Assembly (NCBI RefSeq): GCF_003841505.1 | Contig: NZ_REGA01000005.1 | Span: 1 to 64,000 of the forward strand | Direction: 5' to 3' | From: Natrarchaeobius chitinivorans | Lineage (GTDB): Archaea; Halobacteriota; Halobacteria; Halobacteriales; Natrialbaceae | DNA length: 64,000 nucleotides | Shown: in pieces, positions 1 to 64,000 of the stretch | Numbering within the stretch: position 1 is the stretch's first letter | How the letters are laid out: every line of letters begins with the position of its first letter | Notes under the pieces: generated by a model | Database searches by the model: none | Told to the model about the DNA's origin: nothing | The model's input: only the letters and a program-made list of their open reading frames with translations | Made by a program: the position numbers and the translations under genes

Positions 1-211
1 CGTAGATGTTCTTGTAGTAGCAGTGCAAAAAGGCACGCATCATCTCGGGTGGTTCATGATCTCGTGTTCGCCCCGTCTCCGCCGGGGCGAACACGTCGAA
101 CTCTTCGAGAAACTCGAAGGAGAGATGCTCAAACAGCGCTAGCGTCTCGGTTTCCACGACATTGAAGAACGTCTCTACCGTAGGATTCTCTTGCAGGGTC
201 GCTGGGCTCAT
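1..211 (-). CDS. IS transposase, N-terminal part (cut by window edge)
   Basis: The reading frame opens with ATG at 211 and runs off the left edge, giving 70 residues. The product begins MSPATLQENPTVETFF and is rich in Phe/Glu, ending in a Cys-Tyr-Tyr motif. From memory this resembles the N-terminus of DDE-type transposases found in many copies in haloarchaeal genomes, but I cannot name the IS family with certainty. The catalytic Asp/Glu residues lie outside the window, so whether the copy is intact cannot be judged. The terminal inverted repeat should lie between 212 and about 260, but only one end is visible. Confidence 0.6.
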   Translation of the reverse strand, partial: MSPATLQENPTVETFFNVVETETLALFEHLSFEFLEEFDVFAPAETGRTRDHEPPEMMRAFLHCYYKNIY

Positions 212-273
212 ACCACCTCAGCGTTCACCCTGCTCTCTGGTATGAGAACTGTTCTATGACACCCTCGAGTCTA

Positions 274-600
274 TCAAAAGGAGAGTTGCTGATCTTCCCG
301 TTTTTCCCCCAGAGCGGGGGGCGTGCGATCGGAGTAATATCTCCGGCCGATCGCTCGGCTGCTAACCATGTTGAACAACGCTTGCCGTGCCTCGTTCGGC
401 GATTCGTACGTTTCGTTCGCAACCGAGCCGAGAATATCGCGGATCGATTCCGTTCCGTTCGAGAATTCGATGACGTGTTCTCCGTGCTCTTCGACGAGTT
501 CGTCGTTCGTAATCGGGTACGACTGCTCTTCGATCTGGCTTGCTAATTCACCGAACTCGATACCGAGTTCCCGATGCGGTACGCTATTGAAATCTGTCAT
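274..600 (-). CDS. DUF5789 family protein
   Basis: A small soluble acidic protein of 108 residues. The central part (PITNDELVEEHGEHVIEF, then ETYESPNEARQALFNMV, then a Gly-Arg-Tyr-Tyr-Ser-Asp-Arg segment) matches the haloarchaeal DUF5789 family as I remember it; usual length is about 90-120 residues and function is unknown. A TATA-like element CATTTGTAAATC (reverse strand of about 627-638) lies about 32 nt upstream of the ATG at 600, so the transcript is probably leaderless and this start is favoured. It stands alone between the IS remnant and a palindromic repeat. Confidence 0.75.
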   Translation of the reverse strand: MTDFNSVPHRELGIEFGELASQIEEQSYPITNDELVEEHGEHVIEFSNGTESIRDILGSVANETYESPNEARQALFNMVSSRAIGRRYYSDRTPPALGEKREDQQLSF

Positions 601-829
601 TGGTGGTCCGGGACTCGTACATCACCGATTTACAAATGTCTGGGGGTATGCCAGCTGGATTGAATTACCGTTTAGATATCTTTCGGGCGATCGTCGGTGA
701 TTATACGGTACCCGTTGAACATCAGTGCATTTCCGTTCTCGAGGTCAGGTCCACCACGACGGGTATACCGAACGCTCGAGTGTGAGCGAGGAGAATCGTT
801 TCGACAGCTGCGATACATCGTCGTGACTC

Positions 830-911
830 ATACGGTTTACTGTACCTGTGTACCGGCGTACCCGCCGCCCGGGTCGCGGGTGCGCCGGCAATGACGTACA
901 GAAAACCGTAT
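830..911. repeat. 82-bp palindromic repeat, copy 1
   Basis: Both ends carry ATACGG/CCGTAT and the inside holds a GC-rich inverted repeat (ACCGGCG.../...GCGCCGG). The last base is also the last base of the TGA stop codon of the gene at 911-1630, so on the coding strand the message reads TGATACGG. In RNA it would fold into one long hairpin directly after the stop. Related copies are at 6205, 21411, 21578, 47607 and 49173. The rest of the spacer 601-829 holds only the DUF5789 promoter. Confidence 0.85.
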
Positions 912-1630
912 CACGCCTTCAGAACCGTCTGTACGTACCGACGGAGGGTGTCGCCGTCGCCGTCCCGCAGTTCGACCGTAAACTGCTTCTGCCCGACGAC
1001 TTCCTCGGCGTCGGCCCGGTCGAACTCGAGTGTAAACGGCGGTGAGCCGTCGGCGCGATCGAGTTCCCGGTTACCCGATAACACGACGACGTGGTCGACC
1101 CTGTCGTCGGTCTCGACGAGACAGGTGACGAGTTGATCGTCGGTCTCACAGTCGACGTCGGCGCTGACGTCCGGGCTTCCGTCACCGCCGACGAACCCGG
1201 TGACGTCGAGCATCATGGGGCCGATCGGTACCGCTCCGAGGACGATGACGACGAGCAAAAACACGGAGAGATTCACCTTCGAGGCGTGTCTGGAGAACGC
1301 TCGTGCGACCGGATGGTTCGCTGTCCGTCTGAGTCTGATTGCGAGCGGGACGACGACCATGTGCGTAAGCGGGCCCCACAGGATGAGGACGAACCCGTAG
1401 GCCATCACGTACGTCAGCCACCCCCACTCCGACTGGAACGAGTAGAGGAGGGAAGTCGCCACCCACAGGAAAAAGCCGAAGAAGACGAGCGTCCCGCTTT
1501 TCAACCACCGCCAGACTGGCGTGTTCGTGTAGTAGACGCTGAGTAGGTCTCGCCACAGGCGTCGTGGGATCCCTCCGAGTCGTACGAGAACCGATCTGAT
1601 TGTGTTCGACGTATCGTCGTTCGAATCCAT
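911..1630 (-). CDS. Membrane protein with C-terminal exported domain, last gene of heme-copper operon
   Basis: I do not recognise this 239-residue protein. A basic N-terminal stretch is followed by three hydrophobic segments (about residues 44-62, 72-95 and 118-140). A polar acidic domain of about 95 residues follows, with two cysteines, probably beta-rich and on the outer face. It follows subunit I by 26 bp on the same strand, so it is probably cotranscribed and may be an accessory subunit or assembly factor. An in-frame upstream ATG at 1675 would overlap the preceding gene, so the ATG at 1630 is preferred. The palindromic repeat at 830-911 follows its stop directly and may serve as terminator. 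Confidence 0.6.
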   Translation of the reverse strand: MDSNDDTSNTIRSVLVRLGGIPRRLWRDLLSVYYTNTPVWRWLKSGTLVFFGFFLWVATSLLYSFQSEWGWLTYVMAYGFVLILWGPLTHMVVVPLAIRLRRTANHPVARAFSRHASKVNLSVFLLVVIVLGAVPIGPMMLDVTGFVGGDGSPDVSADVDCETDDQLVTCLVETDDRVDHVVVLSGNRELDRADGSPPFTLEFDRADAEEVVGQKQFTVELRDGDGDTLRRYVQTVLKA

Positions 1631-1656
1631 TGTGTGAAGCGGGTTGGAATCGGTGG

Positions 1657-3405
1657 TTAGAGGCCGATCGACCACAGCTGCGAGAGCAGATACCAGTTGA
1701 GCGCCCAGGTGACGACGAAGACCCCCATGAACACGAGGGTCAGGACGAACGTTCCCCGCATCTCGTAGGCGTGGACAGGGTCGCTGGCTCCGCCCTCCGG
1801 CTTCAGGGTTCCGTCGGGGAGCAACCGTTCGGCAGCCTCGCCGTCGCCGTTTCGTTTTCCGAACAGCAACGTCGCGAGCGCGATGACGAGAAACAGCGCA
1901 CCGGAGACGACCGCGAGCATGGCGAACACCCCAAATACGTTGAACAGCGGGGCAGCCGCCACGAGGTTGAACTCGGTACCGGGGATGTTCTCGACGACCT
2001 CGGCGACCCGGCGCGGAACGCCGTAGAGCAAGCCGACGTACATCATCATCAGCGCCGTGATTCCCATCGTCGACGCGAAGAGGTAGGGCCAGAGGCTAGC
2101 GAGGCGCGGTAACGCGAGTTTCCGGTCGAACGACGTCTGGAGCAAGAACAGGATCAACCCCATGAACGCGAACGTCGTGCCGAGGACGACGGTGCCGTGG
2201 AAGTGGCCGACGGTCGCGAACGTGTTCTGCCAGGTCATGTTCAGCTGGAGCTGTCCCATGACGACGCCGGTGATGCCGCCGATGAACCCGAACAGGATCA
2301 CCGACAGCACGACCGACGAGAACACGGGATTGTGCCACGGCGCGGAGGTGAGCCAGCCGAACAGGCCGCCGCCTTTCCCTCGCTTTCGACGGCCGGCCTC
2401 GAGTCCGGCGGGGATCGCGAACGCGTGGATCATGCTCGCGAAGGCAGCGCCGTAGAACGCGTAGGAGGTGTTGAACAGCCGCCAGCCGAGTTCGACGACC
2501 GGCTCGGAGAGCAGGTGGTGGGCGGCACCGAGGTTGATGAAGAACAGATAGAGGATAAACGCGGTACGCGAGACCTTCTCCGAGACGACCTCGGCTCCGC
2601 CGACGACGTGGGTCAGGAAGTACCAGACGGTGATCATCGCGACGAGGTTTATCTGCTGGGTGCCGTGGCCGACGATCCAGTAGACGTGGCGGTACACCGA
2701 GGCGTCGATCGACGAGATGATCTCGACCCGCCAGAGCAGCGCGTAGGTGAAGACGGCCAGTCCGCCGAGGATCGCCTGGACGGCGATGATCGACGTGACG
2801 AAGGCGCCGAACGCGACGAGTGGGAGCGTTTTCCCCGGATTCTCTCGTTTCTCCTGCCACATCGAGAGGAAAAACGGGAGGGCGGCGATCGTCGCCCCGA
2901 GGAGGAACACGACCGCGCCCACGTAGAACAGCGGCGCGGACGGAAGCGGGGCGTACGCGGTGAGCAACGGCGCCTGATCCGGTGGCGTGGTGGTCCAGAT
3001 CGCGTAGTTGACCAACACTGCACCGGCGACCATGGTTCCCCAACCGGCTTTCGCGACGGTCGTGATCGGGAGTTTACGCCCGAGGACCAGCGGCCCGCCG
3101 ACGTAGAGGATCGAGATCTCCATGAACACCATCCAGAAGATCAGCAGGTTCCAGGCGTGCATGCTGAGGTGGATGTAGAAGTCGGCCGGCTCGAGCAGCC
3201 CGACGAGTTCCCACCTGGTCAGCGGGACCGTGATCGCGAACAGTCCGCCCACGAGCAACGCGACGACCGCCGTGAGCCCGAATAGTTTCGCGTAATTTTC
3301 CGTCGAACTGTGGATCTCGAGTCCGGTCACCGAACACGTCCGCCAGCCGTCGTCGTCGTACTCGTGATCGAACAGCCCGAGGACGTCCAGCCTCGAGGCG
3401 TTCAT
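1657..3405 (-). CDS. Heme-copper oxidoreductase subunit I, B-type-like, lacking the active-site tyrosine
   Basis: A polytopic protein of 582 residues and the catalytic subunit of a terminal heme-copper enzyme. Ligand histidines are all visible: H83 (SMHAWN, low-spin heme), H247 (VGHGTQQ, CuB), H296-H297 (GAAHHLL, CuB), and H401 and H403 (VGHFHG, high-spin and low-spin heme). Flanking sequence aligns with Thermus ba3 oxidase, a B-type enzyme. In oxygen reductases the residue four after the first CuB histidine is a tyrosine cross-linked to it; here that position is Q251. Loss of this Tyr with retention of the histidines is known for nitric oxide reductase-like families (cNOR/qNOR and the eNOR, sNOR, gNOR and nNOR groups). 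The ATG at 3405 overlaps the TGA of the CuA subunit, implying translational coupling. Likely substrate is NO or O2; the sequence favours NO but does not prove it. Confidence 0.85.
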   Translation of the reverse strand: MNASRLDVLGLFDHEYDDDGWRTCSVTGLEIHSSTENYAKLFGLTAVVALLVGGLFAITVPLTRWELVGLLEPADFYIHLSMHAWNLLIFWMVFMEISILYVGGPLVLGRKLPITTVAKAGWGTMVAGAVLVNYAIWTTTPPDQAPLLTAYAPLPSAPLFYVGAVVFLLGATIAALPFFLSMWQEKRENPGKTLPLVAFGAFVTSIIAVQAILGGLAVFTYALLWRVEIISSIDASVYRHVYWIVGHGTQQINLVAMITVWYFLTHVVGGAEVVSEKVSRTAFILYLFFINLGAAHHLLSEPVVELGWRLFNTSYAFYGAAFASMIHAFAIPAGLEAGRRKRGKGGGLFGWLTSAPWHNPVFSSVVLSVILFGFIGGITGVVMGQLQLNMTWQNTFATVGHFHGTVVLGTTFAFMGLILFLLQTSFDRKLALPRLASLWPYLFASTMGITALMMMYVGLLYGVPRRVAEVVENIPGTEFNLVAAAPLFNVFGVFAMLAVVSGALFLVIALATLLFGKRNGDGEAAERLLPDGTLKPEGGASDPVHAYEMRGTFVLTLVFMGVFVVTWALNWYLLSQLWSIGL

Positions 3406-3947
3406 TCGTCGTCCACCACCGTGAACGTGCCGTGCATACTTCGGTGACCGTCGCCACAAAACTCCGAACAGATGACGTGGTACTCGCCGGGTTCGTCGAA
3501 CGTCATCGGGACGATCCACTCGTATCCCGGGAGGATGTCGAAGTTCATCTGCGCCGAGAGGTTGTGCTCGGGTCTGATGTTCGTCGCGTGCTGGACGTCG
3601 TAGGAGCTAAAGTGAAACTGGTACTGGGTTCCGGTCTCGAGAACCGCCGGTAACCCGTCCCACTGGAACCGCTGGCCCGCGATGTAGACGTGTTCGTCGG
3701 CCGGAACGTAGCCGCCGTCGGTCTCCTCGGCCGCTTCCTTGTACTGATCTACTTTTTCGCGGAACTGCTCGGGAGAGATTTCGTAGGTATCGCCCGTCGG
3801 GTTCTGGTCGCCGGCCCGAACCCAGCCGCTCATCCAGCTGAACAGGAACAGCGACCAGACCCCAGCAATGCCGAGCCAGATCGTTTCGCGCCGGTTCACG
3901 GACTCGCTCCACCAGTCCCCTTCCGGGGGATCGATCGGAGACGTCAC
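3402..3947 (-). CDS. Heme-copper oxidoreductase subunit II with CuA site
   Basis: 181 residues, starting with GTG at 3947. One transmembrane anchor (about residues 22-40) is followed by a cupredoxin domain outside the membrane. The CuA ligands are present: H120 (YDVQHATN), then C160, C164, H168 and M171 in CSEFCGDGHRSM. It accepts electrons from a soluble donor such as halocyanin or cytochrome c and passes them to subunit I. The presence of CuA separates this complex from cNOR, which uses a cytochrome c subunit, and from quinol oxidases. It lies 4 bp after the small subunit and overlaps subunit I by 4 bp, so the three are an operon. Confidence 0.9.
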   Translation of the reverse strand: MTSPIDPPEGDWWSESVNRRETIWLGIAGVWSLFLFSWMSGWVRAGDQNPTGDTYEISPEQFREKVDQYKEAAEETDGGYVPADEHVYIAGQRFQWDGLPAVLETGTQYQFHFSSYDVQHATNIRPEHNLSAQMNFDILPGYEWIVPMTFDEPGEYHVICSEFCGDGHRSMHGTFTVVDDE

Positions 3948-3951
3948 GGAA

Positions 3952-4098
3952 TCACCCCGAGGGAACCGCGGCGATGTCGATCATCGCCCACCCGAGATAG
4001 ACGACGAAAAAGAAAATCGTCGCCAGGGCGGCCAGAAGCCATATTTTGTTGTACAGCCGCTGCATGAGCGGTATTTCGTCGGTCGGTTGGTGTGCCAT
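3952..4098 (-). CDS. Small single-span subunit of heme-copper enzyme (CbaD-like)
   Basis: 48 residues starting at the ATG at 4098. A short polar N-terminus is followed by one hydrophobic helix of about 25 residues (LAALATIFFFVVYLGWAM). Position and size match the small first subunit (CbaD) of haloarchaeal ba3-type operons such as that of Natronomonas, where the order is also small subunit, CuA subunit, subunit I. It is the first gene of the operon, and its stop is 4 bp before the GTG of subunit II. Assignment rests on context and topology rather than on sequence identity. Confidence 0.7.
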   Translation of the reverse strand: MAHQPTDEIPLMQRLYNKIWLLAALATIFFFVVYLGWAMIDIAAVPSG

Positions 4099-4138
4099 CT
4101 TCGTTGGAATCTGATCGGTACGGACCGTGGGTATTGCC

Positions 4139-4148
4139 ACGAATATAT
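4139..4148 (-). promoter_or_regulatory. TATA element of the heme-copper operon
   Basis: The reverse strand reads GCGAATATATTCGTG. The TATA centre at about 4143 predicts transcription near 4116-4120, leaving a leader of about 20 nt before the ATG at 4098. It lies just after the stop of the DUF3054 gene, so the operon has its own promoter. Confidence 0.55.
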
Positions 4149-4157
4149 TCGCCCGAG

Positions 4158-4601
4158 TCACGTGAGACGGGGAATCGACACCGCGACCAGTATTCGCCAC
4201 GAGAGAACGAACCCGAGTCCGACGACGAGATTGACGAGCACGAACTCGACGGGCGCACCGCCGTGAAAGAACGGTGTCGCCCGGATTCCGGCTCCGAGCA
4301 CCGATACGACGATCCAGGCCAGCGAAGCGACTCCAAGCGTTCGTCGGACCGACCGAAGCGTCCTCGAGGCGTACGCGCCGACGATCGGCGCGACGATCAG
4401 CCACGCGAGGAGGAACGGAAGCGCGGTTTGGATCGCGTACACGGGATGTGACGTCGGCGAGATCTGGTGCATCAACAGCCCGAGAACGACGAACGCTGCA
4501 AGGATCACGACGTCACCTACAGCGACGAACACGGCGGATACCGGCGGACGAAACGAATCACGAGACGGCGACGATCCCATCGTCAGTCGACGTCGGAGCA
4601 T
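4158..4601 (-). CDS. DUF3054 membrane protein
   Basis: 147 residues with four predicted membrane helices (about 22-42, 52-74, 85-103 and 118-140). The pattern, including the HP-Y-I-Q-T-ALPFLLAW segment and the GAYASRT loop, fits the DUF3054 family, common in actinobacteria and haloarchaea. Function is unknown. An internal ATG at 4580 is a possible alternative start. It lies just upstream of the respiratory operon on the same strand, but the TATA box between them suggests separate transcription. Confidence 0.75.
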   Translation of the reverse strand: MLRRRLTMGSSPSRDSFRPPVSAVFVAVGDVVILAAFVVLGLLMHQISPTSHPVYAIQTALPFLLAWLIVAPIVGAYASRTLRSVRRTLGVASLAWIVVSVLGAGIRATPFFHGGAPVEFVLVNLVVGLGFVLSWRILVAVSIPRLT

Positions 4602-4660
4602 TACTCGTCGTAGGTCGCCCGACCGTCTCGTCGGTTGTCCCGAACTGGTTCGCTCGAGGC

Positions 4661-4764
4661 GAGTCGGCGAGTACGTTCCTGGAATCGCAGCGTCGAAGAC
4701 GTTCCTGGAATCAGATAGCCGAATACGTTCCTGGAATCGGATCGCCGAATATGTTCGCGGGAAA
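4661..4764. repeat. 26-bp tandem repeat, four units
   Basis: Four consecutive 26-bp units share the core ACGTTCCTGGAATC. The first three match closely and the fourth has drifted (ATGTTCGCGGGAAA). The array fills the spacer between the divergent DUF3054 and ctaB genes, so it lies in a shared promoter region. The last unit contains GAATATGTT, a possible TATA element for ctaB. Confidence 0.85.
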
Positions 4765-4795
4765 ACACGGGGTGTTCCCGCCGTGATGTGCGATC

Positions 4796-6205
4796 ATGAA
4801 CCGGCCATCGTTTACGTCGCTTCTCCTCTGGGTAACAGTCGGTACTTACTTGCTCGTCTCTCTGGGCGCGGCCGGTGCGGGAACGTCGCTTCCGGCGTCC
4901 GTGACGATCGCTCACCACGCGACCGCAGGCGTCGTCGGCGTCCTCCTCCTCGCGGTGGTCGCCGTCGCCTGGATACGACGCGTGCCGATGCCGGTTCGGA
5001 CCGGCGTGACGCTCGCACTAGCGCTGTATCCCGTCCAGGCGGCTCTGGGCTATCTGCACGCGGGTACCGCCGGCGACTCGTTCGCGGTCGGTCACCTCCT
5101 CGGCGGGATCGCGATCTTCGTCGCGCTCTTGCTCACGCTCACGTGGCACCTCGACAGCGTCGATTTTCCGTCCGCGAACCCCACCGAACCGGTCACACCA
5201 TCTCGCCTCGAGACGCCGGCGGAGTCGACGGACGCAACGACGGGACCGGGCGAACGGGAGAACCCGGCGACCGAGGGAGTCGTCGCCTCGAGCGACGAAT
5301 CGGCGACCGATGCTCCCGACGGCCGTCTCCACGCAGTAGGACGCACTGTGCTCGCGTACGCCGAGTTGATGAAACTCCGCCTCGCCTGGTTGCTGTGTTT
5401 GCTCGCGCTCGCGGGGATGGGACTCGCGACTGCGACCGGAGCCCCCCTCGAGGGCGTGACGGTCGTGACGACGCTCACCGCTGGCATCCTCGCGATCGGC
5501 GCGAGCGGAACGTTCAATCACGTGTACGAACGCGACCGCGACCGGAAGATGTCCCGAACCGCGGATCGCCCCGTCGTCACCGACCGGGTTTCACCCCGTC
5601 GCGCGTTCGTCTTCGGGATCGCCCTCGCCGTCGTCTCGCTCGGGCTGATGGTCGCACTCGTCAACGCGCTCTCCGCGTTGCTGACGGCGGCTGCGATCGT
5701 CTACTACAGCTTCGTCTACACCGTCGTTCTCAAACCGAACACGACCTGGAACATCGCGATCGGCGGCGGGTCGGGGGCGTTGCCCGCACTCATCGGATGG
5801 GCGGCCGTAACCGGTGGGATCGGGCTCCCCGCGATCGTGCTCGCGGGGATCGTCGTCCTCTGGACGCCCGCTCACTTCTACAACCTCGCCATCGCCCACG
5901 CCGAGGATTACGCCGCCGGCGGCTACCCGATGTTGCCGGTCGTTCGGAGCGTCGCTCTGACGCGAAGACGCATCCTCTACTCGATGGGTGCCACGCTCCT
6001 CGCAACCGTCCTCCTGATCGGGATCACCGACCTCGGACCGATCGCCGCGGGCGTCTCGGCTCTCTTCGGCGGGGCGTTCGTCTGGACCGTCGCCCGCCAG
6101 TACCGAGAAACCAGCACGCGTGCCGCCTACCGGTCGTTTCACGCCTCGAACGCGTACCTCGGTGCGCTCCTCGCGGTCGTTCTCCTCGAGTTTCTCGTTC
6201 TGTGA
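4796..6205 (+). CDS. ctaB: Heme O synthase (protoheme IX farnesyltransferase) with CtaA-like N-terminal domain
   Basis: 469 residues. The C-terminal 290 residues are a UbiA-type prenyltransferase that adds farnesyl to heme B. The first Asp-rich motif is at NHVYERDRDRKM and is followed by RTADRP; the second region is AHFYNLAIAHAEDY. The first Asp of the usual DxxxD is Glu here. The N-terminal 120 residues hold four further helices with a His-His pair in helix 2 (IAHHATAG) and a His in helix 4 (VGHLLGG). This looks like half of a heme A synthase (CtaA). A polar linker of about 60 residues joins the two. The gene lies divergent to the heme-copper operon and presumably supplies its heme. The stop codon shares a base with a palindromic repeat. 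Confidence 0.92.
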   Translation: MNRPSFTSLLLWVTVGTYLLVSLGAAGAGTSLPASVTIAHHATAGVVGVLLLAVVAVAWIRRVPMPVRTGVTLALALYPVQAALGYLHAGTAGDSFAVGHLLGGIAIFVALLLTLTWHLDSVDFPSANPTEPVTPSRLETPAESTDATTGPGERENPATEGVVASSDESATDAPDGRLHAVGRTVLAYAELMKLRLAWLLCLLALAGMGLATATGAPLEGVTVVTTLTAGILAIGASGTFNHVYERDRDRKMSRTADRPVVTDRVSPRRAFVFGIALAVVSLGLMVALVNALSALLTAAAIVYYSFVYTVVLKPNTTWNIAIGGGSGALPALIGWAAVTGGIGLPAIVLAGIVVLWTPAHFYNLAIAHAEDYAAGGYPMLPVVRSVALTRRRILYSMGATLLATVLLIGITDLGPIAAGVSALFGGAFVWTVARQYRETSTRAAYRSFHASNAYLGALLAVVLLEFLVL

Positions 6206-6286
6206 TACGGACTGCTGTAAGTCATTACCGGAGTGACCGCGGGACGGGGTCCGGTCGCTCCGGTACACGGGTACAGCAATCCGTAT
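6205..6286. repeat. 82-bp palindromic repeat, copy 2
   Basis: It begins with the A of the ctaB stop (TGATACGG) and ends with ATCCGTAT. The inner arms GGAGTGACCGCGGG and CCGGTCGCTCC pair with each other. It has the same relation to a stop codon as copies 1 and 4. The remaining spacer to 6521 holds no gene that I can support. Confidence 0.88.
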
Positions 6287-6521
6287 AAAACAGTCCACTG
6301 GCGGTCTTTTTCGGCGCGCTCGGAACCCGTCCGGACGTGTCGACGAACGGAGACAGCAGTCCGCGGCCCGTCCGGACTACTGTGTGTGAGTCCCGCGAAA
6401 CGCGCTCGGTGACTCGAGTCTTCGGAGGCGACGCGAGATCGGAACGCACCCATCGTCTCGCGTCACCCGCCGGTTCCGATCGAGTTGCGCCGTCACCCGT
6501 CTACCCGAGAGTCAAATAACG

Positions 6522-6548
6522 TACTTTGAAGTACGATACTTCAGAGTA
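6522..6548. promoter_or_regulatory. 27-bp palindrome upstream of the ATPase gene
   Basis: The left arm TACTTTGAAGTA and right arm TACTTCAGAGTA form a nearly perfect inverted repeat centred at 6535. A TATA-like GGTATTTTG follows at about 6560-6568, some 27 nt before the ATG at 6593. The palindrome therefore sits immediately upstream of the core promoter, where an archaeal activator or autoregulator would bind. Confidence 0.6.
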
Positions 6549-6592
6549 TGATTATCGAAGGTATTTTGTTCGATGCCGCGGGACTAGCGGCT

Positions 6593-7984
6593 ATGACTGA
6601 GTTCGTCAATCGGACGGAAGAACTCTCCCGGCTTTCCGAACTCTACAATTCGGACGAGGCGGAGTTGGCGGTGATCTTCGGTCGGCGGCGCCTCGGGAAA
6701 ACCGAACTCGTCAAACAGTCTCTCGACGGACGCGACGACGCGGTCCTGTACCAGGCAAAGCAGAAAACGAGCGCGTTACAGCTTCAGCAGTTCATCGACG
6801 TCGCGTCGAACGCGTATCCCGGAATCGGACGGATTCGCGAGGACTGGGAGTCCGTTCTCGGATATCTCGCCGAGCAGGATGCGATCGTCGTCCTCGACGA
6901 GTTTCCGTACCTGGTCGAGCAAGACGACAGCCTCCCCTCCGTGTTGCAGGCGATGTTCGATCACGAACTCGACGACTCCGGTGTCACGTTCGTCCTCGTC
7001 GGCTCGTCGATCAGTATGATGGAAGAAGCCGCGTTGCTCGGAAACAGTCCGCTGTACGGCCGCTCCTCGTTGAAGTTGGACATCAGACAACTCCCGTTCG
7101 GCGCGGCGATGGAGTTCGTGCCGGAGAGCGACACGGCAGCGGAGCAGGTGTTTACGTGGGGCGTCTTCGGCGGCGTTCCGTACTATCTCGAGGAGGTGGA
7201 TCCGGACGGAACGCTCGAGGAGAACGTTGAACGGACGATCCTGTCCCGGCACGGAACGTTACACGACGAACCCGACTACGTTCTTCGGATGGAACTCACG
7301 GAACCGACGCGCTACTTTTCTATTCTGGAAGCGATCGCCGGCGGAAACACGAGTCGAAACGAGATCGCCGGAGCGACGGGCATCGATTACAACCAACTGT
7401 CGAAGTACGTGAACCGTCTCTCGCGGTTGCGGCTGGTCGATCAACGCGTTCCGGTTACCGAACGAAAGGAACGGAGCAAGCGAAGCCGCTACCGCATCCG
7501 CGATCAGTTCTTCCGCTTCTGGTTTCGCTTCGTCTACGGAAGCGGCGACAGATACGAGGACTTCGGGGACGACGCGTTCGAGACGCTCATCGAACCGGAA
7601 CTTGCAGACTTCGTCAGCGACTCGTTCGAGGATCTCTGCTGTCGCGCTCTTCGAACGCTGTACCCCGAACACACGATCACGGACGTCGGTCAGTGGTGGT
7701 ACAGAGAACACGAAGTCGACGTGGTGGGGCTGACGAACGAGGACGTCCTGATCGCCGGAGAGTGCAAATTCCAGCGGTCGCCGCTGGGCTACGACGCGTT
7801 CTCGAGGCTTCGAACCCACGTCGAGGAACTTCGATGGTCGCCACCTGCGGGCGGAGAACGGGACCACGAGTACGCGTTGTTCTCTCGGAGCGGCTTCACA
7901 CCGGCCGTCGAGGAAGCGGCGGAAGAACGGGACGATCTCCGTCTATTCACCGTCGACGACGTCGTAACGGCGCTGAAATCGTGA
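6593..7984 (+). CDS. Archaeal AAA ATPase with C-terminal DUF234 nuclease-like domain
   Basis: 463 residues. An archaeal STAND/AAA ATPase domain comes first: Walker A GRRRLGKT at residues 30-37, and Walker B VVLDEFPYL with D102 and E103. A winged-helix segment follows (about 260-310, NEIAGATGIDYNQLSKYVNRL). The C-terminal DUF234 domain shows a PD-(D/E)xK-like signature, EVDVVG followed by GECKF. An upstream in-frame ATG at 6548 lies inside the promoter palindrome, and the TATA element at about 6564 supports the leaderless ATG at 6593. The family is abundant in archaea, often strain-variable, and its role is unclear. No partner gene adjoins it. Confidence 0.85.
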   Translation: MTEFVNRTEELSRLSELYNSDEAELAVIFGRRRLGKTELVKQSLDGRDDAVLYQAKQKTSALQLQQFIDVASNAYPGIGRIREDWESVLGYLAEQDAIVVLDEFPYLVEQDDSLPSVLQAMFDHELDDSGVTFVLVGSSISMMEEAALLGNSPLYGRSSLKLDIRQLPFGAAMEFVPESDTAAEQVFTWGVFGGVPYYLEEVDPDGTLEENVERTILSRHGTLHDEPDYVLRMELTEPTRYFSILEAIAGGNTSRNEIAGATGIDYNQLSKYVNRLSRLRLVDQRVPVTERKERSKRSRYRIRDQFFRFWFRFVYGSGDRYEDFGDDAFETLIEPELADFVSDSFEDLCCRALRTLYPEHTITDVGQWWYREHEVDVVGLTNEDVLIAGECKFQRSPLGYDAFSRLRTHVEELRWSPPAGGERDHEYALFSRSGFTPAVEEAAEERDDLRLFTVDDVVTALKS

Positions 7985-8037
7985 CGTCGATCGGCCAGCC
8001 GAATACCCGATCGGGATCGTCGAGGTCGGACAATGGC

Positions 8038-8121
8038 TATAGTAGCTACTGCAAATCGTTGCACACCTGATCGACAGACCTACCCGCGATGGGTGTGTAA
8101 ATCGTTACAGTTGGTACGATA
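8038..8121. repeat. MITE-like 84-bp palindrome, copy 1 (degenerate)
   Basis: It starts TATAGTAGCTACTG and ends CAGTTGGTACGATAG, with ATCGTTGCACACC and GGGTGTGTAAATCG as inner arms. It belongs to the same family as the copies at 28657, 32859, 34380 and 47216 but is diverged at both ends. The flanking spacer (7985-8204) has no other recognisable feature. Confidence 0.65.
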
Positions 8122-8204
8122 GTCTGCCAAGACGAAGGAGGTCGTACTTCGGATACTGATGGTTCTGCTTCGGTTCGTCAATCCGGGTTATCTCTGTTTA
8201 TAAT

Positions 8205-8618
8205 CTAGAACCCAAAATCATCATGAGTGACTTGAGCCACTCCATAACCAGCAGTTGTTGATTCTTCCGCGACGACTTCTCCGTCTTCTAAGATTTGGAT
8301 TACTAACTCTCGGTCAGAATCATCTTGCTTTTGTGCATTTGCTGATATAATGTCAGAATCATCAACATCTATGATCTCTTCTCCGTGACCCTCTATGGAG
8401 CTAGTGCTTCCCTCAGTACCTGCAGCTCCTGCCCAGTCGCCATCGTACACAACTCGAACTTGGAAGCCTTGATTTCCGTTAGCAGTCTCATCGCCTTCTT
8501 CGGCTTCTTCTTCTGGCTCAGTTTCAGGCTCTTCTTCCACATCGAGATCACTAGCGCACCCTGACAACCCGAACGTTGTTACCACGCCAATTCCTGCAAT
8601 GAACTGTCTACGTTCCAT
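8205..8618 (-). CDS. Secreted acidic lipoprotein of unknown function
   Basis: 137 residues. The N-terminus MERRQFIAGIGVVTTFGLSGC is a Tat signal with a lipobox ending at C21. A Glu-rich linker (about 25-50) leads to a domain of about 85 residues that I do not recognise. Its QVRVVYDGDWAGA and ELVIQILEDGEVV strands suggest a small beta-sandwich. A TATA element (reverse of about 8644-8652, TTTTTATAAATTG) lies about 30 nt before the ATG at 8618. Base composition is clearly more AT-rich than the neighbouring genes, with codons such as TCA, AGT and ATA, suggesting recent acquisition. Confidence 0.7.
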   Translation of the reverse strand: MERRQFIAGIGVVTTFGLSGCASDLDVEEEPETEPEEEAEEGDETANGNQGFQVRVVYDGDWAGAAGTEGSTSSIEGHGEEIIDVDDSDIISANAQKQDDSDRELVIQILEDGEVVAEESTTAGYGVAQVTHDDFGF

Positions 8619-8763
8619 ACATTCGCACTAACTAATACTCAATTTATAAAAATTATGGCATGCATGTCATTTCATGTCGTATTATGTAACTGAGGGATCG
8701 ACGAACCGGCTATCGAATACGTTCGGGGGAGCCTACAGGCGGTGAGAAAACGTATCGCGTCCA

Positions 8764-11211
8764 ATGAGCGAATGCTCGCTGTGCGAGTTGCCGACACCGG
8801 ATCCACCGGTGACGGGTTCTGGCGTCGACGGCGAGTTCTGCTGTCGCGGCTGTCTCGAGGTCGCGGACGTCCTCGAGGCGGCCGACCTCGAGGAAGCGTC
8901 AGTCCGCGAGCGCGCTCGCGAGAACGCGGGCTACGAGGCGGATACCAACGCGGGCGGTCTCACCGATACCGGCGTCGACCGGTCGGTACCCGACGGGTTT
9001 CGGGAGGTGTTCGTGTCCGTCGCCGGGATGCACTGTACGACCTGCGAGGCGTTCGTCTCGCTCTACGGCGAGCGCCACGAGGGGATCGATCGGGTCGACG
9101 TTAACTACGCGACCGATCTCGCCAGGGTCGTCTACGATCCCGAGGCGATCGACGAGGCGGACGTTCCCGAGGCGTTGACCGGCCACGGCTACCGCGCGAG
9201 CCTCGAGGCGGATCCGGACACCGACCGCGCCGACGTGGACGCGGTACAGCGGCTGCTGGTCGGCGGATTCTGTGCGATGTTGGTCATGCCGTGGTACCTG
9301 TTTTACCTGTATCCGAGCTACGTCGGCATCGATACGGGCATCCTCAGCGTCGACTCGAGCGCGGCGGGCTACTACGTTCCGATGGGGATGATGGGGCTTC
9401 TGACGACCATCGTGATCGGCTACACCGGTCGCCCCGTCCTGCGAAGCGCGTACGCCAGTCTCCGGACGCGACGGCCGAACATGGACCTGCTGATCGCGGT
9501 GGCGGCGCTCTCGGCGTACGCCTACAGCACGGTGGCGCTCCTCTTGCGGGAGACACACCTCTACTACGACGTCTCCATCGCGGTGATCCTCGTCGTCACT
9601 CTCGGTGGGTATTACGAGGGAAGGATCAAGCGACGGTCCACGTCGAGGCTGGCGGCGATCACGACGACCAGGGTCCGGGAGGCAACCAGACGAACGGCGA
9701 CGGGGACGGAGACGGTCCCGACCGGGGAACTCCGCGGCGGCGACGAGGTACTGATCCAGGCGGGCGACCGAATCCCGATCGACGGGACGGTCCGCGAGGG
9801 CACCGCCCCGGTCGACGAGTCGCTGCTGACGGGCGAATCGCTCCCGGTGACGAAACGGCCGGGCGACCCGGTCGCCGGCGGGTCCGTCGCACACGAACCG
9901 CTGGTCGTCGAGGTGTCGGCCGGCGCGACGAGCACGCTCGACCGCATCGCCGAGTTGCTGTGGTCGATCCAGACCACCAGGCCGGGCGTCCAGCGGTTCG
10001 TCGACCGGCTTTCGACGGTGTTCGTTCCCTTCGTGTTCACGATCGCAGCCGCCGCCACCGTCGTCCGACTCGGGAGCGGTGAACCCGTCTCGAGCGCGTT
10101 GCTCACCGGGCTGACGGTGCTCGTCGTCTCCTGTCCCTGCGCGATGGGGCTTGCAACCCCGCTGGCCATCGTCGGCGGGCTTCGAGACGCCCTCGAGCGC
10201 GGGATCGTCGTGACGAACCACACTGTCTTCGAGACCGCTCCCGACGCCGATACGGTGGTCTTCGACAAGACGGGGACGCTGACCGCCGGCGAGATGGCCG
10301 TCCAGGAGGTTCTCGGCGACCGCGACGCGCTCGCGATCGCAAGCGTGATCGAGCGACGCGATCGCCATCCGGTCGCGGACGCGATCGTCGACGCGGTCGA
10401 CGACGATCGCTTCGCCTCCGCGTCGGTCGAACGCTTCGAGCGACACCCCGGCAGGGGAATCGAGGGAATCGTCGACGGGTCGCGGGTCGTTGCCGGTTCG
10501 GTCGCCCTGCTCGAGGAGGAAATCGGTGCGATTCCCGACCGCCTCTCGACGACCGCGGACGACGCACGCGGGGACGGACTCCTGCCGGTCGCGATCGGCG
10601 TCGAGCCGCTGGTACGAAGCGACGGTGGTGACGTCGAGTCGATAGCTTCTCCGTCGGGCCCAGAACCTTCCTCGTTCGCGCTCGCGCTCGTCGGCGACCG
10701 CGAGCGTGACGCCTGGCACGACGCGGTCGCCGCGGTCGGCGACCGCGAGGTGATCGTCCTCACCGGTGACGACGAGTCCGCCGCCGAACGGTTCCGGACG
10801 CACCCCTCTGTCGATCGCGTCTTCGCCGGCATCCCGCCGGACGGCAAAGTCGCAACGATCCGGCGGCTGTCGGCGGATCGAACCGTCGCGATGGTCGGTG
10901 ACGGAACCAACGACGCACCCGCACTCGCGGCCGCCGACCTGGGGATCGCGATGGGGAGCGGAACCGACAGCGCGGCCGACGCCGCGGACATCGTCGTCCT
11001 CGAGGACGATCTGCACGCGGTCGGAACCACGTTCGACCTCGCCGCCGGCACCCGACGCCGCCTCCGCGAGAACGTCGGCTGGGCGCTTTTGTACAACGCG
11101 ATCGCGATTCCGCTCGCGGCCGCCGGTGCGATCAACCCGCTGTTCGCGGCCCTCGCCATGGCGACGAGTAGCATTCTGGTCGTCACTAACTCGAGGCGAT
11201 CGGTGCTGTGA
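8764..11211 (+). CDS. Copper-translocating P1B-type ATPase, CcoI/FixI-like
   Basis: 815 residues. Residues 1-30 form a cysteine-rich metal-binding domain (CSLCELP, then CCRGC) of the type seen in CcoI/FixI ATPases. An HMA domain follows with C91 and C94 (GMHCTTC). Core motifs: TGES, the CPC membrane motif (about residue 455, VVSCPCAMGL), DKTGT phosphorylation site (about 500), the HP motif (RRDRHPVAD) and GDGTNDAP (about 710). YN in helix 7 and MATSS in helix 8 match Cu+ pumps. CcoI-type pumps deliver copper for heme-copper enzymes rather than detoxify. With the heme-copper operon and ctaB 2.5-7 kb away, a role in loading CuB or CuA is the best inference; simple Cu efflux is the alternative. 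Confidence 0.88.
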   Translation: MSECSLCELPTPDPPVTGSGVDGEFCCRGCLEVADVLEAADLEEASVRERARENAGYEADTNAGGLTDTGVDRSVPDGFREVFVSVAGMHCTTCEAFVSLYGERHEGIDRVDVNYATDLARVVYDPEAIDEADVPEALTGHGYRASLEADPDTDRADVDAVQRLLVGGFCAMLVMPWYLFYLYPSYVGIDTGILSVDSSAAGYYVPMGMMGLLTTIVIGYTGRPVLRSAYASLRTRRPNMDLLIAVAALSAYAYSTVALLLRETHLYYDVSIAVILVVTLGGYYEGRIKRRSTSRLAAITTTRVREATRRTATGTETVPTGELRGGDEVLIQAGDRIPIDGTVREGTAPVDESLLTGESLPVTKRPGDPVAGGSVAHEPLVVEVSAGATSTLDRIAELLWSIQTTRPGVQRFVDRLSTVFVPFVFTIAAAATVVRLGSGEPVSSALLTGLTVLVVSCPCAMGLATPLAIVGGLRDALERGIVVTNHTVFETAPDADTVVFDKTGTLTAGEMAVQEVLGDRDALAIASVIERRDRHPVADAIVDAVDDDRFASASVERFERHPGRGIEGIVDGSRVVAGSVALLEEEIGAIPDRLSTTADDARGDGLLPVAIGVEPLVRSDGGDVESIASPSGPEPSSFALALVGDRERDAWHDAVAAVGDREVIVLTGDDESAAERFRTHPSVDRVFAGIPPDGKVATIRRLSADRTVAMVGDGTNDAPALAAADLGIAMGSGTDSAADAADIVVLEDDLHAVGTTFDLAAGTRRRLRENVGWALLYNAIAIPLAAAGAINPLFAALAMATSSILVVTNSRRSVL

Positions 11212-12482
11212 CGGTGTCGTTCCACGACTTTGCGGTAGTGGTGCAGTAGTCCCTCGCGGACCATCTCCTGTCCCAGTTGGTCGGTCATCGACGACGGCAC
11301 GGCTCTACCAGAAAAGACAGGACGCATCGTCACAAGAGTATTGCTAGAACTGGGCAATGCCGGGTGGAGAAATCGGTTCGATTCCGGGGGCTGCGTGCGA
11401 CGTGTGTGTCGGACCTGAACGCGATCTTCGGTCTCACTCCGCGTCTTTCCAGTTGCCGGCCTCGACGTCACGAAACTCCCCTTTGGCCTCGCGCTCGTGG
11501 GGCCATAGCACAACGGCGAGCACCGTCACGTAAAACGCCCCGACGGCAGCGAGAACGACGGTTCCGGGAACCGTTCCGACTGCCGCGGCGTCGGGGAGAT
11601 CGGCGCCGTGTTTCCGAGCACCGACGCTGGTCCCTGTCTCGGCATATCGGGAAAATGGGTCTCAGACCGGCGAGAATCGGTGCTCGAGAGCTGATCTGAA
11701 GTCGTTCCGTCTCACTGATTCGTCCCGATTTCCGCACACCAGCACTGATAAGCCCATTATACTCCGAACCCTTTGCCAGCCAATTTGGTATAGCATATTG
11801 TGGTTTATAGATGAGTTGGTCGGCAGTACGAGACTCGAGGTGGCCAAAATCGGCCGAATCCAATCAATCGCACCCACTGTGCATTAGTGTAGTAACGTAC
11901 AGTGAATGTGGGGAAGGCGACACTGTACAGACGTCGAACTGACGAGGCGCTCGAGAGCGACGACGTCTTCGGGGAGTTGGCCGACGAGCACGGTTCCCGA
12001 GCGCCTCGAGAGGTGCCGGATGACACTCGGCCGGTGGGAAATCAGTCCAGAGCACTTGCGTCACGTCGCCGAATCGGTCACGATCGACGCGGCGGCTATC
12101 CACGGATTTCGTTTGCGATGTGACAGTCATCCGGTTGGGTCCGGGATCGTAATCGTCTCAGGAAACCGGAGGCCGGATAGCTGTCTTCCGGCCCGATACG
12201 TTCCAGTCGCTTTCCCGATTGCTGGATGGATCCGGTGAGATACAGGAAACCGACTCGAATTACTCCGGAAATACGGTGTGGTTGCGTTCCCGGACGACGG
12301 TAGGCCGTGAAGACGTCCCGCGAACGCGATTCACCAGTACGACGGCCGTTCTCAGCGATAACTGGCAGTCCGATAGCGCTTCGGATGCTCACGACAGAGG
12401 AAGGACGGGTGGGAGGACACGTGGTGAGAAAACCGACAACGGTGACGCGTGGATTCGAGAGACGTGGCCGGTACCGACCGAA
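11212..12482. other. Gene-poor, decayed stretch
   Basis: No intact gene can be supported in 1.27 kb. Two pieces look like coding remains. One is the minus-strand fragment at 11434-11670, annotated separately. The other is a plus-strand run from a GTG at 11902 whose first 35 codons use typical haloarchaeal codons and then degrade. AT-rich patches near 11745-11815 may be old promoters. The region separates the copper ATPase from the 3' end of the sugar transporter operon, and both neighbours point into it. Confidence 0.5.
11434..11670 (-). pseudogene. C-terminal remnant of a small membrane protein
   Basis: The frame is open for about 78 codons after a TGA but has no ATG, GTG or TTG before a GTG deep inside the hydrophobic segment. 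It encodes a short polar stretch, one transmembrane helix (VLAAVGAFYVTVLAVVLW) and a charged tail ending GNWKDAE. Codon use is typical of real haloarchaeal genes. A single-span protein next to a CcoI-like ATPase could be an assembly or oxidase accessory peptide, but the family is not recognised. Confidence 0.35.
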
Positions 12483-13625
12483 CTACGACTGCTGAGAAGC
12501 CCTGACACTCTCTCGACCGGTCGTCTCTCTGTGCTTTAGCGTTTCGCCTGTTTGGGTGTCGAACAGGTAGAGGTTGGCGCTGTCGATGCTGAGATGAACC
12601 GTACTGTCTTTCTCCGGAAGCACGTCCGGCTCCGTTCGAACCGTTATCATCTGCCCCAGCAGTTCGACGTGAATGAAGTTCGTTTTACCCTGGTACTCCG
12701 GTACGACGACCTCTGCAGGGACGGTTTCGTCGCCGGGTTCTTCGGATATCTCGATGTGTTCCGGCCGGAGGCCTGCCGTAACCGTATCACCGTCTGGAAG
12801 ACCCCCAGTAGCCGGAAGCGTACAGATCTGTGATCCCTCGTGGCGGACGACGACGTCTTCGCCGTCCGATTCGAGGGAGACATCGAGCAGATTCATCGAC
12901 GGACTCCCGACGAACTGTGCGGTAAAGAGGTTGTTCGGCTCGTTGTAGAGGCGCTCCGGGGTGGCAATCTGTTGCATTTTTCCGTCTTTGAGCAACACGA
13001 TGCGATCTGCCATCGTCATCGCCTCCTTCTGGTCGTGGGTGACGTAGATCGACGTCACGCCGATTTCGTCGTGGATGCGCTGGATTTCGTGGCGCATACT
13101 CGACCGGAGTTTCGCGTCGAGATTCGACAGCGGTTCGTCCAGAAGGAAGACGTTCGGTTCGCGGACGATCGCTCGCCCGAGCGCGACGCGCTGTTTTTGC
13201 CCACCCGAGAGTTCCTCGGGACTGTGCTCGAGAACCTCTTCGATGTCGAGCATCTCGGCCGTTTCGGCGACGCGCTCTTGCCGTTCGGACTTGGAGAGGT
13301 CGGTCGAGTGTTTGAGCCCGTACTCGATGTTTTTCCGGGCATTCATGCTCGGATACAGTGCGTAGTTTTGAAACACCATCGCGACGTCACGGGTCGATGG
13401 CGTCAGGTGCTGGACCTCTTCGCCTCCGAACTCGATAACGCCGTCGGTGACGGTCTCGAGTCCGGCGATCATCCGGAGCGTCGTCGATTTCCCACAGCCG
13501 GAAGGACCGACGATCACGACGAACTCGCCGTCCTCGATGGTCAACGACACGTCTTCGACGGCCGTTTCCGTCCCCTGTGAGTCGCTGTACACCTTCGTCA
13601 GTCCGTCGAGCGTGACTTCCGTCAT
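12483..13625 (-). CDS. Sugar ABC transporter ATP-binding protein (XacK/MalK-type)
   Basis: 380 residues. Walker A GPSGCGKST (about 40-48), Q-loop VFQNYALYP, signature LSGGQKQR, Walker B VFLLDEPLSNLD and H-loop VTHDQKEA are all present. A regulatory OB-like domain (TOBE/MalK C-terminal) fills residues 240-365. It is the last gene of a five-gene operon, and its ATG overlaps the stop of the preceding ATPase by 4 bp. Two different ATPases in one operon suggest a heterodimer, as in Haloferax XacGHIJK, a CUT1 importer for D-xylose and L-arabinose. Exact sugar specificity cannot be read from the ATPase. Confidence 0.9.
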   Translation of the reverse strand: MTEVTLDGLTKVYSDSQGTETAVEDVSLTIEDGEFVVIVGPSGCGKSTTLRMIAGLETVTDGVIEFGGEEVQHLTPSTRDVAMVFQNYALYPSMNARKNIEYGLKHSTDLSKSERQERVAETAEMLDIEEVLEHSPEELSGGQKQRVALGRAIVREPNVFLLDEPLSNLDAKLRSSMRHEIQRIHDEIGVTSIYVTHDQKEAMTMADRIVLLKDGKMQQIATPERLYNEPNNLFTAQFVGSPSMNLLDVSLESDGEDVVVRHEGSQICTLPATGGLPDGDTVTAGLRPEHIEISEEPGDETVPAEVVVPEYQGKTNFIHVELLGQMITVRTEPDVLPEKDSTVHLSIDSANLYLFDTQTGETLKHRETTGRESVRASQQS

Positions 13626-14737
13626 GGTTTCACCGAGAGCGCTTCCGTGTTTTCTCCGAAGACGTGGATCGACGATCGGTTGAACGCGACGTCGACCTCG
13701 TCACCGACTTGTCCCGGGACGTCGTCCGAGAGCGCGATGATCGAGTGATCGCCTCTCTCGAGTCGGAGCTCGTAAGAGTGACCGAGCGGGTCGATCGTCT
13801 CGAGGCGCATCTTCGAGATCTCGACGTACCCGTTGTCTCGCGGGGCTCCGGGAGAGTTACCGGGTCCAACCCACACGTCCTGCGGGCGGACACCGACTTT
13901 CGAGTGGGGGACGTCCCCCTCGACCGAAACCTCGAGGTCGACAGGTTCGGTGATCTGTGCGTGGACTGATCCGTTCGAACTGGCGGCCGTCTGGACGAAG
14001 TTCATGCCGGGTTCGCCGAGAAACGACGCGACGAATTCGTTCGCCGGGTTTTTGTAGACCTCCTGGGGCGTTCCGATCTGCTGGATTTGCCCGTCGTCCA
14101 TAATGACGATGCGATCCGCGATACTCATCGCTTCTTCCTGGTCGTGAGTGACGTACACCGTCGTCGTTCCGAGCTGTTGTTGGAGATCTTTCAGCTCGGA
14201 GCGCGTGTTGACGCGGAGTTTCGCGTCGAGATTCGATAACGGCTCGTCCATCAGGAACAGGTTCGGTTCGCGGACGATCGTTCGCCCGAGCGCGACTCGT
14301 TGGCGTTGGCCACCGCTCAGTTGGCCCGGTTTCTTGTCGAGAAGGTCTTCGATGCCGAGCAGTTCGGTCGCGTACTCGACTTTTTCCGTGGCTTCCTCCT
14401 CGGTGATGTCCATCTTCCCCAGGGGAAACCGCAGGTTATCTTCGACGGTCTTGTGGGGATAGAGAGCGTAGTTCTGGAAGACCATCGAAAGGTCGCGCTT
14501 CTGTGGAAGCTTTTCGGTCACGTCCGAGCCGTGCATCTCGATCGTTCCGTCCGTCGGAACCTCGAGTCCGGCAATCATCCGAAGCGTGGTCGTCTTCCCA
14601 CAGCCGGACGGACCGAGCAATACCAGAAACTCGCCGTCTCTGACGGCGAGATCGATGTCGTCGACGGCAGTCAGGTCGCCGAAACGCTTCGTTACGTTTC
14701 GCAACTCGACGCCGTATTCCGTGTTTTTATTGCTCAC
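13622..14737 (-). CDS. Sugar ABC transporter ATP-binding protein (XacJ/MalK-type)
   Basis: 371 residues. Walker A GPSGCGKTT, VFQNYALYPHKT Q-loop, LSGGQRQR signature, LFLMDEPLSNLD Walker B and VTHDQEEA H-loop are intact. The C-terminal MalK-like domain includes VGVRPQDVWVG. It differs clearly from the adjacent ATPase, so the pair are old paralogs rather than a recent duplication. Its start lies 11 bp after the permease stop. It energises uptake together with the two permeases at 14749-16576. Confidence 0.9.
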   Translation of the reverse strand: MSNKNTEYGVELRNVTKRFGDLTAVDDIDLAVRDGEFLVLLGPSGCGKTTTLRMIAGLEVPTDGTIEMHGSDVTEKLPQKRDLSMVFQNYALYPHKTVEDNLRFPLGKMDITEEEATEKVEYATELLGIEDLLDKKPGQLSGGQRQRVALGRTIVREPNLFLMDEPLSNLDAKLRVNTRSELKDLQQQLGTTTVYVTHDQEEAMSIADRIVIMDDGQIQQIGTPQEVYKNPANEFVASFLGEPGMNFVQTAASSNGSVHAQITEPVDLEVSVEGDVPHSKVGVRPQDVWVGPGNSPGAPRDNGYVEISKMRLETIDPLGHSYELRLERGDHSIIALSDDVPGQVGDEVDVAFNRSSIHVFGENTEALSVKP

Positions 14738-14748
14738 TGTCGTTCACC

Positions 14749-15663
14749 TCAGTCCATCGATCCGAAGCTCAGTCCTGCCATCATGTACTTTTCGAGATAG
14801 AGGAACATAATAACGACCGGTATCGTCGTCAGCATCGACGCGGCCATGATCTCGCCCCACACGTCATCGAACTCGAACTGGAGGAACTCGATTCCGATCG
14901 GGAGCGTATACAGTTCCTGGGTGTTCAGGAAGATGCTCGCGTACAGGTACTCGTTCCAGGATAGCAGGAACGAGTAGAGGAAGACGGCCACGATCGCGGG
15001 AACGCTCATCGGAATTGTAATCCTGAGGAGCACTTCGACGCGTGAGTAGCCGTCGATCAGCCCTGCTTCCTCGATCTCCTTGGGAATCGATCGGAAGTAG
15101 TTCCCGAGGAGATACAGACCGAGCGGGATGGTGAAGATGAAGTGGGTGAGAACGACGCTCGTGAGCGTATCGACGAGGCCGAGCCAGACGACGATCTGGA
15201 AGATCGGGACCACCATGAGGATCCCCGCGATCATATACGAGAGGAGAACCCCTCGGACCATGAACGCACGCCCTGGATACTCGAGACGGGCGAAGCTGTA
15301 GGCACCGAAGATGGATATTCCAACGGCCATCGCCGACGAGATCACCGCGACGACGAAGCTATTGAAGAAATATATGTAAAACGGCACCTGTGCGTCCATG
15401 ATCTCTCGGAAGTGATCGAACGTGAACTCCGTCGGGATCACTGCCGGTGGTAGTCGGTAGAGCTCCGTCGACGGGATGATGCTGGTTACGACCATCCAGT
15501 AGAACGGGAAGAGAACGAAAAACAGCGTCAGTCCGACACAGCCGTAGAGGACGAGTCGATCGAACAGCGTCGACTCGATCTGACTCTGTCGGAACGCGCC
15601 GGAGAAGACGCTCTTGGTCGTCTGAATGCTTTCTCTAACCGCAGCCATGAGTAATCCAATCAT
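14749..15663 (-). CDS. Sugar ABC transporter permease (MalG-type)
   Basis: 304 residues with six predicted helices. The EAA loop characteristic of importer permeases is EIEEAGLIDGYSRVEVLLRI (about residues 205-224), where it contacts the ATPases. The extra N-terminal cytoplasmic segment of about 35 residues is usual for MalG-type subunits. Two in-frame starts exist, at 15663 and 15648; the first is 22 bp after the stop of the partner permease. Same operon and strand as its neighbours. Confidence 0.9.
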   Translation of the reverse strand: MIGLLMAAVRESIQTTKSVFSGAFRQSQIESTLFDRLVLYGCVGLTLFFVLFPFYWMVVTSIIPSTELYRLPPAVIPTEFTFDHFREIMDAQVPFYIYFFNSFVVAVISSAMAVGISIFGAYSFARLEYPGRAFMVRGVLLSYMIAGILMVVPIFQIVVWLGLVDTLTSVVLTHFIFTIPLGLYLLGNYFRSIPKEIEEAGLIDGYSRVEVLLRITIPMSVPAIVAVFLYSFLLSWNEYLYASIFLNTQELYTLPIGIEFLQFEFDDVWGEIMAASMLTTIPVVIMFLYLEKYMMAGLSFGSMD

Positions 15664-15685
15664 CGTTTCATACCTCGTTCGATAC

Positions 15686-16576
15686 TTACCATTCTATCAC
15701 CCACGTCACGTAGATCGCGACGAACAACATCAGGAACACGAGCATGATCATCGACGTCGCTGCGGCGATTCCCTGCTCGAACTGATTGAATCCGGTCTGG
15801 TAGACGAATACCCCCAGTACGGGGACGTCCCGCGTGAACAGCCAGACGTCGGCGAAGACGTTGAAGTTCCAGATCCACCGGATGAGGAAGACGGTCGCGA
15901 TGACGTATTTCAGTTCCGGAAGGGTGATATCGCGGAATCGCGCCCATCTGCTGGCACCGTCGACTTTCGCAGCTTCGTACAACTCGTCTGGGATCGACTG
16001 CAGCCGAGCCAGGATCAGGAGGAACGCGAACGGGAAGTACCGCCACGATTCGAAGACGATGACCATCGTCAACGAGTTCCGAAGATCCGTGCCGCTATCG
16101 TACAGCCCGAGGAGGTCGGCGAAGAAGAACTGGCCGACGCCGTACGTCGGGTCCCAGATCCACTGCCAGACGAACGCGGACGCGATAAGCGGTGCGATGT
16201 ACGGCAGCAACACGACCCCTCTCGCGAGACGCCGTCCGAAGAACTCCTTCGTAAACAGCAATGCGACGCCGAGACCGATGACTGTCGCACCGATGTCACT
16301 GAACAGCGTGAAGATGAACGTGTTTCGGAGGGCCACGAGGAAGTCCGGATCCGAGATCAGCGTCATGTAGTTCTCGAGGCCGATCCACTCCGGAGATTCA
16401 GCCGGCGTCAGCGGAACCTCGGTGAAGCTGAGATAGAAATTATAGAGCAACGGATAGACGAGCGTAATCGCGACGAGCAGGACGGACGGGAGGATGAGGG
16501 CGTAGCCCAGATACACCTCCTTCTGTTTGATCGTCAGATTGTCGTACCGCTGTTTCGTCTGAGAGATAACAGACAT
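15686..16576 (-). CDS. Sugar ABC transporter permease (MalF-type)
   Basis: 296 residues with six helices. The EAA loop is ELYEAAKVDGASRWARFRDI (about 202-221). The N-terminal segment TIKQKEVYLGYALILPSV is typical of MalF/UgpA permeases. It starts 16 bp after the binding-protein stop and forms the membrane channel with the MalG-type subunit. Confidence 0.9.
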   Translation of the reverse strand: MSVISQTKQRYDNLTIKQKEVYLGYALILPSVLLVAITLVYPLLYNFYLSFTEVPLTPAESPEWIGLENYMTLISDPDFLVALRNTFIFTLFSDIGATVIGLGVALLFTKEFFGRRLARGVVLLPYIAPLIASAFVWQWIWDPTYGVGQFFFADLLGLYDSGTDLRNSLTMVIVFESWRYFPFAFLLILARLQSIPDELYEAAKVDGASRWARFRDITLPELKYVIATVFLIRWIWNFNVFADVWLFTRDVPVLGVFVYQTGFNQFEQGIAAATSMIMLVFLMLFVAIYVTWVIEW

Positions 16577-16592
16577 CGATTGAGTACTCTAT

Positions 16593-17972
16593 TCAGCTGA
16601 TTCGGCTGCGCATCTCCTCGGCCGTTTCCTCGGCGACGGTCCGGGCGTTTTCGCCCTGTGCGACGTCACGAACCGCCGTGGCGATCAGGAAGTTCGCAGT
16701 GATCTGACCGATCTCCGGGAAGACCTCTCCGTCGCGGAATCCGAACCGTTCGGATCGCTGAACCGCGTTGGGAAGCGTCTCTTCTCGAAGTTCTTCCGGC
16801 CAGCTACTGATGATACCGTGATCCTGGTATTCGTCCATTTCCGGAATTTCTTCGAGAACCGGCTGGAACCCACCGACCTGAAGGTGACACCAGTCGATGT
16901 AGTTCTCTGGCTCTCCGATCAGGAATTCGGACCACTGTTCGGACGCCTCGAATCCGCCCGCCGACTGTCCGGTCATCGTGTTCAACGTGACCAGTTCACC
17001 GTAGGTCGCCTCACGCTCGTGGGAGATGCTGTCGACGACGCCGTCGGTCATCATCTCGCCTTCGTCGAGGCCGAGCGAGTTGAAAAAGAGGCTGAACGCG
17101 TTTCCGGAGTAGAGGTGGACGTGTTCGTTGTCGTACGCTGGACCGATTCCACCTGCGTCCTGGGCTCCGTCGGGAGTGTACTGGGCCAGTTCGCCGTACA
17201 CCTCGAGTGCTTCGACCATCTCGTCGCTGTCGAAGATGATATCACCGTCCTCGCTGAATACTCGCGCGTTGTTCGAGAGGGCAAAGCCAGTGAAACACTG
17301 CGTCGCGTACTGGTCGTTGTCCGTCCCGAAGAAGATCCCGAACTGGTTGTTGTCGGGATCGTGAAGTGCCTCTGCTGCCTCGAGGAGGTCGTCCCACGTT
17401 CGGGGTTCGGGAAGCCCCATTTCGTCGAAGACCTCCGGTCGGTAGATGGTCAACTGTGGCCACGTGTACAGTGGAACGCCGTAGTACTCGTCGCTGTCGG
17501 GCACGCGGACGAGGTCGAGGAGGTTATCGTAGAATCGATCCTCGCCGATGGATTCGATGATAGCCGTTGCATTCTCCTGTTCGATCGCGTCCGTCGCGGA
17601 GTGCATTACGCTCATCGGGAGCGAGGCGACGTTCGGGAGGTTGTCGGCTGCGACCGCGGCAGTAATTTCGGTCGGCAGGTCACCTTCCTGACTGACGATC
17701 TGATTGAATTCGACACCGGTTTCGCTCTCGAAACGGTCGCCGAGGTCGGAGATACCGGCCCTTCGGTCGTCGTCCGTCTCGAAGTGCAACATCGTAATGT
17801 CGTCCGGGAGTTGCACGTCGCCGTTGCCGTTTCCGTTTCCGTTCCCGTTGCCGTTGCCGTTGCCGTTTCCGTTCCCGTTCCCGTTTCCGTCGCCACCGAT
17901 ACACCCAGCCAGTGCACCAAGCCCAGCAACACCAGTTCCACCGATAAACTGACGTCGAGTGCTGTGTGACAT
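16593..17972 (-). CDS. Sugar-binding lipoprotein of ABC transporter (XacG-like)
   Basis: 459 residues. A Tat signal with STRRQFIGG is followed by a lipobox ending LAGC, so the mature protein is lipid-anchored outside the membrane. A run of about 13 Gly-Asn pairs forms a flexible tether. The rest is a family 1 solute-binding protein with the YGVPLYTWPQLTIYR region. A second in-frame ATG at 17996 is closer to the start predicted from the TATA element (reverse of 18021-18030, ATTTATTAGC); the ATG at 17972 gives the usual short region before the twin arginines. It is the first gene of the importer operon. Confidence 0.88.
   Translation of the reverse strand: MSHSTRRQFIGGTGVAGLGALAGCIGGDGNGNGNGNGNGNGNGNGNGNGNGDVQLPDDITMLHFETDDDRRAGISDLGDRFESETGVEFNQIVSQEGDLPTEITAAVAADNLPNVASLPMSVMHSATDAIEQENATAIIESIGEDRFYDNLLDLVRVPDSDEYYGVPLYTWPQLTIYRPEVFDEMGLPEPRTWDDLLEAAEALHDPDNNQFGIFFGTDNDQYATQCFTGFALSNNARVFSEDGDIIFDSDEMVEALEVYGELAQYTPDGAQDAGGIGPAYDNEHVHLYSGNAFSLFFNSLGLDEGEMMTDGVVDSISHEREATYGELVTLNTMTGQSAGGFEASEQWSEFLIGEPENYIDWCHLQVGGFQPVLEEIPEMDEYQDHGIISSWPEELREETLPNAVQRSERFGFRDGEVFPEIGQITANFLIATAVRDVAQGENARTVAEETAEEMRSRIS
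17817..17891. repeat. Hexanucleotide repeat coding for a Gly-Asn tether
   Basis: About twelve tandem copies of the hexamer GGNAAC on the coding strand (GTTNCC on the plus strand) encode the Gly-Asn repeat just after the lipid-modified cysteine. Third positions vary between units, so the repeat has partly aged. Because the unit is two codons, length changes alter tether length without a frameshift. Confidence 0.9.
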
Positions 17973-18020
17973 TCTCCACCGTCCGTTGTCTTGCATAACA
18001 GGTTTGTGATTGAAGTAGTT

Positions 18021-18046
18021 GCTAATAAATGTTTGGGACTCTAATC
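18021..18046 (-). promoter_or_regulatory. Promoter of the sugar importer operon
   Basis: The reverse strand reads AGTCCCAAAC followed by ATTTATTAGC. The TATA centre at about 18026 predicts a start near 18000, just upstream of the candidate ATGs at 17996 and 17972. The TCCCAA element next to the TATA box resembles one at 24952, upstream of a dehydratase gene of the same locus. Confidence 0.45.
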
Positions 18047-18133
18047 GACCGACGACTAATTTCTATCCGTGAAGAAAGTAATATAAACGGCGTCAGAAGG
18101 GATCATCTGGAGCACCTGCCTGCTGAGGTGGGA

Positions 18134-18142
18134 AGATTTAAC
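18134..18142 (+). promoter_or_regulatory. TATA element of the phosphatase gene
   Basis: AAGATTTAAC is centred about 29 nt before the ATG at 18167. This predicts a leaderless transcript and rejects the longer in-frame start at 18029. Confidence 0.5.
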
Positions 18143-18166
18143 ACCCAGGTTTGTGTCGTGGCGCTC

Positions 18167-18814
18167 ATGAAGCGGATCTATCTCGTGAGGCACGGTCAAA
18201 CCAAGTGGAACGACGAGGGACGTATTCAGGGGTGGGCGTACATCGATTTAGACGACGTTGGACGGAGGCAAGCCCGCCTGGTCGCGGACTATCTCGCACA
18301 GAGCCATCCCGGAATCGATCGAATCGCCTCCTCCGATCTCCCTCGAGCGGTCCAGACTGCCGAAACGATCGCGTCGAAACAGCCGTTCGAAGACCTCTCG
18401 ATCGAACTCGACGACGTCTGGCGAGAACGCGACTTCGGCGTCTTTCAGGGATTCGATAGTTCGACGTTTTTCACCGACTACCCCGAGTACGCGATCCTCG
18501 AAAACGGCCAAGCGGCAGCCGAACGCTCCCCCGAAGACGGTGAAAGCTACGCGGCGTTCGACGAGCGCGTCCGGTCTGCCTGGGACGAGTACGTTCGATC
18601 CGTCTCCGAGGCGGAATCGTGTATCGTCACTCACAGCGGTGTCATCCGTCAGATCTGTGCGTACGTGAACGATCTGGACTACCAGACCGCGATCGCAGAC
18701 GTCTCCCTCGAGAACTGTTCGGTCACGGAAATCCGCGTCGAGGACGGCGATCACTCGATCGAGAACAGTAATCGACGCCACTTCCTCGAGAACGACCAGA
18801 CCGAATCCGCCTGA
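18167..18814 (+). CDS. Histidine phosphatase (phosphoglycerate mutase-like)
   Basis: 215 residues. The catalytic LVRHGQT motif is at residues 6-12 with the phospho-accepting H9. Partner residues are R in SSDLPRAVQTAE (about 56), E in WRERDFG, and the second histidine in VTHSGVIRQ. The members closest in size are broad phosphatases or cobalamin-type phosphatases rather than glycolytic mutases, which are longer. It is transcribed away from the transporter operon and followed by a tandem repeat and the GH31 gene. It may dephosphorylate a sugar phosphate, but nothing in the sequence fixes the substrate. Confidence 0.85.
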   Translation: MKRIYLVRHGQTKWNDEGRIQGWAYIDLDDVGRRQARLVADYLAQSHPGIDRIASSDLPRAVQTAETIASKQPFEDLSIELDDVWRERDFGVFQGFDSSTFFTDYPEYAILENGQAAAERSPEDGESYAAFDERVRSAWDEYVRSVSEAESCIVTHSGVIRQICAYVNDLDYQTAIADVSLENCSVTEIRVEDGDHSIENSNRRHFLENDQTESA

Positions 18815-18830
18815 CCGACCCCCCGGCGGG

Positions 18831-18920
18831 ATTCGGTTCGGAACGGCTTGCTCCGGTGGATAATTCGGTTCGGAACGGCTTGCGTTCGGGTATAATTCGA
18901 TTCGGATACGGCTCAACGAG
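18831..18920. repeat. 32-bp tandem repeat, nearly three units
   Basis: Two units beginning ATTCGGTTCGGAACGGCTTG are 32 bp apart, and a third starts ATTCGATTCGGATACGGCT. The array lies between the phosphatase stop and the TATA box of the GH31 gene. Confidence 0.85.
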
Positions 18921-18931
18921 CGAGTGTCACT

Positions 18932-18941
18932 AGTTATAAGC
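18932..18941 (+). promoter_or_regulatory. TATA element of the GH31 gene
   Basis: AGTTATAAGCC is centred about 28 nt before the ATG at 18965. This supports that start and a leaderless transcript separate from the phosphatase gene. Confidence 0.55.
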
Positions 18942-18964
18942 CACCCCTCTCGCAACGTAGGTGT

Positions 18965-21331
18965 ATGCCACGTGCTTCACTCGCCACGGTGAATAGGTAC
19001 GACTGTACCGATGGCGTCGTAACGTTGGAGTGTACGGTCGATCACGATCACTCGGCCGAGGTCGACAAGTACGAACTACCCGAGAGTGACGCGGTCGTCA
19101 CCCTCGAGTTCTACAATCCAAGTACGTTCCGATTCGAGCTATCGCCGACGGCGGATTCCGGGGCGCAAGGCGTCGACATCTCTCCAGAGACGGTCTCCGA
19201 ACCGACGTCTGTCGATCTCAGCGAGCGCGACGGCGACCTGCTCGTCAGGACGGACGAACTCGTCGTGACGATCGGTCTCGACGAGTGGCGCTTCGCAGTC
19301 GACGAACGCGACGGGGACGAACTGCTGCGCGAACAGCATACTGACCTCACGGCGAAACAGGAGCGCCGCACTGACCCGCTCGGGTTTTCCCTCGAGCGCA
19401 CCAACCGCTGGCCGTACCGGATCGATTCGACGAGCGGATCGTTCACGCTCTTTCCGGACGAGCACATCTACGGGTTCGGCGAGAAGTTCACCGAGTTCGA
19501 CAAACGCGGCCAGTTGATCGAATCGTGGATCACCCAGCCAAACGGTGCCGAGACCGAACGGTCCTACAAGAACGTCCCGTTTTTCGTCTCGACTCGCGGC
19601 TACGGACTCCTCGTCGACACCGTCAAGCGAACCACGTTCGACGTCGGACACACTTCGTCGGTCTCCAAAGAAATCACGGTCGACGACGAGTCCCTCGCGT
19701 TCGTCTTCTGTCACGGGCCGTCGTTCAAGGACGTCCTCCAGACCTACACCGGACTTACCGGACGGCCGGGGTCGGTTCCGAAATGGAGTCTCGGTATCTG
19801 GATGTCCCGCCTCGGCTACCAGAACCGCGATGAACTCGAGGGAGTCGCCGACGAAATCCGGAGCCGAGAGTTCCCCTGCGACGTGTTCAACCTCGATCCG
19901 CCGTGGCTTCGACCGGAACACCTCTGTGATCTCGTCTGGGACGAAGAGAGCTTCCCCGATCCCGAAGGGATGATCGACGACCTTCACGACGACGGGTTCA
20001 AGCTCTGTCTCTGGGAGTATCCGTACCTTCTCTCCCAGACGGACGCCTTCGACGAGGCGTACGAAAACGGGTATCTGGTATCGAACTCCGACGGCGAACC
20101 GTACTTGCTGACCCGACTGAGCTGGGCGAGCGACCGAGGTGGTATCGTCGACTTCACCAACCCGGACGCTCGAGAGTGGTGGAAGGACAAACACGCGAAG
20201 CTGCTCGATATGGGCGTCGACGCGTTCAAAACCGACTTCGGCGAGTATCTGCCGACTGATGCGATCACGTCAGACGGCCGAAGCGGATCGGCGGTACGAA
20301 ACGAGTACTCACTACTGTACACGGGCACCGTCCACGAAGCCATGGTCGAAGCGGGCGTCGACCCGTTGCTGTGGGCTCGGCCCGGCTGGACCGGCGGCCA
20401 GCAGTATCCCGTCCACTGGGGTGGGGACCCGAACACGACGTTCGAATCGATGGCGGCGTCGTTGCGGGGCGGACTGAGTATTTCGCTGTCGGGGTACGGG
20501 TTCTGGAGCTGTGACATCGGCGGGTTCCACGGCGAACCCTCCCCGGAACTGTACGTCCGCTGGGCGCAGTTCGGCTTGCTCGGCCTGAGTCACGCCAGAT
20601 TCCACGGGACGACACCGCGAGAACCGTGGGAGTACGGCGAGGAGGCTGCCGAAATCGTCACCCGGTACGCACGCGAACGGTACCGTCTCATCCCGTATCT
20701 CCACCGGCTGTCGATCGAAGCCTCCGAGACCGGCATTCCCGTCCTCCGCCCGCTGGTTCTCGAGTTCCAGGACGACCGTGCCGTCTACGGCGAACAGACC
20801 CAGCTCATGCTCGGTGATTCCCTGCTGGTCGCGCCGGTCCTCTCCTCGACGGACGAACGCGACGTCTACCTCCCGCCAGGCGAGTGGGTCGACTACTGGA
20901 CCGGCGAGCGATACGACGGCAGTCAGACGGTTACGGTCGACGCGCCACTCGAGACGATGCCGGTCTTCCAGCGCAGTGAGACCGCTATCCCGACGCGTGA
21001 GCCGACCCAGTGGGTCGACGAGACCCCCGCCGATCGGGTGACGCTCCGTACGGTTCTCGACGCTGACGGGGATACCGACTGCGAGACGACCGTCTACGAG
21101 ACGGATCCCGAAGGGACGGCGGTCTCTATCAGTTCGGCTTCCGGCGGCGACGCCATCGACGTCGACGTCGACGGAACCCCGGCCGACTTCGGCGTAACGA
21201 TCCACGCGGTAGCGGATGCACCAGACGAAATCTCGTGTAACGGAACGGGACTCGAGCGCGTCCCCGACGACCCCGAAAGCGGTCAGTGGAGCTACGACGA
21301 GGAGGCGGAGACGGTTACGGCACTGTTCTAA
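18965..21331 (+). CDS. GH31 glycoside hydrolase, probable alpha-xylosidase
   Basis: 788 residues, no signal peptide, so cytoplasmic. Order: N-terminal beta-sandwich (1-265), TIM barrel (about 270-620), beta domains (620-788). The nucleophile is D424 in FKTDFGEYLP; KTDFGE is the signature of alpha-xylosidases such as YicI and XylS, whereas alpha-glucosidases have DMNE-type motifs. The acid/base is D488 in PVHWGGD, preceded by GGQQY as in YicI. It would remove alpha-linked xylose from isoprimeverose or xyloglucan fragments after uptake by the neighbouring importer, feeding xylose to the dehydrogenase at 26336. The C-terminal domain of about 100 residues is acidic and poorly conserved. Confidence 0.88.
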   Translation: MPRASLATVNRYDCTDGVVTLECTVDHDHSAEVDKYELPESDAVVTLEFYNPSTFRFELSPTADSGAQGVDISPETVSEPTSVDLSERDGDLLVRTDELVVTIGLDEWRFAVDERDGDELLREQHTDLTAKQERRTDPLGFSLERTNRWPYRIDSTSGSFTLFPDEHIYGFGEKFTEFDKRGQLIESWITQPNGAETERSYKNVPFFVSTRGYGLLVDTVKRTTFDVGHTSSVSKEITVDDESLAFVFCHGPSFKDVLQTYTGLTGRPGSVPKWSLGIWMSRLGYQNRDELEGVADEIRSREFPCDVFNLDPPWLRPEHLCDLVWDEESFPDPEGMIDDLHDDGFKLCLWEYPYLLSQTDAFDEAYENGYLVSNSDGEPYLLTRLSWASDRGGIVDFTNPDAREWWKDKHAKLLDMGVDAFKTDFGEYLPTDAITSDGRSGSAVRNEYSLLYTGTVHEAMVEAGVDPLLWARPGWTGGQQYPVHWGGDPNTTFESMAASLRGGLSISLSGYGFWSCDIGGFHGEPSPELYVRWAQFGLLGLSHARFHGTTPREPWEYGEEAAEIVTRYARERYRLIPYLHRLSIEASETGIPVLRPLVLEFQDDRAVYGEQTQLMLGDSLLVAPVLSSTDERDVYLPPGEWVDYWTGERYDGSQTVTVDAPLETMPVFQRSETAIPTREPTQWVDETPADRVTLRTVLDADGDTDCETTVYETDPEGTAVSISSASGGDAIDVDVDGTPADFGVTIHAVADAPDEISCNGTGLERVPDDPESGQWSYDEEAETVTALF

Positions 21332-21410
21332 CGGGGCGGTTTTCGCTTCCGCGGAGCGTTCTTTTTGCTTGCGTGGTTGCTCGCTGCGTTTCGGTGGAAA
21401 ACGACGCCCG

Positions 21411-21487
21411 ATACGGATTGCTGCCCTTGTACCGGAGCGATCGCGAGACGGGGGCGGCTTCGGAGATGACGTACAGCAAACCCGTAT
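21411..21487. repeat. 82-bp-family palindromic repeat, copy 3 (77 bp)
   Basis: It starts ATACGGATTGCTG and ends ACAGCAAACCCGTAT, with TACCGGAGCGATCGC inside. The right inner arm is degenerate (CGGCTTCGGAGATG). It lies 80 bp after the GH31 stop in the spacer between convergent genes, next to copy 4. Confidence 0.8.
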
Positions 21488-21577
21488 GAGTGCTCGAAAA
21501 CGAGCCTTTCAAAGAACCTGGGCCGAGTTCGTCAGCGCTCGCGTATCGGTCCGTTCGTCGGACGACGACCGGGACTC

Positions 21578-21659
21578 ATACGGATTACTGGAACGATTCA
21601 CCGGCGTAACCGTCGCCTGGCTCGCGGTTGCGCCGGAAATGACGTACAGTAAACCGTAT
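21578..21659. repeat. 82-bp palindromic repeat, copy 4
   Basis: Ends ATACGGATTACTG and CAGTAAACCGTAT. Its last base is shared with the TGA stop of the dehydratase gene at 21659, giving TGATACGG on that gene's coding strand, exactly as in copies 1 and 2. Copies 3 and 4 together fill most of the spacer 21332-21658 between two converging genes. Confidence 0.88.
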
Positions 21660-22921
21660 CACTCCCAGCCGTCGAACTCGTCGGTGAGGTAGCGTTCGAC
21701 GACGTCGTCGTTGAGTTCGATTCCGAGACCGGGACCTTCCGGCAGGTCGACGTAGCCGTCCTCGATGATCGGGCCGCTTCCGTCGACTCGCTGGACGAGG
21801 TCCTCCCACCACGGCACGTCAGCCGCGTGGAACTCGAGTGCGAGGAAGTTCGGAATCGACGCGGCGAAGTGGACGCCTGCTACCGTCCCGACCGGACTCG
21901 AGATGTTGTGTGGCGCAAGCGGGACGCCGTACAGATCACACAGCGTCGCGACCCGCTGGAGGTCGCGGAGTCCGCCGGTCTTGTTCACGTCCGGCGCGGC
22001 GACGTCGACCCCGTCGTTCTGGAGGAGGTTCTGGAATCCAGCGACGGTCGTGACGTTTTCCCCGGTGAGAATCGGGGTATCGAGCGCCTGGGCGATCCGG
22101 CGGTGTCCGTCCGTCTTCTCGGGCGGGATCGGATCTTCGATCCACGCGAGGTCGAACGGCTCGAGTTTCTTCCCGAGTCGGATCGCGCTCTCGACGGTGA
22201 AGTTCCAGTGGAGGTCGACTCCAAGGTCGATCTCGTAGCCGATCTCCTCGCGGACGGCCTCGATGAGCGACGCCTTGTGCTCGATAGATTCGTTGTCGAG
22301 TCGCCTCGAGGCGGTGTCTATCTCCCGGTGGGTCCGAACGTCGAGATCGAACTTCAGGGCGGTGTACCCCTCGTCGACTACATTTCGGGCTGCTCGGGCG
22401 TAGGACTCCGGCGTGTAGACGTCCTGGGGATCGAGTTTCTGTGCCTGCGCGAGGGATTCCCCAGCGTGAGTGTCACAGTAGATCTGTACTTCGTCGCGGT
22501 ACTTCCCGCCCAGCAACTCGTAGACGGGAACGTCGAGCAGCTTCCCTTTGATGTCCCAGAGGGCGATTTCGATCCCGGCGAACGCCGAGCGGCCGAACGC
22601 GCCCGTCCCCGTTCGCTCCTGTTCCAGGTGGTCCATCAACCGGTCGATGTCCAGCGGATTCTCCCCGACGATCAGTTCGCCGACGCGTCGTGCGACGTCG
22701 CTCGACTCCTCGCCGACGAACGTCTCGCCGATTCCGGTGATACCCGCGTCGGTTTCTACCTTCACGAGGCTCCAGGGGAAGTTCCCCTGGACGACGAGTC
22801 GCGAGACGTCGGTGATCTCGAGGTCCCGTTCGGACGGCCGGTTCGATTCGGTCATCTGCAGGTCGCGCCACGGTACGCCTCCCCCCGGGGGGATGACGTA
22901 CTCGTCGTCTTGGTCTGTCAT
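21659..22921 (-). CDS. Enolase-superfamily sugar-acid dehydratase (MR/MLE family)
   Basis: 420 residues from the ATG at 22921. N-terminal capping domain, then barrel with K190 (ALKFDLDV), D236 and H238 (GVDLHWN), E262 (WIEDPI), E288 (LTGEN) and H338 (APHNISS). This pattern fits acid-sugar dehydratases that remove water from aldonates to give 2-keto-3-deoxy acids. In haloarchaea the xylonate dehydratase of the Xac pathway belongs to this superfamily, so D-xylonate is a reasonable substrate guess; galactonate or arabinonate remain possible. A TTG at 22948 is an upstream alternative start. Promoter candidates are GTATATTATG (about 22996) and GATTAAGT (about 22954). Confidence 0.82.
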   Translation of the reverse strand: MTDQDDEYVIPPGGGVPWRDLQMTESNRPSERDLEITDVSRLVVQGNFPWSLVKVETDAGITGIGETFVGEESSDVARRVGELIVGENPLDIDRLMDHLEQERTGTGAFGRSAFAGIEIALWDIKGKLLDVPVYELLGGKYRDEVQIYCDTHAGESLAQAQKLDPQDVYTPESYARAARNVVDEGYTALKFDLDVRTHREIDTASRRLDNESIEHKASLIEAVREEIGYEIDLGVDLHWNFTVESAIRLGKKLEPFDLAWIEDPIPPEKTDGHRRIAQALDTPILTGENVTTVAGFQNLLQNDGVDVAAPDVNKTGGLRDLQRVATLCDLYGVPLAPHNISSPVGTVAGVHFAASIPNFLALEFHAADVPWWEDLVQRVDGSGPIIEDGYVDLPEGPGLGIELNDDVVERYLTDEFDGWE

Positions 22922-23050
22922 CGCTATCTGAGACTCGTCTAAGCGCAACTTAATCGTTTGGCATCGCTCCTCGACAGATATGAAAGCCGCTCATAATATA
23001 CCCCCTACTTTCTTATAGAAGAGTTCCCAACGACCGATGGAGACCAACCT

Positions 23051-24139
23051 ATGGTACTACAGGCCGGAATTATCGGTACGGGTGGAGTCGCTGGACTCGG
23101 CCTCCTCGGGATGCACGATGCCGACGAGATCGGCGAACAGAAAGTCGACGAGAGTCACGCGGGTGCCTACGAACGCAGCGACCGGATCGAACTGGTCGCG
23201 GTCGCCGACGTCGACGAATCGAAACTGGAAACGTTCGGCTCGCTGTGGGACATTCCGACGAGTAGCCGTTATGCGAGCCACACGGAGATGCTCGAAAACG
23301 AGGACCTGGATATCGTCTCGGTGTGTTCGCCGACGTTCCTCCACCACGATCACGTCGTCGACGCCGCCCAGTCACCGGCCGCACCGGACGCCATCTGGTG
23401 TGAGAAACCGATCGCCTCGAGTCTGACGAACGCAGAGAACATGGTCGAGGTCTGTTCGGACACCGGAACCGAACTCGTGATCAATCACACCTCTCGGTTT
23501 ACGCCGAGCATGCAGCGCCTGCGCGAACTCGTCTACGAGGAGGATCTCATCGGCGACGTCCGCTCTGTCAACGCCCAGTTCCGGATGGAACTCGTTCGAA
23601 ACTCGACGCACGTGCTCGATACCGTCACGTATCTCACCGATGCCGACGCCGTCGAAGTCACGGGCCACCTGACCGACGGCAACGAGGCAAACAGCGCCCT
23701 CGAGGTTTCGGAGACGGTCGACGATACCGGCGGTGGCGGCATGATCGTTCTCGACAACGGCGCGTTCTTCACCATCGACTGTACGAATCCCCGGGACATT
23801 TCGACGATGGCGTACCAGATTATCGGCACCGACGGTCGGTTGAGCATCGACATCCCGACCGGCGAATGGCGATACTGGGATCTGGTCGACGGCAGTCACG
23901 AGGAGACGCCGCTTCCAGACTTCTCCGTCAGTGCCGACGACTACGCACAGGGGTTCGCCAACGCGGCCGAACACCTCGCCGACCTCGTCGCCGGAGACGC
24001 GACCAACATCTCCAGCGGCGAGGAGGCACTTCGATCCCTCGAGATCATCGTCGGTATCTACGTTTCGGATACGACGGGGTCGAAAGTCGATCTGCCCCTC
24101 GCTGGCCCCCTGAGAGACGTCCGAATCAAATCCTGGTAA
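23051..24139 (+). CDS. Gfo/Idh/MocA family oxidoreductase
   Basis: 362 residues. The Rossmann fold starts at once: AGIIGTGGVAGLGLLGMHD. The hallmark lysine is in WCEKPIASS (about residue 120). Such enzymes oxidise sugars or inositols with NAD(P)+, or act on sugar acids. An insertion between the first strand and helix (HDADEIGEQKVDESHAGAY) is unusual for the family. It is divergent from the dehydratase, with a TATA element CTTATAGA about 35 nt upstream of the ATG. Since a good D-xylose dehydrogenase is present at 26336, this one probably handles another sugar or a later intermediate. Confidence 0.85.
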   Translation: MVLQAGIIGTGGVAGLGLLGMHDADEIGEQKVDESHAGAYERSDRIELVAVADVDESKLETFGSLWDIPTSSRYASHTEMLENEDLDIVSVCSPTFLHHDHVVDAAQSPAAPDAIWCEKPIASSLTNAENMVEVCSDTGTELVINHTSRFTPSMQRLRELVYEEDLIGDVRSVNAQFRMELVRNSTHVLDTVTYLTDADAVEVTGHLTDGNEANSALEVSETVDDTGGGGMIVLDNGAFFTIDCTNPRDISTMAYQIIGTDGRLSIDIPTGEWRYWDLVDGSHEETPLPDFSVSADDYAQGFANAAEHLADLVAGDATNISSGEEALRSLEIIVGIYVSDTTGSKVDLPLAGPLRDVRIKSW

Positions 24140-24189
24140 CTGCGGTCAATCTCGGTGCCTTTTTGACTAGGTAGTGCAAACGTCGATCC

Positions 24190-24921
24190 ATGCGACAGGT
24201 CAGATTTATCGATCCAGCAGGAACGACGCGCACCGGAGAGTGGATAGACGGAACGATCGAATTCGGCGACCAGGAGTACGATCCGGCAGACGTCCGGATC
24301 CTTCCTCCCTCGGACCCGTCGAAGATCGTTTGTATCGGCCTCAACTACGAGGACCACGCAGAAGAGAGCGGAATGGACCTGCCGGAGCGGCCGTGGCTGT
24401 TCCTGAAGGGACCGAACACGCTCGCCGGTCACGGCGACACCGTCTCCCCGCCGTCGGGTAAAGATCAGATCGACTTCGAAGCCGAACTAGGCGTCGTCAT
24501 CGACCGCCAGTGTCGACACGTCGACGCGGACGACGCCATGGACTTAGTTCGCGGCTTCACCTGCGCGAACGACGTCTCGAACCGCGACGACCAGTACGAA
24601 GAACAGAACTGGGTGCGCGGAAAGGCGTTCGACGGTGCCGCACCCGTCGGCCCGGTCGTCGCGACCCCCGATCACGTCCCAGACGACGCGAGCATCGAAC
24701 TCCGCGTAAACGGCGAAACCAAGCAGTCGTCCTCGCGCTCGGAGCTGATCTTCTCGATTCCCGAACTGATCGAAGAGATCACGACCTACCTCACGCTCGA
24801 GCCCGGCGACATCGTCATCACGGGCACTCCCGCCGGCGTCGGACCGCTCGCCGACGGCGACCACGTCGAAGTCGAGATCGAGGGGATCGGGACCCTCGAA
24901 CACGGCGTCGACCTCTCCTGA
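24190..24921 (+). CDS. Fumarylacetoacetate hydrolase-fold enzyme
   Basis: 243 residues, covering one FAH domain. Motifs: VCIGLNYEDHAEE, metal ligands E-x-E in DFEAELGVVI, NDVSNRDDQ, and VITGTPAGVG near the C-terminus. The size matches acylpyruvases and 2,4-diketo-3-deoxy-acid hydrolases. In haloarchaeal pentose breakdown, 2-keto-3-deoxypentonate dehydratase also belongs to this fold, but is somewhat longer in my recollection. It follows the Gfo/Idh gene by 50 bp on the same strand and probably shares its transcript. It likely processes the keto-deoxy acid made by one of the dehydratases. Confidence 0.8.
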   Translation: MRQVRFIDPAGTTRTGEWIDGTIEFGDQEYDPADVRILPPSDPSKIVCIGLNYEDHAEESGMDLPERPWLFLKGPNTLAGHGDTVSPPSGKDQIDFEAELGVVIDRQCRHVDADDAMDLVRGFTCANDVSNRDDQYEEQNWVRGKAFDGAAPVGPVVATPDHVPDDASIELRVNGETKQSSSRSELIFSIPELIEEITTYLTLEPGDIVITGTPAGVGPLADGDHVEVEIEGIGTLEHGVDLS

Positions 24922-24951
24922 TCACTCTCGGAGCCGATCCGGAAGCGTCGA

Positions 24952-24967
24952 TCCCAACGACTTATTA
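24952..24967 (+). promoter_or_regulatory. Promoter of the second dehydratase gene
   Basis: TCCCAACGAC runs directly into CTTATTACC. The TATA centre at about 24963 predicts a start near 24990, shortly before the ATG at 25006. The TCCCAAC element also occurs at 23025 and, as TCCCAAAC, at 18031-18040 on the other strand. Confidence 0.45.
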
Positions 24968-25005
24968 CCCATTATCGAGACGGTGTAGGTGGTGACGAAC
25001 GCTCA

Positions 25006-26133
25006 ATGAAGATTACCGATATTAATCAGCATCGCCTGGCGTACGAACTCGACGGGGGATACGACCCCACCTGGATTCCGGAGTTCACCCAGTCGACGCT
25101 CGTCGTGGAACTGTTCGAAGTCGAGACGGACGAGGGGATCACCGGGATTTCGGCGACGGCCACCACCCCCGGCGGCTACGAGACGGACGACGGGTTCCTC
25201 GAGTTCCTCGAGGGAATGGATCCGTACGAACTCGACGCGATCCGAACGAAACTCAATTCGCTCAACTTCCTCGGTCCGGATCCGTGGCACATCGAAATCG
25301 CGCTCTGGGACATCATCGGCAAAGACGTCGGGAAGCCGATCTACAAGCTTCTCGGCGGACGGGACCGCCAGGTTCCCGTCTACGCGAGTACCGGCGAAGT
25401 ACAACCCACAGAGGAGCGACTCGAATACGTTCAAAACTGCGTCGACGAGGGGATTCAGGCCGTCAAGCTTCGGTTCCAGTCCGAGGATCCCGACGACGAC
25501 CTCGCGGTCGCCCGCGCCGTCCGCGAGGAGTTCCCCGACCTGACGCTTATGGTCGACGCCAATATGGGATGGAGCATCCGCATGCGAGGCGACGAGCGGC
25601 GCTGGTCACAGACCGAGGCGCTGTACGTCGCAACGGAACTCGAAGAGATCGGCGGCGTCGCGTGGCTCGAAGAGCCGCTTCCACAGGACCAGTACGACCG
25701 GCTCGCCGAACTGCGACGGAACACGTCCATCGCCATCGCCGGCGGCGAATCCAACTCCGGACTCACCCCGTTTCGGGAATATCTCGACCACGATTCGCTC
25801 GACATTTACCAGCCCGACGCGGTCTTCGCGACCGGTATTCGTGGCGGCAAGACCGTCGCGGAGATGGCCCGCCTGCACGGACGCGAGTTTGCGCCCCACA
25901 CGTGGTCGAACGGCCTCGGACTCGCCGCGAACCTCCATCTCATCGCAGCGAGCGACTCCCGGTGGTGTGAGTACCCGCTCGAACCACCCGCCTGGGACGA
26001 ACAGGCGCGAGACTTCATGCTCGAGTCCCCGCTTACCCACGAGGACGGCTACATCTCGCCGCCGAACGGACCCGGACTCGGCGTCGAACTCGACTGGGAC
26101 GCGATCGAAGCGGCGAAAGTCGACGACGAATAA
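25006..26133 (+). CDS. Enolase-superfamily dehydratase or racemase (MR/MLE family)
   Basis: 375 residues. Catalytic positions visible: K154 and R156 (AVKLRF), D184 and N186 (VDANMGW), E223 (WLEEPL), E248 (AGGESN) and H298 (APHTWSN). The metal-ligand set is complete, and the KxR plus His pair is found in mandelate-racemase subgroup dehydratases. It is only distantly related to the dehydratase at 21659, so two different sugar acids, or an acid and its epimer, are probably handled by this locus. It reads convergently with the xylose dehydrogenase; a tandem repeat separates the two stops. Confidence 0.82.
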   Translation: MKITDINQHRLAYELDGGYDPTWIPEFTQSTLVVELFEVETDEGITGISATATTPGGYETDDGFLEFLEGMDPYELDAIRTKLNSLNFLGPDPWHIEIALWDIIGKDVGKPIYKLLGGRDRQVPVYASTGEVQPTEERLEYVQNCVDEGIQAVKLRFQSEDPDDDLAVARAVREEFPDLTLMVDANMGWSIRMRGDERRWSQTEALYVATELEEIGGVAWLEEPLPQDQYDRLAELRRNTSIAIAGGESNSGLTPFREYLDHDSLDIYQPDAVFATGIRGGKTVAEMARLHGREFAPHTWSNGLGLAANLHLIAASDSRWCEYPLEPPAWDEQARDFMLESPLTHEDGYISPPNGPGLGVELDWDAIEAAKVDDE

Positions 26134-26193
26134 CTCCTGGGACAACCGGTTTCGGACTCCCGTCTCGGCGACGGCGCGCGAAAATTCGTAAAG

Positions 26194-26326
26194 CGATCCG
26201 GTACGATTTCCGCTCGGTTTTGGAAACGATCCGACAGATTTCCGCTCTGTTTCTGGAAACGATCCGGTACGGTTTCCGCTCTGTTCCTGAAAACGATCCG
26301 ACAGATTTCCGCTCGGTTTCGAGGGG
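26194..26326. repeat. 33-bp tandem repeat, four units, between convergent genes
   Basis: Four units begin CGATCCG and contain TTTCCGCTCGGTTT or TTTCCGCTCTGTTT. Units 1 and 3 have CGATCCGGTACG, while units 2 and 4 have CGATCCGACAG. The array therefore looks like a duplicated 66-67-bp dimer. It occupies almost all of the spacer 26134-26335. Confidence 0.9.
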
Positions 26327-26335
26327 AGAACGGAA

Positions 26336-27394
26336 CTATATTGGCTCGAGTACGTCGTCGGATTCGTAGATCGACTCGATCGCTTCCATGTCGACGAGTC
26401 CGTGCTCACCGTCGGGTTCGAGCGGCCGGTCGTTCAACACTCGCGATGCGAAGTAGTCGAACTCCGCCCGGATCGCGTTTGCCTCCTCGAAGGTGACCGT
26501 CGTCCGTCGTTCCCCGTCAGTGATGCTGACGTCGACGTCCCCGAAGAAGGCGGGCTCGATTCGGATTTCTCCGTCCGTCGTCGTGACGTGGAGGTGACTC
26601 GATATCGCTGCGTTCTGGCTGGCCGTGTACGATCCCAGCACTCCGTTCTCGAATTCGACGGTGAACGCGACGTGTTCGTCGACGCTCTCGAACCCGTCGG
26701 TCGGGGAACGCGATCGACCGTCCGCTGCGACCGGATCGGCGTCCAGCAGAAACCGCGTCGTGTTCAGCGGATAGATCCCGAGATCGATCAACGCTGCTCC
26801 GCCGGAGAGTTCCGGATTCAATCGCCACTGATCGGGATCGGGTCCGATCATCTCGAAGATCGGCTGGGACATGCTTCCCCGGACGTGTACCGGGTCGCCA
26901 ATCTCCCCAGACGAGAGCAGGTCTCGTACCCATCGCATCGCGGGCTCGAAGTGGATTCGGTAGGCGATCATCAGTGAGACCCCCTCCTCTTCACAGCGAT
27001 CGACCATCTGGCGGGACCGATCGGCCGAAATCTCCATCGGCTTCTCACAGAGGACGTGTTTTTCGTGTTCCGCCGCCGCTTCGGTGAGATCGAGGTGAGT
27101 GGCGTTTGGCGTCGCGATGTACACCGCATCGTACGCGTCGCTGTCGACGCCGTTCTCGAATTCCTCATACGTCAGTGAGACGTCGGCGTCGGCGGTTTCC
27201 GCGACCTCCTGTGCTTTCTCCGAGTCACCGCTGACGACACACGTCGTTTCCGCGTACTCCGATCCGTCGATCGCCGGAACGACCCACTCCCGCGTGAACC
27301 CTCCCAGCCCGACCAGTGCAAACGAAAGCGTCCCCTCGACCGTCTCGTCGTCCCAGTCTCGCTGTGAAAACTCCTCGTACGATGGTGGATACAT
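26336..27394 (-). CDS. xacA: D-xylose 1-dehydrogenase (Gfo6/XacA-like)
   Basis: 352 residues. It resembles the Haloarcula marismortui D-xylose dehydrogenase as I remember it: near-colinear RDW segment, FALVGLGGFT nucleotide loop, SDAYDAVYIATPNATHL, VLCEKPME catalytic lysine, MIAYRIHFEPA, DPDQWRLN, GIYPLNTTRFLLDADPVA and DGEHGLVDM. The enzyme oxidises D-xylose to xylonolactone with NADP+. The ATG at 27394 gives the same N-terminal length as the Haloarcula protein and lies about 30 nt after a TATA box; an upstream ATG at 27421 falls inside that box. It is the clearest indicator that the locus serves xylose. Confidence 0.88.
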   Translation of the reverse strand: MYPPSYEEFSQRDWDDETVEGTLSFALVGLGGFTREWVVPAIDGSEYAETTCVVSGDSEKAQEVAETADADVSLTYEEFENGVDSDAYDAVYIATPNATHLDLTEAAAEHEKHVLCEKPMEISADRSRQMVDRCEEEGVSLMIAYRIHFEPAMRWVRDLLSSGEIGDPVHVRGSMSQPIFEMIGPDPDQWRLNPELSGGAALIDLGIYPLNTTRFLLDADPVAADGRSRSPTDGFESVDEHVAFTVEFENGVLGSYTASQNAAISSHLHVTTTDGEIRIEPAFFGDVDVSITDGERRTTVTFEEANAIRAEFDYFASRVLNDRPLEPDGEHGLVDMEAIESIYESDDVLEPI

Positions 27395-27418
27395 ACTCTT
27401 CCATGATCGCTTCAGAGC

Positions 27419-27434
27419 CATATAATTACCCAAG
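27419..27434 (-). promoter_or_regulatory. TATA box of xylose dehydrogenase gene
   Basis: The reverse strand reads CTTGGGTAATTATATGG. The TATA centre is about 30 nt before the ATG at 27394, so the message is leaderless. Confidence 0.6.
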
Positions 27435-27589
27435 ACGAACGGCGGTCGCGGGCCACAGACAGTTGAGGGTATTGCGTCATAGCCGGTCGTATCCACTCGT
27501 GGGTTTGGGTCCCAGCGGATCGAACGCCTCGAGGTTCTTCGTTCACCGATATCGTCTCGAGCCTTCCACTCTAACCCGGACCGACTTAC

Positions 27590-27665
27590 AAGAAATCGCA
27601 ATCGGAGGACCTATCAGGAGTTGCAATCGGACGACCTATCAGGAGTTGCAATCGGACGGCCTGTA
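27590..27665. repeat. 25-bp tandem repeat, three units
   Basis: Units share the core GCAATCGGA followed by GGACCTATCAG or CGACCTATCAG. The array lies between the stop of the MTHFR-like gene and the promoter of the xylose dehydrogenase gene. Confidence 0.85.
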
Positions 27666-27696
27666 GAACGGCGTTGACCTCCTCCGAAGTCGACGC

Positions 27697-28560
27697 TCAC
27701 GCACCGTTCAACCGGCTCTGTCGCCACGCCTCCGTGGTCGCAGTCTGATTGAACGTATACAGACGGAGGCCGCCGATATTGAACTGTTCGTCGTCGACGT
27801 ATGCGGAGAGATCGTCGATCAGTTCATCGGGTTTGTACTTCCCCTTCGCTCTGATGAGCTCCGTCGCGAATCCGACGAACCCGGTCGTCTTCCGCAAAAA
27901 CTGGAGCGGTTCGGCGATCCCCCACCTGCGACAGAGCGACATCAACTGCCAGTAATTCATCACGCCCGGGATCCCGACCTCGACCGGAAGTTCGATGCCC
28001 CGATTACGGATTCTATTGATCCACTCGATGATGGCAGTCGAGTCGAAACTGAGCTGTGTGACGATGTAGGTCGCGTACGCCTTTTTCTTCTCCATCGCCG
28101 ATCGCAAAACGCTATCCTCGAGGAATTCGTGACCCGTCGGATATCCACCGATACCCACTTCCTCGAACGAATGCCCCAGCTCGTCTAACGCGACGAGCAG
28201 TTCGTACGCCGAAGAGAAATCCCCGACCGGTTCGTCCAGATCCCCACCCGGAACGAATATATTGGTTATGTCGGCATCCAACAGTCGCTGGGCGATCTCA
28301 TCGAGTTCGTCGCGATCGGAGATAAACCGTGCACCGATGTGGGGAACGACATCGTACCCCTGTGTCGCGGCGGAGACGGACCGTTCGATCGTTGGTTCGA
28401 TTCCGTTTTTCGGCGCGAGCGTAACCGCGATCGTTTCTCCGTCCGGGATGTTCGTCAACGCCTGCTCGAACGAATCGATCGAGTTCAGATCGAAGGTCAC
28501 GTCCTCGAGTAACGTTTGAACTGCATCACGCTGTTCCGGCACGCCAGGGTTACGCGGCAT
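27697..28560 (-). CDS. Methylenetetrahydrofolate reductase-like flavoprotein
   Basis: 287 residues in a MetF-type TIM barrel. Recognisable parts: VPHIGAR (the PHLTC region of MetF), a folate/flavin loop NIFVPGGDLDEP, IGGYPTGHEF (compare AGYPEGHP) and QLSFDSTAIIEWINRI (compare QFFFD). MetF reduces methylene-THF to methyl-THF using FAD; relatives also run in reverse after demethylation reactions. No methyltransferase gene adjoins it. The first ATG (28560) lies about 28 nt after the TATA box AAGATAAACAC and is preferred over the GTG at 28572. Its position inside the sugar locus, opposite the IclR gene, is unexplained. Confidence 0.75.
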   Translation of the reverse strand: MPRNPGVPEQRDAVQTLLEDVTFDLNSIDSFEQALTNIPDGETIAVTLAPKNGIEPTIERSVSAATQGYDVVPHIGARFISDRDELDEIAQRLLDADITNIFVPGGDLDEPVGDFSSAYELLVALDELGHSFEEVGIGGYPTGHEFLEDSVLRSAMEKKKAYATYIVTQLSFDSTAIIEWINRIRNRGIELPVEVGIPGVMNYWQLMSLCRRWGIAEPLQFLRKTTGFVGFATELIRAKGKYKPDELIDDLSAYVDDEQFNIGGLRLYTFNQTATTEAWRQSRLNGA

Positions 28561-28584
28561 ACAGGTAGTCACCTCTCAGGGCGT

Positions 28585-28593
28585 GTTTATCTT
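28585..28593 (-). promoter_or_regulatory. TATA element of MTHFR-like gene
   Basis: The reverse strand reads AAAAGATAAACACG. Its centre at about 28588 is 28 nt before the ATG at 28560, predicting a leaderless message. Confidence 0.5.
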
Positions 28594-28656
28594 TTCGGTG
28601 TGACATTGTCGACCGGGCGTATTCGATAGAATCTCTGTCGGTCGAGCGTATCCACC

Positions 28657-28740
28657 TATAGTAACAACTGAAACGATTTACACACCGATCGCATAGCCGC
28701 CATGCGATCGGGTGTGCATTGACTTTCAGTGGCTACTATA
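28657..28740. repeat. MITE-like 84-bp palindrome, copy 2
   Basis: Ends TATAGTAACAACTGAAA and TTTCAGTGGCTACTATA; inner arms ACACACCGATCGCAT and ATGCGATCGGGTGTG. It is an imperfect palindrome over its whole length, flanked by T/A. No coding capacity. It sits in the divergent spacer between the MTHFR-like and IclR genes. Confidence 0.85.
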
Positions 28741-28986
28741 GAACCTTTTGTCGACCGAGCGCTCACGTACGAGGAATTTCGACTACTACCCGATTTTTGA
28801 TCGCCACATATTCGTGCTGAACGATCCTGACGCCGGATAGCCTCCTACTCTTGTCGGTCCATGACGCGGTATTGGTGTCCCGAGTACAGAATACCGACAG
28901 GCCGTTCAGTCTATCGGCACAGCATACCGCGACCCCGTTTACCCGGAATAAACACATTCATGGTCCATCAGTTCGTGGCTCTACGT

Positions 28987-29739
28987 ATGCCGGACCCAAA
29001 CAACACGGTCGACGCACTCGGGACGACGGTGGAGATCGTCAATACGCTTTCCAGAAACGGGCCATCCGGAGTGACTGAGCTTTCGAATCGTCTCGATATT
29101 CCCAAAAGTACGATTTTCGTTCACCTGAATACCCTTCGAAATCACGGGTTAGTCATCAACGAAAACGATCAATACCGCCTCACCTATCGATTCGTCGAAG
29201 TAGGCCAACGCATGTTGAGAGGTGACCGACTCTACGAACACGGCCACCAGGAAGTCCGAAACCTGGCCGAAGAAACCGGGTTACTGGCCAATTTGATGGT
29301 AAAAGAAGGTGACTACGGCGTCTACCTCTGTTCTATCTCTGGAAGCGAATCGATCAATCTTCAGGCCATCGCCGGGGACCGAGCACCGCTGCACGCAACT
29401 GGTCTCGGCCAGGCGATACTCGCACATCTTCCCGAGTCACAGGTATCCGATATCATCACTTCTCGTGGACTAGAGCCGGAAACGCCGAATACGATCACGG
29501 ACAGTGACGAATTGCTGGACCGACTCTCGAACGTACGAGAACGCGGATTCGCCACCGATGACGAAGAGTATCTTCAGGGCGTCAAGTGTATCGCGGTTCC
29601 GATTCACGGTGATTCGACGGTCGCCGGGGCACTGAGCGTCTCGGGGCCATCGTCTCAGGTCGAACGCCGGAAGTCAGAACTCAAAAATGCAGTTATCGAG
29701 AAAGCAAACGTAATCGAATTGAATATCGTCTATCAGTAG
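28987..29739 (+). CDS. IclR-family transcriptional regulator (XacR-like)
   Basis: 250 residues from the ATG at 28987. N-terminal winged helix (about 10-70: GTTVEIVNTLSRNG, then LDIPKSTIFVHLNTL) and a C-terminal IclR effector domain (LMVKEGDYGVYLC, LHATGLGQAILA, DDEEYLQGVKCIAVPI). In Haloferax the pentose genes are controlled by the IclR-type activator XacR, and this gene sits at the edge of an equivalent locus, so it probably senses a sugar-acid intermediate. A TATA-like GGAATAAAC lies about 37 nt upstream of this start; the longer frame from 28861 starts before it and is rejected. Confidence 0.85.
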   Translation: MPDPNNTVDALGTTVEIVNTLSRNGPSGVTELSNRLDIPKSTIFVHLNTLRNHGLVINENDQYRLTYRFVEVGQRMLRGDRLYEHGHQEVRNLAEETGLLANLMVKEGDYGVYLCSISGSESINLQAIAGDRAPLHATGLGQAILAHLPESQVSDIITSRGLEPETPNTITDSDELLDRLSNVRERGFATDDEEYLQGVKCIAVPIHGDSTVAGALSVSGPSSQVERRKSELKNAVIEKANVIELNIVYQ

Positions 29740-30520
29740 CTTTTACCCCGAGTAAACAACTACTCCCGTTTTTGGGATGGCCCCGATCGCCGCACCCGAT
29801 ATGTAAACCAGTTTTTGGCTCGATTACCCCCATCCATCGATTATCCCCATCTATCGATTCTCCTCATTAACTCGGTTCAGCTCTCATACAGTCTGTTGCA
29901 ACTATTTGCCGATCGGCCACAGATGGGAATAGTCGTACCGGTAATGGCTCGCAGTAGTCCGTATCGGAGCAGAATTTGATCCCTGTCGATGTCTGCTTGG
30001 ACTGGTGCTTCCGCATTATCCCAGCCGCTGCACATTTCGTGAGCCTCGGCTTATACCTACTCAATCTTCGATTCGAGTGGCAAACCCGGTTTCGATCCGA
30101 GTGGCGAACCCGGATCACTATCGTGGACCAGGCGACCTGTGTACACATCAGTTCACTCGTACAACCGAACACTCGAGTCGAATTACCTCACTTCAGTTAC
30201 AGCAGCTCACAAAGCCATTCGGTTCTTGTCTCACTCACATCGTTTCACTCCGCAATCCAGGCTGTTTACCGATGGTACACAGTGAACACCTCTCGTGCGA
30301 TTCTATAGTAGCCACCGAACGATTCGCACTGCTGTGGGGCGTTGGCGGTGGGGCCGGGGACGGGTGCAACCAACCGGCAAATCGGTACGACAGACCAGAA
30401 ATAGTCGAGAGAGAGCGGTGATAACCGGTGTGTATCAAATCACACGGTTGGATTACGATCGTACGTATGTAATATATTGGGGAAACGGGGAGAGTATAGA
30501 CGTACGTATATGATATGTTC
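29740..30520. other. Non-coding spacer with short tandem repeats
   Basis: No gene can be supported. At 29821-29870 there are three 17-bp units of CGATTAYCCCCATCYAT type. At 30069-30116 there are two 24-bp units of CGATYCGAGTGGCRAACCCGG type. At about 30302 the sequence CTATAGTAGCCACCGAA resembles one end of the MITE family. A further region of unassigned sequence leads into the AT-rich origin spacer. Confidence 0.55.
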
Positions 30521-31030
30521 GAATGAATAAGAGAAGTTAGAAGTGGGTTACCCTACTTCCCGTGATTTACTATCAGTTAAAATATATTATATGTTGATTA
30601 AATCCTTACTTATAGTATCACATATTGTCTCTGTTCCTACGCTTTAATAAGTGTAATACCACTCATGACCCATATAAATGCGATATACAGCCGAATAGAG
30701 AATATAATATAATGTTTTCAGTACTGAATATCTCCATTATTGCATGCAATTTGTTATATATGTACACCAACTATTGAGGTGTTGAAATGACTTTATACGT
30801 TTAAGTACAGGCCATACTTGTGACAACGATGGTACTGGATCACTTCTGGAGTGGGCACAATACGTTGGATAGTGAGACGGTCATTGCAGAGAGTTGATAG
30901 ACTGATGCAATCAGTGCTCAGAGCCAGTTCTTCACCGGAAAGATGGTGTCCGACCTACTCTTCTATCCCGAGAGCCAGGGTATTCCCGAGGTCGTATCGA
31001 CTTCTGGGAATCTTTCCTTGAATCTCCCCC

Positions 31031-31054
31031 TCTCACACAGCGGTTTTCCTGAGT
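31031..31054 (-). repeat. Candidate origin recognition box 1
   Basis: On the reverse strand it reads ACTCAGGAAAACC then GCTGTGTGAGA. It is an exact inverted copy of 31368-31391, 24 of 24 bases. Confidence 0.7.
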
Positions 31055-31272
31055 AATCCACTCGAAAGAGTGGGTTGGGTTACTCGAGGTCATCGCAGTG
31101 GAACGGGGAGACCGTGTGTTTCCGGGGTTTGCGTGTACGATTTACTAGAGTACGGAATGCTCCAGTTCAGGTCGAGCAATCGTAGATCTGAACCTTTATT
31201 ATATGATTTATGGTATAGGTAATACTAGTAGAGTCAAACGGACTCGAAGAATGCGGGACGTGAGAGTGTCGG

Positions 31273-31289
31273 ACAGCGATTTTCCTGAG
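31273..31289 (-). repeat. Candidate origin recognition box 2
   Basis: The reverse strand reads CTCAGGAAAATCGCTGT, differing from box 1 at one base over 17. Confidence 0.65.
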
Positions 31290-31367
31290 ATATTCTCTCG
31301 ATCTCTGACGTCCCTTTATATGTGTGGGGACATCAGCCTTCGTTGTCATCAGAGATTCTCGTCGCGA

Positions 31368-31391
31368 ACTCAGGAAAACCGCTGTGTGAGA
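31368..31391 (+). repeat. Candidate origin recognition box 3
   Basis: The plus strand reads ACTCAGGAAAACC then GCTGTGTGAGA. It is opposite in orientation to boxes 1 and 2, with an AT-rich patch between them. Confidence 0.7.
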
Positions 31392-31442
31392 GTCTTCGAT
31401 AGTCGAACGCTACTCGAACGCTGCTCGAGCTGTAACTCGAGA

Positions 31443-31461
31443 AACTCAGGAAACTCAGGAA
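31443..31461 (+). repeat. Two short box cores at the orc promoter
   Basis: AACTCAGGAAACTCAGGAAA contains two overlapping ACTCAGGAAA cores. They lie immediately before the TATA-like AAGATTAATG of the orc gene, suggesting that Orc binding could repress its own promoter. Confidence 0.5.
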
Positions 31462-31497
31462 AGATTAATGTGGGTCGGCGTCACTGTCTGTACTATC

Positions 31498-32781
31498 ATG
31501 GATGACGTTGATTCGATCTTCGCGGACGACGTCGAACTGATAAAAAACGCGGAAGTCCTCGAGGAAGATTATACTCCCGAACGAATCCTGTGTCGGGATG
31601 ACGTTCTCGACCAGTACACGAGCGTCTTCAAACCCATCTACAAGGGTCGGCCGCCCCAGAACGCCTTCTTGTATGGTGATACTGGTGTCGGAAAGACGGC
31701 CGCGACGAAATACCTCCGGGAAAACCTCGAGCACGATATCGAACGGAAGAACGACCAGCTACCCGATGATGAACAGATCACGTTGAATGTCGTCTGGATT
31801 AACTGCGAAAATTTCACAACAGCGGATCACAAGACCTCGTCGTATCAGGTTGCGGTAGGTATCGTGAATCGGTTACGCGATCAAGGTAATCGCATTACTG
31901 GGACGGGCTATGCGCCCCAGGACGTCTACGACATCATGTACGACGAACTCGACGAGCTCGATGGGACCGTACTTGTCATTCTGGACGAAGTAGACAAAAT
32001 CGGCGACGATGATACACTCCTCTATGAATTACCTCGATCTAGGGATATCGGGTACGTTGATAATGTGCGAGTCGGTGTCATTGGGATCAGCAACGACTAT
32101 ACGTTCAGAAAGAACCTGTCCCCCAAGGTAAAAGACAGCCTGTGTGAGACTGAAATCAAGTTCCCAGCGTACGATGCCGAAGAACTCTCGGAGATACTCG
32201 GGGCCCGGGCGGACTTGGCACTCTACGATGGAGCGTACAGCCAGGAGACGATATCCTTGTGTTCGGCTCTCGCCTATCAGGAGGCATCCGGGAGCGCTCG
32301 GCGAGCGATTCGATTGCTCCGTCGATCGGCAGAAATCGCGGAGGAAGACGGTTCGGAGCAAATTCAGGAGAGACACATTCGCCAGGCCGATAAGGATCTA
32401 GAATACGGTAACATCGTCGAATCGATCGTCGACCAGGACGACGAAAAACTGTACATATTGAAAGCGCTCGCACACCTCGATAGCGCCGATCTCACACCAG
32501 CTCGCACCCGTACGATTCACGCCGCGTACGCTCGAGTCGTTCGTTCGTACAACGAGGAGAGCGGAAAGGATCCGCTCACTCAGCGGGGGATGTTCAACCA
32601 CCTCTCAAAGCTCGTGATGTTTGGCTTCGTGAATACGATCGATCACAACAAGGGTGCCGGTGGTGGACAGTGGAACGAACACGAGTTCAGTGACGACGTC
32701 GATCCACAAAAGGTCAAAGACGCGTTCGCGGATCGGGACCTCCGGTGGTTGGACATCGACGTTCGTGGGATCGAAAAATAA
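31498..32781 (+). CDS. orc1/cdc6: Orc1/Cdc6 replication initiator
   Basis: 427 residues. AAA+ domain with Walker A GDTGVGKT (60-67), Walker B VLVILDEVDK (D163, E164), sensor 1 GVIGISNDYTF and sensor 2 region SGSARRAIRLL. A winged-helix domain follows (about 325-420). It binds origin boxes and loads the MCM helicase. The start at 31498 fits the TATA-like AAGATTAATG about 30 nt upstream; the in-frame ATG at 31468 lies inside that element. Haloarchaea carry several paralogs, each tied to its own origin on chromosome or megaplasmid. Base composition is slightly lower in GC than the sugar genes. Confidence 0.93.
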   Translation: MDDVDSIFADDVELIKNAEVLEEDYTPERILCRDDVLDQYTSVFKPIYKGRPPQNAFLYGDTGVGKTAATKYLRENLEHDIERKNDQLPDDEQITLNVVWINCENFTTADHKTSSYQVAVGIVNRLRDQGNRITGTGYAPQDVYDIMYDELDELDGTVLVILDEVDKIGDDDTLLYELPRSRDIGYVDNVRVGVIGISNDYTFRKNLSPKVKDSLCETEIKFPAYDAEELSEILGARADLALYDGAYSQETISLCSALAYQEASGSARRAIRLLRRSAEIAEEDGSEQIQERHIRQADKDLEYGNIVESIVDQDDEKLYILKALAHLDSADLTPARTRTIHAAYARVVRSYNEESGKDPLTQRGMFNHLSKLVMFGFVNTIDHNKGAGGGQWNEHEFSDDVDPQKVKDAFADRDLRWLDIDVRGIEK

Positions 32782-32800
32782 CTCAGGAAAACTGCTGTAA
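32781..32800 (+). repeat. Candidate origin recognition box 4 at the orc stop
   Basis: ACTCAGGAAAACTGCTGT begins at the last base of the orc stop codon. It matches boxes 1 and 3 over 17 of 18 bases and puts a box on the far side of the gene. Confidence 0.6.
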
Positions 32801-32858
32801 CGCCACTGACTGATCACCGTATTCTTTCGCCGGAGTGTACATCGATTATTTTCGGCGG

Positions 32859-32937
32859 TATAGTAACTGGGACTATTTACACACCCAACGCACAGCGGTC
32901 GTGTGATCAGGTGTGTAGTGACTTCCAGTGGCTACTA
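32859..32937. repeat. MITE-like palindrome, copy 3
   Basis: Begins TATAGTAACTGGGAC and ends CCAGTGGCTACTA; inner arms TTTACACACCC and GGTGTGTAGTG. Slightly shortened and diverged compared with copies 2 and 5. Confidence 0.8.
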
Positions 32938-32980
32938 AAATGTCTTCAATCAATACACTATCTCCAAAAACGTTCGAAGT

Positions 32981-33040
32981 GGTTGTTTCGGACCGATTCT
33001 ACTGACACCGGGTTGTTTCGGACCGATTCTACTGACGCCG
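32981..33040. repeat. 30-bp tandem duplication
   Basis: Two 30-bp units GGTTGTTTCGGACCGATTCT... ending ACTGACACCG or ACTGACGCCG, differing at a single base. It lies downstream of the acidic lipoprotein gene. Confidence 0.9.
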
Positions 33041-33099
33041 CTTCGATCCGACTCTCTCTTTCGTTTTGCGACGGATCGCTACTGGTTCTCTGGGGGTGA

Positions 33100-33555
33100 T
33101 TATTCGCCGTCTTCGTCGGACACTTCGTCTTCGTCACCTCCGTCTATGGATTCGTTCTCGTCTTCCCCGTCGCTCAGTTCATCGTCGTCGCCGTCTTCAT
33201 CGCCCAGTTCATTGTCATCGCCGTCTTCGTCGCCCAGTTCATTGTCATCGCCGTCTTCGTCGCCCAGTTCATTGTCATCGCCGTCTTCGTCGCCCAGTTC
33301 ATTGTCATCGCCGTCTTCATCACCCAATTCGGTTTCGTCGTCGTCCTCATCGCCGAACCCGTCTTCGTCGTCGCCCTCTTCATCGTCGAAACCGTCTTCG
33401 CCGTCGTCATCCCCAAACCCGTCTTCGCCGTCGTCCTCGTCGCCGAATCCGTCTTCGTCGTCGTCCTGGTCTTCCATACAGCCTGCGATCGCTGCAACCA
33501 TACCAACGCCGAGCGCTTTCGTGAACTGGCGTCGATCGAGATCTGGTGCTTTCAT
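33100..33555 (-). CDS. Acidic repeat lipoprotein
   Basis: 151 residues. Tat signal (DLDRRQFTKALG) with lipobox AIAGC. The mature protein is almost entirely Asp, Glu, Gly and Asn. A first part has DGFGDEDD-type repeats and a second part has at least four near-exact copies of a ten-residue unit (NELGDEDGDD), coded by identical 30-bp DNA units at about 33186-33325. No folded domain is visible. It may be a disordered, highly charged surface polymer that binds cations. An upstream ATG at 33600 is in frame, but the ATG at 33555 gives a normal Tat signal. Confidence 0.7.
   Translation of the reverse strand: MKAPDLDRRQFTKALGVGMVAAIAGCMEDQDDDEDGFGDEDDGEDGFGDDDGEDGFDDEEGDDEDGFGDEDDDETELGDEDGDDNELGDEDGDDNELGDEDGDDNELGDEDGDDNELGDEDGDDDELSDGEDENESIDGGDEDEVSDEDGE
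33186..33325. repeat. 30-bp coding tandem repeat
   Basis: Repeats of GCCGTCTTCGTCGCCCAGTT plus CATTGTCATC occur at least four times, nearly without mismatch. This indicates recent expansion or homogenisation inside the acidic lipoprotein gene. Confidence 0.92.
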
Positions 33556-34604
33556 AGCGTGCGTTCGAGCCCACAAGGAATCGATAAATAAGGTGGACAC
33601 TCCGTTTTCTCGAGTAGTTCAAAATTGGATTGAATTCAGATTTTTACCGTCGGAGCAAGCGAACAGTTGCAGTTGCGACAGTTGTTTCCGGGCGCACAAA
33701 TGACGGCGGTCGATTGCTACTGATCGGATAGTTCAACCACATCGAAATCGACCCGCTGAGTGAGGTGTGAGCGCCTGGAGAACCAATCGAAGCAATCCAA
33801 ACATCTCATTACCTGAATTTCACCGGATACAACTGTTTGAATAAAATACTTGGGATCGTTTCACCCATAGTACCGACTGAAACCATCTGTACATCGATCT
33901 CCAGTCTGGGTTTCTCGCTCGCTTCGCTGGCTCACGGGTCGTTCCTCCCCGTTCGCCGTTCCGCGGTTCTCGCTCGTTCCGTTCTGCTCACGGCTCCTTG
34001 CGGTCGCCGTTCGCCGTTCCGCGGTTCTCGCTCGCTTCGCTCACTCTGAACGGGTGCACTCTGAACGGGTGCACTCCGAACCGTGCTCCCGTCGCGTGAT
34101 CGGGGATACGCTGGCGTTCGGTAGTTGTTATGATCCCTAGTGTTTCGAAATTGGGAGACTTGGAGATCGGCTCACCTCGGGGGAATTATCGGCGCCAACT
34201 GGAGATCTCGAGGTCCGGCGGTCGACGTCCCATTTCGGTTCGTCCTCGGCAACCGATGAACCCTGCCGATAATCTATCCCAGTTCATATTTTTAACACAA
34301 CACTTCCTGTCTTTCGAGACCGTTCGTGTTTCGACGATTCGCTCGTGTTTCAGCGACACCCTCGATTTTGACGTGATCCTATAGTCGTCACTGAACGTCA
34401 CTCCACACCCGATCGACAGACGGATTGGCGATCGGTGTGTAACTCGTTTCAGTTGTTACTATCGGTTTAACGGATCGATAGTAATGTGTCTCAGCCCCCA
34501 TCCGGGTGGTAGACAGTCGTGTCATACCGACCGGTTCCACTACCCGATTTCGTCCGGCAGCGGCTGAACGGATATCGTGACTACGAACGAGGCTTATCGA
34601 ACAG
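33556..34604. other. Spacer without genes, rich in repeats
   Basis: No coding region can be supported in this kilobase. It holds a half-MITE sequence near 33866 (TAGTACCGACTGAAACC) and a duplicated TTCGCCGTTCCGCGGTTCTC segment (about 33948-33970 and 34008-34030). Three 15-bp units of CACTCTGAACGGGTG type lie at 34041-34080, and a full MITE copy is at 34380-34463. Confidence 0.55.
34380..34463. repeat. MITE-like palindrome, copy 4 (inverted)
   Basis: Starts TATAGTCGTCACTGAA and ends TTTCAGTTGTTACTATC; inner arms CACACCCGATCG and CGATCGGTGTGTAAC. Opposite orientation to copies 2, 3 and 5. Confidence 0.8.
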
Positions 34605-36305
34605 ATGACCCGGATGTATCGTCGAGACGATGCGGCATCGACTACGAGTACCACAACCGATTCGAGCGGGATGGAGACGCTTCTAATTGGTATCGACGCG
34701 GGGTGTCTCCCGATCTTCGAGCAGTTGTTCGAAGCTGACTGCATCCCGACGATCGAGCGACTCTGTGCGGACGGAGCGGTGGCCCCCCTCGAGTCCCAGA
34801 TCCCGCCGTGGACGCCGAGCGCCTGGCCGTCGATCTACACCGGCGTCAATCCGGGACAACACGGTGCGATCGGGTTCGTGGGATACGACGGCTACGACTG
34901 GCACGTGACGAGCAACGACGACGTCGAGGAACACTCACTCTGGACCCTGCTGGACCGTCACGACCGCTCGAGCGTTGTCGTCAACGCGCCGGTGACACAC
35001 CCCCCCGAGGAGTTCGACGGCGCGGTAATTCCTGGTTTTCTCGGTCCCGAGAGCCCCACCTGTCATCCGGAGGGGGTACTGGAGGACGTTCGCGATGCGA
35101 TCGGGGAGTATCGCGTGTACCCGAACTATAGCCGTGACGACGACTCACTCACGACCGACGAGAAGGTCACGGAGTACCGCCGTCTGATACGGATGCGCGG
35201 CGAAGCGTTTCGCTACCTCGTCGACGCGTACGATCCCGACTTCGGTTTCGTCCAGTTCCAGAAGACGGATACCGTCTTCCACGAATTAGCGGGTGACGAG
35301 CGGACGGTCGAAACCGTCTACGAAACGACCGACGAGGAAATCGCGACGATCATCGAGGGCTGTGATCCCGACCGGATTTTCCTGGTGAGCGACCACGGAA
35401 TGGGTCGGTACGACGGCTACGAGTTCCGAATCAACGAATTCCTCCGCGACGAGGGGTTCCTCGAGACGACGACCGGTGGAAAGGGAATGCCGTCGTGGAC
35501 GCCGATGCGTCGACGACTCCGCGAGGGGGAGGAGTGTGACTCGTGGGAGCCCGGGGCGGTCGCACGGGCGGCGTCGGTCGCCGCCAGATTCGGGCTTACG
35601 GCCAGCCGAGTACGGGCCGCCCTCGAGCGGGTTGGGCTTGCCGACGTGGCGATTGCACACGCACCTGGTGGCGTTTCGCGGACGGCGAACGAACAGGTCG
35701 ACTTCGCCTCTTCGAAGGCCTACGTTCGCGCGCGGACGGAACTGGGCGTCCGAATCAATCTCGAGGGCCGCGAGCCGGAGGGTGTCGTCCCGCCCGATGA
35801 GTACGAAAAAGTCCGCGAAGATCTCATTCGATCGCTTCAGGGCGTCGAGACGCCGGAGGGAGAGCCGGTATTCGAGACCGTCGCGCCGGGTGAGCAGTAC
35901 TTTCACGGCGACAACGCTGACCGGACCGTCGACGTCGTCACGATTCCGAACGGGTTCGAGCACGCACTCACCGAACGACTCGATGGCAACTACTTCGGTT
36001 CGGTCGAACCGTGGAATCACAAACTCGACGGCGTCTTCGTCGCGGTGGGTTCCGACATCGACGAAGATGCTGGACTCGAGCGTGCCCACCTCTTCGACGT
36101 CGCACCGACGGTCCTCGCGGCGATGGGAGTTCCGTACAGTGATCGGATGGATGGCGGCGTCCTCCCTGTTGTCGATCCGATCGAGCCGATGACCTACCCT
36201 CCCTACGCGGAACGCGGAGATCACGATGCCCATGAAAAGCACGACGACGCCGATGTGGACGATGAGGTGACCGGTCGGCTCGCCGATCTCGGGTACATCG
36301 ACTAA
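34605..36305 (+). CDS. Alkaline phosphatase-superfamily phosphodiesterase
   Basis: 566 residues. Metal and catalytic motifs of the type I phosphodiesterase/nucleotide pyrophosphatase group: LLIGIDAG near the start, the Thr nucleophile region PPWTPSAWPSIYTG, FQKTDTVFHE (Asp and His ligands), FLVSDHGMG (Asp-His pair) and a late His in YFHGDNADR. An upstream tail of about 22 residues rich in Ser/Thr precedes a second in-frame ATG at 34671. Family members cleave phosphodiesters or transfer phosphoglycerol-like groups. Those in haloarchaeal polysaccharide clusters are presumed to act on cell-surface glycans. No membrane span is visible, so it is cytoplasmic. Confidence 0.82.
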   Translation: MTRMYRRDDAASTTSTTTDSSGMETLLIGIDAGCLPIFEQLFEADCIPTIERLCADGAVAPLESQIPPWTPSAWPSIYTGVNPGQHGAIGFVGYDGYDWHVTSNDDVEEHSLWTLLDRHDRSSVVVNAPVTHPPEEFDGAVIPGFLGPESPTCHPEGVLEDVRDAIGEYRVYPNYSRDDDSLTTDEKVTEYRRLIRMRGEAFRYLVDAYDPDFGFVQFQKTDTVFHELAGDERTVETVYETTDEEIATIIEGCDPDRIFLVSDHGMGRYDGYEFRINEFLRDEGFLETTTGGKGMPSWTPMRRRLREGEECDSWEPGAVARAASVAARFGLTASRVRAALERVGLADVAIAHAPGGVSRTANEQVDFASSKAYVRARTELGVRINLEGREPEGVVPPDEYEKVREDLIRSLQGVETPEGEPVFETVAPGEQYFHGDNADRTVDVVTIPNGFEHALTERLDGNYFGSVEPWNHKLDGVFVAVGSDIDEDAGLERAHLFDVAPTVLAAMGVPYSDRMDGGVLPVVDPIEPMTYPPYAERGDHDAHEKHDDADVDDEVTGRLADLGYID

Positions 36306-36407
36306 GCGGTGTCGCCAGCGTTCGCCATTCCCGCTCCCGAAACGATCGTTACCTGCTCTATAAGTATTGGGCCGCGGACGAACTGGTCGCAGTGAACGCA
36401 CCAGGTT

Positions 36408-37067
36408 ATGGGATTTATTGCACAAATTCGCGTCGTCCACGACGAACTTCCGTTGACGCCGACGATAGCAGTCCGACCGGACGTCACGATCAGGTACGAG
36501 TACGCCGTCCGGACCGACCGCACGAAGGTGTTCGTTTCCGTCTTCGGCGACGACCACGCAACACTCGAGTCGTCGCTTGAGGCGGATCCGACCGTTTCGT
36601 CGCCCCAGCGGGTTGGGACGTTCGAGAACCGCTCGATATACCGAATCACCCTCGAGACCGACCGGGAGATCGTTCCCGACCGTTGTGCTGAACGTGGGCT
36701 GTTCGTCTTTACGATGACGAGCGGCGAAATCGGGTGGATCGTTCGGGTTCACTTTCCCGACCGGGAAACGTTGACCGCGTACCGGGAGTACTGTATCGAC
36801 CGGAACGTTTCGTTCCGCGTGAATCAGCTGTACGACTCGACCGCTTCGGACGACGCCACCTACTTCCTCACGGAGCGGCAACACGAAATCCTCGCGATGG
36901 CTTACTACGGGGGTTACTACGACATTCCGCGGTCGATCACCCAGGACGATCTCGCCGATCGCCTCGAGATTTCGGACTCGGCAGTCTCCCAGCGCCTCCG
37001 TCGAGCCGTCTCGGAACTGATCCGTGCGACGATCGAAACCGACCGAAAGCCCGCCGTACCCGGGTGA
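36408..37067 (+). CDS. HTH-10 (bacterio-opsin activator-type) regulator
   Basis: 219 residues. The C-terminal 55 residues are the HTH-10 domain of the Bat group: LTERQHEILAMAYYGGYYDIPR, then TQDDLADRLEISDSAVSQRLRRA. The N-terminal 150 residues form the uncharacterised sensor-like domain typical of these proteins. A TATA element (CTATAAGTATTGG, about 36358-36366) lies 45 nt upstream of the ATG. It stands at the start of the polysaccharide cluster and could regulate it. Confidence 0.88.
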   Translation: MGFIAQIRVVHDELPLTPTIAVRPDVTIRYEYAVRTDRTKVFVSVFGDDHATLESSLEADPTVSSPQRVGTFENRSIYRITLETDREIVPDRCAERGLFVFTMTSGEIGWIVRVHFPDRETLTAYREYCIDRNVSFRVNQLYDSTASDDATYFLTERQHEILAMAYYGGYYDIPRSITQDDLADRLEISDSAVSQRLRRAVSELIRATIETDRKPAVPG

Positions 37068-37146
37068 TCGTGGGACTGGTTTTGGCCGTACCTATTGGCC
37101 TTCTCGAGCCTCGATCGGGCGCGCGTCGTATCACATGGTAGCCCAT

Positions 37147-37290
37147 TTCACCGGACAAATGGTGTCGTGTAACTCGCTTCACCGGACGAATGGTGTCGTG
37201 TAACCCGCTTCACCGGACAACAAGGGGCAATATAACTCGTTGCACCGGACAACCGGGGAAGCAGTATATTCCGCTTCCCCGGACGAAGCG
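37147..37290. repeat. 31-bp tandem repeat, four to five units
   Basis: Units begin TTCACCGGACAAATGGTGTC or TTCACCGGACGAATGGTGTC and continue to ACTCGC. Later units drift (TGCACCGGACAACCGGGG, TTCCCCGGACGAAGCG). The array fills most of the spacer 37068-37392 upstream of the beta-helix protein gene. Confidence 0.88.
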
Positions 37291-37392
37291 AGTGTCGAGT
37301 AGCCGAGGCTCCGTATCGGGTTTGCCTTAAAAACTTGCTATCCGAACCCGTAGATACTGGACCCGACCGCATTCAAGAAAAGTTGACTATCG

Positions 37393-39033
37393 ATGTCGGA
37401 AGGACGTAGTATTCGAACGCAACGCGAGGAGTACGGGGATGATGGCTCGGACGATCGGACGACGCAGGGGGTGAGCGATCGGGTGAATTCGGACTCGCGA
37501 TCTCGACGTACGGTTCTGCGAAACGCCGCGGTGATGACAGCGTCGACGGTCGGTGCGGTGATCGTCGGAGCCTCGTCTGCCGGGGCGTTCCACGAGGAGT
37601 ACGATTCCGTGGTGAACGTCGTCGACGCTGGCGCGGATGATACGGGTGACGAGCCGATCACGCCGGTACTCGAGGACCTTCGCGCCGACGACACCGCGTT
37701 CGTATTCCCCGAGGGGCGGTACTACGTCGACTCGCAGTTCCGATTCACCGGATTCGAAAACGTCGGCTTCTTCGGCCGAAATGCGACGCTCGTTCCGGCG
37801 AATTATCACGACTTCGACGGACCACGCTACCGAATGTTCCGACTCGGCGTCTCGTACAATCCCGGCCGCGAGCTCCGCTTCGAGGGGTTCGACGTCGACC
37901 AGAGGGCACCGAATACCGGCATCCGGGTGATCGAAGCGAGCGTGTCTCGAAATCTCGAGGTCCGCGACGTGACCATCGACGGAGAACACGATAGCGGTAC
38001 GTGGGGGCCGGGAATGTTCGCGGTCGTCGATCCGGACGGACGAGGCGTCGTCGAGCGGTTCCGTGCGCCGGACGGAGGGGTACACGCGGACGAGACGCCT
38101 CACGCCGGAAACGTGTGGCGCGGTCCGATCGGGATCGAGGCGAACACCAACGTCGGCTACCTCGAGTTCAGCGACTGCGAGCTCGGCGGCTTTCCCGATA
38201 ACGGGCTGTACGCGGTGAACGACGAGGGAACGGTGGTCGTCGACGGCGGCCGGTTCGCAAACAGCAACGGGGCGAACGTTCGGATCGGCGGCAAAGGAAG
38301 CGTAATACGGGACGCGACCGTCGAGGTCGATCGTACGAGGCCGTCCGACGACAGTCAGCGGGGGGTTCGTCTCGAGAACGGCGACGATCTCCGTGTCGAG
38401 GGCGTCGACGTCTCGATCACTTCGCCCCAACCGACGAGCCACGCGATTTCGGTGATGAACACCTGCCGTGCGTCGCGAATCGAGGACGTCTCGATCGAGA
38501 TCAGCGGCGACCGGGTGAACCACGGAATCGTCGTCTCGCCGAATGCAGGCTACTGCCACATCGTCGACGGTGAAATCCGCCACGACGCAGCCGGCGGTTA
38601 TCCACTCTGGATTCGAGACACCGACAAACAGGACCGTGTGCTCGTCGAACTCTTCGACGTCTCGGGCGAGGCGGGCGTCACTTCAGCCGGCTTCCGAGAC
38701 GGGATCCGATGTGGCAGAGACAACTGCCGGTTCAGTCACGTCACCGTAGACCAGCCCGGTCGTGACGGTGTCGACAGGAACGGCCTGGTCATCGCGGGTG
38801 ACGACGCGACGTTCTACCGGTGTACACTCCGCGCGAGTCAGTACCCGTACGTCGACCAGGGCGACGGTAACCACCTGCGAAACTCGGACGTCGAGTCTTA
38901 CCGGGACGGCCTCGCAGGGGTACGCCTCTACCCGGGAATCGACGGGCCGGAGTTCAGAGTAAACCGGATCGCCGGCGGGATCGAAAATCTCGGTGCCAGC
39001 GACGTGTTGACCTGGCGAAACAGCTTCGACTGA
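37393..39033 (+). CDS. Tat-exported right-handed parallel beta-helix protein
   Basis: 546 residues. The signal includes SRSRRTVLRNAA followed by a hydrophobic run ending VGASSAGAF, so export through Tat with cleavage is likely. The mature part has many short strand repeats (VRIGGKGSVIRDATV, HGIVVSPNAGYCHIVDGEI, GLVIAGDDATFYRCTL), the pattern of pectate-lyase-like solenoids. Such proteins bind or cleave acidic polysaccharides. No catalytic residues can be assigned. The N-terminal 36 residues before the twin arginine are unusually long, but no later Met precedes the signal. It lies among polysaccharide genes. Confidence 0.8.
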   Translation: MSEGRSIRTQREEYGDDGSDDRTTQGVSDRVNSDSRSRRTVLRNAAVMTASTVGAVIVGASSAGAFHEEYDSVVNVVDAGADDTGDEPITPVLEDLRADDTAFVFPEGRYYVDSQFRFTGFENVGFFGRNATLVPANYHDFDGPRYRMFRLGVSYNPGRELRFEGFDVDQRAPNTGIRVIEASVSRNLEVRDVTIDGEHDSGTWGPGMFAVVDPDGRGVVERFRAPDGGVHADETPHAGNVWRGPIGIEANTNVGYLEFSDCELGGFPDNGLYAVNDEGTVVVDGGRFANSNGANVRIGGKGSVIRDATVEVDRTRPSDDSQRGVRLENGDDLRVEGVDVSITSPQPTSHAISVMNTCRASRIEDVSIEISGDRVNHGIVVSPNAGYCHIVDGEIRHDAAGGYPLWIRDTDKQDRVLVELFDVSGEAGVTSAGFRDGIRCGRDNCRFSHVTVDQPGRDGVDRNGLVIAGDDATFYRCTLRASQYPYVDQGDGNHLRNSDVESYRDGLAGVRLYPGIDGPEFRVNRIAGGIENLGASDVLTWRNSFD

Positions 39034-39121
39034 GCACCGATTTCGCGCGGAGAACGGGATCGAACGACGGTCACGATTCTGACGGTGTCCTCAATTTCCG
39101 TCTTCAGTCACGATTCGGCCG

Positions 39122-40273
39122 TTATCTTCGATCTCCGTCGACCGCCCGGATCGCGTCTCGAAACGTCAGGACCTCGAGGTCCCGTTTCTCGACCCACTCG
39201 AGGGTTTCACGGATTCGGTCGGCGGTGACCTCCGCTTTGAACGTGTGTGCACCGAGGACGCCGATCGCCTCCTCTTCGGCGACTCTGTCGAGGTCCGCTT
39301 CGACGTCCGCTGGAGTGGTGAACTCGACGAAGTAATCCCGTCGGGTTTCGAGGGGGTCGAACCCCTCGGGCTCGTTGAACATCGATCCCGGTCGCGCGTT
39401 CGCGATTCCGTCGTAGTACTCCCGTGCGATCTCGACGGTCCACTCGTCGACGGCGTCGTAGGGGGCCAACAGCGTGTCGACGGTGAATCCCATCCGCTCG
39501 AGTTCTCGCTTCGATTCACCGAGGAACTCGTGCATCACGTCCGCCGGATAGCGCTCGACCGCCTCCCCCGCTCGAAACGACGTCTCGAGTGGGTCGTCGA
39601 ACTCGAGGTAGACCCCGACGTCGTCGTGATCGGAGTCGACGATGGTTCGGCGGACGCTCTCCTCGCCGTCGGTAACTTCGATCTCGTGGCCGTGGTGAAA
39701 TCCGTGATTTCGCTGTTCCGGGTAGATCCTGGTATCGCCTTCCACGGCGTCTTCGACGAGCTCGAACGCGCTCAACGCGGTGTGTCTCGTCGTGTGTGAG
39801 GAAATCTCCCAGCCGGCGGCCGCGAGTTCTTCCAGATGGTGGTCGTCCATCCAGTCGGTGTCGTTGAAATCCGTCCGTCCGATCCACTCGGTGACGATTC
39901 CGACGCTCGCCGGAGCGTCGAACTCCTGGTGAACCGGGAACGCCTGTTCGTAGTCTTCGATCGGTCCGTCGTCGTAGACGAAGACGACTGCGCCGCCATC
40001 GACGCTCGGGACATCTTCTGTCTCTTCCGACTCGTCGGACGAATCGGTGGTGGCATCGTCACCGCGCTCGCTCGTTCCATCGTCACCGCGGTCGTTCGTC
40101 TCGTCGTCACCGCGATCGTTTGCATTTCCGCCGTCAACCGTCTCCTCCCCGCCGTCCGGATCGGTGGCGTTCGAGTTGCGGCCGCTAAACCGACCGGTAC
40201 ACCCAGCGGTCGCGCCGACCGAACCTGCACCGACCGTCACGACGAAACGACGACGCGTCGATTCGTGATTCAT
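39122..40273 (-). CDS. Polysaccharide deacetylase (NodB) lipoprotein, catalytically complete
   Basis: 383 residues. Tat signal (STRRRFVV) with lipobox ATAGC (C25), then an acidic linker of about 60 residues with repeated RGDD. The NodB domain has motif 1 VYDDGP (D101, D102) and motif 2 SHTTRH (H160, H164), the metal triad of carbohydrate esterase family 4. A TIM-like barrel completes the domain. It probably removes N- or O-acetyl groups from surface polysaccharide. A TATA element (GAATAAGTATGG, reverse of about 40306-40316) lies about 38 nt before the start. Confidence 0.87.
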   Translation of the reverse strand: MNHESTRRRFVVTVGAGSVGATAGCTGRFSGRNSNATDPDGGEETVDGGNANDRGDDETNDRGDDGTSERGDDATTDSSDESEETEDVPSVDGGAVVFVYDDGPIEDYEQAFPVHQEFDAPASVGIVTEWIGRTDFNDTDWMDDHHLEELAAAGWEISSHTTRHTALSAFELVEDAVEGDTRIYPEQRNHGFHHGHEIEVTDGEESVRRTIVDSDHDDVGVYLEFDDPLETSFRAGEAVERYPADVMHEFLGESKRELERMGFTVDTLLAPYDAVDEWTVEIAREYYDGIANARPGSMFNEPEGFDPLETRRDYFVEFTTPADVEADLDRVAEEEAIGVLGAHTFKAEVTADRIRETLEWVEKRDLEVLTFRDAIRAVDGDRR

Positions 40274-40350
40274 CGTATTCGACTCGAACTCGGCCGCTCG
40301 AGACCATACTTATTCGATGGGTAATGACCTTCCCGGCAGTGACTCGGCAC

Positions 40351-40465
40351 GTACTGTCCGTGGCGTATCGAATCTGCAGGTACTGTCCGTGCCGTATTGA
40401 ATCTGCAGGTACTGTCCGTGGCGTATCGATTCGGTACATACTATCCGTACTGTATCGAACCGGTT
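40351..40465. repeat. 29-bp tandem repeat, four units
   Basis: Units of GTACTGTCCGTGGCGTATCG plus AATCTGCAG repeat three times with few mismatches, then a fourth drifted unit begins ATACTATCCGTACTG. The array lies in the divergent spacer between the deacetylase and flippase genes. Confidence 0.88.
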
Positions 40466-40579
40466 CGGTCTGACCACTGCCCCTCGAGTCGGACAAATCC
40501 GGATCGCCGACGGTATCGTACAACTGAACGATTGAACACCGGTCGGACTCCAATCGCGCGATCACGTACGCATCGTCTC

Positions 40580-40641
40580 TCAGTAGCGACAAAGGGGTGC
40601 TCGAGGAACCTCAGTAGAAACAAAGGGGTACTCGCGGAACC
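40580..40641. repeat. 31-bp tandem duplication
   Basis: Two units, TCAGTAGCGACAAAGGGGTG and TCAGTAGAAACAAAGGGGTA, each followed by CTCG and GGAACC. Together with the 29-bp array it accounts for about a third of the spacer 40274-40810; the rest shows no gene. Confidence 0.82.
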
Positions 40642-40810
40642 CGTACGGATCGAGAAAGATCCGTTCGTCGAGGTTTAATACGGGTATAATAAGGTCTCAC
40701 CGAAGATATCGCGCCGATAGTGTGGCGATCGTTTACCAACGGAACTCTCCCAGCGACGACCGCGGCCGATCGGTGGCGAAATCCGCCGACCGACGCTGGA
40801 GGGCAGGGTC

Positions 40811-42451
40811 GTGAATAGAACCATCACGAGCGGTATCCTCTCGGTCGTCGGGGCGAAGATCGTCGTACTCGGCGTGACAGTCGTTTCGACGCCGCTTCTG
40901 TACCGACTCCTCGGTGCCGATGGATTCGGAGAGTACGCCTTCTTGCTGTCCATCTTCGCCATCTACATGATCTTCGTCAGCTCGGGGATAACGGACGGCG
41001 TTCGGAAGTTTCTCGCCGAGGATCGATCCACCCCGAACTGGATGGCGCACGTCGTCGGTTTCTACTTTCGGCAGGCGGTCGCGCTCGCCGTCGTGGGTGC
41101 GCTGGGTATCGTCCTCGTCACCCAACTCGGGTTCGTCGCCGTCCTGTTCGGAGCCGAACTGACGGTCTACTTCTACGTTCTCGCCGTCCTCGTGCTCTCG
41201 GCGCAGTTTCGGGACTACGCCCGGAAAACGCTCATGGGATTCGGCCTCGAGCGGTACTCGGAGCCGCTCAAAGTCCTCGACAAGGTCAGTTTCGTCGCGA
41301 TCGCGATTCCGCTGGTGTATCTGGGATTCGGTGTAGTGGGTGCGCTCGCTGGCCACCTCTTTGCCAGCGCAGTCGTCGCCACCGTCGGGTTGGCACTCGT
41401 TCACCGTCGAATTTCGTTGTCGTGTGTGTTCAGCCGACCGACCGACCGGTTTCCGCGAACGCGGATGCTGACGTTCAACTCGATGAGCATCGTCCTCGTG
41501 TTCCTATTGATGTCGCTTTATCACATCGACATCGTGATGCTTCAGGGGTTTACCGAGAGCGAAGCGGTGGGCAACTACCGGGCGGCGCTCACGCTCGCGG
41601 AGTTTCTCTGGTTCGTCCCGCTGGCGCTCCAGACGGTGTACGTTCACTCGACCTCGGAGCTGTGGTCACAAAACCGCCGTCGGAAGATCACCGAACTCGC
41701 GTCTCGGACCACCCGATACACCTTCCTCCTGACCGGCCTGATGGCGGTCGGCCTCGCGGCGCTGGCCGACACCGCCGTCCCCCTTTATTTCGGTCCAGAG
41801 GCTGAACCAGCGGTGACACCGCTTTTGTTGTTACTCCCGGGCGCGCTCGGATTCGCGCTCGCACGACCGGTTCTCGCCGTTTCGCAAGGGGAAGGGACGC
41901 TCCGGTATCCGATCGCTGCAACCGGCGTGGCGGCTGGAATCAACGTCGTCCTCAACGCCGTGCTTATTCCGCGATACGGCATGCACGGGGCGGCCGTCGC
42001 GACGAGCGTCGGCTACGGCTCGATGTTCGTCTTTCACTGCTGGAGCGCCCGACAGATCGGTTTCGATCCCATCGCGGACGCTCGGATCGGGCGGGCTTCG
42101 GCGACGATAGCGCTCGCCGCATTCCCGATCGTCGCGGTTACGGCATCGATTTCCAACCCGTGGGTCGCTCTCGCCGCCGTTCCTCCGTTTGGATTCGCCG
42201 TTGCGCTCGCATTCGCGCTCCTCATCGGTGCGCTCGATCCGGCCGAACCGTTCGAACTCCTGGCGCTGTTGCCCGATCCCGTCGGTTCGAAGGCGAACGA
42301 AGTCCGCGATCGACTCGAGAACGACGATCGAGACGGTGCGTCGACGCGTAGCTGGTTCCAGCGCGTGCTCCTCGTTCTGGGCCTCTCGCTTCTCGTCTCG
42401 GGATTCGCGCTCGGTCTCCTCGGATCTGCCGTTGGAGAACTACTCCCGTGA
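40811..42451 (+). CDS. Polysaccharide flippase (Wzx/MATE-like)
   Basis: 546 residues starting with GTG. About fourteen hydrophobic helices form a MOP-superfamily transporter. The N-terminus (KIVVLGVTVVSTPLLYRLLGADGFGEYA) is typical of Wzx/RfbX flippases. The helix-7 region HIDIVMLQGFTESEAVGNYRAA is also characteristic. A hydrophilic C-terminal extension and one more helix (about 505-546) follow the conserved core. It would move lipid-linked oligosaccharides across the membrane and is the core export step of this cluster. Confidence 0.9.
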   Translation: MNRTITSGILSVVGAKIVVLGVTVVSTPLLYRLLGADGFGEYAFLLSIFAIYMIFVSSGITDGVRKFLAEDRSTPNWMAHVVGFYFRQAVALAVVGALGIVLVTQLGFVAVLFGAELTVYFYVLAVLVLSAQFRDYARKTLMGFGLERYSEPLKVLDKVSFVAIAIPLVYLGFGVVGALAGHLFASAVVATVGLALVHRRISLSCVFSRPTDRFPRTRMLTFNSMSIVLVFLLMSLYHIDIVMLQGFTESEAVGNYRAALTLAEFLWFVPLALQTVYVHSTSELWSQNRRRKITELASRTTRYTFLLTGLMAVGLAALADTAVPLYFGPEAEPAVTPLLLLLPGALGFALARPVLAVSQGEGTLRYPIAATGVAAGINVVLNAVLIPRYGMHGAAVATSVGYGSMFVFHCWSARQIGFDPIADARIGRASATIALAAFPIVAVTASISNPWVALAAVPPFGFAVALAFALLIGALDPAEPFELLALLPDPVGSKANEVRDRLENDDRDGASTRSWFQRVLLVLGLSLLVSGFALGLLGSAVGELLP

Positions 42452-42532
42452 CGGACCTGCTCCGATACCTCGGTCCCTTGCCGACGTTTCTCGCGGAACG
42501 AGGGCCGCGTCGCTTCTGAGTCTCCCAATCGC

Positions 42533-42615
42533 CGACGGTACAGTACGGACAAACCGGTCGCCGGCGGTGCTCGAGTACGGACAAATCGGTCGCCAGCGGT
42601 GCCGTCAACAGAACG
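42533..42615. repeat. 29-32-bp tandem repeat, two to three units
   Basis: Two units contain CGCCGRCGGT...GTACGGACAAAYCGGT and a third begins CGCCAGCGGTG. It lies between the convergent flippase and glycosyltransferase genes. Confidence 0.75.
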
Positions 42616-42622
42616 AGTCGTG

Positions 42623-43768
42623 TTACTGTGTCGGTCCGACCTGCGTCTCGAGATGTTCGCTCTCGTCGACGTCGAAACCGATCGCGAAAAGCAGGCTCGC
42701 TATTCCGACGACGAGCACGACCGCGCTTGCCGTTCCCTGATACGAGACGGAGCCTGTTCCGGCGAGAGTGACGAGCGACTGGAGCACACCGATCGCCCCG
42801 ATGACCCCCGTCACAACGCCGAACGGGTACAACAGGACGAGCGGGTGAAAACCCCGCACGAGGTGTTTCGTCCGCAGTCGCCACAGGAAATTCCGAAACA
42901 ACATCGTCGAAACCTTCGGGACGTACTCCGTGTAGGCGATGCTCGATTCCTCTTCGCCGTAGACGGCTGGCATCGCCACGTCGGCGACGGCCATGTCGTT
43001 GACGTTCAGCTTCACGAGGAGGTCGTTGCAGTATCCGTAGTACTCGTAGAGCCCCTCGACGTCGACGGCCTCGAGCGCCTCGCGTGAGATCGCCGTGTAG
43101 CCGTTTTGCGGGTCCATCGTCTTCCAGTACCCGGAGGCGAACTTCGTCAGTACGGTCAGGATCGCGTTCCCGAACAGTCGAAATCGCGGCATCGACGCCC
43201 GATACTCGGACGACTGCAGCCGGTTCCCTTTCGCGTAGTCGGCTGTCCCCTCGACGAGCGGGTCGAGCAGTCGCGACATCTGCTCGAGATCCATCTGTCC
43301 GTCCGCGTCGACGGTGACCGCGGCGTCGACTCCGTCCTCGAGCGCAGCGAGGTACCCGGTTTTGATCGCAGCCCCAGCGCCGCGGTTCTCGGGGTGTCGG
43401 ATGGGAACGACGCGACCGATCGGGTCGTGTACCGTCGCCCGCTTCGCCAGCACCGACACCCCACCGTCGGTCAACACGGAGTCCTGTTCGTCGGGGACGG
43501 CCCGGGCGGTTTCGGTCACCCCCTCGGTACGTTGCGTCGTTTCTCGGCGGTCTCGAGCGGGACGGTCTCGAGCAGTCCGTTTTCGCTCGAGTGCGTCCCG
43601 GTCTTCTCTCGCGGCCGCGAGGATTTCCCGCCACGTGCCGTCGGTCGAACAGTCGTCGATCGCGTAGATGCGGTCGACGAACGTCGGCATGTCACCAATC
43701 ACGTCGCCGACGAACCCCTCTTCGTTACACGCCGGCATCACGACGCCGACGCGTTGTCCCCGGTACAT
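42623..43768 (-). CDS. GT2 glycosyltransferase (DPM1-like) with inserted segment
   Basis: 381 residues. GT2 fold with VVMPACNEEG, IDDCSTDGTW (about 37-46) and DADGQMD (about 154-160, metal binding). Between the first two-thirds of the nucleotide site and RHPENRGAGAA there is an Arg/Glu-rich insertion of about 65 residues (55-118) not usual for this family. Two C-terminal helices anchor it in the membrane. Dolichol-phosphate sugar synthases have this layout, so it may charge a lipid carrier. Its ATG is one base after the stop of the NodB-like gene, so the two are coupled. A longer frame from 43810 is rejected. Confidence 0.87.
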   Translation of the reverse strand: MYRGQRVGVVMPACNEEGFVGDVIGDMPTFVDRIYAIDDCSTDGTWREILAAAREDRDALERKRTARDRPARDRRETTQRTEGVTETARAVPDEQDSVLTDGGVSVLAKRATVHDPIGRVVPIRHPENRGAGAAIKTGYLAALEDGVDAAVTVDADGQMDLEQMSRLLDPLVEGTADYAKGNRLQSSEYRASMPRFRLFGNAILTVLTKFASGYWKTMDPQNGYTAISREALEAVDVEGLYEYYGYCNDLLVKLNVNDMAVADVAMPAVYGEEESSIAYTEYVPKVSTMLFRNFLWRLRTKHLVRGFHPLVLLYPFGVVTGVIGAIGVLQSLVTLAGTGSVSYQGTASAVVLVVGIASLLFAIGFDVDESEHLETQVGPTQ

Positions 43769-43769
43769 C

Positions 43770-45032
43770 TCAGACACCCTCCAGCAGTTCGGACGCCGTG
43801 ACGACGTCAACGTCTCGGGTCGCGACGTGTTCGAGCAGGTCTGCGAAGGAGTCCTCGCTCAACCCGTCGTCGCCGAGGTGCTCGAAGTGGAGCACGGTCA
43901 GTTGACCGTATTCGGCGGCCCGATCGACGTACCCGTTCGTCTCCTCGCCTGCGGCCCCGGAGACGAACCCGAGATTGTGGGGATCCGTAACCGGCAATGC
44001 GTTCGGGCCGCCGCCGAACCGAAACGCCTGCTCGTGGTACTCCGCGACGAGGTCAGCGGTGGTCGTGCCGAGCACGTTCCGCGGAGTGAGGAAGTGATTC
44101 GCCCCCTCCTCGAACCCGCGGTGTTCGAGCCACGCCGCAGTTCGGCCGATCATCCCCTCTTGCTCCTCCGGCGAGAACTCGGGGAGAGACTGCACACCAG
44201 TCCGCGGCCGCGCGGCGACGTCCCAGCCGGAGTCGACGAGTTCGTCCAGCTGGTCGAGCGTGAGCCGTCCCGTCTCGCCGACTGCTTCGGGGATAACCGC
44301 TTCGACCCCCGAGAACCCGTACGAGTCCAGGTATTCGAGGGCGGTGATGTGGTGGCTCTCGAGGGTTCCGTCGAACAACAGGACCACCTTCCCTCTATCG
44401 GGGCGCTCGACCGCCCGCAGGTCGTCGATCCAGCACTCGATCGGTCCCTCGTCCTCGCCCCGTCGACGAGCTCTCAGACGAAACTCGCGAACGTCTCCGA
44501 GGTCCGGGCGTCCCTCGATGCGAGTCGTCCCGAAGTCGACGCGGACCCAGCGGTCGGCAGGACCGACGAGTACGCGTCGCATCCTGACAGCGTTCCGGGA
44601 GTTCGGGGCGAACAGTTCGAGCGTGAGGTGAAGCTGTTTACGGCCCGTGAACTTGACCGCGAGCGAGAGGTTCCGATCACGAAGGTTCTCGCCGTGTGGA
44701 AGCGTTCCGTAGACGCCCGCGTACTCGTCGTCCTCGTCCGCTATCAGGTGAGCTGACTGGCTTCCGGCGTACGGATCCTTGCGGTCCGCCTCGAGTCTGC
44801 CGCCGTCGAGCATCGAGACCCAGCCGTCGAGTTCCTCGAACGTCTCGAGGGACTCGCCGGGGAGGTCGGCCCGGTAGTTCGTCTTCTCTTCCGGCTCGGA
44901 CGATTCCTCCTCTGGCTCCGTCGAGGGCTCCTCGTCCGTTCGATCCCACTGGACTCCGAGGCAGCCGGCGAGTCCGATGGTACCCACCGTGGACGCCGCC
45001 CTCACGAACGATCGCCTGTTTCGGTTCGTCAT
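43770..45032 (-). CDS. NodB-like lipoprotein lacking catalytic residues
   Basis: 420 residues. Tat signal (NRRSFVRAA) with lipobox LAGC (C24), Glu/Ser linker, a beta-sandwich domain (about 60-210, DPYAGSQSAHL to IECWIDDL) and a C-terminal NodB-like barrel. The barrel motif 1 reads LLFDGTLES with one Asp (D221) in place of the Asp pair. Where the HxxxH motif should be, it reads AARPRTGVQ with no histidine. Metal binding is therefore unlikely, and it may be a sugar-binding or scaffolding relative of the lipoprotein at 47710. A TATA element (GCATAAGAAAG) lies about 34 nt upstream. Confidence 0.8.
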   Translation of the reverse strand: MTNRNRRSFVRAASTVGTIGLAGCLGVQWDRTDEEPSTEPEEESSEPEEKTNYRADLPGESLETFEELDGWVSMLDGGRLEADRKDPYAGSQSAHLIADEDDEYAGVYGTLPHGENLRDRNLSLAVKFTGRKQLHLTLELFAPNSRNAVRMRRVLVGPADRWVRVDFGTTRIEGRPDLGDVREFRLRARRRGEDEGPIECWIDDLRAVERPDRGKVVLLFDGTLESHHITALEYLDSYGFSGVEAVIPEAVGETGRLTLDQLDELVDSGWDVAARPRTGVQSLPEFSPEEQEGMIGRTAAWLEHRGFEEGANHFLTPRNVLGTTTADLVAEYHEQAFRFGGGPNALPVTDPHNLGFVSGAAGEETNGYVDRAAEYGQLTVLHFEHLGDDGLSEDSFADLLEHVATRDVDVVTASELLEGV

Positions 45033-45203
45033 CGGGCGTCGCGAGGAACCGTTCTGCCTTTCTTATGCAGCTGTTAGCACTCGCCCGGTCGTCTCCGGCA
45101 CGGGGGTCCAGCGGGTAGCGATTGCTGGTGGTGGAACCCTCGAGTTACCGTTGGGGGTTTACGATATCGATAATAATGCGCCCGGGACGATCACGTCCGC
45201 GAA

Positions 45204-46202
45204 ATGGCGCGTATCACAGTCGTCGTTCCGACGTACAACAGAGCCGAAACCCTTCCACGGGCGCTCGACAGCGCGCTCGAACAGACCGTCGACGATATCG
45301 AAGTGGTCGTCGTCGACGACGGCTCGTCCGACCGAACCCCGTCGGTACTCGCGCAGTACGACGATCCACGGCTCCGACAGGTCGTCCACGCGGCCAACCG
45401 AGGAGCGAACGCCGCCCGAAACACGGGCTTAGAACGCGCTCGTGGGGAGTACGTTGCTTTCCTCGACTCCGACGACGCGTGGCACCCGGAAAAACTCGAG
45501 CGCCAGCTCGAGATCCTCGAGCAGCGCTCCGACGAGTGGGTCGGCGCGTACTGCGACGCGACGTTCGATCTCTCCGGTCCGATCGGCCGGTTACGGACGG
45601 CCGTCGCGACAGCGCTCGCCCACACGGACGAAGAGCGGACGATGGAGGGCGGCGACGAATTGATCGGCGAGATTTTGGCGGACAACGTCCAGCCGGGGGC
45701 CGGATCGACGCTGCTGGTCCGGACCGACGTCGCACGCGAGGTCGGCGGGTTCGACGAAGACCTCGAGCGGTTTCAGGATCCGGAGTTTTGCCTGCGAGTG
45801 CTCCGGGAGGGAAACCTCGCGTACGTCGACGACGAACTCGTCGTTCGCGATGAGACGTCGAACCCGTCGGCCGACGTCGTCGAGAGCGCCAACGACCGGT
45901 ACCTGTCGAGGTACGCGGACGACGTCGAACGTTTCGAGGCCAACGGCTACGAGATTCGCTCGAGTCACCGACTCGTGCTCGCGAAGTACTACCTGGCGGA
46001 GGGACGATTCTTCCGGGGGGTGTGTCACCTTCGGAGGTCAGCCCCCTCGCCGCAACGATATCCGGGAATCTGCTGGGCAGTCGCCACCGGCGTCCGCCGG
46101 CGACCAACTCGAGCGCTCGGGCTCGTCGGACTGGCACTCGCCGTCCTCGCGTTGATCGAACGGGCACTCGGAGCGGGTGATACGGCACCGCCCGACCGGT
46201 AA
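45204..46202 (+). CDS. GT2 family glycosyltransferase
   Basis: 332 residues. Classical GT-A start ITVVVPTYNRAETLPRALDS, VVVDDGSSDRTP, ARNTGLERARGEYVAFLDSDD (DxD metal site) and GAGSTLLVRTDV, EVGGFDEDLERFQDPEFCLR in the acceptor half. One hydrophobic segment near the C-terminus (LGLVGLALAVLALIERAL) suggests membrane association. A TATA-like GATAATAATG about 30 nt upstream supports the ATG at 45204. It probably adds one sugar to the repeat unit; donor and linkage are not readable. Confidence 0.9.
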   Translation: MARITVVVPTYNRAETLPRALDSALEQTVDDIEVVVVDDGSSDRTPSVLAQYDDPRLRQVVHAANRGANAARNTGLERARGEYVAFLDSDDAWHPEKLERQLEILEQRSDEWVGAYCDATFDLSGPIGRLRTAVATALAHTDEERTMEGGDELIGEILADNVQPGAGSTLLVRTDVAREVGGFDEDLERFQDPEFCLRVLREGNLAYVDDELVVRDETSNPSADVVESANDRYLSRYADDVERFEANGYEIRSSHRLVLAKYYLAEGRFFRGVCHLRRSAPSPQRYPGICWAVATGVRRRPTRALGLVGLALAVLALIERALGAGDTAPPDR

Positions 46203-46321
46203 TCTAGCGCACGCTCGGCGACGTCGCGTATGTGCGATCTGGTGTGGGGTGACGTGCATTGCCACCAGAAGACAAATCCGACGCAGCTTTGCCATTCACC
46301 ACGGTCAACCTGTTCGAACCG

Positions 46322-47131
46322 CTACAGGCTGATTCCATCGTCGCCGTCTTCATCACCTTCGCCGTCTTCATCCTCGCCTTCGTTCTCTTCGTCCTCGTCG
46401 TCGTCTTCTGTGTCGCTGTCTTCCTCTTCAGTATCGTCGTCTGCCCCGCCTTCGTCCTCGTTATAATTACCTCCACCATCGGCATGTACGTCCACATCCT
46501 CTGAAACCGCTTCCATGAGCGTTTCAATGTTTTCCCGCTCCCGTCTCTCCAGATCTCGCGGGTATACACCGATAGACACCACCAGGTCATCATCCGTTTC
46601 GACGGCTTCGGTGATGTGCAGGTTCACTTCGACGTCCTGTCCGCTAAACTCGGCATCGGCAACAAAAATCGACTCGGTGACGGACGACCCAAGAATCGAA
46701 ACGTCGTCGTCCCGTTCGTGCTGGACGTTACCGATACCGTCGTAGTTACTCGCAACCAGTTCTACAAGTTCTTCCGTCGACTTGTCCTCGACGGGATTCA
46801 CCTGCTGGCCAACGACCGAAATCTGCGGCGTAGACAACACGATGAATACTGCACCGCGTTGCTCACCCAGCGGTCCCATATCGACTGCTTTCTCGTGTTC
46901 GATCAGGTAGTTCGTGACCCGAACCCCTTCCGAGTACCCGACAGCACCTACTGACTCTTCGATAACCAGGTTTTCGGGCTCGCTTTGTTCGTATCCGGTA
47001 TCGCTTCGTGCATCTTCCTCGACGCCGACAGGGTTTGCAGTATGTTCGTCGAGACCGGCGACTCCGAGACACCCAGCGAGTCCGATCGCTCCGGCGGATC
47101 CAATCCCAGCAAGTAATGTTCGACGGTGCAT
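46322..47131 (-). CDS. DUF6517-like lipoprotein with acidic tail
   Basis: 269 residues from the ATG at 47131. Signal with MHRRTLLAGIGSAG and lipobox LAGC. The central domain (about 60-210) with YLIEHEKAVDMGPLGEQRGAVF, FIVLSTPQISVVGQQVNPV and SVTESIFVADAEFSGQDVEV matches haloarchaeal DUF6517 proteins as I recall them; function unknown. The last 50 residues are almost purely Asp, Glu and Gly, unusual for the family and similar to the repeat lipoprotein at 33100. An ATG at 47176 is in frame but gives an overlong signal. Confidence 0.75.
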   Translation of the reverse strand: MHRRTLLAGIGSAGAIGLAGCLGVAGLDEHTANPVGVEEDARSDTGYEQSEPENLVIEESVGAVGYSEGVRVTNYLIEHEKAVDMGPLGEQRGAVFIVLSTPQISVVGQQVNPVEDKSTEELVELVASNYDGIGNVQHERDDDVSILGSSVTESIFVADAEFSGQDVEVNLHITEAVETDDDLVVSIGVYPRDLERRERENIETLMEAVSEDVDVHADGGGNYNEDEGGADDDTEEEDSDTEDDDEDEENEGEDEDGEGDEDGDDGISL

Positions 47132-47215
47132 TATCCTCGGCTTCCTTGCTCGAACCATATGGGCTTGGTGGAACAATATAAATAAGTAACAGCTAGAACT
47201 GGGATAACGAGCTTC

Positions 47216-47299
47216 TATAGTAACAACTGAAACGATTTACACACCGATCGCCGATCTGTCTGGCGATCGGGTGTGCAATGACTCTCAGTGGCTACTATA
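47216..47299. repeat. MITE-like 84-bp palindrome, copy 5
   Basis: Ends TATAGTAACAACTGAAA and CTCAGTGGCTACTATA; inner arms ACACACCGATCGCC and GGCGATCGGGTGTGC. Nearly identical to copy 2 over the first 38 bases. Confidence 0.87.
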
Positions 47300-47606
47300 G
47301 GTAGACAGGCAGCCAATCGGGAGAGGGAATCCTACAGTAATTGCAGGGTCGAATCCGTCGCAGCAGGCCGATTCGTCCCTGCAGTCGACGCTTGGGAGGG
47401 CACCAGAACTGTTAGATGGGACTGGAACTCTTTCAGATCCGAACGGAAGGGGACCGCTCGGTCACTCGAGAACACGCAGACGGCGATGGATCGTTGCAGA
47501 ATCGAAACAGAGCCCGCGTACTGTCGGACAACTGTCCGTAAACACTCGACCACGTCTCACGGCTCGTCACCGACGGCGGCTGCCGTTCGCGTGTGGTCGA
47601 TGTGTG
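47300..47606. other. Spacer without recognisable features
   Basis: Between the MITE and the palindromic repeat I see no gene, promoter or RNA signature. Confidence 0.5.
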
Positions 47607-47688
47607 ATACGGATTACTGTAACTGTGTACCGGAGCGATCGGGCGCAGTCCCGCGGTCGCTCCGGTAACGACTTACAGTAAACCGTAT
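47607..47688. repeat. 82-bp palindromic repeat, copy 5
   Basis: It is the most regular copy. Ends ATACGGATTACTGTAACTG and CAGTAAACCGTAT; inner arms TGTACCGGAGCGATCG and CGGTCGCTCCGGTA. It lies 21 bp beyond the stop of the gene at 47710. Confidence 0.9.
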
Positions 47689-47709
47689 GAACCGTCTTGG
47701 CCGACAGTC

Positions 47710-49041
47710 TCAGAACGGATCGGTGCGCAGCTCCCAGAGGTCGTCGAAAGTGATGACCTCGACGTCTGCGTCGTCGATGTGCTCGAGTAACGTTTCGTAG
47801 TCGGATTCGGGCATCGTATTCTCGGCGTCGAAGGCGTGAAAGTTCAGGATCGTACACTGGTGGTGCTCCTCGGCGAGATCGACGCAGCGCTTCGATATGT
47901 CGAGGTCGTGGCCGATTGTCCGCGGCAGCGCCAGTGGATCGAAGCCGTAGACGCTGGTGGTGTTGACGTCTCCCGCCTGATTGAAGCCGCCACAGTAGTG
48001 GTAGTCGGTGAAGTACTCGAGACTCGTCTCGTCGTAGCTGTTGTGCGGATAGACGATGTAGTTCGCCCCTTCGAAGCCGTTCTCGACGAACCAGTACTTG
48101 TCGCCACGGATTCGCGTCTCGATCTCGTCTTCGTCGTCGTATTCGTGGATCGGTTCGTGGGTTCCGTGGACGACGATCTGGTCACCTGCGTCCTGTCGTT
48201 CCTGGAGTTCGGCGACCGTCATGATCCCGTCTCGACCCTCTTCGGTCCACCGGGGAACGGGTGCCTGTACCGTCTGAAACCCGAACTCGTCGTGCAACGG
48301 CGAGGCGGTCTCGTAGTAATCGCGGAACCCGTCGTCCCAGACGAGCATCACGTAGCCCTGATCGGGCGTGTCGTGAATGCGGACGTCGTCGATCCAGACC
48401 TCGGCTTCGTCCATGGTGTGCAGGACGTGGAACTCGATGCGATCGAGTTCGTCCATCGCCGTATCCATCTCGCTCCGTTCGTACACGCCCGGGCTCGCAC
48501 GAAACCAGCCGACGTCGGGCGCTCGGTAGGTAATCTCTCGGAGGGACGATATCGTTTCGTTCCCGAAGATATCGACGACGTGAACGTTAACCGTCAGGTT
48601 CTGTGGCGTCGACGTCCGGATCGCAAACGAGAGGTCCCTGTCGGTCAGATCCACGTCGTCGAGTTCCAGACTCGCGACGCCGGTCTCGTCCTCGTCGACC
48701 GTTAGCCTGAGACTCTGGGAGCCGTCGAACGCGACGTCCTCGTCGGCGTCCCCCGCCCCCTGGACGATTTCCCAGTCGTCGAACTCCTCGACTGCATCGA
48801 GGGCCTCGCCGGGTTGACCGTACCGCTCGCGACTGTCGTACTCGGTCTCGAGTTCCGGCACGCCATCGAGGAGTGCCGACACGTCTGTCTCGTCGTCGCC
48901 CGTCGATTCGTTACGGGTTCCGTTACCGCCCGAACTGCTGGTTTCCAGTTCGACACGGTCCGTACAGCCGGCGAAGCCGGCGACTGCGGCCGCACTCGAG
49001 AGCCCGAGGAATCGTCGTCTGCTCGTACGTCTGTCTGCCAT
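47710..49041 (-). CDS. NodB-like polysaccharide deacetylase lipoprotein with beta-sandwich domain
   Basis: 443 residues. Tat signal (TSRRRFLGLSS) with lipobox FAGC (C26). A beta-sandwich domain (about 100-225, FDGSQSLRL to VWIDDVRIH) resembles carbohydrate-binding jelly rolls and is shared with the protein at 43770. The NodB barrel has D236 and D237 (VWDDGF) and a His-rich second motif HGTHEPIH (H292, H295, H299), compatible with metal binding. It probably modifies extracellular polysaccharide. A TATA element (GCATAATAATTGG) about 32 nt upstream supports the start. Confidence 0.83.
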   Translation of the reverse strand: MADRRTSRRRFLGLSSAAAVAGFAGCTDRVELETSSSGGNGTRNESTGDDETDVSALLDGVPELETEYDSRERYGQPGEALDAVEEFDDWEIVQGAGDADEDVAFDGSQSLRLTVDEDETGVASLELDDVDLTDRDLSFAIRTSTPQNLTVNVHVVDIFGNETISSLREITYRAPDVGWFRASPGVYERSEMDTAMDELDRIEFHVLHTMDEAEVWIDDVRIHDTPDQGYVMLVWDDGFRDYYETASPLHDEFGFQTVQAPVPRWTEEGRDGIMTVAELQERQDAGDQIVVHGTHEPIHEYDDEDEIETRIRGDKYWFVENGFEGANYIVYPHNSYDETSLEYFTDYHYCGGFNQAGDVNTTSVYGFDPLALPRTIGHDLDISKRCVDLAEEHHQCTILNFHAFDAENTMPESDYETLLEHIDDADVEVITFDDLWELRTDPF

Positions 49042-49172
49042 CGGTGGACCGACCTACCCACAGAGGTCCAATTATTATGCAGTGGGTAGTCGAACCACTC
49101 GACCGTCAGAATCGCGCCGTTCGCGCCACCTCTCCCGTTTAACAACGGTATAGTAAACGCCTATCCGGACTG

Positions 49173-49252
49173 ATACGGATTGCTGTAGTTGTGTACCGGA
49201 GCGACCGCGGGGCGGTGACCGGTCTTCGGAAATAACTTACAGCAGTCAGTAT
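49173..49252. repeat. 82-bp-family palindromic repeat, copy 6 (diverged)
   Basis: Begins ATACGGATTGCTGTAG and ends TACAGCAGTCAGTAT; the right arm has several changes. Unlike other copies it lies in a divergent promoter spacer (between 49041 and 49338) rather than at a gene end. Confidence 0.75.
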
Positions 49253-49337
49253 GCACCGTTTCCAGCGAGCGGACGATAACGGGGGAGCGGCGATAGTGTC
49301 CCTCGATCAGTCGTCACTTTCGAGGTGGTCGTCAACG

Positions 49338-51014
49338 ATGAACAAGGAACTCTTCGGCGTTTTCGGCGGTATCGATGCATTCGAGCGGTTCAGATCACGA
49401 GACGAGTTCGACGAGGTGATCGTCGGTCCGGGCGTTACGGTCGGAATCCGAGATCCTGGTCTCGAGCGCCCCGGCTGGAGCGACGTTCACCGTGATCGAG
49501 AAGCGAGTTGTGTCGTCTGGGGCGAAGCGTATGCCCCCGATGGAGCGGGGCCCGCACGGTGGCTCCTCGAACGGTACGCGAGCGACGGGCTCGACGCGCT
49601 GACGTCGCTCAACGGATCGTATCTCGCGGTCGTCGATCCCGTAGACGAGGACCCGTTCGTCGTCACCGACCCGGTTCGGTCGCGGGAGTGTTTTTATACC
49701 GACGCATCGGGCCCCCGGACGTTCGGGACGGACGCCGCTGCAGTCGCTCGCTCGATTCCGGAACCGACGCCCGACGACGACGGCCTCCTCGAGTTCGTTC
49801 ACCTCGGTGTGACTCTCGGGGAGAAGACGTGGGTGAACGGACTCTGTCGGTTGCCCCTCGACAGCCGACTGACGGCGTCGGCGGTCGACTCGCTCGACCG
49901 GTTCGTCTACGATCCACAGGAGTTCGACTACGTAGACGAACTGGCGACGCGACTCTCGAGGGCCATCCGGCGTCGATCGGACCACCCCGGTCGCAAGGGA
50001 CTCCTCCTTTCGGCGGGCTACGACTCCCGGATTTTCCTCTCTCAGCTCTCGGAGATCGATCGCTGCTATACGGTGGGTTCGCCGGAGGCCCAGGAAGTCC
50101 GCGGAGCGAAGCGTCTCGCCCACCAGTACGACGCGACACACACGGCGTTTCCGCCCGACGAACGGTACCTGCTCGCCGACGAGCGCAAAGTTCGATACAC
50201 CCAGGGGATCAAAGAGTCGCTTCACATCCACCACGCGGGGTACACGGACGAAATCGAAGTGGATACGGTCTATCACGGACTCCTCTGTGACACCTTCTTC
50301 CGGGGACACTTCACGGCGGGAGACGGGGTAGAGATCTTCGGCAAGCGGCTCCCGTTCGATCGCCTCGATCCGGATCCGGACCCCGTGGAGTCGCTTCTCG
50401 GGAAGTTCGGGTACGACAGCGATGCCAGCTTCGAACTCGCGAAACGGACGGCGTTCGACGTCGATCCCGAGACGTTCGTCAGAGAGGCGATCGGGGACGA
50501 GTTCGCCTCGACGCGCGCTCGAGCGGATGGAATTCAGAACGCGCTCGCGTGCGCGGGAATCGCGAACCAGCCGTCGATGCCGTTTCACACCCAGTTGGCG
50601 GATCGATTCTACGCGCCGTTTCTGGCGACCGATCTGGAACTGCTCGACTGGCACCTCCGGACACCTCCTCACGTTCGGACGACGGAAACGTTCCTGCGGG
50701 CGTGCGAACGGCTCGACGACGACGTGTTGCGTCATCGACCACCCGATCGTCCCCGAAATCACGTTCTGTTCAACGAGGTCGAGGGATTCGTTCGCCGGAA
50801 CACGCCCTTCCTTTCCTCGTTCGAATCCCCGTGGCCGAACCGGTGGGCAGTCTTCGACCGGTACGATCTCGATCGTCGACTGCTCCCCGGTCGAGACCGT
50901 CTCTATCCGCTTCCGCCACAGCATAAGTTACGGATAAACGACGTTCAGACCTGGCTGGGGTCGCGGCGAGATCGAAGTGGAAAGCCCAGGCCCCGGTTCA
51001 CGCCTCGAACGTAA
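49338..51014 (+). CDS. Asparagine synthase-like amidotransferase, no glutaminase cysteine
   Basis: 558 residues from the ATG at 49338 (an in-frame ATG at 49251 lies inside the repeat). The N-terminal half resembles the class II glutaminase fold (SLNGSYLAVVDP, TFGTDAAAVAR) but the start is MNKELFGVF, without the essential Cys at position 2. The C-terminal half is an ATP pyrophosphatase with LLLSAGYDSRIFL, a variant of the SGGxDS loop. It could adenylate a carboxylate using free ammonia or another amine. Similar proteins occur in haloarchaeal surface-glycan clusters, where they may amidate uronic acids; this is inference. Confidence 0.8.
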   Translation: MNKELFGVFGGIDAFERFRSRDEFDEVIVGPGVTVGIRDPGLERPGWSDVHRDREASCVVWGEAYAPDGAGPARWLLERYASDGLDALTSLNGSYLAVVDPVDEDPFVVTDPVRSRECFYTDASGPRTFGTDAAAVARSIPEPTPDDDGLLEFVHLGVTLGEKTWVNGLCRLPLDSRLTASAVDSLDRFVYDPQEFDYVDELATRLSRAIRRRSDHPGRKGLLLSAGYDSRIFLSQLSEIDRCYTVGSPEAQEVRGAKRLAHQYDATHTAFPPDERYLLADERKVRYTQGIKESLHIHHAGYTDEIEVDTVYHGLLCDTFFRGHFTAGDGVEIFGKRLPFDRLDPDPDPVESLLGKFGYDSDASFELAKRTAFDVDPETFVREAIGDEFASTRARADGIQNALACAGIANQPSMPFHTQLADRFYAPFLATDLELLDWHLRTPPHVRTTETFLRACERLDDDVLRHRPPDRPRNHVLFNEVEGFVRRNTPFLSSFESPWPNRWAVFDRYDLDRRLLPGRDRLYPLPPQHKLRINDVQTWLGSRRDRSGKPRPRFTPRT

Positions 51015-51253
51015 CCCGTATCCACTGTCCTACCATCCACAACGTAGTCACACACTGCTCACACGGCTTCGTGCGATCAGGCGTACATTGCAGTAGGGAG
51101 TATCGTTCGCCGGTTCGCGATCCGTTCGAAACCTGGTATCGGGACTTAATCACCGGTGAATAGCGTTTACAGGGATGGGCTGAAACCGACCCTCGTCAGA
51201 CAACTATCTCGACGGTGAAAATACTTATATATCGCCAGGGGATAGCGTGGAAT
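51015..51253. other. Spacer with degenerate MITE traces
   Basis: ACACACTGCTCACACGGCTTC and GTGCGATCAGGCGTACATTG suggest a badly decayed MITE-like palindrome at about 51045-51100. No gene is visible. Confidence 0.4.
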
Positions 51254-51808
51254 ATGCGTCTGACGCCGTCCTGGTTCAGCCCTTCGTCGAACGAATCCGG
51301 CGAAGAGCGTACAAAGGACGCCGATCCGTCCTCGTCGGTCACGATCTACTACGATTCGACGGCAACACCGGAGTCGTCTGTCGGCGTAGATGTCGAAGCG
51401 ACGGCGACGAATTTCGTTCCGGAATCCGACGAAGCCTTGTTGGCTGCTATCGAGGAGATACCCGCTCCCGTGACCATCGACTCGATCGTCGATCGACTCC
51501 TCGACCAACATCAACAGCCGATCGAGACGTGGGCCGCCGTTCACGAACACCTTTACGAGAATCGCCTGCCCGCACTCGACGCCGCGGACGTCGTCGACTT
51601 CGATCCCGACCGGGGCACGGTCGAACTGCCCGATCCGGAAGCTAGAAACGGGGGCCAGCTTTCGGTATCTCTTCTCGGGTTCTGCCTTTTCAGCTTCGTC
51701 GTCGTCTTGCTGTTCGCCTGGATGACGTCCGTGCTCACTGCGTTGACGTTTACGTTCATCGTGATGACCCTCGTCGCCTGGTTCGTTCCCATTTCGGGGT
51801 TCGTCTGA
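51254..51808 (+). CDS. Membrane-anchored winged-helix protein (DUF7344-like)
   Basis: 184 residues. A winged-helix segment (about 60-135: DEALLAAIEEIPAPVTIDS, then AAVHEHLYENRLPALDAADV, then VDFDPDRGTVEL) is followed by two C-terminal helices (about 142-162 and 163-184). This arrangement is typical of haloarchaeal predicted membrane-linked regulators. It reads convergently with the related regulator at 51831. An in-frame ATG at 51215 is possible but lacks coding character. Confidence 0.7.
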   Translation: MRLTPSWFSPSSNESGEERTKDADPSSSVTIYYDSTATPESSVGVDVEATATNFVPESDEALLAAIEEIPAPVTIDSIVDRLLDQHQQPIETWAAVHEHLYENRLPALDAADVVDFDPDRGTVELPDPEARNGGQLSVSLLGFCLFSFVVVLLFAWMTSVLTALTFTFIVMTLVAWFVPISGFV

Positions 51809-51830
51809 ACGCAACGGCACGTATCTCTTT

Positions 51831-52457
51831 TCACTTCACGTACTGCGAGACGGTCAGTACCGTAAAGACCATCAGGACGAGCGCGGCCAGTCCGGTCCCC
51901 GTAAGGATCGACATCCCCGGCAGTTCCAGTGCTGCGCCGAGAACCGCGACGAAACAGATGGCCGTTGCGGCGATGTAGTAGTCGCTGGCGGCTGCGGTCG
52001 TCGACTGCTCGTCGGCGGGTTCGCTGTCGGAATCGACCTGGAGGTACTGATCGATTCGGTCCGCACGGGGTTTCCGTTCGACGATGCCACGGTTTTTCTG
52101 GTAGTCGATGACGCCCGCTTCGTCTAATTTCGAGAGGTGAGACTGGTACAGCGGGATATACACGCGCTGACGTTGCTTGGACGTGAGCGCTTCGACGGTG
52201 GTCTCGTGTTCCCACGCAGCGACCTGTTCTGCTACGTCGCGCATACGCACGGAACTGTCCGTATCGCGGAGATACCTGAGAACCAGGCGCCGACGTTCGT
52301 TCTGGAGGAGATGGAAAATTTCGTCCTCGGAGAGCACATCCTCGGCGTCGGAACCGTCGTCTTTCCCGTTCGTTCCCCCTTCGGTGTCGGAATCGTCATC
52401 CCTTCCGTTCGATTCCTCCGCAGGTTGTTCTTCACGACTGATATGAGTCGGTGTCAT
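51831..52457 (-). CDS. DUF7344-type transcriptional regulator with two membrane helices
   Basis: 208 residues from the ATG at 52457. Acidic N-terminal tail (about 1-35), winged-helix domain with EIFHLLQNERRRLVLRYL, VRMRDVAEQVAAWEHET, and IPLYQSHLSKLDEAGVIDY (about 40-135), then two helices near the C-terminus. I recognise this layout from many haloarchaeal genomes, often beside exopolysaccharide or S-layer glycosylation genes. It is a plausible regulator of the flanking cluster. Confidence 0.8.
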   Translation of the reverse strand: MTPTHISREEQPAEESNGRDDDSDTEGGTNGKDDGSDAEDVLSEDEIFHLLQNERRRLVLRYLRDTDSSVRMRDVAEQVAAWEHETTVEALTSKQRQRVYIPLYQSHLSKLDEAGVIDYQKNRGIVERKPRADRIDQYLQVDSDSEPADEQSTTAAASDYYIAATAICFVAVLGAALELPGMSILTGTGLAALVLMVFTVLTVSQYVK

Positions 52458-52844
52458 CGTGCCATCTTCCTCTCTCTGATAGTGGGTAATAAAGGATAGA
52501 AACTGTCCTCTCAAATTGCGATATTTTCTCTGATTTCACGAGACGACTGAGATTATTTACGTCATTTTAATACCACGATAAAATGACTGTCAGAGTCTGA
52601 TGACGGTGTTTGAGTTCTCCCGGCCGGCCGTATAATAACCGAAATCTGCGATTGTATTTTCCCAACGTTTACTCATACTTTCGGTTCGTTCCAAATTCCA
52701 CAACCGTTTTCGAACGGTGGAAGTATATATAAGTCAGTTCCCATCGGTCTCGTTATACATCACCCTCGATCGAGGGCCAATTGACGAATCTATTCTCGCT
52801 TTATCGGGGCGATAATAAACCCCATCGGCCCCGTCGAGAACCGT
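52458..52844. promoter_or_regulatory. Long AT-rich divergent promoter spacer
   Basis: About 390 bp with an AT-rich stretch near 52500-52740, including TATATATAAG at about 52723-52733. A TATA-like GATAATAAACC at 52809-52819 is about 30 nt before the ATG at 52845. No coding region is seen. Its length suggests more than one regulatory site. Confidence 0.45.
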
Positions 52845-53825
52845 ATGAGTGACCCAGACTGGTGGTTTCTCGACCTGGCGGTCGTCATCGCGGTCAGCGG
52901 AACCCTCGCGTTCGGGCTGTTCGCCGGTGTCGAGGGACCTCTCAGGATCGCTTTCGCACTCCCGTTCGTCTGTTTTCTCCCGGGATACGCCCTCATGGCG
53001 GCTCTCTTTCCGGACGAAACCGGTGACGACTACCGATCGTTCGACGACGAGAAGATGGGACTCAGGAATCCACTGCTACTCGCTCGAGGCCTCGAGCCCA
53101 TCGAGCGGTTCGTCCTGTCAGTCGTCTTTAGCGTCGCGATCGTTCCGGCGGCCACCCTCATTACGGCCGCAACCCCTAGGGGTTTGACGGCCGAAACGGT
53201 ACTTTCCGCGATCGCCGTACTGACCGTTGCCCTCGCAGTCCTCGCGATCGTCTCACGGGCGCGGTGTCCACCCCAGCGACGGTACTCACCGACGCTCTCG
53301 GACGTGACGCCGTTTTTTGCGGGACTGCGACCGAACGCGTACGGAGTCCCGACTCCCCGACCGTACAACGTCGCCATTGCACTCGCCCTCACGTTGCTCC
53401 TTGCGAGCGTCGGCTTTGCACTGGCCGCCCCTCCACAGCACGACGGATTCACCGAATTCTCGATCGAGACGGAGGACGTGACCGGAGAGACGAAGACGAT
53501 GTACGAGTCGACCTACGCCCAGGGCGAGACCGGCGAAGTGGCGGTCTCTATAACGAATCACGAACGCGAGGAGACGACGTACACGACCGTCGCGGTGCTA
53601 GAGCGCGTGGACGGTGACGGCGTCGTGACCGACCGCACGGAACTCACTCGCGAGTCGACGACGGTCGCCGACGGGGAGACCCGCGAACAGCCCCTCGAAT
53701 TTACGCCGACCCAGCGGGGCGAGGACCTTCGTCTGACGCTATTGCTGTTCGAGAGCGAACCGCCGGCAGAGCCGACGGGTGACGACGCCTACCGCGTCGT
53801 CTCCGTGCCGATCGAGGTCCGATAG
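52845..53825 (+). CDS. DUF1616 membrane protein
   Basis: 326 residues. Four membrane helices (about 7-26, 31-50, 80-105, 110-130), a further one near 175-195, then an exterior domain of about 130 residues with beta-strand character (TEFSIETEDVTGET, VAVSITNHEREETTYTTVAVLE). FALPFVCFLPGYALMAALFP is the DUF1616 hallmark. Family members occur widely in haloarchaeal polysaccharide clusters; function is unknown. Its stop is directly followed by the next gene's ATG, so the two form an operon. A TATA element lies about 30 nt upstream. Confidence 0.85.
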   Translation: MSDPDWWFLDLAVVIAVSGTLAFGLFAGVEGPLRIAFALPFVCFLPGYALMAALFPDETGDDYRSFDDEKMGLRNPLLLARGLEPIERFVLSVVFSVAIVPAATLITAATPRGLTAETVLSAIAVLTVALAVLAIVSRARCPPQRRYSPTLSDVTPFFAGLRPNAYGVPTPRPYNVAIALALTLLLASVGFALAAPPQHDGFTEFSIETEDVTGETKTMYESTYAQGETGEVAVSITNHEREETTYTTVAVLERVDGDGVVTDRTELTRESTTVADGETREQPLEFTPTQRGEDLRLTLLLFESEPPAEPTGDDAYRVVSVPIEVR

Positions 53826-54401
53826 ATGTGGCCCTGGGAGCACGTCGCTGTCGGATACGTCCTCTACTCGCTCGCGTCGAACCTGCTCGTGGGTGACTCA
53901 CCGACGGGCCGGGAGACAGCTGCTGTCGTCTTCGGATCGTTGCTTCCGGATCTGATCGATAAGCCTCTGGCCTGGACGGTCGGCGTCACCGAGACCGGAT
54001 ATTCGATCGCCCACTCGCTTTTCGTCGCACCGTTCGTCTGTCTCGTCGCGTACGCATTGGTCGCCCGGAGCGGCGATTGGCGTCTCGCCGGTGCCTTCTC
54101 GCTTGCGTACCTGTCTCACCTCGTCACCGACGTCCTCAACCCGATTCGCGCCGGCCGGTCGCCGGAACCGCGCGTGGTTCTCTGGCCGATTTCCTCGCCA
54201 CCTGCCGGCGATCACGGTGGGTTCCTCGATCACGTCGGCGTGTACATGATCCGGTATGCGAACGATCTTTTCGCGGAGGGAGTGTCGGCGGGGTTCGTGT
54301 TGCAGCTCTCGCTGGCGGCGATGGTCGTCGTCGTCTGGATACACGACGGCGCACCACTCGGTAGCGACTGTTGGCGATTCGTCCGCGACCGGCTGCGCTG
54401 A
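53826..54401 (+). CDS. DUF457/YdjM-type membrane-bound metal-dependent hydrolase
   Basis: 191 residues. N-terminal MWPWEHVAVGYVLYSL contributes a conserved His, followed by VVFGSLLPDLIDKP (Asp pair), GYSIAHSLFVAP (His) and AYLSHLVTDVLNP (His, Asp). These are the metal-ligand positions of the YdjM family of small membrane hydrolases. Four helices are predicted. It starts one base after the DUF1616 stop. Substrate unknown; the context suggests a cell-envelope lipid or glycan. Confidence 0.83.
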   Translation: MWPWEHVAVGYVLYSLASNLLVGDSPTGRETAAVVFGSLLPDLIDKPLAWTVGVTETGYSIAHSLFVAPFVCLVAYALVARSGDWRLAGAFSLAYLSHLVTDVLNPIRAGRSPEPRVVLWPISSPPAGDHGGFLDHVGVYMIRYANDLFAEGVSAGFVLQLSLAAMVVVVWIHDGAPLGSDCWRFVRDRLR

Positions 54402-54423
54402 CGAGGTCGAATAGTTTTCGTCG

Positions 54424-54442
54424 ACCGACAGTCATACTGTCG
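54424..54442. terminator. Inverted repeat after the DUF1616-DUF457 operon
   Basis: CCGACAG-TCATA-CTGTCGG is a perfect 7-bp stem with a 5-base loop, about 25 bp after the stop. It could be a transcription terminator or a protein site. The rest of the spacer to 54700 has no gene, though ATTGAAACTATTTTCAC near 54640 is AT-rich. Confidence 0.4.
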
Positions 54443-54700
54443 GACAGCAGTCAGCGAGACGTCGGTCACGAATTCGTGGCCGTCGCCACTGGAGTCGGCT
54501 ACAGGAGAGGGACCGATCGCCGCATCGTTCTGTGTGGCAGTATCAGTCGGCCCGTCTCGAGTCGTTTCTCGCACGGACGAATCCCCAGGTCGATTGGCGT
54601 TTCGGTCGGACGACTGACGGCCGATGTCGCACCAATTGAAACTATTTTCACACCCCTCCCCGGTCTCCGATTCGGAATGAGTGAACCGCGAGCGAGCCGA

Positions 54701-56677
54701 TCAGGCGGTCGCGGGCGACGGTGTACACACCGTCACTTCGCCGTTGGTGTAGATCGTCGCCTGATCCGGCCGACACAGTTGATCTCGAGAGATTTGCGTG
54801 ATTCGTCCCTCTCCGCTTTCGTCGGTAAAGTAGACGGCTCGAGTCGACTGTGCTTCCCGGTAGACGACGTACTCGTGGTCCGCGACGCTATCGTTCGGCA
54901 CTGTCGCGGTCGTCGTCGATGGATACGCGCCGGTGCGACTGATCACCGTCTGGTACGGGTGGTCCGTGTAGAGCCGCTGGTCCGGCCTGATCTCACTGCC
55001 GTCCGGCGAACCGGTGAGTGCTGCGACCGATTCGACCGCGGCGAGTTCCGCTTCGTCGTAGGCCAACCGTTCGTGTTGCTCGTCGAAGACCGGATTGTCC
55101 GCGTTGCTCTCCACGGCGAGGACCATCGCCCCCGGATAGATCAGCGTGAACAACAGCAGACACGACACCACGAACGCTGGCGACAGGTTTTGGGTGACAG
55201 TCCGGAGACCGATCGCCCCGAGGATGGCCATCGGCGCGTAGAGGAACGCGAACCACCGCGTCGGGATGAAGGTGTGGATTCCGAACATCGGCATACCCAT
55301 GACGAAGACGAGCATGAACGCAGCGGCGAGCAGGAGCGTGAACACCGATTGTTCGGCCCGTCGCCGATGGACGACGTACAGACACCCCGCGAACGTTGCG
55401 CCGAGCAAAAACAGGAACCCGAGCGCGTCTATGTACGGTAGGACCTGCTCGAGCAGCGTCGGATCGGTCACCGAGGCGGCCTCCCCGCCGCCGGTCGATC
55501 CGCTTGCGATGTTGAGGAAGCCGGCGCTCTCCTCTAAGGTCTGGGTGAAAAAGCTCAGTACGGTCGCCAGAAACGACTGCTGGCGGTACGGCGTCAGCGA
55601 CCAGACGAAGATGGTCATTCCGAAGTTGAAGACCACGAGCCCGATGAGGTTGACCGGCTTTTTCACGCGGAAGACGTCCGGATCGAGTCTCGTGAGCCCG
55701 AACGGACCGACGACGAAGACCACCTGCGCGACGAAGGCGGCGAGCAACAACACGAGCATGATGAACGTCGACACCTGATGGGTCAGGACGACCGCGACGC
55801 TCAACAGGAGCAACAACGAGAAGTCCCGGAACGTGTACTCGATCCGCATCACCCGAATCAGCGCGTACAACATCCCGAGGAAGAATACCAGCCCGAGGCT
55901 CGTCGGGATGAGGTGGATTCCCCACATTGAGACGTGACTCGCGAGGGCGTAGAGAGCCGCCGCGAGCACCGACCACCGATCCGAAACCAGTAAATTCGTC
56001 GTCGCATACACCAGCAGGATCGACGCGGGCATCACGATTCCGACCGACAGGTACAACCCGAGACGCAGCGACACGTCGAACAGCAGCGAGGAGGCGACGA
56101 CCAGGAGGTGATAAAACGGCGACGCGTAGTGTTTGTCGTGAGAAATCGCGCCGAGACTCCCTTCCTCGCGGATGGCGCTTGCCAGTTCCATGTGCGTCCA
56201 GATATCGATCCCGACGAACCCCGGCGTCGCGTACAGGGCGGTAAACCGGAACACGAACGCGAACAGGACGATCTGGAGCAACAACAGGCCGCGGTCGAAG
56301 GTGCGGTCGCTGGCGAAGAGAATCTGTCCGACCAGCAGCGTCGCGACGACACTCGAGAGGCCGAAGAACGCGGCCGTTCGCTCTCCCTGCACAACGGGCA
56401 GGAGGACCATCGCTGTGAGCCCGACCAGGACGACACTCGGCAGGGCCATCGTTACGGATTCCGGTAACCGGGGATACGATTCCCCGTCGCGTTGCTGGTA
56501 CAACGCCGCGATGTAGAGGAGGCAGGCTGTGCCGAGCACCAGCGGGACGGTGTTGAGATAGATCTGCGACGCGAACAGTCGCAGCGGGAGCAGTGCCAGG
56601 GCGATTGCCAGTCCGCCGATCGCTGCGACGGTGTCGAGTCGTAGCGGTCGCAGTTCCGACAGTGATCTATATTCCAT
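54701..56677 (-). CDS. Polytopic membrane protein, GT-C-like glycosyltransferase or polymerase candidate
   Basis: 658 residues with about fourteen helices in the first 520 residues and an exterior domain at the C-terminus. Between helices it has FVGIDIWTHMELASAIREEG, with an acidic residue in the first large loop, followed by HDKHYASPFYHLL. This is the layout of GT-C enzymes that use lipid-phosphate sugars. No WWDYG motif, so it is not the AglB oligosaccharyltransferase. It overlaps the preceding GT4 gene by 11 bp and ends the operon that starts with the nucleotide-sugar dehydrogenase. Wzy-like polymerase is the alternative. Confidence 0.75.
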   Translation of the reverse strand: MEYRSLSELRPLRLDTVAAIGGLAIALALLPLRLFASQIYLNTVPLVLGTACLLYIAALYQQRDGESYPRLPESVTMALPSVVLVGLTAMVLLPVVQGERTAAFFGLSSVVATLLVGQILFASDRTFDRGLLLLQIVLFAFVFRFTALYATPGFVGIDIWTHMELASAIREEGSLGAISHDKHYASPFYHLLVVASSLLFDVSLRLGLYLSVGIVMPASILLVYATTNLLVSDRWSVLAAALYALASHVSMWGIHLIPTSLGLVFFLGMLYALIRVMRIEYTFRDFSLLLLLSVAVVLTHQVSTFIMLVLLLAAFVAQVVFVVGPFGLTRLDPDVFRVKKPVNLIGLVVFNFGMTIFVWSLTPYRQQSFLATVLSFFTQTLEESAGFLNIASGSTGGGEAASVTDPTLLEQVLPYIDALGFLFLLGATFAGCLYVVHRRRAEQSVFTLLLAAAFMLVFVMGMPMFGIHTFIPTRWFAFLYAPMAILGAIGLRTVTQNLSPAFVVSCLLLFTLIYPGAMVLAVESNADNPVFDEQHERLAYDEAELAAVESVAALTGSPDGSEIRPDQRLYTDHPYQTVISRTGAYPSTTTATVPNDSVADHEYVVYREAQSTRAVYFTDESGEGRITQISRDQLCRPDQATIYTNGEVTVCTPSPATA

Positions 56678-57629
56678 CGGGGATCATCCTCCGGCGTCGC
56701 GTCTCGTCGCTCGTCTCGATGAGCCGTTCGTAGAGCGCAACCAGTCGATCGCCCATCGTCTCGAGGCCCATCCCGTCGATCCGTTCGCGCCCGTTCGACC
56801 GTCGGCCGTCTTCGAGGATGACGGTGAGCGCGAGCGTGAGTTCTCCGTCGTCGTCGCTGACGAAGCAGTTGCGGAGGCCGCTGACCGTCTCGGAGACGAA
56901 CCCGACGTCCGTCGAAACGATCGGCAGGTTGCAGGCGGCAGCTTCCTTGACGACCATCGGGCCGCTCTCTCGCGTCGACGTGACCAGGAGCGCGTCACTC
57001 GCGTTCAGGTAGTACGGCATCTCCTCGTAGTCGACGCCGTCGATCGGACGCAACTCGACGTCGGCGTCGAGGCGGTCGACGATACGACGTGCCCGCGGGA
57101 AGTCTTTGACCGCCCGCGACGGATCGTACGGGAAGAGCACGACCGGTCGGTCGGTCTCCCAGCCGATGCGCTCGCGCGCGACGGTTCGTGGGATCGGTCT
57201 GAACCGTTCCGTGTCGACGCCGAACGGGATCAGTTCGTGATCGATTTCGAGTTGCCGTGACATCACGGAACTCGGTACGACCGCTTCGCTCACACGGCGG
57301 GCCCCGAACCGACTGATCGACCGCAGCCACTCCCATTCGGCCATCAGATCCGTTCCCCACAGCGTGAGCACCGTCGGACGGACTGGCTGAGCGAGCGCGA
57401 ACGGGGCGACCAGTCCGTAGTTCGCGTGAACCAGATCGTACCGATCGGACCGAACCTCCGAGAGTATCTTCGGGTAGAAACGCGCGTAGTCGAGCGGCGT
57501 CCGCACCGAATCGCCCCTGTCGCGACCGGGAACGCCGACGACCGTACAGTCGACGCCGCGATCCTCGAGGGCCGAGACCTGTTGGTCGAAAAACGGCCGC
57601 CGCGTGGTGACGATCTGTAGTACTCTCAT
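56667..57629 (-). CDS. GT4 family glycosyltransferase
   Basis: 320 residues. GT-B fold: N-terminal half with ILVTT-like start LQIVTTRRPFFDQQVSALEDRGVD and LVHANYGLVAPFAL, and C-terminal half with VVLFPYDPSRAVKDF, LRPIDGVDYEEMPYYLNASDALLVTSTRESGPMVVKEAAACNLPIVSTDVG, where the second Glu of the ExxxxxxxE motif (ESGPMVVKE) contacts the sugar nucleotide. No signal or membrane span. It lies 4 bp before the DUF354 gene's stop in the same operon. Confidence 0.9.
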   Translation of the reverse strand: MRVLQIVTTRRPFFDQQVSALEDRGVDCTVVGVPGRDRGDSVRTPLDYARFYPKILSEVRSDRYDLVHANYGLVAPFALAQPVRPTVLTLWGTDLMAEWEWLRSISRFGARRVSEAVVPSSVMSRQLEIDHELIPFGVDTERFRPIPRTVARERIGWETDRPVVLFPYDPSRAVKDFPRARRIVDRLDADVELRPIDGVDYEEMPYYLNASDALLVTSTRESGPMVVKEAAACNLPIVSTDVGFVSETVSGLRNCFVSDDDGELTLALTVILEDGRRSNGRERIDGMGLETMGDRLVALYERLIETSDETRRRRMIPDGI

Positions 57630-57633
57630 CGTC

Positions 57634-58698
57634 TCATCCGGGATTGATCGCCGGTATCGGTCGGTCCGGGTTCGTTCCGTGAGCCGCCGACTCCACCGTC
57701 CGAACGACGAACGACGTCACGTCTATTCGTTCCTCGAGCAGTCGCTCGCGCCGACGGTCCCACTGGTTCGAGTCCGATTCGACGATCGAAACCGCGCGCT
57801 CGAGCGCTCGTTCGTGTCGATCGTCGGCGTCGTAGGCGTACAACAGCCCGTACTCCTCGAGGTCGTCGGTGTAGCCGAGCGACAGCGAGTTTACGTAGAC
57901 CGACGGCGTGCCGAGTACCGCGGCTTCGGCTGCCGTCGTCGCACCCTCTCCGACGACGACGTCCGCGTACGCGAGCAGGTCGTGCAACCGCTCTGCGGGA
58001 GACGTAAGCTGGTACGACGCGAGGTCCGGCGGCGGCTCGCCCTCCGCCGTGAGCAGGACGGTCGCACCGGCGTCTTCGAGTCGATCGACCAGTTCGCGGG
58101 GATCGTCGACGCCGCCGTGACCGACGTCGTGCGTCGCGTTCCAGCTACTGAGCCGGACGACGGCGAACGTCTCGTCGGGGGCGACGCCGGCGACGTCGAG
58201 GGCCGACGGATCCGGCTCGAATCGATCGGGGTGGAGATACGCCAGTTCGTGATACCCCGGGTACGTCACCTGTTTCGAACCGACGTCGTCGCGGTAACAC
58301 GACGGCGTGCAGACGACGTCGGCGAAGGGGTAGCCGAGGCTCGTGATCAGGCTCGCGTGCTCGGTGTCGTAGAAGATCACGCCCGTCGCACGAAGCGCCG
58401 TCGCGACGTGTGCGGCGGCGACGCCGCCGATGCCCGTGATCACGTCGGGATCGATCCGTCGCGCTCGATACAACAGCCGCGTCTCGTACGTGGTCTGAAC
58501 CGCTGCGAGCGAGAGCATCGAATCCGCCTCGCCGGCCAGGATCTCGTGGTCGATGTCGTAGGCCTCGAGCAGGTCGACCGCCACACCGTTCTCGCGCGCG
58601 AAGACGTGGACGCGATGCCCACGGGATTCGAGTTCCCCGATCGCGTGACGGAAGAAGTGGACGTGTCCGGGATGCTGGATCGTGACGACGAACCGCAT
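57634..58698 (-). CDS. DUF354 family GT-B-like protein
   Basis: 354 residues. The start RFVVTIQHPGHVHFFRHAI and HDLLAYADVVVGEGATTAAEAAVLGTPSVYVN near the end match DUF354, which shares the fold of UDP-GlcNAc 2-epimerases and MurG-like transferases. It may act on a UDP-linked amino sugar supplied by GlmS. Its ATG overlaps the TAA of a 16-codon reading frame that bridges it to the dehydrogenase gene. Confidence 0.83.
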   Translation of the reverse strand: MRFVVTIQHPGHVHFFRHAIGELESRGHRVHVFARENGVAVDLLEAYDIDHEILAGEADSMLSLAAVQTTYETRLLYRARRIDPDVITGIGGVAAAHVATALRATGVIFYDTEHASLITSLGYPFADVVCTPSCYRDDVGSKQVTYPGYHELAYLHPDRFEPDPSALDVAGVAPDETFAVVRLSSWNATHDVGHGGVDDPRELVDRLEDAGATVLLTAEGEPPPDLASYQLTSPAERLHDLLAYADVVVGEGATTAAEAAVLGTPSVYVNSLSLGYTDDLEEYGLLYAYDADDRHERALERAVSIVESDSNQWDRRRERLLEERIDVTSFVVRTVESAAHGTNPDRPIPAINPG

Positions 58699-58748
58699 TA
58701 CGCGATCACCCGACTGTCGACGTCGTCTTCCGCGTTTTCGTGCGTCAT
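58698..58748 (-). CDS. Sixteen-codon bridging frame
   Basis: ATG at 58748 overlaps the TGA of the nucleotide-sugar dehydrogenase (ATGA), and its TAA at 58698-58700 overlaps the ATG of the DUF354 gene (TAATG). The peptide would be MTHENAEDDVDSRVIA, acidic and without known motif. The double overlap suggests ribosomes travel through it to couple translation of the two genes. It may have no function as a peptide. Confidence 0.4.
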   Translation of the reverse strand: MTHENAEDDVDSRVIA

Positions 58749-60148
58749 AACGTTCGATAGACGAACCCCGCGTCGGTCGCGACGTCCTCGTCGATCGATC
58801 CGGTCACGTCGATCAACGCTGGCGTTTCTGCGAGGGCGTTCGCTACCGCCTCGAGGTCGAACTGTTCGAATTCGGGGTGGGGGGTCGCCAGTACGATCGC
58901 GTCGATCCCGTCGAACGAGAGCCGTTCCTGTACGTCGAGACCGAACGTCTCACGTACGTCGTCGTCGTCTGCGAGCGGGTCGAAGCCTTCGACGTCGACG
59001 TCGTAGTCCGTCAGGGCGTCGACGACGTCGGCGACTTTCGAATTGCGAATATCGCCGACGTTCGGTTTGTACGCGAGCCCGAGGACGAGAACGCGACTCT
59101 CACAGAGGGTCTTGTGACACTCGTTGAGCGCGCCGATCGTCAACTCGGCGACGTGGTCGGGAATCGACTCGTTGACGACGCGACTCCGCCGAAGCAGTTC
59201 GGGCTCGAACCCGTCCCGTGACGAGCGATACGCCAGGAAGTACGGGTCAACTGGGATACAGTGGCCGCCGACGAGCCCGGGTCGGTAGTCGTGAAAGTTC
59301 CACTTCGTCCCCGCGGCTTCGAGGACGTCGCGGGCGTCTACGTCCATCTGGTCGAACGCGACCGAGAGTTCGTTGACGAACGCGATGTTGAGGTCTCGCT
59401 GAGCGTTCTCGACGACCTTCGACGCTTCGGCGACCTCGATCGAGGGCGCGCGGTGGACGCCCGCGTCGACGACCGACTCGTATCGCTGTGCGATGTCCTC
59501 GAGAACCTTCTCGTTCTGGCCGCTGACGACTTTGACGACGTCCTCGACGCTGCGGTCTTCGTCTCCCGGCGTCGCTCGTTCCGGGGAGTATCCGACGAAG
59601 AAGTCCTCACCCGCCGTCATCCCCGACGCGTCCTCGAGGGCTGGGACGAACACTTCGCGGGTCGCTCCCGGATAAACGGTCGACTCGAGTATCGCCGTCG
59701 TCCCGGCGGTCATCTTCGAGCCGACGGTCCGTGCGGCGCTCTCGACGTGCTCGAGGTTCGGTCCGTTTCTGTCGTCGATCGGCGTCGGAACGGCGACGAT
59801 CACGTACTCGGCGTCGGCGATGGCTCCCGCGCTCGTCGTATACGAGATGTCGCCATCACGGACGGCGTCGTCGGAGAGGTCGCCGGTCGTATCGATCCCC
59901 GCCTGGAGCCGTTCGACCGTCGATTCGTCGACGTCGTACCCAATGACGCGGTAGTCTGCCCGTGCGAAGCCGACCGCGAGGGGCAATCCGACGTAGCCGA
60001 GTCCGACGACGCAGATCGTCGCGTTGCGGGCCGATTCGTCGACCGCTTTTCGTTTCCCGCCTGTCTGTGGTTCGGTTCGACTGAGCGGGTATCGGTCGTG
60101 CTCCCGACCGTCCGTTCGGTTGTCCGTGTCGCTGATTGTCGGATTCAT
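58745..60148 (-). CDS. UDP-sugar 6-dehydrogenase (WecC/VipA-like)
   Basis: 467 residues. After a polar N-terminal tail of about 42 residues, the Rossmann motif VVGLGYVGLPLAVGF (48-62) is followed by the catalytic region GLVGGHCIPVDPYFL with C297, plus NEAxR-type contacts in ENAQRDLNIAFVNEL. GxHCIPVDPxF is shared by UDP-ManNAc and related dehydrogenases, rather than the FGGSCFPKD of UDP-glucose dehydrogenase. It would oxidise UDP-N-acetylhexosamine to the uronic acid, with NAD+. It is the first gene of the operon running to 54701. Confidence 0.9.
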   Translation of the reverse strand: MNPTISDTDNRTDGREHDRYPLSRTEPQTGGKRKAVDESARNATICVVGLGYVGLPLAVGFARADYRVIGYDVDESTVERLQAGIDTTGDLSDDAVRDGDISYTTSAGAIADAEYVIVAVPTPIDDRNGPNLEHVESAARTVGSKMTAGTTAILESTVYPGATREVFVPALEDASGMTAGEDFFVGYSPERATPGDEDRSVEDVVKVVSGQNEKVLEDIAQRYESVVDAGVHRAPSIEVAEASKVVENAQRDLNIAFVNELSVAFDQMDVDARDVLEAAGTKWNFHDYRPGLVGGHCIPVDPYFLAYRSSRDGFEPELLRRSRVVNESIPDHVAELTIGALNECHKTLCESRVLVLGLAYKPNVGDIRNSKVADVVDALTDYDVDVEGFDPLADDDDVRETFGLDVQERLSFDGIDAIVLATPHPEFEQFDLEAVANALAETPALIDVTGSIDEDVATDAGFVYRTL

Positions 60149-60503
60149 GGATGGTACGTTGTCACGGGACCGTCAGACGCGTTCGTGCGCCGACGTCCCG
60201 TTCGGGTTCGTGATCCCGTCGATGCGGGATCGTCCTCGCTCACATCGAGCGGCTCCGGTCCGTTTACTATACCCTCGATAAACGATTGCACCCCTCTCAA
60301 CAGCTGAAAACAGGATACTCTCGAGGTGTATCGGCGATCCGCCCGAAATTCGAGCCGAATTCGCCGCGATAGCTTAGCAGGGCGTTAAACGGACCTGTAC
60401 GAACCCATAATGAAGGTCCCTTCCGTCGGAGATTCGACGACGGTCGCGTACCCGGGCCATCGACGCCCGGTCGAACGTATCCGTCATCAGAATCGCGATA
60501 GCC
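60149..60503. other. Divergent promoter spacer
   Basis: A possible TATA element lies at about 60266-60274 (GTTTACTATACC). The sequence up to 60503 includes TAGCTTAGCAGGG and CCATAATGAAGG. I see no gene or repeat family member. Confidence 0.4.
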
Positions 60504-61172
60504 ATGGACGACCATTCCCAGCTCGCAAGCGGACCACACACACCGGCGGGAGAGTATCGTGCCCCCGCCGGTGACGGTGTTTCGACCACCGTCCTCGACG
60601 CGTACACCGACGTACCGACGACGTCGGTTCGCGCACCCGTCCTATTCGTAGACGGTGTGTGGTCGGTTTGGTTTTCGGCGATCCGCAACGCGTCGTTCTT
60701 GGAGTGGCTCCTCATCGTCGTCCTGTTCACACTGATCGCTGTTCTTATCGGTATTCGGGGCGGAGAACTGCTACTCGACCGCGACGGCGCTGTCGATCCA
60801 TCCAGTTTTCGCTCTCGGGACTCACACCGACAGGACGTAGCGTCTCAGGACGAGGGAGACACGGACGAACCTCGATCCGACGATCGGAACCCGTACGAGG
60901 ACGTCATCTCGATCGATACGCCTCCGAGGCTTCTCAGCGACGAAGGGCGTGTCGTTCAGTTACTCGTCGAAAACGATGGCGAGATTCGACAACATCGGAT
61001 CACCGACGAAACGGGCTGGTCGAAGTCGAAAGTCAGTCGGATCTGTTCGAGGATGTGCGAAGACGGGACCATCGAGAAGACCACCGTCGGTCGGGAGAAC
61101 GTGATCTCGCTCGCGGAGGGACCGTCGAACCGCCGATCCGCACGTCCCGACGCCGACAATCCGGTCCCGTAA
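60504..61172 (+). CDS. Membrane-anchored winged-helix regulator
   Basis: 222 residues. One hydrophobic helix (about 68-90, WLLIVVLFTLIAVLIGI), then an acidic linker (95-138). A winged-helix domain follows (about 142-200): PPRLLSDEGRVVQLLVENDG, HRITDETGWSKSKVSRICSRM, DGTIEKTTVGRENVISL. This matches haloarchaeal single-span HTH proteins (DUF7343-type as I recall). It lies at the promoter side of the dehydrogenase operon and reads away from it. Confidence 0.78.
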   Translation: MDDHSQLASGPHTPAGEYRAPAGDGVSTTVLDAYTDVPTTSVRAPVLFVDGVWSVWFSAIRNASFLEWLLIVVLFTLIAVLIGIRGGELLLDRDGAVDPSSFRSRDSHRQDVASQDEGDTDEPRSDDRNPYEDVISIDTPPRLLSDEGRVVQLLVENDGEIRQHRITDETGWSKSKVSRICSRMCEDGTIEKTTVGRENVISLAEGPSNRRSARPDADNPVP

Positions 61173-61206
61173 CCTGACGGGGGACTCGAGTGGCCCTTTC
61201 TGGCAG

Positions 61207-61410
61207 TCATTCCCCTGCCTCCTCGGCCAGACCACGCCCGATGTCACGGGCGTAGACCGCGATTCCCGTCTCGCCCGGTCGGAAAGAGGAGCCGATTTCG
61301 AACGTGGCGAGCGACGGGACGGCCTTATTCCTACGGTAAACGGGGACGGTCGTACGAACGGGACGGGTCGTACGCGCCGGTCCGACGCCCCCTCCCGGTC
61401 TTCCCTTCAC
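61207..61410 (-). CDS. Small hypothetical protein
   Basis: 67 residues from a GTG at 61410. Codon use is typical of haloarchaeal genes, and the sequence (GPARTTRPVRTTVPVYRRN, then ATFEIGSSFRPGETGIAVYA) looks protein-like, but I do not recognise it. A TATA-like CGATAAAGACC (reverse of about 61436-61446) lies about 31 nt upstream, supporting a leaderless GTG start. It converges with the regulator gene at 60504. Could also be a remnant of a longer gene, since the frame stays open further upstream without a good start. Confidence 0.4.
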   Translation of the reverse strand: MKGRPGGGVGPARTTRPVRTTVPVYRRNKAVPSLATFEIGSSFRPGETGIAVYARDIGRGLAEEAGE

Positions 61411-62027
61411 ACCTCGAGTGATATCGTCTACGATGGTCTTTATCGGTCTATCGCACAACGGCGGGCGATCGACCGGCAATCGGTCATAGCAGACCGTATG
61501 ACGAACGAGGGCGAACGCAGTCCCACGAGTTCGCTCGGGTTCTCGGATTGCTGTACCGCCGTCGCGGTACAACCGTACCCCGTCTCTTTCCCACGGTACT
61601 GACCTCCAGCAGACCGTCTCGGGACTGATATGCCTGCTCGGTCGAGTGCCCCGGGACAGAGCGTCGCAACGCGATCGGGAGTCCGTTCGCCGTCTCCTTC
61701 CTCGAGCGGGAACGTTCACTCCAATCGGACGCGCTCACTCTGCGCCCGTCGCGGAACGTCCCTGTCGGTTCGCCCGTTCGCGGAACACACTCGAATCTTA
61801 TCCGATCTATAGTAATGCCCGATGATTCCGTTTCGATCGGTAGCTGCCCTCCGTTCGACGGGCGGGCACGATCAATCCATGACACGAAACAGCACCGAAC
61901 GCAGGAAAGCCATCTCGAACCGGGTTATCACGGATACGTCCGTCGCGATCGACACCCTTTGCAGAAATCGCCGTTTGTCGCGTGCTGTCCCGTGGCACTC
62001 GTTGCAGGGAAGGATGGTGATGAGCTG
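61411..62027. other. Spacer upstream of glmS
   Basis: No gene can be supported. The glmS frame is open leftwards to 61815, but the product would have 71 residues before MCGII, and the class II glutaminase needs Cys at position 2, so that part is not coding. A purine-rich GGATGGTGATGAG lies just before the glmS start. Confidence 0.5.
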
Positions 62028-63836
62028 ATGTGTGGGATCATCGCCCGGGTCGGTCATGACGAGGCCACGGAGACGCTGCTCTCGGCTCTCGAGAACCTCG
62101 AGTATCGAGGGTACGACTCGGCCGGGATCGCCGTCCAGAACGGATCGGGAGTCAAGGTTCAGAAGTGTTCGGGAGCGGTTTCCGAACTCAAATCCCGACT
62201 CGACGACCGTCTACACGGTACCGTCGGGATCGGTCACACTCGCTGGAGTACGCACGGTCCTCCAACCGACGAGAACGCACACCCGCACACGGACACCGTC
62301 GGCGACGTAGCCGTCGTCCACAACGGCGTCATCGACAACCACGACGAACTCAGAGCCGAACTCCGCGAGAAGGGCCACGTCTTCGACAGTGACACCGATA
62401 CGGAGGTCATTCCGCACCTCATCAACGAGCACATAGAGCGGGGGATCGACGCCGAACGAGCCATTCGTTGTGCCGTCGACGAACTCGAGGGCAGCTACGC
62501 GATCGCCGCCATCGTCGACGGTGAGGAACGCGTCTACGCGGCCCGGAAGGGTTCCCCCCTCGTCCTCGGACTCGCGGACGGCGGCTGGTTCCTCGCGAGT
62601 GACGTCCCGGCCTTTCTCGAGCACACCGACGAGGTGATCTACCTCGAAGACGGCGATTTCGTCGTGCTGGAGCCGGAAACCTACGCCATCACCGATCTCG
62701 AGGGACGACCGGTCGAGCGATCGACCGACACCGTCGACTGGGATCCCGGCGACGCAGGCAAAGGCGAGTACGACCACTACATGCTCAAGGAGATCCACCA
62801 CCAGCCGACGGCGCTCTCGAACACGATCGATGGCCGCGTCGACGACGGGACCGTCGCGTTCGAAACCCCCCTGTCGCAACTAGTTGCGAATATCGAAACG
62901 GTCCAGCTCGTCGCTTGCGGGACCTCCTACCACGCGTCGATGTTCGGTGCGCAACTGTTTCGCTCGGCGGGAATCCCGACCGAAGTGATCCGTGCGAGCG
63001 AGTACGAGGCGATGGCCGGACCGGTCGACGAGCGATCCCTCGTGGTCGCGGTCACCCAGAGCGGCGAAACCGCGGACACGCTCGATGCAGTTCGCAAAGC
63101 GGCCGGGCGCGGAGCGAAATCGCTCGCGGTCACGAACGTCGTCGGTTCGACCGCCGCCCGCGAAGCCGACGAGGCGATCTACATCCGGGCCGGTCCGGAG
63201 GTCGGCGTCGCCGCGACCAAGACCTTCTCGTCACAGGCGGTCACGCTCGCGTTGCTCTCCCAGCGACTGGCCGGCGCCGTGCCCGACGCGACGCCGCGGG
63301 CCGACGGGAACGCGATGCTCGAGGCGCTTCCCGACCTTCCGGCCCACGTCGAGACCGTCCTGGAGACCAGTCGGGCGGACTCGCTCGCACGCGATCTGCT
63401 CGAGGACCGATCGTACTTCTTCCTCGGCAGCGGACTCGGCCACTCGGTCGCCCTCGAGGGCGCACTCAAGTTCAAAGAGATCACCTACGAACACGCCGAG
63501 GGGTTCGCCGCCGGCGAACTCAAGCACGGCCCGCTCGCGCTGGTCACCGAGGAGTCGCCGGTGTTCGCGGTCTACACCGCAAGCGAGGACGAGAAGACCG
63601 AACTCAACGCGACCGAGGCCCAGTCCCGCGGCGCGCCAGTCGTCGCCGTCGGCCCGAACGATCACCCGCTCGTCGACGACGCCGACGCGCACCTGTCGGT
63701 ACCGGACACTCATCCGGTCTGGACCGCCTTACTCGCGAACGTCCAGCTACAACTCGTCTCCTACCACGTGGCGGATCTGCTGGGCCGACCGATCGACAAA
63801 CCACGAAACCTCGCGAAGAGCGTTACGGTCGAGTAA
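62028..63836 (+). CDS. glmS: Glutamine-fructose-6-phosphate aminotransferase (isomerising)
   Basis: 602 residues, the normal family length. N-terminal class II glutaminase with the catalytic Cys directly after Met (MCGIIARV), then ENLEYRGYDSAGIA and GHTRWSTHG. Two SIS domains follow: first with QLVACGTSYHASMFG and VVAVTQSGETADTLDA, second with YFFLGSGLGHSVALEGALKFKEITYEHAEGF. The C-terminus KSVTVE closes the active site as in bacterial GlmS. It makes glucosamine 6-phosphate, entry to UDP-GlcNAc and so to the amino sugars presumed for the neighbouring glycan cluster. Confidence 0.96.
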   Translation: MCGIIARVGHDEATETLLSALENLEYRGYDSAGIAVQNGSGVKVQKCSGAVSELKSRLDDRLHGTVGIGHTRWSTHGPPTDENAHPHTDTVGDVAVVHNGVIDNHDELRAELREKGHVFDSDTDTEVIPHLINEHIERGIDAERAIRCAVDELEGSYAIAAIVDGEERVYAARKGSPLVLGLADGGWFLASDVPAFLEHTDEVIYLEDGDFVVLEPETYAITDLEGRPVERSTDTVDWDPGDAGKGEYDHYMLKEIHHQPTALSNTIDGRVDDGTVAFETPLSQLVANIETVQLVACGTSYHASMFGAQLFRSAGIPTEVIRASEYEAMAGPVDERSLVVAVTQSGETADTLDAVRKAAGRGAKSLAVTNVVGSTAAREADEAIYIRAGPEVGVAATKTFSSQAVTLALLSQRLAGAVPDATPRADGNAMLEALPDLPAHVETVLETSRADSLARDLLEDRSYFFLGSGLGHSVALEGALKFKEITYEHAEGFAAGELKHGPLALVTEESPVFAVYTASEDEKTELNATEAQSRGAPVVAVGPNDHPLVDDADAHLSVPDTHPVWTALLANVQLQLVSYHVADLLGRPIDKPRNLAKSVTVE

Positions 63837-64000
63837 TCCCCGGTCGCCGCCGACGCTCACGACGCCTCATTGCGGACCGTTTTCCCGATCCGGTACGTAT
63901 CGGTCGGTTCATGCCTACCGCGGGAAATCGCCTCACTTTCGACTCAGGCGCCTCGACTCTCTCGTACGGATCAGTGTCGCGTTTCACCGGTGATCGCTCG
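63837..64000. other. Right-edge sequence
   Basis: No gene can be supported in the last 164 bases, although a short frame from an ATG at 63919 is open to the edge. Confidence 0.4.

What the first reader, a model, noticed from the sequence alone, without database searches (positions are those of the whole stretch)
1657..3405. Heme-copper subunit I with Gln in place of the catalytic cross-linked Tyr
All six ligand histidines are present (H83, H247, H296, H297, H401, H403), but H247+4 is Q251. B-type oxygen reductases need Tyr here to supply an electron and proton for O-O cleavage. A CuA subunit II is next to it, so the complex differs from cNOR (cytochrome c subunit) and qNOR. This combination recalls the less-studied NOR families (eNOR, sNOR, gNOR, nNOR), and I cannot say which, if any. 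The enzyme would be annotated as cytochrome c oxidase by default but may reduce NO to N2O.
Basis: partly seen in the sequence, partly recalled or inferred. Interest (0 to 1): 0.8.

Follow-up and report, generated by a model that had tools for sequence, protein, structure and literature searches.

The report
Haloarchaeal eNOR-type nitric oxide reductase
This archaeal gene, which standard annotation would call a cytochrome c oxidase, belongs to a known but poorly studied family of enzymes (eNOR) that turn nitric oxide into the greenhouse gas nitrous oxide, and in this genome it and a second copy are the only heme-copper enzymes that could do that step.

Summary
The gene at 1657-3405 (minus strand, 582 aa) is a heme-copper subunit I with all six ligand histidines and Gln251 where B-type oxygen reductases have Tyr. 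A CuA subunit II overlaps its 5' end. In a tree, all Gln sequences form one clade (100/100), separate from the Tyr-bearing B-type clade (96/94) and from cNOR/qNOR; the window protein lies inside it, near Rhodothermus sequences (62-63% identity). Context agrees: among 125 genomes of the family, 39/39 with eNOR also have nirK (29/86 without), and 23/43 eNOR copies lie within about 16 kb of nirK, against 1/76 Tyr-type B oxidases. The genome has two nirK, a nosZ-like gene and two eNORs, but no qNOR and no narG. NO reduction itself was not tested here. The new element is small: a 239-aa membrane/Ig-fold gene follows subunit I throughout the haloarchaeal and Rhodothermota branch and was found in no eNOR-negative genome searched; it may be an undescribed subunit or assembly factor. 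Verdict: new member of a known kind.

The parts
1657..3405 (-). eNOR subunit I (582 aa): six His ligands H83, H247, H296, H297, H401, H403; Q251 in place of the cross-linked Tyr; eNOR-only E96 and H327
3402..3947 (-). eNOR subunit II with one N-terminal transmembrane helix and a CuA site (H120, C160, E162, C164, H168, M171); overlaps the start of subunit I
3952..4098 (-). 48-aa single-helix protein directly before subunit II, conserved in archaeal and many bacterial eNOR loci; probable small subunit, like subunit IIa of ba3
911..1630 (-). 239-aa membrane protein with a C-terminal Ig-like beta domain and two invariant Cys, downstream of subunit I in haloarchaeal and Rhodothermota eNOR loci; no Pfam or NCBIfam family; candidate extra subunit or assembly factor
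4796..6205 (+). heme O synthase (CtaB) with an N-terminal membrane extension; a ctaB homologue is near eNOR in many archaeal and proteobacterial loci, so probably supplies its heme
8764..11211 (+). Cu-type P1B ATPase; a homologue lies near eNOR in most haloarchaeal loci, so probably copper supply for CuB/CuA
4158..4601 (-). DUF3054 membrane protein directly upstream; seen near only two other eNOR loci in the part of the output shown, so probably not part of the system

Best explanation
A CuA-containing nitric oxide reductase of the eNOR family. Electrons from a blue copper protein (probably halocyanin) enter at CuA in subunit II, pass to the low-spin heme (H83/H403) and on to the high-spin heme (H401) and CuB (H247, H296, H297), where two NO and two protons become N2O and water. 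The Tyr that B-type oxidases use to break the O-O bond is not needed for this two-electron reaction and is replaced by Gln. In this haloarchaeon the two eNOR copies serve as the NO-consuming step between NirK and NosZ. Shown here: sequence, ligands, Q251, CuA motif, clade membership, gene context, absence of qNOR. Inferred: NO reductase activity, electron donor, heme type and any proton pumping.
For: Gln on the Tyr column with all ligands kept. The clade of Gln sequences has support 100/100; the Tyr B-type clade, including this genome's own two B-type oxidases, is separate (96/94). Among 125 genomes, 39/39 eNOR+ also have nirK versus 29/86 eNOR- (Fisher p = 4e-14; stratified by genus z = 5.5, p = 3e-8). 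23/43 eNOR copies lie within 25 kb of nirK (largest distance 16 kb) versus 1/76 Tyr-type B oxidases in nirK+ genomes. Own genome: nirK 3.6 kb from the second eNOR copy with a plastocyanin-like gene beside it, a second nirK, a nosZ-like gene, no qNOR and no narG. Thermus plasmid homologues sit next to Rrf2 and DUF542 genes, and one plasmid also has a nitrite reductase gene about 4 kb away. Literature: Gln defines eNOR and it is found across Halobacteria (PMC8756737); eNOR is listed among biochemically characterised NORs (PMC11388526); an eNOR-NirK operon was noted in Ardenticatena (PMC4653789).
Against: No activity data from any haloarchaeal eNOR were found. 12 of the 39 eNOR+ genomes lack qNOR but 27 have it, so eNOR is not always the sole NOR. 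No nirK is visible on the window's contig, although the contig starts inside an insertion sequence only about 0.65 kb beyond the last operon gene. The nosZ hit is below its family cut-off, as in the Haloferax control. Natronoglomus mannanivorans, which carries an eNOR with a nirK about 4 kb away (L051), did not grow anaerobically on nitrite or N2O (PMC10963439), so detoxification rather than respiration is possible.
Confidence: 0.9

Rival explanations
1. An oxygen reductase that lost the Tyr but still reduces O2, perhaps slowly or with another radical site.
For: The fold is closest to Thermus ba3 oxidase (Foldseek TM 0.73-0.74, 26% identity), and the family is derived from, or sister to, B-type oxidases. 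eNOR is reported to act under microoxic conditions (PMC11388526).
Against: The Gln is invariant in all relatives examined across archaea and bacteria, with no reversion to Tyr. No Tyr at the cbb3 position. Strong and specific association with nirK, unlike Tyr-type B oxidases in the same genomes. The genome already has three Tyr-bearing heme-copper oxidases.
Confidence: 0.05
2. An NO-detoxifying enzyme rather than part of energy-conserving denitrification: same chemistry, different role.
For: The genome lacks narG. An eNOR+ nirK+ natronoarchaeon did not grow on nitrite or N2O (PMC10963439). Thermus copies sit with Rrf2 and DUF542 genes, which resemble NO-stress genes.
Against: Linkage to nirK, presence of a nosZ-like gene, and a predicted proton channel in eNOR (PMC8756737 Table A4) fit energy conservation.
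Confidence: 0.3
3. A member of another Tyr-less family (sNOR, gNOR, bNOR/CuANOR, nNOR).
For: sNOR and gNOR are also predicted to carry a cupredoxin subunit II (PMC8756737).
Against: Reported residue is N for sNOR and CuANOR, D for gNOR; here it is Q. The protein lies among Q sequences including Halobacteria and Rhodothermus. Reference sequences of these families were not available for the tree.
Confidence: 0.02

Closest known systems
eNOR, the heme-copper NO reductase family with active-site Gln (Hemp & Gennis 2008; Murali et al. 2024; as cited in PMC8756737 and PMC11388526)
   Same: Gln in place of Tyr, six His ligands, cupredoxin (CuA) subunit II immediately upstream, linkage to nirK, occurrence in Halobacteria, misannotation as cytochrome c oxidase
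   Different: No difference in subunit I that would exclude it. The haloarchaeal and Rhodothermota branch adds a fourth conserved gene (window 911-1630) not found in the other eNOR loci examined.
B-type (ba3) oxygen reductase, e.g. Thermus thermophilus ba3
   Same: Fold, metal ligands, CuA subunit II, small single-helix subunit, conserved Y262 and S324 (K-channel-like positions)
   Different: Gln instead of cross-linked Tyr, E96 and H327 present only in eNOR, separate clade, only 24-27% identity
qNOR/cNOR
   Same: Proposed reaction NO to N2O
   Different: These have Glu at the aligned site and either a fused quinol/cytochrome-like domain or a cytochrome c subunit, and lie in a distant clade

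Membership tests
eNOR | Gln in place of the active-site Tyr | tested here: met
   Q251 on the Tyr column; criterion from PMC8756737
eNOR | All six heme/CuB histidine ligands retained | tested here: met
eNOR | Separate cupredoxin subunit II with CuA, upstream of subunit I | tested here: met
eNOR | Falls within the clade of eNOR sequences, outside oxygen reductases | tested here: met
   100/100 clade of 28 Q rows plus one Leptospiraceae Q row
eNOR | Proton channel in subunit I | tested here: inconclusive
   Y262 and S324 are conserved and H327 replaces the Thr; function not testable
eNOR | Reduces NO to N2O | not testable with these tools
   needs enzyme assay
B-type oxygen reductase | Tyr four residues after the first CuB His | tested here: not met
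   Q251
B-type oxygen reductase | Membership in the Tyr B-type clade | tested here: not met
C-type (cbb3) oxygen reductase | Tyr on helix VII, six residues before the HH pair (position from general knowledge) | tested here: not met
   Ile or Leu in 106 sequences
cNOR/qNOR | Glu at the site; cytochrome c subunit or fused N-terminal domain | tested here: not met
   no PF22085 match in the genome
sNOR/gNOR/bNOR | Asn (sNOR, CuANOR) or Asp (gNOR) at the site | tested here: not met
   Q251; residues from PMC8756737 Table A4; no reference sequences of these families were in the tree
nNOR | Clade membership and active-site residue (residue not given in the papers read) | not tested
   no nNOR reference sequence was available

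The most novel reading that the evidence does not exclude
The haloarchaeal and Rhodothermota eNORs are a structurally distinct subtype with an additional, undescribed subunit: the 239-aa membrane/Ig-fold protein at 911-1630, which is coinherited with subunit I and absent from genomes without it. It could be a stable subunit, for example a docking site for the blue copper donor, or a dedicated assembly factor.
Probability: 0.5. Interest if true: 0.4.

Novelty: new member of a known kind. Interest (0 to 1): 0.3.

Why it matters
A 2021 survey states that qNOR is the only NOR class in haloarchaea (PMC8400030). Yet 39 of 125 genomes of this family carry eNOR, always with nirK, and 12 of those, including this one, have no qNOR; they would be scored as lacking NO reduction. 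Hypersaline N2O budgets and denitrifier counts based on qNOR alone are therefore incomplete. A genome with two eNORs and no qNOR is a clean place to test what eNOR does in an archaeon.

Tried and rejected
2) The primary eNOR paper (Murali 2024) is not held; statements about it come from papers that cite it. That the characterised enzyme is from Rhodothermus marinus is from memory. 3) Burkholderia, Janthinobacterium and Mesorhizobium plasmid sequences were fetched as possible sNOR; they have Tyr and are B-type. 4) A cbb3-like Tyr on helix VII was looked for and not found. 5) Named loci were partly selected by the GHxxQQ pattern, so they were not used as evidence for conservation of the Gln; the 29 family relatives were. 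6) Fold search of the 239-aa protein gave only weak Ig-like matches (SoxYZ, beta-glucuronidase domains; TM about 0.25). 7) DUF3054 upstream was considered as part of the operon and set aside, since it recurs near only two other eNOR loci in the output shown.

Full report
What was checked. The gene at 1657-3405, minus strand, encodes 582 aa with a PF00115 domain (168 bits). Alignments with four other eNOR-type sequences, with six Tyr-type B oxidases and with 46 others including A-type, cNOR and qNOR put H83, H247, H296, H297, H401 and H403 on the ligand columns and Q251 on the column of the cross-linked Tyr. Subunit II (3402-3947) has a full CuA set.

Why it is not chance. The same genome has a second copy (contig C25, 69% identical) with the same Gln. 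All 29 same-family relatives fetched without using the motif have GHxxQQ, as do Thermus, Defluviimonas and Thermomicrobium plasmid homologues. Two further residues, E96 and H327, occur in all Gln sequences checked and in none of the Tyr or Glu sequences. H327 replaces the Thr that the B-type sequences, Thermus ba3 included, have at this column, which I take to be a K-channel position.

Which family. A maximum-likelihood tree of 47 sequences separates the Gln sequences (100/100), the Tyr B-type sequences (96/94) and cNOR/qNOR (100/100). The window protein sits with haloarchaeal sequences; Rhodothermus and Salinivenus sequences nest among them. The tree carries a warning about long branches at the A-type and qNOR joins; these joins are not the ones on which the split between eNOR and B-type rests. 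Published criteria name Gln as the mark of eNOR (PMC8756737), and that paper reports eNOR through Halobacteria. A later paper lists eNOR among biochemically characterised NORs (PMC11388526). From memory, the characterised enzyme is from Rhodothermus marinus; Rhodothermus MAG sequences here are 62-63% identical to the window protein, closer than any B-type oxidase (24-27%).

Placement among oxygen reductases: not seen. A Tyr from another helix: the cbb3-type position six residues before the HH pair is Ile or Leu in 106 sequences. The predicted structure is of good quality (pLDDT 81, pTM 0.86) and matches Thermus ba3 best (TM 0.73-0.74), but side-chain distances could not be measured.

Genome context. 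The genome has five COX1-type proteins: one A-type fusion, two Tyr B-types and two eNORs. It has no qNOR, no narG, two nirK and one nosZ-like gene that scores below the family cut-off (537.7 of 625 bits), as does the Haloferax volcanii control. The second eNOR copy lies 3.6 kb from nirK, with a plastocyanin-like gene, a CcdA-like membrane protein and a copper ATPase. The window copy lies at the very start of its contig, which begins inside an insertion sequence repeated elsewhere in the genome, so its left neighbourhood is unknown. To its right are heme O synthase and a copper ATPase, both of which recur beside eNOR in other genomes.

Co-occurrence test. In 125 genomes of the family, all 39 with eNOR have nirK above the curated cut-off, against 29 of 86 without (p = 4e-14). 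Stratifying by genus leaves z = 5.5, p = 3e-8. The genus labels of genomes not listed in the outputs were inferred from handle order, which is a small weakness. 23 of 43 eNOR copies are within 25 kb of nirK. The control, Tyr-type B oxidases in the same genomes, gives 1 of 76. The eNOR-NirK link was noted before in Ardenticatena (PMC4653789). One paper places the NirK of Rhodothermus marinus among archaeal NirKs (PMC4770552), which fits a joint transfer with eNOR between haloarchaea and Rhodothermota; this is inference.

A fourth gene. The ORF at 911-1630 has no Pfam or NCBIfam family above threshold. A homologue lies downstream of subunit I in all haloarchaeal and Rhodothermota eNOR loci held that are long enough to show it, and in the family search it occurs in 38 of the 39 eNOR genomes and in no other genome. 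The exception (G063) is a locus that stops within subunit I in the stretch held (L042). It was not found in the stretches held around proteobacterial and other bacterial eNOR genes, at most 6 kb on each side. The model (pLDDT 85) has a helical membrane part and a C-terminal beta sandwich with two invariant Cys. I did not find it described; the primary paper was not available, so it may be known.

Mechanism, shown and inferred. Shown: ligands, CuA motif, missing Tyr, clade, context. Inferred: halocyanin donor, NO to N2O chemistry, heme type, proton uptake path through Y262/S324/H327, and role in denitrification versus detoxification. The best estimate is NO reduction at 0.9; respiration and detoxification are left open (the detoxification rival shares this chemistry, so its probability is not exclusive of the main one).

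Noticed in passing
L006 7983-9665, L150 5983-7665, L151 5983-7668 (Thermus thermophilus plasmids): The Thermus eNOR subunit I reads GHFK where the other eNORs aligned read GHFH or AHFH: the low-spin heme His is Lys. Seen in two distinct sequences that differ in neighbouring codons, so probably not a sequencing error; could mean a His-Lys ligated or altered low-spin heme.
   Followed up: partly
window 911-1630: Unnamed membrane/Ig-fold protein strictly coinherited with haloarchaeal and Rhodothermota eNOR; two invariant Cys in the C-terminal domain.
   Followed up: yes
window 1-266: The contig starts inside a repeated element (probably an insertion sequence) that is 100% identical at G000:C20:804-1069 and G000:C38:1-189; a likely assembly break that hides the left neighbourhood of the eNOR operon.
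   Followed up: yes
family search, 11 genomes (e.g. G038, G039, G120): Eleven nirK+ genomes of the family have neither eNOR nor qNOR; their NO sink is not accounted for.
   Followed up: no
G000:C25:18468-19394 and G000:C4:125183-126118: Two different nirK genes in one genome; only the C25 copy is next to an eNOR.
   Followed up: partly
L032, L033 (and G017:C1:3436291): A few eNOR subunit I matches of relatives are reported with one internal TAG; not examined whether real, or an effect of how far the match was extended.
   Followed up: no
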